Assembly: GCF_024124375.1 (NCBI RefSeq)
Contig: NZ_JAMXRZ010000043.1
Location: 1 to 32,672 of the forward strand
Reading direction: 5' to 3'
DNA length: 32,672 nt
Origin: Klenkia sp. PcliD-1-E
Lineage (GTDB): Bacteria > Actinomycetota > Actinomycetes > Mycobacteriales > Geodermatophilaceae
In this document: positions 1 through 32,672 of the stretch, piece by piece
Layout: each line of letters opens with the position of its first letter
How positions within the stretch are numbered: the first letter of the stretch is position 1
Position numbers and translations under genes: made by a program
Notes under the pieces: model-generated
What the model saw: only the letters and a program-made list of their open reading frames with translations
What the model was told of the DNA's origin: nothing
Database searches by the model: none

Positions 1-1
1 G

Positions 2-118
2 GTCGCCGCCGAACTCAACGGACGACCCCGCCAGACCCTCGGATGGAGAACCCCCGCAGAAGCCCTCAACGACCTACTCTCAGCCCCTCAACCAACCGGT
101 GATGCAACGACCGGTTGA
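2..118 (+). CDS. IS30-family transposase, C-terminal end only (gene begins before the window)
   Basis: The window opens inside a reading frame that ends at a TGA at 116-118. The visible 38 residues include ELNGRPRQTLGWRTPAEAL, which matches the closing segment of the DDE integrase domain of IS30-family transposases (the 'LN.RPRK.LGW.TPAE.L' ending). The catalytic residues lie outside the window, so it cannot be judged intact or active. The codons (for example CTA, TCA, CAA) are less GC-biased than the neighbouring genes, as expected for a mobile element. The element should end shortly after the stop codon, next to the palindromic repeat at 126-207. The exact terminal inverted repeat cannot be fixed because the left end is missing. 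Confidence 0.8.
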   Translation, partial: VAAELNGRPRQTLGWRTPAEALNDLLSAPQPTGDATTG

Positions 119-125
119 ACCCACC

Positions 126-207
126 GGGGTTGATCGTCGTCCGTCCTCCTGCGCGAGATCTGGCGCAGGAGGACGGACTTCGATCAACCCCCCTGATCAT
201 CGCTGGG
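126..207. repeat. Long palindromic intergenic repeat, copy 1
   Basis: Two arms, 126-154 and 163-191, form a hairpin of 27 paired positions (11 bp outer, 16 bp inner) with a 2x2 internal mismatch (137-138 against 179-180) and an 8-base loop. The inner arms are GTCCGTCCTCCTGCGC at 139-154 and its exact complement at 163-178. The stretch 139-207 matches 25352-25420 over 69 aligned bases without a gap, with seven mismatches by eye. The copy begins 11 bases beyond the stop codon of the minus-strand Roadblock gene. It may terminate that gene, be a REP-like mobile palindrome, or mark the edge of the IS30-type element. Confidence 0.8.
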
Positions 208-217
208 GGTGCGGGGG

Positions 218-586
218 TCAGACGTTGACGTCCTTGGCGACCGCGCGCAGCTTGTGCCGGGCCAGCGCCAGGTTCGCGGTGGCGCGGTTGAGCACCAGGT
301 AGATGAACAGGCCCGCGTTGCCGGCGCCCTGCAGCACGTTGATCAGGTGGTACTGGCCCTTGAGCGTGATCAGGATGTCCTCGATCTCGTCGTTGAGCTC
401 GAGGTCGCCGATCGTGCGCAGCTTGGCGCGCACCACGTTGGAGTTGCCGGCCGCCGCGACGTTGAGGTCGAAGCCGGGGCTGCCGCCGGCCGCGAGGGCC
501 ATGCCGCTGTCGGCGTCGACGATCGCCGCGCCGCTGGCGCCCTCGATCTCGAGCAGCGAGGCGATGACGGTGTCGAGCTGTGCCAT
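218..586 (-). CDS. Roadblock/LC7-domain protein
   Basis: This 122-residue protein has the Roadblock/LC7 fold signature near its start, with EGASGAAIVDADSGMALAAGG at residues ~13-33, and fills the usual single-domain length of 110-130 residues. In actinobacteria such proteins usually sit in conservon operons with a sensor kinase, a DUF742 protein and an MglA-like GTPase, and modulate the GTPase. None of those partners is visible here, so it looks like an orphan. The ATG at 586 is chosen because AGGAG lies 8 bases upstream and the domain starts at once; a longer frame to 763 has only low-complexity Pro/Arg sequence. A strong palindromic hairpin follows the stop codon. The family call is firm; the cellular role is unknown. 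Confidence 0.87.
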   Translation of the reverse strand: MAQLDTVIASLLEIEGASGAAIVDADSGMALAAGGSPGFDLNVAAAGNSNVVRAKLRTIGDLELNDEIEDILITLKGQYHLINVLQGAGNAGLFIYLVLNRATANLALARHKLRAVAKDVNV

Positions 587-937
587 GAGGTGGACTCCTG
601 TCGTCTCTGGGTGGTCAGGCCGCGCAGGGGCGGCGCTGGGGGGAGGGACGGCGGCCGGTGCCGCCGGTCCGGGAGCGGTCCGCGGAGGGGGTGGGTGGTC
701 GGTCGGGGGGCGGTCCACGGCCCGCACGCGCTGCCACCAGGAGGACCACCATGCCGACGCCATTCCCTCTTCGCCGTTCCGTCGCGGACCCCGTGCCTCT
801 CAGCCAACCTCACGCTGCGCGCTCGGGCAACCTTGCTGGGTAACCCCCAGGTCAGCCTGCGGGGAGGCCCGGGGTCGGACGACGGACCGCCCTCGGCTAC
901 CTTCCGCGGTCGACGCCGCTGCACGCCGGAGGACCCC
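587..937. other. Intergenic region between divergent Roadblock and bioY genes
   Basis: This 351-base gap must carry the promoters of the two divergent genes. No convincing small gene is seen. At 802-840 there are two similar direct elements, GCCAACCTCACGCTG and GGCAACCTTGCTGGG, about 23 bases apart, followed by GGTAACC, upstream of bioY. They do not match the BirA or BioQ operators I know. A CGGAGGA ribosome site lies just before bioY. Confidence 0.4.
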
Positions 938-1501
938 ATGAAGACCCGCGACCTCGCCTACGTGGCCCTGTTCGCCGCGCTCACCGCGGTGCTCGGGCTG
1001 GTCCCGGCGATCACCGTGGGTCCGGTGCCGATCACCGCGCAGACGCTGGGCGTGATGCTCGCCGGGTCCGTGCTGGGCGCCCGCCGAGGCTTCCTCGCCC
1101 TGGCGCTGTTCCTGGTGCTGGTCGCCGTCGGGCTGCCGGTGCTGCCCGGTGGTGGCGGGGGGCTGGCGGTCTTCGCCGGCCCGACCGCGGGGTACCTGCT
1201 CGCCTGGCCGTTCGCCGCCGCGGTGATCGGGGCGATCACCGAGTGGGCATGGTCCCGGTACACCCTGGGGTGGGCGGTGCTGGCCAACGTCGTGGGCGGC
1301 ATCGTGGTGGTCTACGCCGTCGGCGTGCCGGTGCTGGCCCTGGTCCTGGACCTCTCCCCGGGGGTCGCGCTGGCCACGGGTGCGGCACCCTTCCTGGTCG
1401 GCGACGCGGTGAAGGTGGTCATCGCCTCCGTGGTCGCCGTCCAGGTCCGCCGGGCCTACCCGGTCATCGAGCGGCCGCGCCGGGCGGCACCTGCCTCGTG
1501 A
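938..1501 (+). CDS. bioY: Biotin ECF transporter substrate-binding (S) component BioY
   Basis: This 187-residue, almost wholly hydrophobic protein has about six membrane segments. BioY features are visible: the N-terminal LAYVALFAALTAVLG, the PVPITAQTLGVMLAGSVLG segment (the P[VI]P.T.QT..V...G motif of BioY), and GPTAGYLLAWPFAA (the GPT.GY...P motif). BioY binds biotin with high affinity in the membrane and works with an energy-coupling module. That module follows directly: the next gene starts with a GTGA overlap at 1498. The ATG at 938 follows a CGGAGGA ribosome site. The length is normal (180-200 residues). The order bioY-bioM-bioN is that of a complete dedicated biotin importer. Function is close to certain from motifs and context. 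Confidence 0.96.
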   Translation: MKTRDLAYVALFAALTAVLGLVPAITVGPVPITAQTLGVMLAGSVLGARRGFLALALFLVLVAVGLPVLPGGGGGLAVFAGPTAGYLLAWPFAAAVIGAITEWAWSRYTLGWAVLANVVGGIVVVYAVGVPVLALVLDLSPGVALATGAAPFLVGDAVKVVIASVVAVQVRRAYPVIERPRRAAPAS

Positions 1502-2232
1502 GGCGACGGCGCCCGGCCGCCGGGGCCGCGGTCGCCGACCCCACCCGGGGCATCGAGCTGCGCGGCGTCGGGCACGCCTACGCCCAGCGCGCGGTGCTGC
1601 ACGACCTGGACCTGCGGCTCACCGAGCGCCGCATCGGCGTCGTCGGTGCGAACGGGTCGGGCAAGTCGACCTTCGCCCGGCTGCTCAACGGCCTGGTGCT
1701 GCCCACCGAGGGCGAGGTGCTGGTGGACGGGCTGTCCACGGCCACCCAGCTGACCGCCGTCCGTCGGCGGGTCGGGTTCGTCTTCCAGGACCCCGACGCC
1801 CAGATCGTGCACCCCACGGTCGCCGAGGACGTCGCCTTCGGGCTGGTGAACCAGGGCGTGCCGGCCGCCGAGCGGGAGGTGCGGGTGCAGGCCGCGCTGG
1901 AACGGTTCGGCCTGGCCGGGCACGCCGACCACCCCGCCCACCTGCTCTCGGGCGGGCAGAAGCAGCTGCTGGCCATCGCCGGGGTGCTGGTGATGCGCCC
2001 GGCCCGGGTCGTGTTCGACGAGCCGACCACCCTGCTGGACCTGGTCAACACCCGCCGGGTCGCCGAGCTGGTGGCCTCGCTGGAGGAGCAGGTGCTGGTC
2101 GTCAGCCACGACCTGGACCTGCTGGCGGACTTCGACCGGGTGCTGGTCGTGGACGGCGGCACCGTGGTCGCCGACGACGCCCCGGCACCGGCCCTGGCCC
2201 GCTACCGCGAGCTGATGGCCGCGCGGCCATGA
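1498..2232 (+). CDS. bioM: Biotin ECF transporter ATPase BioM
   Basis: This 244-residue ABC ATPase of the energy-coupling-factor type powers biotin uptake through BioN and BioY. It has Walker A GANGSGKST, a Q-loop in FVFQDPDAQI (the DPD.Q form is typical of EcfA/CbiO/BioM ATPases), signature LSGGQKQ, Walker B VVFDEPTT and switch histidine VVSHD. The GTG start at 1498 overlaps the bioY stop as GTGA, and its stop overlaps the bioN start as ATGA, so the three genes are probably translationally coupled. Upstream in-frame codons lie inside bioY and are not expected to be used. As in other group I ECF systems only one ATPase is encoded, so it probably acts as a homodimer. Confidence 0.94.
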   Translation: MRRRRPAAGAAVADPTRGIELRGVGHAYAQRAVLHDLDLRLTERRIGVVGANGSGKSTFARLLNGLVLPTEGEVLVDGLSTATQLTAVRRRVGFVFQDPDAQIVHPTVAEDVAFGLVNQGVPAAEREVRVQAALERFGLAGHADHPAHLLSGGQKQLLAIAGVLVMRPARVVFDEPTTLLDLVNTRRVAELVASLEEQVLVVSHDLDLLADFDRVLVVDGGTVVADDAPAPALARYRELMAARP

Positions 2233-2930
2233 CCCTGGCCCTCTACGTCCCGCGCGCCAGCCCGGTGCACCGGGCACCGGCCTGGCTGGAGCTGCTCGTC
2301 CTCGCCGCCGGCAGCGTGGCGCTGTTCGTGCTGTCGTCCTGGCCGGTGGTGCTCGGCGGGCTGGCCCTCGTGCTGCTGGTGGGGCTGGGGGCGGCGCGGT
2401 TGCCCGCGTCGGTGCTCGTGGCGCAGGCCCGGGCGGTCGCCTGGTTCCTGGTGGCGGTGCTGGTCGTGCGCGTCCTCGTCGAGGGCTGGCGGGTCGGTCT
2501 CGTCGACGGCGGGCTGACCGTCGTCCGGCTGCTGGTGCTCGTGCTCGCCGCCGCCGTCGTCACCGCCACCTGCCGGGTCTCGGAGATGGTCGCGGTGGTG
2601 GAGGCCGTGTGCTCGCCGCTGCGGGTCCTCGGCGTCCGGCCGGCCCGCATCGGACTGCTGGTGGCGCTGGCGCTGCGGTTCGTGCCGGTGCTGGGCGAGC
2701 GCGCGGCGCGGATCCGGGAGGCGCAGGCGGCCCGGGGCGGGGCCACCCGGGGCCCGCGGGCGCTGGCCCGCACCGCGGTGCCGCTGCTGGTGCAGCTGCT
2801 GGTGCTGGCGCACACGCTCGCCGAGGCACTGGACGCCCGTGGGGCCGACGCCCCGGCCGAGCGGGTCAGGGGGCGCCGTCCCCCTCGTCGTCCAGCCAGC
2901 GGGCCAGGAACACCTTCTCCTCCGGCGTGA
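2229..2930 (+). CDS. bioN: Biotin ECF transporter transmembrane (T) component BioN
   Basis: This 233-residue membrane protein is the scaffold coupling BioM to BioY. It has several hydrophobic spans (for example residues ~18-50 and ~80-115). The two short Ala-Arg-Gly coupling motifs of EcfT proteins are visible: AQAARGG near residue 165 and LDARGAD near residue 200. It starts at an ATGA overlap with bioM. The last ~30 residues are Arg/Pro-rich, and their codons overlap by 65 bases the 3' end of the convergent thioesterase gene. That tail is longer than usual for BioN and may be neutral read-through sequence rather than a domain. No terminator is visible between the two convergent genes. Confidence 0.92.
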   Translation: MTLALYVPRASPVHRAPAWLELLVLAAGSVALFVLSSWPVVLGGLALVLLVGLGAARLPASVLVAQARAVAWFLVAVLVVRVLVEGWRVGLVDGGLTVVRLLVLVLAAAVVTATCRVSEMVAVVEAVCSPLRVLGVRPARIGLLVALALRFVPVLGERAARIREAQAARGGATRGPRALARTAVPLLVQLLVLAHTLAEALDARGADAPAERVRGRRPPRRPASGPGTPSPPA

Positions 2931-3288
2931 TCCGGCGGGGGCGCTCGAGGGCGAAGTCGTAGGGCACCAGCACCGTGCTGCCGGTGACCGCGAGGACGCC
3001 GTGGTCGAACAGCTCGTAGTGGCAGGTCAGGGAGGCCGCGCGGATGCCGGAGACCCAGATCTGCACGGTGAGCGGCTCGGCGTCGTAGACGACCGGCCGG
3101 CGGTAGGCGACCTGGTGGGAGTGCACGACCAGGCCGCGCCGCATGCCGGTCTTCTCGTCGTGGGTGGGCTGGTCGAAGAACAGCGCCACCCGGGCGGTCT
3201 CGAAGTAGCCGAGGAACGCCACGTTGTTGACGTGCTGGTAGGCGTCCATGTCCGACCAGCGCATGGGGACCTGCACCGTGAACCTCAC
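2866..3288 (-). CDS. Acyl-CoA thioesterase, hotdog fold (4HBT/YbgC-like)
   Basis: This 140-residue single-domain hotdog protein carries the 4-hydroxybenzoyl-CoA thioesterase signature MRWSDMDAYQHVNNVAFLGY, in which the Asp and the HVNN stretch form the active site and CoA-binding helix. It should hydrolyse an acyl-CoA thioester in the cytosol; the substrate cannot be read from sequence. I place the start at the GTG at 3288, giving VRFTVQVPMRWSD; a TACGGT -10-like hexamer ends 8 bases upstream and no clear ribosome site is seen, so the mRNA may be leaderless. From memory, a hotdog protein also lies near ettA in mycobacteria, suggesting conserved neighbourhood. Its 3' end overlaps bioN. Confidence 0.88.
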   Translation of the reverse strand: MRFTVQVPMRWSDMDAYQHVNNVAFLGYFETARVALFFDQPTHDEKTGMRRGLVVHSHQVAYRRPVVYDAEPLTVQIWVSGIRAASLTCHYELFDHGVLAVTGSTVLVPYDFALERPRRITPEEKVFLARWLDDEGDGAP

Positions 3289-3296
3289 GGGGCCGC

Positions 3297-3314
3297 ACCG
3301 TACCGGCCTACGGT
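3297..3314. promoter_or_regulatory. Compact divergent promoter with two TACGGT -10 elements
   Basis: On the plus strand TACGGT at 3309-3314 ends 6 bases before the GTG at 3321. On the minus strand TACGGT occupies 3302-3297 and ends 8 bases before the GTG at 3288. The start codons are only 32 bases apart with no Shine-Dalgarno on either side. This fits back-to-back leaderless promoters of the actinobacterial TANNNT type; no start-site data are available. Confidence 0.5.
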
Positions 3315-3320
3315 GGCGCG

Positions 3321-3734
3321 GTGACGTGGCCGGCGGGCGCCCCGGGGGTGGTGCAGCTGCCCTCGGGCCGCCGGGTGCGCGGCCGGGGGCTGCGGCAGGA
3401 CCTGCCCGCCCCGGGGTTCGGGTTGGTGCTGCTGGGCCGCGACCGGCCGGTGCCGTGGCCGCACCGCTGGGTGGCGTGGCCCGACTTCCGCCTGCCCCGC
3501 TCCGCCGACGACCTGCGCGCGGCGTTGCGCGACCTGCTGGACCGGTCGGGCAGCGAGCAGGTCGAGGTCGCCTGCGCCGGCGGCACCGGGCGCTCGGGCA
3601 CGGCGCTGGCCTGCCTGGCAGTGCTGGACGGCGTCCCACCTGCGGAGGCGGTGAGCTGGGTGCGCGCCCACTACCGGCCGCGGGCCGTCGAGACACCCCG
3701 GCAGCGCCGGTTCGTCGCTCGCTGGACCCCCTGA
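3321..3734 (+). CDS. Small dual-specificity/tyrosine-phosphatase-like protein
   Basis: This 137-residue cytosolic protein has the Cys-based phosphatase P-loop CAGGTGRSG (C85 to R91, CX5R followed by S/T), preceded by a Val-rich strand as in the PTP/DSP fold. A candidate general-acid Asp lies in WPDFRLP at residues ~51-57. The C-terminal RHFV-type ending (QRRFVARW) resembles other small actinobacterial phosphatases of this group. The substrate could be a phosphotyrosine protein or a small phosphorylated molecule; nothing nearby decides this. It starts at a GTG at 3321 with a -10 element only 6 bases upstream, suggesting a leaderless transcript. It ends three bases before a strong hairpin terminator shared with ettA on the other strand. 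Confidence 0.85.
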   Translation: MTWPAGAPGVVQLPSGRRVRGRGLRQDLPAPGFGLVLLGRDRPVPWPHRWVAWPDFRLPRSADDLRAALRDLLDRSGSEQVEVACAGGTGRSGTALACLAVLDGVPPAEAVSWVRAHYRPRAVETPRQRRFVARWTP

Positions 3735-3736
3735 GG

Positions 3737-3769
3737 AGGAGGGGCGCTCCCGGCGGGAGCGCCCCTCCT
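3737..3769. terminator. Bidirectional hairpin terminator
   Basis: Perfect 15-bp arms (3737-3751 and 3755-3769) with a 3-base loop lie between the convergent stops of the phosphatase gene (3734) and ettA (3772). There is no T-run, as is usual in high-GC actinobacteria. The position between two convergent genes supports termination in both directions. Confidence 0.88.
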
Positions 3770-3771
3770 GC

Positions 3772-5442
<1,671 letters not shown>

Positions 5443-5556
5443 GGGAGCCTTCCGTCGTCTTCGGGGATCGAGCTGGGCTGGTCGGCGGGGGCGACACCCG
5501 GTCGCCACGACACGCCTGCCCCCAGTCTCCCAGCCCCGGGCAACCCCGCGGGCGCC

Positions 5557-5580
5557 GGGACCGGCCGGTCGGCCGGCCCC
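5557..5580 (-). terminator. Probable hairpin terminator after ssb
   Basis: Arms 5557-5566 and 5571-5580 pair over 10 positions (one G-U in the minus-strand RNA) with a 4-base loop, 12 bases beyond the ssb stop codon and upstream of ettA. It may end most ssb transcripts; ettA then needs its own promoter within about 115 bases. Confidence 0.5.
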
Positions 5581-5592
5581 GGCTGCGTCGGG

Positions 5593-6084
5593 TCAGAACG
5601 GGGCGTCGACGAGGTCACCGGCCTCGGCCGCGGCCCGGTCGTCCAGCGGAGCCCCGTCGTCGAGCGTGGCCCCGTCGTCGAGCGGGTTGCTGGGGTCCGC
5701 AGGCCCGGGCGCGGCGACCTCCGGGTTCCGGGGCGTGCGCTTGAAGGTCGCGCTGCCGCGGCTCAGGTCGTGCCCCACGAGGGAGGCCTTGATGACCGTG
5801 CGGCTGCGCTTGGCGCCGTCCACCTCGTACTCCGAGGTCGAGATGCGGCCGATGACCACCACGGGGTCACCCTTGACCACACCGGCGGAGACGTTGCCGC
5901 CGAGGGTGTTCCAGGCGTCGACGTCGACGTAGAAGGTGTCGCCGTCCACCCACTGGCCGGTGGCGGCATCGACACGCCGCTCGGTCGAGGCCAGCCGGAA
6001 CTTGGTCACCTCGCCGTTGCCGGCGCGGCGGCGGACGGGCGAGTCGACGACGTTGCCGATCACGGTGACGGGGATGCTGCTCAC
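5593..6084 (-). CDS. ssb: Single-stranded DNA-binding protein, second-type paralogue
   Basis: This 163-residue protein has an N-terminal OB fold (residues ~1-110): SSIPVTVIGNVVDSPVRRR, TKFRLAST, FYVDVDAWN and VVKGDPVVVIGR match bacterial SSB strands. It ends in a short acidic/Pro linker and DLVDAPF, a weak version of the DDDIPF tip that recruits partner proteins. It is likely the accessory SSB of actinobacteria rather than the essential SsbA, which normally sits with rpsF-rpsR; that is inferred from its context next to ettA. The GTG at 6084 has GGAGG upstream at good spacing. The longer open frame upstream covers the tRNA region on the other strand and is not coding. Confidence 0.88.
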   Translation of the reverse strand: MSSIPVTVIGNVVDSPVRRRAGNGEVTKFRLASTERRVDAATGQWVDGDTFYVDVDAWNTLGGNVSAGVVKGDPVVVIGRISTSEYEVDGAKRSRTVIKASLVGHDLSRGSATFKRTPRNPEVAAPGPADPSNPLDDGATLDDGAPLDDRAAAEAGDLVDAPF

Positions 6085-6258
6085 GGTGCTCCTCCAGGGG
6101 TCGGCCGGCCCCGGTGGCCGGACGCCGACACCGTCCCGCCGGGCGACCCAGGGCGGGGACCGCAGCCAGGATCTGTGGACGGGCACCCGGGTTGTGGACG
6201 CCGGCCAGCACGGCGCCGCCCGACCGTGTAGGGCGGGTGGGATGATCGGCGCCGCCGA

Positions 6259-6331
6259 GCGCCCGTAGCTCAGCGGATAGAGCAGGGGCCTTCTAATCCC
6301 TTGGTCGCAGGTTCGATTCCTGCCGGGCGCA
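6259..6331 (+). tRNA. tRNA-Arg (anticodon UCU)
   Basis: A full 73-base cloverleaf can be drawn: acceptor GCGCCCG with CGGGCGC, T8 A9, D stem GCTC/GAGC with loop AGCGGATA, anticodon loop CTTCTAA with anticodon TCT, five-base variable loop TGGTC, T stem GCAGG/CCTGC with loop TTCGATT, and discriminator A. CCA is not encoded. The anticodon stem (GGGGC against TCCCT) has a C-U mismatch at the pair next to the loop and a G-U at its base. It reads AGA, a rare codon in this GC-rich genome. Confidence 0.95.
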
Positions 6332-6503
6332 CCCGTCCCGCCGGACACGCCCGGTCGCAGCCCGCGCGGTGCAGGCGTGTCGGCCACCTGACCAGCACCG
6401 GAGGTGTCCGGGGTCAGCCGTGCCGGTTCGACGCGGCGGCCGGCGGCTGGCACGGTCGATGGCTCCCGTACGCACCAGCAGGACGTCGAGAGGACAGCGA
6501 CCC

Positions 6504-6803
6504 GTGCTCACCCTGACCGAGAACGCCGCCACCGCGATCGCCACCCTGGTGGAGGGTGCGCAGGCCCCCGCCGACGCGGGGCTGCGCATCAGCGACTCCG
6601 CCCAGCCCGGTCCAGAGCTGGAGCTCACCCTGGCCGCCGCGCCCGAGCCCGCCGACGACGTCGTGGAGGCCCCCGGCACCGACGGCCGCGGCGCGCGCGT
6701 CTTCCTGGACGGACCGGCCTCGGCCGCGCTGGCCGGCAAGACCCTCGACGCCGCCGCCGACGCCGAGGGCCGTCTGCAGTTCGGCCTGCGCGAGCAGCCC
6801 TGA
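6504..6803 (+). CDS. HesB/IscA-like protein lacking cysteines
   Basis: This 99-residue protein begins MLTLTENAATAIATLV, the typical opening of HesB/IscA (A-type Fe-S carrier) family proteins, and keeps the later ARVFLDGPASAALAGKTLDA and LQFGL segments. It contains no cysteine at all, so the three Cys ligands used by true A-type carriers are absent and it cannot hold a cluster in the normal way. Cysteine-free relatives are common in actinobacteria but have no agreed function. The GTG at 6504 follows an AGAGGA ribosome site at about 9 bases. It is a single gene between a tRNA and a strong hairpin terminator. Confidence 0.82.
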   Translation: MLTLTENAATAIATLVEGAQAPADAGLRISDSAQPGPELELTLAAAPEPADDVVEAPGTDGRGARVFLDGPASAALAGKTLDAAADAEGRLQFGLREQP

Positions 6804-6810
6804 GCCGCGG

Positions 6811-6841
6811 GTGCGGGGACCCCGGACCGGGGTCCCCGCAC
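6811..6841. terminator. Bidirectional hairpin terminator
   Basis: Perfect 14-bp arms (6811-6824 and 6828-6841) with a GAC loop sit between the stop of the HesB-like gene (6803) and the convergent stop of the LLM oxidoreductase gene (6851). Confidence 0.88.
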
Positions 6842-6850
6842 CGGGCGCGC

Positions 6851-7870
6851 TCAGCGCGCGGGCGACCAGCCGATCGCGGGGGCGACCTCGCGGACGACGG
6901 TCTCCAGCAGCCGGGCGTTGTAGTCGACGCCGAGCATGTTGGGGACGGTCAGCAGCAGCGTGTCGGCCTCGCGCACGGCGGCGTCCTTCGCCAGTTCCTC
7001 GGCCAGCTGGTCCGGCGGGCCGGCGTAGGTCTTGCCGAAGCGTGACCGCATGCCGTCCAGGATGCCGACCTGGTCCTCACCGGACCGGTCGCCGAAGTAC
7101 ACCCGGTCCTCGTCGGTGGTCACCGGCATCACGCTGCGGCTGACCGAGACGCGGGGCTCGCGGTCCCACCCGGCGTCGGCGAACGCGGACCGGAAGCGGG
7201 CGATCTGCTCGGCCTGCAGCTCGTCGAAGGGGATGCCGGTGTCCTCGGTGAGCAGCGTCGAGCTCATCAGGTTCATGCCCTGCTGACCGGTCCACACCGC
7301 GGTCTCGCGGGTCCCCGACCCCCACCAGATGCGCTCGGGCAGGCCCTCGGACCGTGGCTGGATCCCCAGCCGGCCGGTGACGCCCCCGGTCATCCGCGGG
7401 TCGGCGTCGACCACCCCCGCGCCGGCGATCGCGGCACGGAACAGCTCGGTGTGCTGACGCGCCGTCGCACCGCCGTCGTCGTCGAAGCGGTAACCGAACG
7501 CGGTCGCGCCGCGCAGCGCGGTCTCCGGTGACCCCCGGCTGATGCCCAGCTGCAGCCGCCCGTCGGCGAGCAGGTCGGTGATGGCCGCCTCCTCCGCCAT
7601 GTACAGCGGGTTCTCGTACCGCATGTCGATGACGCCGGTGCCGATCTCGATGTGCGAGGTGCGGGCGGCGACGGCGGCCAAGAGCGGGAACGGCGCAGCC
7701 AGCTGGCGGGCGAAGTGGTGCACGCGGAAGAACGCGCCGTCCAGCCCGAGCTCCTCCGCGGCGACCGCGAGCTCGACGCTCTGCACCAGCGCCTCGCGGC
7801 CGGTGCGCACCCGCGACCCGTGCCCGGGGTTCCAGTTCCCGAAGCTCAGGAAACCGATCTTCTTGTCCAT
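6851..7870 (-). CDS. LLM-class (luciferase-like) flavin- or F420-dependent oxidoreductase
   Basis: This 339-residue protein has the bacterial-luciferase TIM-barrel layout: IGFLSFGNW at the first strand, AVAAEELGLDGAFFRVHHF (the EELG.D....EHH-type motif), PFPLLAAVAARTSHIEIGTGV, then MAEEAAITDLLADGRLQLGISRG, the signature of the LLM family. The FRVHHF and RGSPE stretches line the cofactor pocket. It may use FMN or F420; the genome makes FO, the F420 precursor, so either is possible. The substrate is unknown. ATG 7870 is preceded by GGGAGGA. A perfect 13-bp hairpin ends at that ribosome site, which may matter for control. It lies 71 bases downstream of the Old Yellow Enzyme gene on the same strand. 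Confidence 0.9.
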   Translation of the reverse strand: MDKKIGFLSFGNWNPGHGSRVRTGREALVQSVELAVAAEELGLDGAFFRVHHFARQLAAPFPLLAAVAARTSHIEIGTGVIDMRYENPLYMAEEAAITDLLADGRLQLGISRGSPETALRGATAFGYRFDDDGGATARQHTELFRAAIAGAGVVDADPRMTGGVTGRLGIQPRSEGLPERIWWGSGTRETAVWTGQQGMNLMSSTLLTEDTGIPFDELQAEQIARFRSAFADAGWDREPRVSVSRSVMPVTTDEDRVYFGDRSGEDQVGILDGMRSRFGKTYAGPPDQLAEELAKDAAVREADTLLLTVPNMLGVDYNARLLETVVREVAPAIGWSPAR

Positions 7871-7878
7871 GGGGTCCT

Positions 7879-7915
7879 CCCTGTCCGCCCCGTGCAGCGC
7901 CTGGGGCGGACAGGG
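7879..7915 (-). promoter_or_regulatory. Perfect 13-bp hairpin overlapping the LLM oxidoreductase ribosome site
   Basis: Arms 7879-7891 and 7903-7915 are exact complements with an 11-base loop. On the minus strand the second arm ends in GGACAGGG and runs into GGGAGGA, the ribosome site of the gene starting at 7870. It could be a terminator for the upstream oxidoreductase gene, a leader hairpin that masks the ribosome site, or a DNA operator. Confidence 0.6.
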
Positions 7916-7941
7916 TATTCCAACGTTCAACCAGATGGGCG

Positions 7942-9018
<1,077 letters not shown>

Positions 9019-9136
9019 GCCCGGGGCAGCGGCTCCGGCGCCGGGACGATTCCGGACCGGGGGTGCGAGCCCGGCCACACTCTGACCCGACCCCCACCAC
9101 CACATCTGCCACAGAGGGCCACTCACGGCACAGACA

Positions 9137-10951
9137 GTGACGGAACCGCACGGCTCGGTCGCGACGCACCCGGGGAACCTGCACCACAGAACGTGGCCGA
9201 TGCGCCACAGTGTGCCGGTGAGCCTCTCCGCCGCGCCCGGTTCCCCGGGCTCCCCCACCGGGCCCCGGGCGGTCGACACCCTGCTGGCCGACCGCGGGCA
9301 GCTGTTCCGCGCGCTGTTCCTCTCCGCCCCGATCGGCAAGGCCGTCGTCGACGTCGAGGGCCGGATCCTGGTCGTCAACCCCGCCCTGTGCGCGCTCACC
9401 GGCCGCACGGCCGAGGAGCTCATCGGCCGGCACCTGGACCTGCTGGCCCATCCCGACGACATCCCGCTCGAGGACGAGCCCGCCGTCGCCGTCCCCGGTG
9501 CGACCCCGCTGGACCCGCACCTGGAGGTGCTCGGCGAGCGCCGCCTGCAGCGCGCCGACGGCAGCACCGTCTGGGTGCAGCAGGCCCGCGAGCTGGTGCA
9601 CCGCACCAACGGCGACCCGCACTTCGTCGTGCTGAGCCTGGTCGACGTCACCGACCGCCGCCGCGCCGAGGAGGACCTGGTCCGCCGGGCGCTCACCGAC
9701 CCGCTGACCGGGCTGCCCAACCGCCGCTCGCTCACCGACCGGCTCCAGCACGCGCTCAACCTCTCCCGCCGCCGCGGGGGCCCGGTCGGCCTGGTCTACC
9801 TCGACCTGGACCGGTTCAAGGCGGTCAACGACTCCCTCGGCCACGAGGCCGGCGACCAGCTGCTGTGCCAGGTCGCCGACCGGCTGCGCTGGTCCACCAG
9901 GGTCGAGGACACCGCCGTCCGGCTCGGCGCCGACGAGTTCCTCGTGCTCGCCGAGGAGGTCGACGACATCGAGGGCCTGCGCACGCTGGCCGAGCGGCTG
10001 ATGCGGGTGCTCGACGACCCCTTCCACGTCAACGACCGCGAGATCGTGCTCTCGGCCAGCATGGGCCTGACCCTGGGTCTGGACGCCGCCCCCGACGCGC
10101 TGCTCAAGCAGGCGCACGGCGCACTGACCCGGGCCAAGGCCGGAGGCGGTCGCGGCCGGGTCGAGGTGCACGACGAGGCCCTCGCCGACGGCGACGTCGA
10201 CCAGCTGCAGCTGGAGAGCGACCTGCGGCACGCGGTGGACGCCGGCGAGCTGCGGCTGTTCTACCAACCCATCGTCGCGCTGTCGGACGAGACGCTGCTG
10301 GGCTACGAGGCGCTCATCCGCTGGCAGCACCCCACCCGCGGCCTGCTGCCGCCGGGGGCGTTCCTGGAGGCCGCGGAGAACAACCGGCTGACCTCCAAGC
10401 TCGGCGCCTGGGTGCTGCGCCAGGCCTGCACCGACGCGGCCGGGTGGGACCCCGACCTGCGGGTGCACGTCAACATCTCCGCCCGGCACCTGGCCGAGCC
10501 CGGGTTCTCCGACCTGGTGGCCGCGGCGCTGGAGGAGTCCGGGCTGGAGTCCGGCCGGCTGGAGCTGGAGATCACCGAGTCCACCGCGCTGTTCGCCGCC
10601 GAGGCGACCCTGCGGTCGGTGTCGGAGGTGACCGCCAGCGGGGTGACCCTCGCGCTGGACGACTTCGGCACCGGCTACTCCGCGATCACCGCGTTGCACC
10701 GGTTGCCCATCCACACGGTCAAGATCGACCGCTCGTTCGTCGCCGACGTGGTCACCGAGCCCTCGACCGCCGCGCTGGTGCAGGGTCTGCTGCAGCTGGG
10801 CCAGGGCATGGGGCTGGAGGTCATCGCCGAGGGCATCGAGGACGAGGACCAGGCCACGTGGCTGCGCGACCACGGCTGCACGATGGCCCAGGGCTACGCG
10901 TTCGGCAGGCCGGCCCCGCTGCCGGCCAGCCCGGAGGCCGCCTCCGTCTGA
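9137..10951 (+). CDS. Cyclic-di-GMP protein with PAS, GGDEF and EAL domains
   Basis: Domain order: PAS/PAC (residues ~50-175, LFLSAPIGKAVVDVEG to DVTDRRRAEEDL), GGDEF (~180-345) and EAL (~355-600). The GGDEF motif reads GADEF, with the second Gly changed, while the inhibitory-site RVED five residues before it is kept; cyclase activity is therefore doubtful. The EAL domain keeps its catalytic set: YEALIRW, NISARHL, LEITES, DDFGTGYS, KIDRSF, AEGIE and AQGYAF, so phosphodiesterase activity is likely. No membrane segment is seen, so it is a cytosolic sensor. The start is uncertain: GTG 9137, ATG 9200 and GTG 9218 are in frame, none with a good ribosome site. It overlaps the convergent hydrolase gene by 58 bases. 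Confidence 0.92.
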   Translation: MTEPHGSVATHPGNLHHRTWPMRHSVPVSLSAAPGSPGSPTGPRAVDTLLADRGQLFRALFLSAPIGKAVVDVEGRILVVNPALCALTGRTAEELIGRHLDLLAHPDDIPLEDEPAVAVPGATPLDPHLEVLGERRLQRADGSTVWVQQARELVHRTNGDPHFVVLSLVDVTDRRRAEEDLVRRALTDPLTGLPNRRSLTDRLQHALNLSRRRGGPVGLVYLDLDRFKAVNDSLGHEAGDQLLCQVADRLRWSTRVEDTAVRLGADEFLVLAEEVDDIEGLRTLAERLMRVLDDPFHVNDREIVLSASMGLTLGLDAAPDALLKQAHGALTRAKAGGGRGRVEVHDEALADGDVDQLQLESDLRHAVDAGELRLFYQPIVALSDETLLGYEALIRWQHPTRGLLPPGAFLEAAENNRLTSKLGAWVLRQACTDAAGWDPDLRVHVNISARHLAEPGFSDLVAAALEESGLESGRLELEITESTALFAAEATLRSVSEVTASGVTLALDDFGTGYSAITALHRLPIHTVKIDRSFVADVVTEPSTAALVQGLLQLGQGMGLEVIAEGIEDEDQATWLRDHGCTMAQGYAFGRPAPLPASPEAASV

Positions 10952-11712
10952 GCCGGTCCGACGGGGGTGGGCACCGGACGCTTCGCCGTCCGGCCGTCCC
11001 CGGAGGACCGGCCGCGCAGCCGGCGGCCCACCCAGGGGACCACGAAGGACCGCAGCCACGCCGCCTCGGTGGCGACCCGCTCGCGGCGGGGCACCGGCGG
11101 GGCCGGGTCCAGGGGCACCGCCCACGCCGGGTCGACGTCCAGGCCCAGGGCGGCCGCGGCGGCGAGCGCCGTCCGCCGGTGGCCCTCGGGCGCCAGGTGC
11201 AGCCGGTCGACGTCCCACACCCGGGCGTCCTGCACCCAGGCCGCACCCCACTGGTCCAGCACGTGGGCACCGTGCCGGGCCGCGATCGACCACAGGTGGG
11301 CGTTGTAGACCGCCGACCGGCCGCGGGTGCGGGCGATCAGCGGCGTCGCGCGGGGGTCGACCCCGGTGGCCAGCAGGACGTCGGCCCCGCCGGCGCGCAG
11401 CGCCGCCACGGCGTCCTCCATCACCGCGGCCAGCGCATCGGGGTCGGCCCCGGGCCGCAGCAGGTCGTTGCCACCGGCGACGATGCTCACCAGGTCCGGG
11501 CGCAGCTCCAGGGCGGCGGGCAGCTGCTCGTCGACGACCTGGCGCAGCAGCCGACCGCGGATCGCCAGGTTGGCGTACTCCACCCCGCCCGGCGCGTCGG
11601 CCAGCAGCACGGCCAGCCGGTCGGCCCAGCCGACCAACCCGCCGTCCGGGCCGGGGTCGCCGACGCCCTCGGTGAAGGAGTCCCCGACCGCCACGTACCG
11701 GTGCCACGCCAC
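10894..11712 (-). CDS. SGNH/GDSL-family hydrolase
   Basis: This 272-residue esterase-like protein has SGNH block I VAVGDSFTEGVGD (Ser12), an Asn/Gly region YANLAIRGRLL (block II), IVAGGNDLL (block III) and DRLHLAPEGH (block V Asp-His). No signal peptide or membrane span is visible, so it is probably cytosolic. The last ~50 residues are basic (RRLRGRSSGDGR) and overlap the 3' end of the convergent cyclic-di-GMP gene. GTG 11712 is chosen because AGGAGAGGA lies upstream and the GDS motif begins within 12 residues, as usual. The substrate (ester, phospholipid or carbohydrate ester) is unknown. Confidence 0.92.
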   Translation of the reverse strand: MAWHRYVAVGDSFTEGVGDPGPDGGLVGWADRLAVLLADAPGGVEYANLAIRGRLLRQVVDEQLPAALELRPDLVSIVAGGNDLLRPGADPDALAAVMEDAVAALRAGGADVLLATGVDPRATPLIARTRGRSAVYNAHLWSIAARHGAHVLDQWGAAWVQDARVWDVDRLHLAPEGHRRTALAAAAALGLDVDPAWAVPLDPAPPVPRRERVATEAAWLRSFVVPWVGRRLRGRSSGDGRTAKRPVPTPVGPAQTEAASGLAGSGAGLPNA

Positions 11713-11755
11713 CGGTGCATCCTCTCCTGGGCGCCACCGGGGATGATCGACACCC

Positions 11756-12541
11756 ATGCGCACCGACGTCGCCTGCACCCTGACCGTGTCCACCCCGGTC
11801 CCGACCCGGGCGCTGCTGCAGGTCGCCGTCGCCTCCCCGACCACCGAGGAGCTGACCATCGTGTCGGCGGGCCGGCCGCGCAGCGCCGAGGAGACCCAGG
11901 TGCACGGCGCCCGGGTGCACGAGCTGCAGCTGGCCGCCGGCGAGACCTCCATCGCCTACACCGCGACGGTGGAGTCCGGCGGCGACCCGCTCGAGGTCAC
12001 CGCGGCCGACCGGGCCGAGTACGTGCGGCCCTCGCGGTACTGCCCCTCGGACCAGGTGGAGGGCTACGCCGCCCGGGAGTTCGACCAGGACACCGACCGC
12101 GCCGCGCTGGTGCGCACCGTCGCCTCGTGGGTCACCGACCGGCTCGTCTACGTCTCCGGGGCCAGCCGCCCGGTCGACACCGCCATCGACACCCTGCTGG
12201 CCGGCTCCGGCGTGTGCCGGGACTACACGCACCTGACGGTGATGCTGCTGCGCGCCCTGGAGGTGCCGGCGCGGCTGGTGGCGGTCTACGCCCCCGGCCT
12301 GTCGCCGATGGACTTCCACGCCGTCGTGGAGGCCGACGTCGACGGGGTGTGGAAGACGGTGGACCCCACCCGGCTGGCGCCGACGTCCTCGCTGGTGCGC
12401 ATCTGCCACGGCCGGGACGCCGCCGACACCGCCTTCCTGTCGCTGTTCGGCGGCCGGGCCACGCTGGGCCGGATGTCGGTCACCGCCACCGTCGACGGCG
12501 ACCTCCCGGCCCCCTCCGACGAGCCCTTCCCGCTGCCCTAG
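11756..12541 (+). CDS. Transglutaminase-like cysteine protease family protein
   Basis: This 261-residue protein has an N-terminal beta-rich region (~1-110), then a transglutaminase-like core with catalytic triad candidates Cys154 in SGVCRDYTHL, His188 in MDFHAVVEA and Asp203 in VDPTR. PARLVAVYAPGL between them is typical of the family. There is no signal peptide, suggesting a cytosolic enzyme. Relatives often accompany peptide-modifying or circularly permuted ATP-grasp systems, but none is nearby. The start at 11756 lies 43 bases from the divergent hydrolase start, with GATGAT ending 8 bases upstream as a possible -10. Its TAG stop shares the CTAG at 12538-12541 with the convergent gene. Confidence 0.88.
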   Translation: MRTDVACTLTVSTPVPTRALLQVAVASPTTEELTIVSAGRPRSAEETQVHGARVHELQLAAGETSIAYTATVESGGDPLEVTAADRAEYVRPSRYCPSDQVEGYAAREFDQDTDRAALVRTVASWVTDRLVYVSGASRPVDTAIDTLLAGSGVCRDYTHLTVMLLRALEVPARLVAVYAPGLSPMDFHAVVEADVDGVWKTVDPTRLAPTSSLVRICHGRDAADTAFLSLFGGRATLGRMSVTATVDGDLPAPSDEPFPLP

Positions 12542-13956
12542 CCGCGGTAGGTCTCCAGCAGGCGCAGCCACACCTCGTTCATCGTCGGGTAGGCCGGCAC
12601 GGCGTGCCAGAGCCGGCTGATCGGCACCTCCCCGACGACCGCGATGGTCGCCGCCTGCAGCATCTCCGAGACGCCCGGCCCGACGAAGGTGACGCCGAGC
12701 AGCACCTCCCGCTCGGTGTCGACGACGGCGACGGCCTTCCCGGCGTACCCGTCGGCGAACAGCGCCGACCCGGCCACGTCCCCCAGCTCGTACCGGACGA
12801 CGGTGTGCGGCAGCCCGCGGTCGGCCGCCTGCTCGGCGGTGATGCCCACCGAGGCGACCTGCGGGACGGAGAAGGTGACCTGCGGGACGGCCGCGGTGTC
12901 GGCGGTGGCCACGAACTGCGACCAGTCGGCTAGCGACACCTGGTGGCCCTGCGCCCGGGCGACGATCGCCGCACCGCCCTGCCGGGCCTGGTACTTGCCC
13001 ATGTGCGTGAGCAGCGCCCGGCCGTTGGCGTCGCCCATCGCGTACAGCCAGTCCAGGCCGCGGACCCGCAACGAGTCGTCGACGTCGAGGTACTCCCCCG
13101 GGGTCAGCCCGACGGTCTCCAGCCCGAGGCCCTCGGTGCGCGCCTTCCGGCCCGCGGCGACGAGGAACCGGTCGCCGCGGACCTCGCCGGCGCCGGTGAC
13201 CACGACGACGTCCTCGCCGTCCTTCCGCACGGCCGACACCGAGGTGCCCAGCCGGACGTCGACACCGCGCCCGCGCAGCGACTCCGCGACCGCGTCGCCG
13301 GCCTCGGGCTCCTGCCCGGCCAGCAGCCGGTCACCGCGCTGCAGCAGCGTGACCTGCGAGCCCAGCGCCGACCACGCGGTGGCCATCTCCGTGCCGACCA
13401 CGCCGCCGCCCAGGATCACCAGCCGGCCGGGGGCCTCCTGCGCACTCGTGGCCTCGCGGGCGGTCCACACGTCGACGTCCTCGATGCCCTCCACCGGCGG
13501 GACGGCGGCGGCCGAGCCGGTGCACACCGCCACGGCGTGGTTCGCCAGCAGCACGGTCTGCGTGCCGTCGGAGGAGGTGACGACCACCCGCTTCTCGCCG
13601 TCGAGCCGGCCGACCCCGCGGACCAGGGTGATGCCGGCCCCGTCGACCCACTGCGCCTGGCCGGAGTCGTCCCAGTTGCTGGTGAAGGAGTTGCGCCGCT
13701 CGAGGGTGGCGGCGACGTCCTGCTCGCCGGTGACCGCCGCGGCGGCGCCGGGGACCGCACGGGCCTCCTCGAGCACCTCGGTGCCCCGCAGCAGCGCCTT
13801 GCTGGGCATGCACGCCCAGTAGGAGCACTCGCCGCCGACCAGCTCGCTCTCCACCAGCGCGGCGCTCAGCCCGCCCCGCACCACGGTGTCGGCCACGTTC
13901 TCGCCGGTCGAGCCGGCCCCGATCACGACCACGTCGAAGGTCTGCTCTGCGCTCAC
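12538..13956 (-). CDS. FAD-dependent pyridine-nucleotide disulfide oxidoreductase (Lpd/MerA-like)
   Basis: This 472-residue flavoprotein has an FAD-binding GAGSTGEN at residues 13-20, a redox-active disulfide C44-X4-C49 within GGECSYWACMPSKALL, a central NAD(P)-binding GGGVVGTEMA, a second FAD motif YAMGDANG, and a C-terminal dimerisation domain. In classical lipoamide dehydrogenase the C-terminal dyad lies in HXHPT..E; here it is VPAYPTMNE, so the His is replaced by Tyr while the Glu is kept, as in some mercuric-reductase-like relatives. It is therefore unlikely to be the lipoamide dehydrogenase of the 2-oxoacid complexes. GTG 13956 is chosen from the family N-terminus. CAGGAT ends 6 bases upstream and may be a leaderless -10. 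Confidence 0.9.
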   Translation of the reverse strand: MSAEQTFDVVVIGAGSTGENVADTVVRGGLSAALVESELVGGECSYWACMPSKALLRGTEVLEEARAVPGAAAAVTGEQDVAATLERRNSFTSNWDDSGQAQWVDGAGITLVRGVGRLDGEKRVVVTSSDGTQTVLLANHAVAVCTGSAAAVPPVEGIEDVDVWTAREATSAQEAPGRLVILGGGVVGTEMATAWSALGSQVTLLQRGDRLLAGQEPEAGDAVAESLRGRGVDVRLGTSVSAVRKDGEDVVVVTGAGEVRGDRFLVAAGRKARTEGLGLETVGLTPGEYLDVDDSLRVRGLDWLYAMGDANGRALLTHMGKYQARQGGAAIVARAQGHQVSLADWSQFVATADTAAVPQVTFSVPQVASVGITAEQAADRGLPHTVVRYELGDVAGSALFADGYAGKAVAVVDTEREVLLGVTFVGPGVSEMLQAATIAVVGEVPISRLWHAVPAYPTMNEVWLRLLETYRG

Positions 13957-13989
13957 CGGCCCATCCTGGCGGTGTGCTGGACTGGTCGC

Positions 13990-14493
13990 ATGCCGGTCGA
14001 GTTCAGCGCCGCCCTGCGCCAGTACGCGGCCGGGGTCGCGCTGCTGTGCGTGCGCGACGACATCGACGACGTGGGGACGACGGTCACCTCCGTGATGAGC
14101 GTGTCGACGGATCCGCCGCTGGTCGGGCTGTCCCTGACCACCCGCGGTTACCCGCTGGAGGTGCTGGGGACCGTGGGCTCGGGTGCGCTGACCTTCCTGG
14201 CCGCCGAGCACGAGATGGTGGCCAGCCGGTTCGCCTCGGCCGGCCGGCCCGGCGCCCGGCACCTGCTGGAGACCGTGCCCTGGCGGCGGGCCGAGCACAG
14301 CGGCGGCATCGTGCTGGAGCGCGCGGTGGCGGCGCTGGACTGCCGGGTCGACCGGCTGGTGGAGGCCGGTGACCACACCGTGGTGCTGCTGGAGGTGGTC
14401 GACGTCCCGGTGCTGGAGGAGACCCGCGAACCCCTGCTGCGGCTGCGCGGGCGCTGGACCGACGGCACCGGCCGCGCGTTCCGTCGTACCTGA
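13990..14493 (+). CDS. Flavin reductase-like (FMN-binding split-barrel) protein
   Basis: This 167-residue protein has the flavin reductase domain: FSAALRQYAAGVALLC at the start, TSVMSVSTDPPLVGLSLTTRGY (the flavin-binding strand and S..PP motif), FLAAEHEMVASRFA, and a closing D-H-T-V-V-L-L-EVVDV strand (the G-DH.ivlG.V pattern). Members reduce FMN or FAD with NAD(P)H to supply monooxygenases, or bind F420 in related folds. The gene ends 18 bases before fbiC on the same strand, so the two are probably co-transcribed. The start ATG at 13990 lies 33 bases from the divergent oxidoreductase start. A role beside F420 synthesis is suggestive but not shown. Confidence 0.88.
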   Translation: MPVEFSAALRQYAAGVALLCVRDDIDDVGTTVTSVMSVSTDPPLVGLSLTTRGYPLEVLGTVGSGALTFLAAEHEMVASRFASAGRPGARHLLETVPWRRAEHSGGIVLERAVAALDCRVDRLVEAGDHTVVLLEVVDVPVLEETREPLLRLRGRWTDGTGRAFRRT

Positions 14494-14511
14494 GGAGTTC
14501 ACTGGAGGGCG

Positions 14512-17112
14512 ATGACCGACGCACCGTTCTCCGAGTCCGCCGTCCGCCGGGCCCTGGTCCGCGCCGAGCGGGGCGCCACCCTCGACGCGACCGAGGCCGA
14601 GGTGCTGCTGTCCGCCCGTGGCCTCGGCGAGGGCGAGCCGCTGGACCGGCTGCTCACCGCGGCCGGCCGGGTCCGCGATGCGGGGCTGGCCTCGGCCGGC
14701 CGCCCGGGCACGGTCACCTACAGCCGCAAGGTGTTCGTCCCGCTGACCCACCTGTGCCGCGACCGCTGCCACTACTGCACGTTCGTGACCACCCCGGGGC
14801 AGCTGCGCGCCGACGGCAAGGCCCCGTTCCTGTCCCCCGACGAGGTGCTGCAGATCGCCCGCGAGGGCGCAGCGCTGGGGTGCAAGGAGGCGCTGTTCAC
14901 CCTGGGCGACCGGCCCGAGGACCGCTGGCCGGTCGCGGCGCAGTGGCTGGAGGCGCACGGCTACGAGTCGACGCTGGGCTACCTGCGGGCTATGGCGATC
15001 CGGGTGCTGGAGGAGACCGGGCTGCTGCCGCACCTCAACCCCGGGGTGCTGTCGTGGGAGGAGATCCAGCGGCTCAAGCCGGTGTCGGCGTCGATGGGCA
15101 TGATGCTGGAGACCAGTGCCACCCGGCTGTTCAGCGAGCCCGGCGGCCCGCACTTCGGCTCCCCCGACAAGGACCCCGCCGTGCGGCTGCGCGTCATCGA
15201 GGACGCCGGCCGCTCCGCCGTCCCGTTCACCACCGGCGTGCTGCTGGGCATCGGCGAGACCCCCGCGGAGCGGGTGGACGCCGTGCTGCGCATCCGGGAG
15301 GCCGCGCAGCGGCACGGGCACGTGCAGGAGGTGATCGTGCAGAACTTCCGGGCCAAGCGGCGGACGGCGATGGCCGCCGCCGACGACCTCGCGCTGCAGG
15401 AGTTCCTGGCCGCGGTCGCCGTCACCCGCCTGCTGCTGGGCCCCCGGCACCGGGTGCAGGCGCCCCCCAACCTCACCGACCGCGCCGAGCTCGGCCTGCT
15501 GCTGCGCGCCGGTGTCGACGACTGGGGCGGGGTCTCCCCGCTGACGCCCGACCACGTCAACCCCGAGCGGCCGTGGCCGCACATCGACACCCTCACCGCG
15601 CTGACGGCCGAGGCCGGGTTCACCCTGCGCGAGCGGCTGGCCGCCCAGCCCGGCTACGTCACCGCACCCGAGCCGTGGCTGGACCCCCGGGTGCGACCGC
15701 ACGTCACGGCGCTCGCCGGGCCCGACGGCCTGGCGGTCGAGGGCCGGGTCCCGGTCGGGCTGCCCTGGCAGGAGCCCGACGACGCCTGGACCGCCAGCGG
15801 CCGGGTCGACCTGCACACCGCCATCGACACCGAGGGCCGCACGACCGACCGGCGCGGCGACTTCGACGCCGTCTACGGCGACTGGTCCGAGCTGCGCGAC
15901 CGCACGGTGGCCGCGCGGTCCGGGGCCTCCACCGCCCTGCCGGCGGGCGACCCCGAGGTGCACGCCGCCCTCGCCCGCGCCGAGGCCGACCCCGCCGGGC
16001 TGACCGACGCGCAGTACCTGGCGCTGCTGGGCGCCGACGGCCCCGACCTGGACGCGCTGGCCGCGCTGGCCGACGCCGTCCGCCGGGACACCGTGGGCGA
16101 GGACGTCACCTACGTGGTGAACCGGAACATCAACTTCACCAACGTCTGCTACACCGGCTGCCGGTTCTGCGCCTTCGCCCAGCGGCGCACCGACGCCGAC
16201 GCCTACACCCTCTCCCTGGAGCAGGTCGGCGACCGGGTCGACGAGGCCTGGGCCGGCGGCGCCACCGAGATCTGCATGCAGGGCGGCATCCACCCCGACC
16301 TGCCCGGCACCGCCTACCTCGACCTCGCCCGGGAGGTCAAGCGGCGGCAGCCCGGCATCCACCTGCACGCCTACTCACCCATGGAGATCGTCAACGGCGC
16401 CGCCCGCACCGGGCTGTCCTTCCGCGAGTTCCTCCTCGCCGCCAAGGAGGCCGGGCTGGACTCCATCCCGGGCACCGCGGCGGAGATCCTCGACGACGAC
16501 GTCCGCTGGGTGCTGACCAAGGGCAAGCTGCCGACCGCGACCTGGCTGGAGATCGTGCAGACCGCGCACGAGGTCGGCATCCCCTCGACCTCGACGATGA
16601 TGTACGGCCACGTCGACGCCCCCCACCACTGGGTCGCCCACCTGCGCACCCTGGCCGCGCTGCAGGACCGCACCGGCGGGTTCGCCGAGTTCGTGCTGCT
16701 GCCCTTCGTGCACCACAACTCCCCGGTCTACCTCGCCGGCGTCGCCCGCCCCGGCCCGACGATGCGGGAGAACCGGGCCGTGCACGCCGTCGCCCGCCTT
16801 CTGCTGCACGGCCGCATCCCGCACATCCAGACCTCCTGGGTCAAGCTCGGCGACGCCGGCACCCAGGTCGTGCTCACCGGCGGCGCGGACGACCTCGGCG
16901 GCACGCTGATGGAGGAGACCATCAGCCGGATGGCCGGCAGCGAGAACGGCTCGCTGAAGACCATCGCCGAGCTCGAGGCGATGGCCGCCGCCATCGGCCG
17001 CCCCGCCCGCCAGCGCACCACGGACTACGGGACGCCGAGCGCCGAGCGGCTGGCCACCGCCCGCTCCGACGCCGGCCGCCGCGCGCTCACCCTGCAGATC
17101 ACCCCCGCCTGA
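14512..17112 (+). CDS. fbiC: Bifunctional FO synthase FbiC (CofG-CofH fusion)
   Basis: This 866-residue double radical-SAM enzyme joins 5-amino-6-ribitylaminouracil and tyrosine to make FO, the deazaflavin core of coenzyme F420. The N-terminal CofG half has the 4Fe-4S motif C82RDRC86HYC89; the C-terminal CofH half has C546YTGC550RFC553. Both CX3CX2C sets are intact. Family stretches such as [21 protein letters not shown] and STMMYGH are visible. The length matches actinobacterial FbiC (about 850 residues). ATG 14512 follows GGAGGG at close spacing. It is downstream of a flavin reductase gene and no other F420 genes are in the window, which is usual because fbiA/fbiB lie elsewhere. Confidence 0.97.
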
Positions 17113-17229
17113 CCGCCGCCGCACGACTACGCAGCGTCACTGAGACGGCTGCCTGCCGGTACGGGTTGCACCCTGCAGCACGGGATGACTGCGCTGCGCC
17201 ACCGCTGAATCGAGGCGCGCCGGGACCCG

Positions 17230-17293
17230 TTGACAGCCCTGACGCAGGGTCACATCGTCGTGTCGACTTGTCGACGGGGGCGGCGCCGCCCCC
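17230..17293 (+). promoter_or_regulatory. Probable promoter and leader hairpin upstream of lipoprotein A
   Basis: A consensus -35 TTGACA at 17230-17235 is followed, after 17 bases, by the weak -10 CATCGT at 17253-17258. The short inverted repeat CCCTG-ACG-CAGGG (17238-17250) lies in the spacer. Next comes a perfect 18-base palindrome GGGGGCGGCGCCGCCCCC at 17276-17293, in what would be the leader about 85 bases before the GTG at 17378. The palindrome could instead be a late terminator of fbiC. Confidence 0.5.
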
Positions 17294-17377
17294 GCTTGTC
17301 CCGGGGGACGTTCGACAGGACAGGTGCGTCCCCCGCCGTGACCGCGGCGACCCACCGCGGCTGAAGGAGAAGCACGC

Positions 17378-18043
17378 GTGCGGAGAGCGTCCCGCCGATC
17401 CCGTCCCCGCGGCAGCCGAGCCCTGACCGGGCTCCTGGCCCTGCCCCTCGCCCTCGGCGTGCTCAGCGGTTGCTGGCTGCCCGACGTGAGCATGAGCCCC
17501 GGCGTCCCCGGTTCATCACCGGAGGCCACTGCCTCCCCGTCGTCGTCGGCGGCGGCCACCCCGACGGCCGAACCGGTCGCCGCGGCCGCCGACCGGCCGT
17601 CCGGCGACCTCGACGCCGGCTCGGTCACCCACGTGCAGCCGGCCGGGGACCGCGAGCTCGTCATCGACTACTGGACGACCCAGCAGGCCGTCGCGTGGAC
17701 CCCGGCGGACACCAAGTCGATCCAGCTCTCGGCGCACCTGGAGGGCGAGGAGTCCACCGCCAGCAGCATCGAGGTGCTGGTCACCCGGTTCTCCGCCGTC
17801 CTCGACGACGGCACCGCCCGCAGCACCGTCGTCGACGACCGGGGCGAGTTCGCCCTGCAGCCGCCCTTCACCTACGGCACCGCCCTCGAGCTGCCCCCGA
17901 CCGACCCGGCGGCCGCCTCGGTGACCGTCACCGTCCAGTTCGACCTGCTGGTGGAGACCGGTCGTGGCACCGACCGCTACTACCGGCAGACCGTGATCGA
18001 CACCCTCGACCTGCCGCTGCTGACCCAGGAGACCGACCGATGA
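17378..18043 (+). CDS. Lipoprotein A of duplicated lipoprotein-GT2 cassette
   Basis: This 221-residue secreted lipoprotein has a basic N-terminus, a hydrophobic stretch and the lipobox LSGC (Cys32). The mature end reads CWLPDVSMSP, then a Ser/Pro/Ala-rich linker (~42-75), then a ~145-residue domain beginning GDLDAGSVTHV, with IQLSAHLEG, EVLVTRFSAVLDDGT and QPPFTYGTAL as its clearest blocks. I do not recognise the domain; alternating strands suggest a beta-sandwich. The GTG start has AAGGAG 8 bases upstream. Its stop overlaps the glycosyltransferase start as ATGA, so the two are translationally coupled. A paralogue lies at 19795. It may be a surface partner of the polymer made by the glycosyltransferase, which is inference. 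Confidence 0.85.
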   Translation: MRRASRRSRPRGSRALTGLLALPLALGVLSGCWLPDVSMSPGVPGSSPEATASPSSSAAATPTAEPVAAAADRPSGDLDAGSVTHVQPAGDRELVIDYWTTQQAVAWTPADTKSIQLSAHLEGEESTASSIEVLVTRFSAVLDDGTARSTVVDDRGEFALQPPFTYGTALELPPTDPAAASVTVTVQFDLLVETGRGTDRYYRQTVIDTLDLPLLTQETDR

Positions 18044-19521
18044 CCGAGCTCGTCGTCAACCACATGCGCCGGTCGACCGACCGGGTCAACCTGCTCGCCC
18101 GCAGCGGCGACGCCGTCCCCGACATCAGCCTGCTGGTGCCGGCCGAGTTCGGCGGCCGGCACTCCGACGACCAGCGCCGGCACGCCACGATCAGCTGCGT
18201 CATCCCGGCCTACAACGAGGAGTCGACGATCGGTGCCGTCCTCACCTCGATCCTGACCCAGACCCGGCCGCCGGACGCCGTCCACGTCGTCATCAACAAC
18301 ACCGACGACGACACGCCCGAGGTGGTCGAGGCCTTCGTCGGCGAGCACCAGCGGGTGGTCAAGGGCGAGACCTACACGACCCACGTCTACGTGCACGACA
18401 TCGGCGAGAACCCCGACAAGAAGGTCGGCGCGCTGAACTTCGGCTACTACGTCAGCCGCGGCTACGACTACATCCTCGGCGTGGACGGCGACACCACGCT
18501 GGAGCGGCGGTGCGTGGAGTGGCTGGAGAAGGAGATGGTCACCGACCAGCGCATCGGTGGGCTCTCGGCGATCTACACCTTCGACAAGGGCGCGGTGTCC
18601 GGGCCGATGGCGAAGTTCCTGGTCGCCGGGCAGCGGGCCCAGTTCGCCGGGTTCAACATGGACAACCTGGTCCGCGGCCGGAACATGGCCGTCCTCGGCG
18701 GCCAGTGCTCGCTGTTCAGCGTCCGCGCGCTGGAGCGGGTCATGTACCTCAACCACCAGTCCGCGCCCTGGGTACGCGACTCCGAGGTCGAGGACTCCAA
18801 GCTCTCCCTGCAGATCAAGGACGCCGGCTACAGCACCAAGATCAGTGCTCGGGCGCGGGCCTTCGTGGGCCCGATGACCACCCTCCGGGCGCTCCACGGC
18901 CAGCAGGTGAAGTGGAACTTCGGCGGCATCGACCTGCTGTGGCCCGGCCAGCGCGGGGACACCAAGGGCCAGCCCATGCACCCCAACCTGCGGCTGCGCT
19001 GGTACGAGAACATCTCGATGGTCTTCAACATCACCACCCGCATGGCGTTCCTGCTGCTGCTGGCCGCGGCGCTGTCCATCGACGCGTTCGTGTTCAACCC
19101 GGTCTGGCTCATCCCGCCCGCGGTCGCGACGCTGCTGAACCTGCGGATCGCCACCTCGATGCACGACAAGAGCGCCTCGGACTTCTTCTACGCGCTGCTC
19201 GTGGCCCCCGCCGAGCTGTACATGTGGATCCGGATGGGCCACTTCGTCACGGCGTGGGTGCAGTTCTTCGCCCGCTCGGACAAGGACAACTGGGCCGCGC
19301 AGGCCGCTGCCGAGCGCGGCCGGGGCTCGCAGTACGTCATGCCGCTGATCTGCGCCGCCGCCACCTTCGTGGTGCTGATCTTCGCGTGGAGCCAGCAGGG
19401 CGTGGGCGTGCAGTCGGCCATCCTGTCCATCGGCTGGCCGGTGCTGTACCTGATCACCGTGCTGCAGACGCTGTTCATGATCAAGAAGCTGGTCCGCCGC
19501 CAGCGCGGCTTCACGGTCTGA
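18040..19521 (+). CDS. Membrane glycosyltransferase family 2, copy A
   Basis: This 493-residue protein has an N-terminal cytosolic GT2 domain: SCVIPAYNEESTIGAVL, the DxD-like D149-G-D151 in GVDGDTTL, an acidic SEVEDSK block at 248-254 (general-base region) and QQVKW at 288-292, a Q(Q/R)XRW variant with Lys for Arg. The last motif is the mark of processive synthases such as PgaC, cellulose and hyaluronan synthases. Four or five membrane helices follow (~340-490). It probably makes a beta-linked surface polysaccharide; sugar and linkage cannot be read. There is no PilZ domain. It starts at an ATGA overlap with lipoprotein A and ends before a strong terminator. A second copy of equal length is at 20475. 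Confidence 0.92.
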   Translation: MTELVVNHMRRSTDRVNLLARSGDAVPDISLLVPAEFGGRHSDDQRRHATISCVIPAYNEESTIGAVLTSILTQTRPPDAVHVVINNTDDDTPEVVEAFVGEHQRVVKGETYTTHVYVHDIGENPDKKVGALNFGYYVSRGYDYILGVDGDTTLERRCVEWLEKEMVTDQRIGGLSAIYTFDKGAVSGPMAKFLVAGQRAQFAGFNMDNLVRGRNMAVLGGQCSLFSVRALERVMYLNHQSAPWVRDSEVEDSKLSLQIKDAGYSTKISARARAFVGPMTTLRALHGQQVKWNFGGIDLLWPGQRGDTKGQPMHPNLRLRWYENISMVFNITTRMAFLLLLAAALSIDAFVFNPVWLIPPAVATLLNLRIATSMHDKSASDFFYALLVAPAELYMWIRMGHFVTAWVQFFARSDKDNWAAQAAAERGRGSQYVMPLICAAATFVVLIFAWSQQGVGVQSAILSIGWPVLYLITVLQTLFMIKKLVRRQRGFTV

Positions 19522-19540
19522 CCCCCAGCTCACCGAGCAG

Positions 19541-19569
19541 AGGGCCCGCGGTCGTCGACCGCGGGCCCT
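19541..19569 (+). terminator. Hairpin terminator after GT2 copy A
   Basis: Perfect 13-bp arms (19541-19553 and 19557-19569) with a GTC loop, 20 bases after the GT2 copy A stop. It separates the two cassettes, so cassette B must have its own promoter in 19570-19794. Confidence 0.88.
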
Positions 19570-19794
19570 CCGTCGTCCCGGGTGGGTGACAGGCGCCGTC
19601 GAACGGGTGGCCCCCCATCGGGTGGAAGACGTCCCGAAACCACCCCAACGGGTTCAGCGGGGTCGCAGGTCCGTTGACCGGTGGTGGCGGCCTGCCACAG
19701 GGTCAGCGGCACGAGCCCGGGCCGACGGCGATCCGGGTGCGCCGCGCACCGCGCGGCCGCTCGGCCCCGCCCGTGACACCCGGAGGAGACCCCG

Positions 19795-20478
19795 GTGAGC
19801 CCCCCTGCCCGAACGCCCAGGACGTTGCGCCGCGGCGTCCTCGTCGCCGCGATGCTGGCCAGTGCCGGCGTCCTGTCCGCCTGCCAGCTGCCCGACGTCA
19901 GCATGAGCCCGTCGGTGGCCACGTCCCCCGCCACCTCCCCCGCCACGTCGGCCGGACCGGAGGAGCCGTCGTCGGCGGCCGCCGTCCGCGAGGCGGCCGC
20001 CCCCGTCACGCCGACCACGCCCGCGCGGCCCGCCGGTGACCTGGACGCCGGCTCCGTGACCCACGTGCTCGCCGCCGGCAACCTCCAGCTCGTCGTCGAC
20101 TGGTGGACCGCCGAGCAGGCGACCACGTGGACACCGGCGGACGAGAAGACGATCCAGCTGTCCGCGCACCTCGAGGGCGGTGACACCGACGGGGAGACCG
20201 AGGTGCTGGTCACCCGGTTCTCGGCCGTCCTCGACGACGGCACGACCCGCACCTCGCTGAGCGACGACAGCGGCGAGTTCGCCATCCAGCCCCCCTTCAC
20301 CTACGGGACGGCGCTGTCCCTGCCCGCCTCCCCCGCCGGCACCTCCACCGTCACCGTCGACGTGCAGTTCGACCTGCTCGTGGAGACCGAGCCCGGCTCC
20401 CAGCGCTACTTCCGCCAGACCGTGCTGGACAGCCTCGTCCTGCCCCTGGTCGCCCCCACTTCCGAGGAGAACGAATGA
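19795..20478 (+). CDS. Lipoprotein B of duplicated lipoprotein-GT2 cassette
   Basis: This 227-residue lipoprotein has lipobox LSAC (Cys30) after a hydrophobic segment, mature start CQLPDVSMSP, a Thr/Pro/Ala-rich linker with SPATSPATS-type repeats (~40-80), and the same C-terminal domain as lipoprotein A (GDLDAGSVTHV to the end). The core blocks IQLSAHLEG, EVLVTRFSAVLDDGT and QPPFTYGTAL are identical to copy A, so they are likely structural or functional centres. GTG 19795 follows CGGAGGAG. The stop overlaps the next gene as ATGA. No characterised family is recognised. The pairing with its own glycosyltransferase in both copies argues that the two proteins act together. Confidence 0.85.
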   Translation: MSPPARTPRTLRRGVLVAAMLASAGVLSACQLPDVSMSPSVATSPATSPATSAGPEEPSSAAAVREAAAPVTPTTPARPAGDLDAGSVTHVLAAGNLQLVVDWWTAEQATTWTPADEKTIQLSAHLEGGDTDGETEVLVTRFSAVLDDGTTRTSLSDDSGEFAIQPPFTYGTALSLPASPAGTSTVTVDVQFDLLVETEPGSQRYFRQTVLDSLVLPLVAPTSEENE

Positions 20479-21956
20479 CCGAGATCGCCGTCCAGGGGAT
20501 GCGCCGGTCCACCGACCGGGTGACCCTGCTCGCCCGCAGCGGGGGCGACGTCCCCGACGTCAGCACGCTGGTCCCCGAGCAGTTCTCGGCCTGGAGCCAC
20601 TCGGGCAGCCGTCGCCACGCGACCATCGCCTGCGTCATCCCGGCCTACAACGAGGAGGCGACCATCGGCGCCGTCCTCACCTCGATCCTCGGCCAGACCC
20701 GGCCGCCGGACTCCGTCCACGTGGTCATCAACAACACCGACGACGACACCGCGGAGGTCGCCGGTCGCTTCGTCGGCCAGCACGAGCGGGTCGTCAAGGG
20801 CGAGACGTACACGACGGTCGTGCACGTGCACGACATCGGGGTGAACCCCGACCGCAAGGTCGGGGCGCTGAACTACGGCTACTACGTCAGCCGCGGCCAC
20901 GACTACATCCTCGGCGTCGACGGCGACACCACGCTGGACCGCTTCTGCCTGGAGTGGTTGGAGAAGGAGATGGTCACCGATCCGCGCATCGGTGGGCTGT
21001 CGGCCATCTACTCGTTCGAGAAGTCCGGGCTCAAGGGCGCGATGGCCAAGTTCCTGGTCGCCGGTCAGCGCGCCCAGTTCGCCGGGTTCAACATGGACAA
21101 CCTGGTCCGCGGCCGGAACATGGCCGTGCTCGGTGGCCAGTGCTCGTTGTTCAGCGTCCGCGCGCTCGAGCAGGTCATGTACCTCAACCACCAGGCGGCA
21201 CCGTGGGTGCGCGACTCGGAGGTCGAGGACTCCAAGCTCTCCCTGCAGATCAAGGACGCCGGGTACAGCACCAAGATCAGCGCCCGCGCCCGCGCCAACG
21301 TCGGTCCGATGACGACCCTGCGGGCGCTGCACGGCCAGCAGGTGAAGTGGAACTTCGGCGGCATCGACCTGCTGTGGCCCGGTCAGCGCGGGGACACCAA
21401 GGGCCAGCCGCTGCACCCGAACCTGCGGCTGCGCTGGTACGAGAACGTCTCGATGGTCTTCAACATCGTCAGCCGGATGGCGTTCCTGCTGCTGCTGGCC
21501 GCGGCGCTGTCCATCGACGCGTTCGTGTTCAACCCGGTCTGGCTCATCCCGCCGGCGGTCGCGACGCTGCTGAACCTGCGCATCGTGGCGTCCATGCACG
21601 ACAAGAGCGCGTCCGACATCTTCTACGCGTTGCTGGTCGTCCCGGCGGAGCTGTACATGTGGATCCGGATGGGCCACTTCCTCAGCGCGTGGACGCAGTT
21701 CTTCGCGCGGTCGGACAAGGACAACTGGGCGGCGCAGGCGGCCGCCGAGCGGGGCCGCGGGTCCCAGTACGTGATGCCGCTGGTGTGCGCCGCCGCGACC
21801 TTCGCCGTCCTGATCTTCGCCTGGACGCAGCAGAGCACCCAGATCCAGTCCGCCATCCTGTCCATCGGGTGGCCGGTCCTGTACCTGCTGACCGTGCTGC
21901 AGACGCTGTTCATGCTCAAGAAGCTGGTCCGCCGGCAGCGCGGCTTCACCGTCTGA
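20475..21956 (+). CDS. Membrane glycosyltransferase family 2, copy B
   Basis: This 493-residue paralogue of the protein at 18040 has all motifs conserved: ACVIPAYNEEATIG, GVDGDTTL (Asp149/Asp151), SEVEDSK and QQVKWNFGG, then the same C-terminal membrane helices, with the sequence between residues ~205 and ~330 almost unchanged. The first 60 residues differ most (EQFSAWSHSGS against AEFGGRHSDDQ), suggesting that this cytosolic arm has adapted to something specific for each copy. A change at 185-192 lies beside the catalytic domain. It overlaps the lipoprotein B stop (ATGA). No hairpin is seen in the 44 bases before the next gene. Confidence 0.92.
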   Translation: MTEIAVQGMRRSTDRVTLLARSGGDVPDVSTLVPEQFSAWSHSGSRRHATIACVIPAYNEEATIGAVLTSILGQTRPPDSVHVVINNTDDDTAEVAGRFVGQHERVVKGETYTTVVHVHDIGVNPDRKVGALNYGYYVSRGHDYILGVDGDTTLDRFCLEWLEKEMVTDPRIGGLSAIYSFEKSGLKGAMAKFLVAGQRAQFAGFNMDNLVRGRNMAVLGGQCSLFSVRALEQVMYLNHQAAPWVRDSEVEDSKLSLQIKDAGYSTKISARARANVGPMTTLRALHGQQVKWNFGGIDLLWPGQRGDTKGQPLHPNLRLRWYENVSMVFNIVSRMAFLLLLAAALSIDAFVFNPVWLIPPAVATLLNLRIVASMHDKSASDIFYALLVVPAELYMWIRMGHFLSAWTQFFARSDKDNWAAQAAAERGRGSQYVMPLVCAAATFAVLIFAWTQQSTQIQSAILSIGWPVLYLLTVLQTLFMLKKLVRRQRGFTV

Positions 21957-21988
21957 CGCAGGGCCGGACACCGGTCACCGGCCCGCCC

Positions 21989-21994
21989 TACGGT
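21989..21994 (+). promoter_or_regulatory. TACGGT -10 element of a leaderless gene
   Basis: TACGGT ends 6 bases before the GTG at 22001, the same hexamer and spacing as at 3309-3314. There is no ribosome site, so the DUF885 gene is probably transcribed from its own start codon. Confidence 0.5.
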
Positions 21995-22000
21995 GGGCCG

Positions 22001-23707
22001 GTGACCACCGCCCTGGAACAGCTGGCCGACCGGTTCGTCGACGAGTACGCGGCCGCCGTGCCGACGGTGGCCACGTACATCGGCGTGCGCGGCCACGACC
22101 ACCGCTGGCCCGACCACTCCGCCGCCGGGCACGCGGCCGTGGCCGACCTGCTCCGCACGACCGTGGCCGCCGCGCAGGCGTGCCCGGTGGAGGGGCACCG
22201 CGAGGAAGTGGCGCGGGCGGCGATGGTGGAGCGCCTGTCCGCCGAGCTCGCCCGGTACGACTCGGGCTGGGCCGACGCGGACCTCAACTCCATCGAGTGC
22301 CCGCTGCAGGGGTTCCGGGAGACGTTCGACTCGATGCCGGTCGACACCGTCGAGGACTGGACGACGGTCGCCGCCCGCCTGGAGGCCCTGCCGGCAGCGG
22401 TCGACCGCTACCTCGAGGGGCTCGACGCCGCGGCCGACGCCGGCCGGGTGGCCGCCGTCCGGCAGGTCCGGCTGGCCGCGGCGCAGGCCCGCCGGTGGGC
22501 CGGCACGCCCCACGTGCCCGGCTTCTTCAGCGCCTTCGCGGCCGACGGTCCCGCGGAGCTGGCCGACCGGCTGCGACCCGCCGCCGACGGCGCGCACGAT
22601 GCCTTCCTGCGCTTCGCCGACCACGTCGAGCGTTCCCTGCTGCCCCGGGCCCCCGAGGCCGACGCCGTGGGCCGCGAGCGCTACGCGATGGAGTCCCGGT
22701 TCCACACCGGCACGGCGCTGGACCTGGAGGAGACCTACGCCTGGGGTTGGTCCGAGCTCGCCCGGGTCGTCGCCGAGAAGGCCGCCGTCGCCGAGACCAT
22801 CGCACCCGGGCAGGGCGTCGCGGGGGCGATGGCCGCCCTGGACGCCGACCCCGCCCGTCTCGTCCGCGGTCGGGCGGCGCTGCAGCGGTGGCTGCAGGAC
22901 ACCGCCGACCGGGCCGTCGCGGCGCTGGACGGGGTGCACTTCCAGATCGCCGGTCCGGTGCGCCGGATCGAGGGCCGGTTGACCCCGACCTCGGGCGCGG
23001 GCGTCTACTACTCGGCCCCCAGCGAGGACTTCACCCGGCCCGGCCGCATGTGGTGGTCGTTGCCCGACGGGGTGGACGAGATGACCACCTGGCGGGAGAC
23101 CACCACCGTCTTCCACGAGGGCGTCCCCGGCCACCACCTGCAGATCGGGCAGACCGTGCACAACGCCGCCTCGCTCAACCGGTGGCAGCGGCTCCTGCTC
23201 GCCTGCTCCGCGCACGCCGAGGGCTGGGCGCTGTACGCCGAGCGGCTGATGGGCGAGCTCGGGTTCCTGGACGACCCGGGTGACCGGCTGGGCATGCTGG
23301 ACGCGCAGGAGCTGCGGGCCGCCCGCGTCGTGCTCGACATCGGCGTGCACCTGGACCTGCCCATCCCCGCCGGGCACGGCGTCGACGCCGACCGGTGGAG
23401 CTACGACGTCGCCCTGCGCTTCCTGCGCGACCACGTGTCGATGCAGGACCAGATGCTGGTCGACGAGCTGCACCGCTACCTGGGCTGGCCCGGGCAGGCG
23501 CCGGTCTACAAGGTCGGCGAGCGGGTCTTCCTCGCTGCGCGGGAGGAGGCCCGGGCCCGGCACGGCGACGCCTTCGACCTCACGGCCTGGCACCACGCCG
23601 TCCTGGACCTCGGCCCGCTGGGGCTGGGCCCGCTCACCGAGGAGCTCGCCCGTCTCCAGGGCACCCGCAGGCGGCCCGGGGATGCGGTCGGGGGTGCGGC
23701 TTGGTAG
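22001..23707 (+). CDS. DUF885 family protein (putative metallopeptidase)
   Basis: This 568-residue cytosolic protein is mostly helical. Its mark is FHEGVPGHHLQ near residue 371 (His372), the HEGxPGHH motif of DUF885, a likely zinc site resembling gluzincin peptidases; a distal Glu in AHAEGWALYAE (~residue 408) would be the third ligand. Family members have been linked to peptide hydrolysis, but the activity is poorly defined. The GTG at 22001 fits the family start (TTALEQLADRFVDEY) and has a TACGGT -10 hexamer 6 bases upstream. An open frame running back through the glycosyltransferase gene is a GC-rich shadow. It is followed after 9 bases by the MDR oxidoreductase gene and may share its transcript. 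Confidence 0.9.
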   Translation: MTTALEQLADRFVDEYAAAVPTVATYIGVRGHDHRWPDHSAAGHAAVADLLRTTVAAAQACPVEGHREEVARAAMVERLSAELARYDSGWADADLNSIECPLQGFRETFDSMPVDTVEDWTTVAARLEALPAAVDRYLEGLDAAADAGRVAAVRQVRLAAAQARRWAGTPHVPGFFSAFAADGPAELADRLRPAADGAHDAFLRFADHVERSLLPRAPEADAVGRERYAMESRFHTGTALDLEETYAWGWSELARVVAEKAAVAETIAPGQGVAGAMAALDADPARLVRGRAALQRWLQDTADRAVAALDGVHFQIAGPVRRIEGRLTPTSGAGVYYSAPSEDFTRPGRMWWSLPDGVDEMTTWRETTTVFHEGVPGHHLQIGQTVHNAASLNRWQRLLLACSAHAEGWALYAERLMGELGFLDDPGDRLGMLDAQELRAARVVLDIGVHLDLPIPAGHGVDADRWSYDVALRFLRDHVSMQDQMLVDELHRYLGWPGQAPVYKVGERVFLAAREEARARHGDAFDLTAWHHAVLDLGPLGLGPLTEELARLQGTRRRPGDAVGGAAW

Positions 23708-23716
23708 GCAGAGCCC

Positions 23717-24727
23717 GTGCGCGCGATCACCTACACCGAGCCCGGCGGTCCCGAGGTCCTGCAGCTGACCGACCAGCCGCTCCCCGAGCCCGGCCCGGGC
23801 GAGGTCCGCGTCGCGCTCGCGGTCTCCGGCGTCAACCCCACCGACTGGAAGCGCCGCAGCACCGCCGACCCCGGTGACGCCCCCCAGACCCCGAACCAGG
23901 ACGGCGCCGGCACCGTGGACGCCGTCGGCGAGGGCGTGGACCCGGCGCGGGTCGGCGAGCGGGTGTGGGTGTGGGAGGCCGCGTGGGAGCGACGCCTCGG
24001 CACCGCGGCCGAGCACACCGTCGTCCGGGCCGAGCAGGCCGTGCCGCTCGGCGACCACCCGTTCGAGCTCGGTGCGGCGCTGGGCATCCCGTTCATGACC
24101 GCCCACCGATGCCTCACCGTCGCCGAGCACCTGCCCCGGCGCCTGGAGCCCGGGTCGCTCACCGGCCGCACCGTGCTGGTGCAGGGTGGCGCGGGCGCCG
24201 TCGGCAACGCCGCGATCCAGCTCGCCCGCTGGGCCGGCGCCGTGGTCGTCACCACGGTCAGCTCACCCGAGAAGGCCGCCCTCGCCCGGGCCGCCGGCGC
24301 CCAGCACGTCGTGGACTACACGCGGGAGGACGTCGCCGCCCGGGTCCGGGAGATCGCACCGGACGGCGTGCAGGCGGTGGTCGAGGTGTCGATCCGGGCC
24401 AATGCCGAGGTGGACACGAAGGTGGTCGCGCAGCACGCCTCGATCGCGATCTACGCCGACGACGGCGGACCGGAGTTCAGCGCGCCCACCCGGGCGTTCA
24501 TGGCGCTCAACACCCGGTTCCAGTTCGTGCTGGTCTACACCGCCCCGGCCGAGGCCAAGGCGCAGGCGGTCGCCGACATCACCAGCGCGCTGGCCGCCGG
24601 GGCCATCCGGGTCGGCGAGGACGCCGGGCTGCCGCTGCACACCTACCCGCTGGCCGAGACGGCCGCGGCGCACCGGGCCGTGCAGGACGCCGCCGTCGGC
24701 AAGGTGCTCGTCGACGTCACCGCCTAG
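23717..24727 (+). CDS. MDR-superfamily NADPH-dependent quinone oxidoreductase (zinc-free)
   Basis: This 336-residue medium-chain dehydrogenase/reductase has an N-terminal GroES-like domain with PGPGEVRVALAVSGVNPTDWK and a C-terminal Rossmann domain with GGAGAVGNAAIQLARW for NADPH. No cysteines are seen at the catalytic or structural zinc positions, so it belongs to the zinc-free quinone oxidoreductase group (QOR). Its substrate may be a quinone or an enone. GTG 23717 gives MRAITYTEPGGPEVLQL, the standard start; only 9 bases separate it from the DUF885 stop, with no ribosome site but a TAGGCA hexamer. A strong terminator follows. Confidence 0.9.
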   Translation: MRAITYTEPGGPEVLQLTDQPLPEPGPGEVRVALAVSGVNPTDWKRRSTADPGDAPQTPNQDGAGTVDAVGEGVDPARVGERVWVWEAAWERRLGTAAEHTVVRAEQAVPLGDHPFELGAALGIPFMTAHRCLTVAEHLPRRLEPGSLTGRTVLVQGGAGAVGNAAIQLARWAGAVVVTTVSSPEKAALARAAGAQHVVDYTREDVAARVREIAPDGVQAVVEVSIRANAEVDTKVVAQHASIAIYADDGGPEFSAPTRAFMALNTRFQFVLVYTAPAEAKAQAVADITSALAAGAIRVGEDAGLPLHTYPLAETAAAHRAVQDAAVGKVLVDVTA

Positions 24728-24735
24728 AGCCAGGT

Positions 24736-24772
24736 CCGCCGCGGGGGCGCGGGGCAGGCGCCCCCGCGGCGG
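24736..24772. terminator. Hairpin terminator
   Basis: Perfect 15-bp arms (24736-24750 and 24758-24772) with a 7-base loop, between the stop of the oxidoreductase (24727) and the convergent stop of the toxin gene (24785). Confidence 0.88.
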
Positions 24773-24784
24773 GTCCTCCTGCGG

Positions 24785-25036
24785 TCAGTAGTGGCGGCGG
24801 GCCTGCAGGACCACGAGGTCCTCGCCCTCGACGAGGTACACCAGCCGGTGTTCCTGGTCGATGCGGCGGGACCAGCATCCCGACAGGTCGCCGCGCAGCC
24901 TCTCGGGCTTGCCCGTGCCCGTCGCCGGGTCACGGGCCGCCTCCGTGATCAGTCGGTTCAGCCTGGTCAGGGTCTTCCGGTCACCCGACCAAGACGAGTA
25001 GTCGGCCCAGCCGTTCGGGGTGAACACCACCCTCAC
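24785..25036 (-). CDS. yoeB: YoeB/Txe-family toxin (ribosome-dependent mRNA endonuclease)
   Basis: This 83-residue protein matches YoeB along its whole length: WADYSSW near the start, GTGKPERLRGDLSGCWSRRI in the middle (the GKPEPL...LSG.WSRRI signature), DQEHRLVY and a C-terminal RRHY, where the His and Tyr are catalytic in the family. YoeB cuts mRNA in the ribosomal A site when free of its antitoxin. The GTG start at 25036 overlaps the antitoxin stop (GTGA), the usual arrangement. All key residues are present, so it is probably functional. The pair sits between a terminator and a palindromic repeat, an inserted-looking position. Confidence 0.94.
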   Translation of the reverse strand: MRVVFTPNGWADYSSWSGDRKTLTRLNRLITEAARDPATGTGKPERLRGDLSGCWSRRIDQEHRLVYLVEGEDLVVLQARRHY

Positions 25037-25278
25037 GACAGCAGGTCGCGCTCCTGCACGTCACCGGACCGCGCCTGGGCGAGGCTCTCGCGCAGATGTG
25101 CCGCGTTGGCCGGTGACTGCAGCAGGAACACCGTCTCCTTCAAGGAGCGGTACTCGTCCTCCGACACGAGGAAGGCCGTGCCGTTCTTGGACACGATCTC
25201 GACGGCTGTCTGGTCCTCGTTGACCTCCTGGATCAGCGGGAAGAGACGCTGCCGTGCTTCGCTGGCGGTGACGGACAC
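25033..25278 (-). CDS. yefM: YefM/Phd-family antitoxin
   Basis: This 81-residue protein has an N-terminal DNA-binding SVTASEARQRLFPLIQEV (the Phd/YefM 'S.TEAR..L..L...V' motif), IVSKNGTAFLVSEDEYRSLKET as the dimer core, and an extended C-terminal toxin-binding tail. The GTG at 25278 is chosen because GGAGG is 5 bases upstream and the motif begins at residue 1; an in-frame ATG further upstream would place the operator inside the gene. It neutralises YoeB and represses the shared promoter, whose operator-like GTAC repeats lie at 25298-25315. Confidence 0.93.
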   Translation of the reverse strand: MSVTASEARQRLFPLIQEVNEDQTAVEIVSKNGTAFLVSEDEYRSLKETVFLLQSPANAAHLRESLAQARSGDVQERDLLS

Positions 25279-25297
25279 AGGACCTCCATCGACGAGT

Positions 25298-25315
25298 GGT
25301 ACCAGAAACTGTACC
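25298..25315 (-). promoter_or_regulatory. yefM-yoeB promoter/operator with GTAC cores
   Basis: The sequence GGTACC-AGAAACT-GTACC holds two GTAC cores 12 bases apart. On the minus strand TACAGT (25313-25308) is a good -10 and is covered by the repeat. Enterobacterial YefM operators are built on TGTACA cores, so an autorepressor site is likely. Confidence 0.55.
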
Positions 25316-25351
25316 GCCACTCATGCGCAGTCGCGTCCCTCCTACGCAGAA

Positions 25352-25420
25352 GTCCGTCCTCCTGCACCAGATCCCGCGCAGGAGGACGGAGTTCGATCAA
25401 CCTCCCTGATCAACGCTGGG
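25352..25420. repeat. Long palindromic intergenic repeat, copy 2
   Basis: A 13-bp perfect hairpin (25353-25365 with 25378-25390, 12-base loop), then TTCGATCAACCTCCCTGATCAACGCTGGG-like sequence split across 25392-25420. It aligns without gaps to 139-207 with seven differences, four of them in the loop. It lacks the outer GTTGATCG arm of copy 1. As in copy 1, it begins less than 20 bases beyond the stop codon of a minus-strand gene and has the same orientation to it. Confidence 0.85.
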
Positions 25421-25423
25421 CAG

Positions 25424-25437
25424 GAGCCTCAGGAGGC

Positions 25438-25439
<2 letters not shown>
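25424..25439 (-). terminator. Small hairpin at the acyl-CoA dehydrogenase stop
   Basis: Arms GAGCCT (25424-25429) and AGGCTC (25434-25439), overlapping the stop codon. It is weak alone; together with the larger palindrome just downstream it may end the operon. Confidence 0.35.
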
Positions 25440-26598
<1,159 letters not shown>

Positions 26599-26601
26599 CG
26601 T

Positions 26602-28623
26602 TCAGTCCCCCTCGGTCGCCTGTGGGGTCACCACGGCCACCTGCTCGTCCAGCCGGACCTGGTGGCCGGCGGTCACGGGGAGCTCGGTGACGACGCCGTC
26701 GACCGGCGCGGTCAGCACGTGCTCCATCTTCATCGCCTCGACGACCAGCAGCGGGGTCCCCGCCACCACCTCGTCGCCGACCGCGGCACGCACGAGCGTC
26801 ACCGTCCCCGGCATCGGGGCGGTGACCACCCCGGAACCCGCCGCGGCCGCTCCCGCACCCGTCGCCCGCTCGACCAGCCGGAACGCCGCCGCGAAGCCCT
26901 CGATCCCCAGGTGCACCGTCGACCCGTCGCGGGCCACGGCGTACCAGGTGGTCACGTCGTCCAGCGCCACCGCGAGCCGGTCGCCGTCCCGCCAGGCGCG
27001 CGCCCGCTGCGGGGCACCCTCACCCACCCGGACCTCAGCCCCGCCCCGACCCCGGATCCCGCCCGAGCCGTCGGCCGCACGGCCGCGGGTGCGCACCGGC
27101 ACCGGCTCGCCGCCGGGCACCACCAGCGTGCGGGTGGTCCAGGCGTGCTCGCCGACCCGCCATCCGCCGGGCACCGACCACGGGTCGACGACGGGACCGG
27201 TCGGCTCGTCGTCGAGCAGCAGGGCCAGCGCCGCCGCGGCGTACACCCCGGGCGGCGGGTCCTCGGCGCGGGTCAGCTGCTCCCCGCGCCGCTCGATCAG
27301 CCCGGTGTCCAGGTCGCCGGCGACGACGTCGGGGTCGGTGAGCAGCGCGCGCAGGAACGGCACGTTGGTCGTGACCCCGAGGACGGCGGTGCGGCCGAGC
27401 GCGGCGACCAGCCGCCCGCGTGCGGTCTCCCGGGTGGGGCCCCAGGCGATGACCTTGGCCAGCATGGGGTCGTAGTCGGTGCCCACGACGCCGCCCTCGA
27501 CCAGCGAGCTGTCCACCCGCACGCCCTCGCCCGAGGCCTCGGCCAGCGACACCACCCGGCCGGCCTGCGGCAGGAACCCGCGGGCGGGGTCCTCGGCGTA
27601 GACCCGCGCCTCGATGGCGTGCCCGTCGAGGGAGACGTCGGCCTGCTCGAAGGGCAGCTGCTCCCCCGCGGCGACCCGCACCTGCAGCTCGACCAGGTCC
27701 AGACCGGTGACGGCCTCGGTGACCGGGTGCTCGACCTGCAGCCGGGTGTTCATCTCCAGGAAGAAGAAGTCGCGCGGGTTGTCGGCGTCGACGATGAACT
27801 CCACGGTCCCGGCGCCGGTGTACCCGACCGCGACCGCGGCGTCGACGGCGGCCTGGCCCATGGTGGCCCGCATGCGCGCCGACAGCAGCGGCGAGGGCGC
27901 CTCCTCGATGACCTTCTGGTGCCGGCGCTGCAGGGAGCACTCCCGCTCGCCGAGGTGGACGACGGTGCCGTGGGTGTCGGCCATGACCTGCACCTCGATG
28001 TGCCGGCTGTTGCCGACGTAGCGCTCGACCAGCAGCGTGTCGTCGCCGAAGGACGACCGCGCCTCGCGGCGGGCGCCGGCGATCTGCTCGGCCAGCTCGG
28101 ACTCCTCGCGGACCACCCGCATGCCCTTGCCCCCGCCGCCGGCGGAGGGCTTGAGCAGCACCGGGAAGCCGGCGGCGACGGCGGCCGCGGCCACGGCGGC
28201 GTCGTCCATGCCGGGCTCGGAGGACCCGGGGACGACGGGGACACCCGCCGCGGCGACGGTGGCCTTGGCCCGGATCTTGTCCCCCATCGCCTCGATGGCG
28301 GCGACCGGCGGGCCGATGAAGGTGATGCCCGCGGCCTCCAGGGCCCGGGCGAACTCGACGTTCTCGGACAGGAAGCCGTAGCCGGGGTGCACGGCCTCGG
28401 CACCGGTGGCCCGGCAGGCCGCGACCACCCGCTCGATCGACAGGTAGCTCTGCGCGGCCGGCGCGGGGCCGATCGGGACGGCGAGGTCGGCGACCCGGGT
28501 GTGCAGCGCACCGGCGTCGGCCTCGCTGTGCACGGCGACCGAGCGGATGCCCATCGAGCGCAGGGTGCGGATGACCCGCACCGCGATCTCGCCGCGGTTG
28601 GCGACCAGGACGGTGGTGAACAT
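26602..28623 (-). CDS. accA1: Acyl-CoA (methylcrotonyl-CoA type) carboxylase alpha subunit
   Basis: This 673-residue biotin-dependent subunit has an N-terminal biotin carboxylase domain (VLVANRGEIAVRVIRT, HPGYGFLSEN, KPSAGGGGKGM ATP-grasp loop, EMNTRLQVEHPVTE) and a C-terminal biotin carrier domain with VEAMKMEH, where the Lys is biotinylated by BirA. The length is right for AccA1/MccA. It carboxylates biotin for the partner encoded at 29428. The gene ends 4 bases before the dehydrogenase and starts 21 bases after a small cysteine-rich gene; there is no room for a promoter in that gap, so its transcript comes from further upstream. Biotin demand fits the bioYMN importer in the same window. 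Substrate is inferred from context. Confidence 0.94.
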   Translation of the reverse strand: MFTTVLVANRGEIAVRVIRTLRSMGIRSVAVHSEADAGALHTRVADLAVPIGPAPAAQSYLSIERVVAACRATGAEAVHPGYGFLSENVEFARALEAAGITFIGPPVAAIEAMGDKIRAKATVAAAGVPVVPGSSEPGMDDAAVAAAAVAAGFPVLLKPSAGGGGKGMRVVREESELAEQIAGARREARSSFGDDTLLVERYVGNSRHIEVQVMADTHGTVVHLGERECSLQRRHQKVIEEAPSPLLSARMRATMGQAAVDAAVAVGYTGAGTVEFIVDADNPRDFFFLEMNTRLQVEHPVTEAVTGLDLVELQVRVAAGEQLPFEQADVSLDGHAIEARVYAEDPARGFLPQAGRVVSLAEASGEGVRVDSSLVEGGVVGTDYDPMLAKVIAWGPTRETARGRLVAALGRTAVLGVTTNVPFLRALLTDPDVVAGDLDTGLIERRGEQLTRAEDPPPGVYAAAALALLLDDEPTGPVVDPWSVPGGWRVGEHAWTTRTLVVPGGEPVPVRTRGRAADGSGGIRGRGGAEVRVGEGAPQRARAWRDGDRLAVALDDVTTWYAVARDGSTVHLGIEGFAAAFRLVERATGAGAAAAGSGVVTAPMPGTVTLVRAAVGDEVVAGTPLLVVEAMKMEHVLTAPVDGVVTELPVTAGHQVRLDEQVAVVTPQATEGD

Positions 28624-28644
28624 CAGGCCACCACCGCCGCGTCG

Positions 28645-28806
28645 TCAGGCTGCCTTGGCGACCTTGCCGTCGAGCTTGACCAGCCGGCGCTTCTTGACCG
28701 TGTAGCCGGGCGGCAGCGTGCCCTCGGCGAGGGCGCGCAGCGGGCAGCGCCCGCACCGCGGCTTGTCGACGCAGCACTTCTTCTTCGGCATGCGCTGCTT
28801 GGCCAT
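28645..28806 (-). CDS. Small cysteine-rich basic protein with CC-X5-C-X2-C motif
   Basis: This 53-residue protein is very basic (about 13 Lys/Arg). Four cysteines are close together: C11, C12, C18 and C21 in KKKCCVDKPRCGRCP, a pattern suited to binding zinc, iron or an Fe-S cluster. The rest (GTLPPGYTVKKRRLVKLDGK) looks like a nucleic-acid-binding tail. I know of conserved actinobacterial hypotheticals of this look but no function. The ATG at 28806 lies exactly 6 bases after a TAACCT -10, so the mRNA is probably leaderless; that -10 lies inside an iron box (28811-28829). The stop is 21 bases from the carboxylase alpha start. This suggests iron-responsive expression, with co-transcription into the carboxylase genes. 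Confidence 0.82.
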   Translation of the reverse strand: MAKQRMPKKKCCVDKPRCGRCPLRALAEGTLPPGYTVKKRRLVKLDGKVAKAA

Positions 28807-28810
28807 GCGG

Positions 28811-28829
28811 TGAGGTTAGCCATACCTGC
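28811..28829. promoter_or_regulatory. DtxR/IdeR-type iron box in the small-gene/ferritin divergent promoter
   Basis: TGAGGTTAGCCATACCTGC matches the DtxR/IdeR consensus TTAGGTTAGCCTAACCTAA at 14 of 19 positions. It covers the minus-strand -10 TAACCT of the small cysteine-rich gene (repression position) and lies about 45-65 bases upstream of the ferritin start site inferred from TAGCGT at 28863-28868 (activation position). Mycobacterial IdeR represses uptake genes and activates ferritin in this way. Confidence 0.72.
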
Positions 28830-28901
28830 CTCGCGCGGGAAGGGACGGGTGGGTGCGGCCGGTAGCGTGCGTGCGACGACCCGCCCCGAGGAGGAGGACC
28901 C

Positions 28902-29426
28902 GTGGCTGCCGAAGCCTTCGTGGAGCAGCTCAACGTGCAGATCGGCAACGAGTTCGCCGCGCACCAGCAGTACGTCGCGTGCGCGGTCTACTTCGACCAG
29001 CAGACGATGCAGCAGACCGCGCAGCTGTTCTTCGACCAGGCCGCCGAGGAGCGCAGCCACGCGATGATGATGGTGCGCTACCTGCTCGACGCCGACGCCG
29101 AGGTGCGCATCCCCGCCCTGCCGGCCCCGGTCTGCGCCTTCGCCGACGTCGTCGCGCCCATTGCGCTGGCCCTGGAGCAGGAGAAGCGCGTCACCGCGCA
29201 GATCAACGAGCTGACCGCGATCGCGCGGCGGGAGAGCGACTTCGCCTCCGACCAGTTCATGCAGTGGTTCATCAAGGAGCAGGTCGAGGAGGTCTCCACC
29301 ATGAGCGACCTGCTCGCGGTCGCCCGGCGCAGCGCGCACGACGTCGAGCAGATCGAGGACTACGTGCTGCGCGAGCACGTCGCCGAGGGCGTGGACCCCA
29401 CCGCGCCGCGCATCGCCGGCGCCTGA
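28902..29426 (+). CDS. bfrB: Ferritin (BfrB-like, non-haem)
   Basis: This 174-residue four-helix iron-storage protein has ferroxidase-centre residues visible in NEFAAHQQYVA (Glu), AEERSHAMMMVRYLLD (Glu-Glu and His) and FMQWFIKEQVEEV (Gln/Glu). The sequence runs closely along mycobacterial BfrB as I recall it, including the IPALPAP-like loop and EGDF-like ESDF. No haem-binding Met of bacterioferritins is evident. GTG 28902 follows GAGGAGGA. TAGCGT at 28863 is a candidate -10, and an iron box lies upstream. It ends one base before the carboxylase beta stop on the opposite strand, with no terminator between, and is embedded in a locus running the other way. Confidence 0.95.
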   Translation: MAAEAFVEQLNVQIGNEFAAHQQYVACAVYFDQQTMQQTAQLFFDQAAEERSHAMMMVRYLLDADAEVRIPALPAPVCAFADVVAPIALALEQEKRVTAQINELTAIARRESDFASDQFMQWFIKEQVEEVSTMSDLLAVARRSAHDVEQIEDYVLREHVAEGVDPTAPRIAGA

Positions 29427-29427
29427 C

Positions 29428-31041
29428 TCACATCCGGAAGACGCCATAGCCGACCTCCTCCAGGGGGGCGTGCGCGACCGCGGACAGCGCCAGGCCGAGC
29501 ACGGTGCGGGTGTCGGCGGGGTCGATGACGCCGTCGTCCCACAGCCGGGCGGTGGCGTAGTAGGGGTGGCCCTGCCGCTCGTACTGCTCGCGGACGGGGG
29601 CTTTGAAGGCCTCCTCGTCCTCGGCCGACCACTGCTCGCCGCGGGCCTCGAGGCCGTCGCGGCGGACGGTGGCCAGCACGCCCGCGGCCTGCTCGCCGCC
29701 CATGACCGAGATGCGGGCGTTCGGCCAGGTCCACAGGAACCGGGGTGAGTAGGCCCGGCCGCACATCGAGTAGTTGCCGGCGCCGAACGAGCCGCCGACG
29801 ACGACCGTCAGCTTGGGCACCCGGGCGCAGGCGACGGCGGTGACCATCTTTGCGCCGTGCTTGGCGATGCCGCCGGCCTCGTAGTCGCGGCCCACCATGA
29901 ACCCGCTGATGTTCTGCAGGAACAGCAGTGGGACCTTGCGCTTGTCGCACAGCTCGACGAAGTGCGCGCCCTTGACCGCGGACTCGCCGAACAGGATGCC
30001 GTTGTTGGCCACGATGCCCACCGGGTGGCCGTGGATCCGCGCGAACCCGGTCACCAGCGTCTGGCCGTACAGCGCCTTGAACTCGGCGAACCGGCTCCCG
30101 TCGACCAGCCGGGCGATGACCTCCCGGACGTCGTAGGGCGTGCGGCTGTCCGGCGGGACGACGTCGTAGAGCGTCTCCGCGGGGTACGCGGGCTCCTCGG
30201 TGGGGTGCACGTCCCACGGGGCCGGGGCGACGGGGGCCAGCGTGCCGACGATGCGGCGCAGGATCTGCAGCGCGTGCTCGTCGTCCTCGGCCAGGTGGTC
30301 GGTGACCCCGCTGGTGCGGCTGTGCAGGTCACCCCCGCCCAGCTCCTCGGCGGTGACCACCTCGCCGGTGGCGGCCTTCACCAGCGGCGGGCCACCCAGG
30401 AAGATGGTGCCCTGCTCCCGGACGATGACCGCCTCGTCGCTCATCGCGGGGACGTAGGCGCCGCCGGCGGTGCACGACCCCAGGACGGCGGCCAGCTGCG
30501 GGATGCCGCGGCGCGACAGCTGCGCCTGGTTGTAGAAGATCCGGCCGAAGTGGTCGCGGTCGGGGAAGACCTCGTCCTGGCGGGGCAGGAACGCACCACC
30601 GGAGTCGACCAGGTAGAGGCAGGGCAGCTCGTTCTGCAGCGCCACCTCCTGCGCGCGCAGGTGCTTCTTCACCGTCATCGGGTAGTAGGTGCCGCCCTTG
30701 ACGGTGGCGTCGTTGGCCACCACGACGACCTCGCGGCCGGCCACCCGGCCGACACCGGTGATGATCCCGGCGGCGGGCGCGTCGCCGTCGTAGAGCCCGT
30801 GCGCGGCCAGCGGCGAGAGCTCCAGGAACGGGCTGCCGGGGTCGAGCAGGGTGTCGACCCGGTCGCGGGGCAGCAGCTTGCCGCGGTCGGTGTGCCGGGT
30901 GCGGGCCCGCTCGCCCCCGCCCTGCGCGACGGCCGCCAGCTGGTCGGCGAGGTCCGCGGCCAGCTCGCGGTGCCGCTGCGCCCACCCGGCGGCCACGTCC
31001 GGGTCAGCCGGCGGGGAGCTGCTCAGCACCGGTGCGTCCAC
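29428..31041 (-). CDS. accD1: Acyl-CoA (methylcrotonyl-CoA type) carboxylase beta subunit
   Basis: This 537-residue carboxyltransferase transfers carboxyl from biotin to an acyl-CoA. Landmarks are [41 protein letters not shown] (acyl-CoA pocket of the MCC beta group), [22 protein letters not shown] and [20 protein letters not shown]. These blocks are typical of methylcrotonyl-CoA carboxylase beta rather than propionyl-CoA carboxylase. The GTG at 31041 has no ribosome site but a TAACAT -10 ends exactly 6 bases before it, implying a leaderless mRNA. That -10 overlaps an operator-like repeat shared with the divergent TetR gene. The partner alpha subunit is at 26602, beyond a ferritin gene on the other strand. 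Confidence 0.94.
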
Positions 31042-31047
31042 GGTCGG

Positions 31048-31101
31048 ATGTTAACCACGGTTCACGTCACCGGTCCAGCGCGGGTGAACGCGGGTTAACA
31101 T
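31048..31101. promoter_or_regulatory. Mirror-symmetric divergent promoter with two TetR-type operators
   Basis: Site 1 GTTAACCACGGTTCAC (31050-31065) and site 2 GTGAACGCGGGTTAAC (31084-31099) are inverted copies of each other (13 of 16 match), and each is itself a near palindrome of type GTKAACC-N2-GGTTMAC. Each overlaps a TAACAT -10: minus strand at 31053-31048, 6 bases before GTG 31041; plus strand at 31096-31101, 7 bases before ATG 31109. Binding would block both promoters. Confidence 0.78.
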
Positions 31102-31108
31102 CTGCGGC

Positions 31109-31705
31109 ATGGTCGCGGAGCCCGACAGCGCGCTGCACGTCGACGCCGCTCGGCCCTCCCGCCGGGAGCAGATCCTGCAGGCCGCCGCCCGGCTGTTCGC
31201 CGAGCGCGGCTCGCGCAGCGTCGGGGTCGACGACGTCGGCGCCGCGGTGGGGGTCACCGGCCCGGCCATCTACCGGCACTTCGCCAGCAAGGACGCGATG
31301 CTGGCCGAGATGCTGCTGCGGATCAGCGAGCGGCTGCTGGCCGGCGCCGAGCAGGTCGTCGCCGAGGCGGGCGCGGACCCCGCCGACCAGCTGGCCGCCC
31401 TCGTCGCCTTCCAGGTCGACTTCGCGCTGGACAACCCGGCGCTGATCACGGTGCAGGACCGCGACCTGGGCCAGCTGTCGGAGGACGACGCCCGCCAGGT
31501 CCGGCGCCTGCAGCGCCGCTACGTCGAGCAGTGGGTGGCGGTGCTGGCCGCGCTGCACCCCGAGGCCTCCACCGCCGACTGCCGGGCCCGGGCCCACGCG
31601 CTGTTCGGGCTGATCAACTCCACCCCGCACAGCGCCGGGCGGCTGTCCCGGTCGGCCACGGCGGCCCTGCTCACGACGATGGCCACCGCCGCGGCCACCG
31701 GCTGA
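31109..31705 (+). CDS. TetR-family regulator of the acyl-CoA carboxylase locus
   Basis: This 198-residue protein has an N-terminal TetR helix-turn-helix: RREQILQAAARLFAERG, then VGVDDVGAAVGVTGPAIYRHFASKDAML (residues ~20-65), and a C-terminal helical ligand domain. It diverges from the carboxylase beta gene with 67 bases between start codons, so it very probably represses that gene and itself through the paired operators there. In mycobacteria a TetR protein (Rv2506, BkaR as I recall) controls the equivalent branched-chain degradation genes; an acyl-CoA or keto acid is the likely inducer. The start ATG 31109 has a -10 7 bases upstream, implying leaderless translation. It ends 3 bases before the next convergent gene. 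Confidence 0.9.
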   Translation: MVAEPDSALHVDAARPSRREQILQAAARLFAERGSRSVGVDDVGAAVGVTGPAIYRHFASKDAMLAEMLLRISERLLAGAEQVVAEAGADPADQLAALVAFQVDFALDNPALITVQDRDLGQLSEDDARQVRRLQRRYVEQWVAVLAALHPEASTADCRARAHALFGLINSTPHSAGRLSRSATAALLTTMATAAATG

Positions 31706-31708
31706 CGC

Positions 31709-32672
31709 CTACTGCGTGGCGAGCAGCTGCACCCCGTCGTCGGCCAGCTGCTGCAGCCCGGCGGCGGCACCGGCCTGACCCACCCACGAGGTCTCCACGA
31801 TGACGGCGACGTCGTCCTCCGTGGCGCTGGCGTAGTCGGCGTTGCGCAGCTGCTCGGGGCCACCGGGGTAGCGGGCGCCCTCGCGCAGCAGGTCGGAGAC
31901 GTTGCCGGTGCCCGAGACGTCGGTCAGCGACAGCAGCGCGGTGGCGCGGGCGGAGTCGGGCATGGTCACCCGGGACACCGACACCACCGCCGCGACGCCG
32001 TCGACCTCGGCCGACCAGAGCGCGCGCGACAGGCCCAGGCAGTCCGTCGTCCCGAAGAATCCGCTGATCGCACCGTAGGCGTGGTCCCTGCAGGTGGTGT
32101 CGTACCGGACCACCTGCAGGGTGTACTCGGTGTCGGCGACGGTCTGCACGGTGCCGACCGGCAGCGCGGCGGGGGTCGTCGGTGCCGCGCTGGTCGGGGT
32201 GGATGTGGACGTCGGCGCGGGCTCGGCCGCGTCGTCGGCGGAGCCGCCGCGCGTCAGCCAGAGGCCGCCGAGACCGAGCAGCACCACCAGGACGACGGCG
32301 GCCAGCACCACCAGCAGGCCGCGCCGGGACCGGCCCGCACCACCGGCGGGTGCGGCCGGCCGGCCCGGGGACTGCGGTTCGGCGGCCTCGCCGGCGCGGG
32401 TCGGTCCACCGAAGATCCCGCCGATGCCCCCGGTCTCGTCGACGGGGCCGGGCTGCTCGACGGCCGGCGGGGTCCACGCCGGTTCGGCCGGCGGCTGCTC
32501 GGGGTGCTGCGCCGGGCGCGGGACGATCGCCTGGGTCTCGTGCCACACCGGCTCGGCGGCGGTCGGCGGCGCCGGCTGCCCACCGGCCGGGGCCGCCCCG
32601 TCCTGCAGGGAGACGGTGTCGCCGGTGCGCGGCTCGGGGGCCTGCTGGGCGGCGGCCGCGGCCGCGGCGAGC
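31709..32672 (-). CDS. Membrane-anchored protein of unknown function (5' end beyond the window)
   Basis: The reading frame is open to the right edge, so the N-terminus is missing; at least 320 residues are visible. The first part is low-complexity Pro/Ala/Gln-rich, then one membrane helix (GLLVVLAAVVLVVLLGLGGLWL) preceded by Arg residues, a Ser/Thr/Pro linker (PTSTSTPTSAAPTTP), and an outside domain of ~155 residues with two cysteines (TTCRDH and TDCLGL) that could form a disulfide. The layout, cytosolic disordered arm, single helix and small outer domain, is common in actinobacteria. No known domain is recognised. The stop is next to the TetR stop (convergent). Confidence 0.8.
   Translation of the reverse strand, partial: LAAAAAAAQQAPEPRTGDTVSLQDGAAPAGGQPAPPTAAEPVWHETQAIVPRPAQHPEQPPAEPAWTPPAVEQPGPVDETGGIGGIFGGPTRAGEAAEPQSPGRPAAPAGGAGRSRRGLLVVLAAVVLVVLLGLGGLWLTRGGSADDAAEPAPTSTSTPTSAAPTTPAALPVGTVQTVADTEYTLQVVRYDTTCRDHAYGAISGFFGTTDCLGLSRALWSAEVDGVAAVVSVSRVTMPDSARATALLSLTDVSGTGNVSDLLREGARYPGGPEQLRNADYASATEDDVAVIVETSWVGQAGAAAGLQQLADDGVQLLATQ

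What the first reader, a model, noticed from the sequence alone, without database searches (positions are those of the whole stretch)
17378..21956. Tandemly duplicated two-gene cassette: unknown lipoprotein coupled to a processive-type GT2
Two lipoprotein-GT2 pairs stand in tandem, each pair joined by ATGA, each with its own upstream region, and separated by a strong terminator. The glycosyltransferases are the same length and about 86% identical by eye. They keep D149/D151, SEVEDSK and QQVKW, the motif set of processive beta-glycan synthases (PgaC, cellulose synthase class) with Lys in place of Arg. The lipoprotein linkers have diverged completely while the outer domain is kept. A dedicated lipoprotein per synthase suggests a two-part export or anchoring system for a surface polymer, not matching the Pga, Ica or Bcs partner sets I know.
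Basis: partly seen in the sequence, partly recalled or inferred. Interest (0 to 1): 0.68.

Follow-up and report, generated by a model that had tools for sequence, protein, structure and literature searches.

The report
Duplicated lipoprotein and glycan-synthase gene pair
A soil-type actinobacterium carries two side-by-side copies of a two-gene unit that probably makes a cellulose-like polymer at the cell surface, each copy pairing a membrane sugar-polymerising enzyme with its own uncharacterised surface lipoprotein, a partnership found in several groups of actinobacteria.

Summary
Two lipoprotein-GT2 pairs stand in tandem (17378-21956), each overlapping by ATGA. The GTs are 86% identical, the lipoproteins about 60%. 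The tandem is local: an old duplication in Klenkia with differential loss. The pairing is broad. Of 71 GT loci fetched, 66 carry a lipoprotein of one of two related families in the flanks. In a draw of 394 class genomes, GT and lipoproteins have the same distribution: 22 of 22 GT genomes have one; 0 of 372 others at E<=1e-10. No Pfam or NCBIfam family passes its cut-off for the lipoprotein; its model is a beta-sandwich behind a disordered linker. The GT resembles processive membrane synthases but has no PilZ and no N-terminal transmembrane helix. In relatives the pair lies beside a GH6 cellulase (17 of 23 class loci; GH8 in one). Best reading: a synthase-dependent beta-1,4-glycan (probably cellulose-like) system whose extracytoplasmic partner is a lipoprotein, in the slot held by BcsB, CcsB or GlxA elsewhere. 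Product and lipoprotein function are inferred. The window genome has no GH6/GH8 hit, and four GTs of 52-54% identity have neither lipoprotein.

The parts
17113..17377 (.). non-coding region between cofGH (FO synthase) and the first cassette; probable promoter region
   Evidence: gap between ORFs; no sigma-70-like site found
17378..18043 (+). lipoprotein a (221 aa): signal peptide, lipobox LSGC (Cys32), low-complexity linker, conserved outer domain
   Evidence: no Pfam or NCBIfam hit at E<=1
18040..19521 (+). GT2 synthase a (493 aa), ATGA overlap with lipoprotein a
   Evidence: (PF00535, PF13641)
19540..19570 (+). perfect 14-bp GC-rich hairpin between the cassettes, possible T-less terminator; a comparable hairpin follows the first cassette in K. 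soli (L007)
   Evidence: not listed by the terminator scan
19795..20478 (+). lipoprotein b (227 aa): signal peptide, lipobox LSAC (Cys30), linker, beta-sandwich domain (about residues 81-217)
   Evidence: AlphaFold2 block means 88-98 over residues 81-220; only sub-cut-off family hits: DUF6550 15.2 of 27 bits, CU044_5270 21.4 of 100 bits
20475..21956 (+). GT2 synthase b (493 aa), ATGA overlap with lipoprotein b
   Evidence: AlphaFold2 model mean pLDDT 80; Foldseek ranks hyaluronan, chitin and cellulose synthases first

Best explanation
Each cassette encodes a minimal synthase-dependent polysaccharide machine. The GT2 has a cytosolic GT-A domain and about four C-terminal transmembrane helices; it polymerises a beta-linked glycan from a UDP-sugar and threads it through the membrane. 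The co-translated lipoprotein is anchored on the outer face of the membrane. Its beta-sandwich, on a flexible linker, contacts the synthase exit and/or the emerging chain and so serves as the extracytoplasmic partner, in the slot that BcsB, CcsB or GlxA fills in other cellulose systems. The product is most likely a beta-1,4-glucan (cellulose-like). In Nocardioides- and Plantibacter-type relatives, the same synthase and lipoprotein(s) come with a GH6 hydrolase that would trim or release the chain, and with a response regulator, in about half of the loci also a histidine kinase and a GGDEF-like protein, for control. In the Geodermatophilaceae, Actinoplanes and Kineosporia loci only the two-gene core stays together. 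In Klenkia the core was duplicated in tandem, and each synthase kept its own lipoprotein. Shown: anatomy, gene coupling, co-occurrence, neighbourhoods, duplication history. Inferred: processivity, sugar and linkage, physical contact between the two proteins, and what the lipoprotein does.
For: Pairing: 66 of 71 fetched GT loci hold a lipoprotein ORF in the flanks (57 type A, 9 type B). In 51 of 56 upstream type-A pairs as called (54 with alternative starts) the lipoprotein stop overlaps the GT start by 1 or 4 nt; 6 of 9 type-B genes overlap the GT stop by 4 nt, in the opposite gene order. Co-occurrence: GT in 22 of 394 class genomes (every match is at E<=4e-221, so the 1e-70 threshold is not critical); type A at E<=1e-10 in 10, type B in 14; the union is exactly the 22, and 0 of 372 others. 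The two lipoprotein families are related (hhalign probability 95.3, E 2.2e-8). Substrate: of 23 class GT loci, 17 have GH6 and 1 has GH8 nearby. Synthase: the 67 aligned homologues keep DxD, ED and QQVKW; 33 of Foldseek's first 34 rows are titled hyaluronan, chitin or cellulose synthase, the other 'membrane-integrated glycosyltransferase' (TM-scores only 0.44-0.56). Independent duplication in G358: two GTs, each with its own type-B lipoprotein. Precedent: synthase plus a non-homologous partner in Bcs, Ccs and CslA-GlxA (PMC11022532, passages).
Against: The window genome has no GH6 or GH8 hit, and no GH6 or GH8 lies in the flanks of L006-L053, so the substrate clue comes from GTs about 52-61% identical. 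By NCBIfam profile the nearest family is PgaC/IcaA (64.6 bits against a 422.3 cut-off), not BcsA, so a GlcNAc-type polymer remains possible; GH6 CslZ also cleaves chitin and peptidoglycan (PMC9040799, passages). Four GTs at 52-54% identity (L069, L070, L071, L076; two of them in MAGs) have neither lipoprotein in their genomes, so the GT may work without one, or with one too diverged to see. G267 has its type-A lipoproteins unlinked from the GT. In VIA the top row is a mannosyltransferase, and other non-processive GT2s score as high as the synthases. The GT lacks the N-terminal transmembrane helices that HAS and BcsA have (their topology recalled). A GGDEF-like neighbour inspected looks degenerate.
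Confidence: 0.6

Rival explanations
1. Same synthase-lipoprotein pairing, but the polymer is a GlcNAc-containing glycan (PNAG- or chitin-like), with the lipoprotein as anchor or chaperone.
For: Nearest NCBIfam models are PgaC/IcaA (66 of 67 members) and, for 39 of 67, NodC, all far under cut-off where shown; Foldseek ranks hyaluronan and chitin synthases above the first BcsA; GH6 CslZ also hydrolyses chitin (PMC9040799, passages).
Against: No deacetylase domain (PgaB/IcaB type) among the neighbours scanned; the recurring hydrolases are GH6, and GH8 in one locus.
Confidence: 0.2
2. The lipoprotein is not part of the synthase: it is a surface adhesin or glycan-binding anchor that holds the finished polymer at the cell wall.
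For: Beta-sandwich on a long disordered linker with a lipid anchor; VIA lists the V. cholerae matrix protein RbmA at Z 9.8, 3.0 A over 111 residues, although this is a common fold; linker length and sequence vary freely.
Against: Translational coupling and the co-occurrence fit a stoichiometric partner at least as well; no carbohydrate-binding module matched.
Confidence: 0.3
3. The GT2 is not processive: it transfers one sugar to a lipid or wall acceptor and the lipoprotein is an acceptor or assembly factor.
For: VIA's top row is the mannosyltransferase PcManGT (Z 22.7), and several other GT2s that are not polymer synthases score 19-21; no N-terminal transmembrane segment in the 66 rows testable.
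Against: Invariant QQVKW and hydrophobic C-terminal segments; Foldseek aligns full-length processive synthases first; hydrolases for beta-1,4-glycans next to relatives.
Confidence: 0.12

Closest known systems
Streptomyces CslA-GlxA-CslZ(-LpmP) cellulose synthase locus (PMC11022532, PMC9040799; passages read)
   Same: Actinobacterial membrane GT2, translationally coupled extracytoplasmic partner, GH6 hydrolase nearby (in the relatives of our pair)
   Different: Partner is a lipoprotein beta-sandwich, not the copper radical oxidase GlxA; no PilZ match here (CslA has PilZ elements); QQVKW instead of QxxRW; in relatives, regulator genes beside it
Bcs cellulose systems (BcsA-BcsB-BcsZ)
   Same: Synthase plus partner outside the membrane plus an endoglucanase (GH8 in L106, the family of BcsZ); related fold
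   Different: No PilZ match and no BcsB-like match for the lipoprotein; no BcsA model among the NCBIfam hits at E<=1; these organisms are monoderm
Clostridial CcsZABHI (PMC7710045, passages read)
   Same: Gram-positive synthase with a non-homologous partner (CcsB) and a cellulase (GH5)
   Different: CcsA has PilZ; CcsB is described as unlike proteins outside Clostridia; no O-acetylation genes among the neighbours scanned here
Romboutsia ilealis RiGT2 mixed-linkage glucan synthase (PMC10374906, passages read)
   Same: Gram-positive GT2 polymer synthase without BcsB
   Different: PilZ present, QRDRW motif; the word lipoprotein does not occur in the paper
PgaC/IcaA PNAG synthases (TIGR03937)
   Same: Nearest NCBIfam profile
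   Different: 64.6 bits against a 422.3 cut-off; no PgaB/IcaB deacetylase among the neighbours scanned

Membership tests
PgaC/IcaA (TIGR03937) | score above the curated cut-off (422.3 bits) | tested here: not met
   64.6 bits for both copies
PgaC/IcaA (TIGR03937) | PgaB/IcaB polysaccharide deacetylase encoded beside it | tested here: not met
   the three flanking genes scanned in the window are cofGH, DUF885 and alcohol dehydrogenase; no wider search for a deacetylase was made
Bacterial cellulose synthase BcsA | C-terminal PilZ domain | tested here: not met
   Pfam finds only three GT2 models in each copy at E<=1
Bacterial cellulose synthase BcsA | D, DxD, ED and Q(Q/R)xRW motif set | tested here: inconclusive
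   DxD, ED and QQVKW invariant in 67 of 67 aligned; Lys replaces Arg, and the usual DD(G) site (position recalled) reads NN
Bacterial cellulose synthase BcsA | BcsB partner | tested here: not met
   the coupled partner is the lipoprotein; 0 of 58 members scanned match a BcsB model in Pfam at E<=0.01; BcsB was not sought elsewhere in the genome
CslA-GlxA-CslZ system | coupled copper radical oxidase GlxA | tested here: not met
   the coupled gene encodes a 221-227 aa lipoprotein with no Pfam family over its cut-off
CslA-GlxA-CslZ system | GH6 hydrolase at the locus | tested here: not met
   none in the window genome; present in 17 of 23 class loci, all relatives
Actinobacterial GT2-lipoprotein pair (the family defined here) | GT2 matching profile A1 at E<=1e-70 together with a type A or type B lipoprotein in the genome | tested here: met
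   22 of 22 class genomes with the GT; 0 of 372 without have a lipoprotein at E<=1e-10; but four GT genomes outside that draw have none
Membrane-integrated processive synthases (general class) | processive polymer synthesis and translocation | not testable with these tools
   needs biochemistry; fold and motifs agree

The most novel reading that the evidence does not exclude
An undescribed lineage of actinobacterial beta-1,4-glycan (cellulose-type) synthase machines whose second subunit is a lipid-anchored beta-sandwich protein of an unnamed family (two related forms, A and B), a partner type distinct from BcsB, CcsB and GlxA. The synthase has no N-terminal transmembrane helices and carries QxxKW. 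The machine exists as a bare two-gene core in Geodermatophilaceae, Actinoplanes and Kineosporia, and as a regulated GH6 cluster in Nocardioides and Plantibacter relatives.
Probability: 0.45. Interest if true: 0.75.

Novelty: new variant of a known kind. Interest (0 to 1): 0.6.

Why it matters
Beta-glycan synthesis in Gram-positive bacteria is poorly charted: the passages read describe each known cellulose system, Bcs, Ccs and CslA-GlxA, as a core synthase with its own unrelated partner. If this reading is right, the lipoprotein is a further partner type, present with its synthase in 22 of the 394 class genomes sampled, and it explains an unannotated protein family. The two-gene core is small enough to test directly: co-express the pair and ask whether polymer appears only when the lipoprotein is present. 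The Klenkia duplication gives a natural test of whether each synthase needs its own lipoprotein.

Tried and rejected
Chance repeat or assembly artefact: rejected. The copies differ by 14% in protein, have separate places in the trees, and K. soli carries the same tandem.

Recent gene conversion between the copies: synonymous differences are spread along the gene in both tandem genomes, with no clear tract.

A functional hint from the lipoprotein fold: Foldseek and VIA gave common beta-sandwich matches (arrestin, ApaG, FnIII-like; best VIA Z 10.6), so no function was inferred. Searches of solved-structure sequences gave nothing useful for type A or B.

Nocardioides 'cluster 63' as a lipoprotein: rejected on inspection; it looks like a Maf protein (name recalled), and the real lipoprotein is downstream.

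Link to the Actinoplanes sporangium-matrix clusters (imp, wps, gsf): passages of PMC13390465 and PMC12691653 describe Wzx/Wzy and GtrA clusters, not this pair.

c-di-GMP control: of four GGDEF-like neighbours scanned, two pass Pfam's cut-off (L107, L113), one is under it (L055) and one has no hit (L108); the one inspected by eye looks degenerate, so control by c-di-GMP is not claimed.

Distant GTs (about 40% identity; L077, L078, L079) have neither lipoprotein beside them, and G047 has neither in its genome. They are treated as a different subfamily.

In print: eight library searches listed no paper on this lipoprotein-GT2 pair. Six of the lists were capped (for example 10 of 423, 12 of 67); only listings and passages were seen, no paper was read whole, and subscription journals are mostly missing. 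[quoted passage not shown] the word lipoprotein does not occur in it.
Full report
What is there. The window is G000:C200 of a 4.5-Mb genome; its nearest named relatives are Klenkia species (Geodermatophilaceae). Between cofGH (FO synthase, 14512-17112) and a DUF885 gene (22001-23707) lie two cassettes: lipoprotein a 17378-18043 with GTa 18040-19521, and lipoprotein b 19795-20478 with GTb 20475-21956. Within each pair stop and start overlap as ATGA. The GTs are 493 aa each and 86.0% identical (424/493); the lipoproteins are 60% identical over 218 aligned positions. dN is 0.093 and dS 0.329 between the GT copies, so both are under purifying selection. A perfect 14-bp hairpin (19540-19570) lies between the cassettes; it has no T-tract and the terminator scan did not list it. 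Searches of the own genome find no third lipoprotein and only a distant partial GT at a contig end (36%).

The synthase. Pfam gives GT2 domains only, with no PilZ. The usual DD(G) site reads NN (N86, N87 invariant). There is no N-terminal transmembrane segment: the highest 19-residue hydropathy mean before the GT-A domain is 1.15 in the 66 rows testable (one row, L057, had a truncated start). The window GTb has four strong C-terminal segments; the simple threshold gives 3 or 4 in 62 of 67 rows. The AlphaFold2 model has mean pLDDT 80. Of Foldseek's first 34 rows, 33 are titled hyaluronan, chitin or cellulose synthase and one 'membrane-integrated glycosyltransferase'; TM-scores are moderate (0.44-0.56) with large rmsd. 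VIA ranks PcManGT first (Z 22.7, 3.4 A, 295 residues), with HAS (Z 21.3, 5.0 A, 361) and a Bcs synthase chain (Z 20.6, 4.2 A, 331) close behind, tied with GT2s that are not polymer synthases. The fold therefore fits a processive synthase but does not prove it. NCBIfam's nearest model is PgaC/IcaA, far under its cut-off.

The lipoprotein. Both copies have a signal peptide with a lipobox Cys, LPDVSMSP after it, a low-complexity linker, and a conserved domain of about 140 residues. No Pfam or NCBIfam family passes its cut-off; copy b has weak hits to DUF6550 (E 0.025) and CU044_5270 (E 0.00019, 21.4 of 100 bits), and in Pfam each of three families is hit by one of the 58 members at E<=0.01. The domain is modelled with high confidence as an eight-stranded beta-sandwich; structure searches return common sandwich folds.

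How widespread. One scan of genome contigs gave 71 loci: Klenkia, Geodermatophilus, Blastococcus, Modestobacter, Goekera, Trujillonella, Actinoplanes/Paractinoplanes, Symbioplanes, Kineosporia, Nocardioides, Plantibacter, Galbitalea, Amnibacterium and some MAGs. Of these 71, 57 have a type A lipoprotein in the flanks; in four Plantibacter loci it is divergent, in the other 53 it is upstream. Nine (eight titled Nocardioides and one Actinomycetota MAG) have instead a second form (type B) directly downstream, and five have neither in the flanks. Type A and type B align by profile comparison (probability 95.3, E 2.2e-8). Of the five without, L074's genome has a type B match elsewhere on the same contig; the genomes of L069, L070, L071 and L076 have neither. 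As called, 51 of 56 upstream type-A pairs overlap by 1 or 4 nt, 54 of 56 with alternative starts; 6 of 9 type-B genes overlap the GT stop by 4 nt.

Co-occurrence. In a draw of 394 genomes of the class, GT profile A1 matches 22 at E<=1e-70, and every one of these matches is in fact at E<=4e-221. Type A matches 12 at E<=1e-4, of which 10 are at E<=1e-10; the two weak ones (G070, G170) cover only model positions up to 98, the signal and linker part. Type B matches 14, each at E<=1e-28. The 10 and the 14 share two genomes and together are exactly the 22 GT genomes; none of the other 372 has one at E<=1e-10. I assume the three searches drew the same 394: the group sizes are equal and the listed handles overlap. 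Limits: A2 (58 of 60 type-A rows in hand) and A3 (9 of 9) were built from genes found beside the GT; in these class searches only the top few first-look candidates per genome were scored (4 for the GT, 7 for the lipoproteins), so absence is less sure than presence; and the genomes are not independent (6 families, 8 genera). In G267 the lipoproteins are not near the GT, so the co-occurrence does not rest only on adjacency. G358 has two GTs, each with its own type-B lipoprotein: a second, independent case of one lipoprotein per synthase.

Neighbourhoods. I extended the GT loci of the class survey (22 fetched loci plus the window, 23 in all). GH6 lies in the fetched stretch in 17, GH8 in one (L106), neither in five (L109, L111, L114, L118 whose contig ends inside the regulator, and the window, judged). 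Pfam confirmed GH6 in seven proteins and GH8 in L106; the rest rest on a home-made profile seeded partly from these same loci. A response regulator is near in 19 of the 22 fetched loci, and a histidine kinase with a GGDEF-like protein in 10. Among the 71 named loci GH6 is near 10, in Nocardioides, Plantibacter and Galbitalea records, and near none of L006-L053. The window genome has no GH6 or GH8 hit while other genomes rang in the same searches; 4 of the 8 other Klenkia genomes have a GH6 gene elsewhere, one of them also GH8.

History of the tandem. The 9 Klenkia-group genomes searched all carry the GT; two have the tandem (G000 and G004, which corresponds to K. soli), and G003 (K. marina) has a 40-residue 3' remnant between cofGH and the surviving cassette. 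In G008 (73% complete) the contig starts inside the cassette, so a second copy there is not excluded. In the GT tree (19 rows chosen from 74) the a-copies (window, K. soli, K. taihuensis) group at 81/78 and the b-copies at 99/99, within a Klenkia clade at 95/99; the lipoprotein tree (18 rows chosen from 60) gives 100/100 and 97/92 for the same groups. So one duplication before the sampled species split, with lipoprotein and GT travelling together, then loss of one or the other copy. The GT a-clade support is modest.

Mechanism and comparison. In the published systems read here in passages, a cellulose synthase works with one non-homologous partner outside the membrane: BcsB, CcsB (PMC7710045) or GlxA (PMC11022532), and a cellulase (BcsZ, CcsZ, CslZ) stands at the locus; CslZ is a GH6 lipoprotein (PMC9040799). 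The pair described here has the same plan, with the beta-sandwich lipoprotein in the partner's place. That is an analogy of organisation; it is not membership: PilZ, a BcsB partner and a GlxA partner were tested at the locus and not met. The sugar is inferred from neighbours of relatives at about 52-61% identity, so a GlcNAc polymer is a live rival.

Verdict. A real, conserved, uncharacterised synthase-lipoprotein system, best called a new variant of synthase-dependent (probably cellulose-type) polysaccharide machinery.

Noticed in passing
L008 4931-5041 (K. marina; also L080 4206-4367): Remnant of the 3' end of a lost first GT copy between cofGH and the surviving cassette.
   Followed up: partly
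L077, L078, L079: A distant GT2 subfamily (about 40% identity) with neither lipoprotein beside it; in two Klenkia genomes (L077, L078) a different lipoprotein-like gene lies convergent to it.
   Followed up: no
G000:C215 (L081 2-805) and L082 5765-6892: Odd GT2 relative (34-36% identity), ending at a contig edge in the window genome; in L082 it too has a convergent lipoprotein-like gene.
   Followed up: no
L010: Record titled Modestobacter sp. Leaf380 groups with Klenkia in both trees; probably misnamed.
   Followed up: partly
L070: MAG titled Acidobacteria carries a GT at 53% identity, like the Amnibacterium ones (54%); possible mis-binning, not tested.
   Followed up: no
L106 3-5713: Beside the GT-lipoprotein-GH8 locus lies a second GT2 with two beta-helix proteins and a UDP-glucose/GDP-mannose dehydrogenase: perhaps a second polysaccharide system.
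   Followed up: no
L067 4575-5825, L110 10552-11940, L113 11574-12896: Secreted proteins near Nocardioides-type GT loci that look alike by eye; the L067 one has carboxypeptidase-regulatory/SpaA-like domains. They may be a further component.
   Followed up: no
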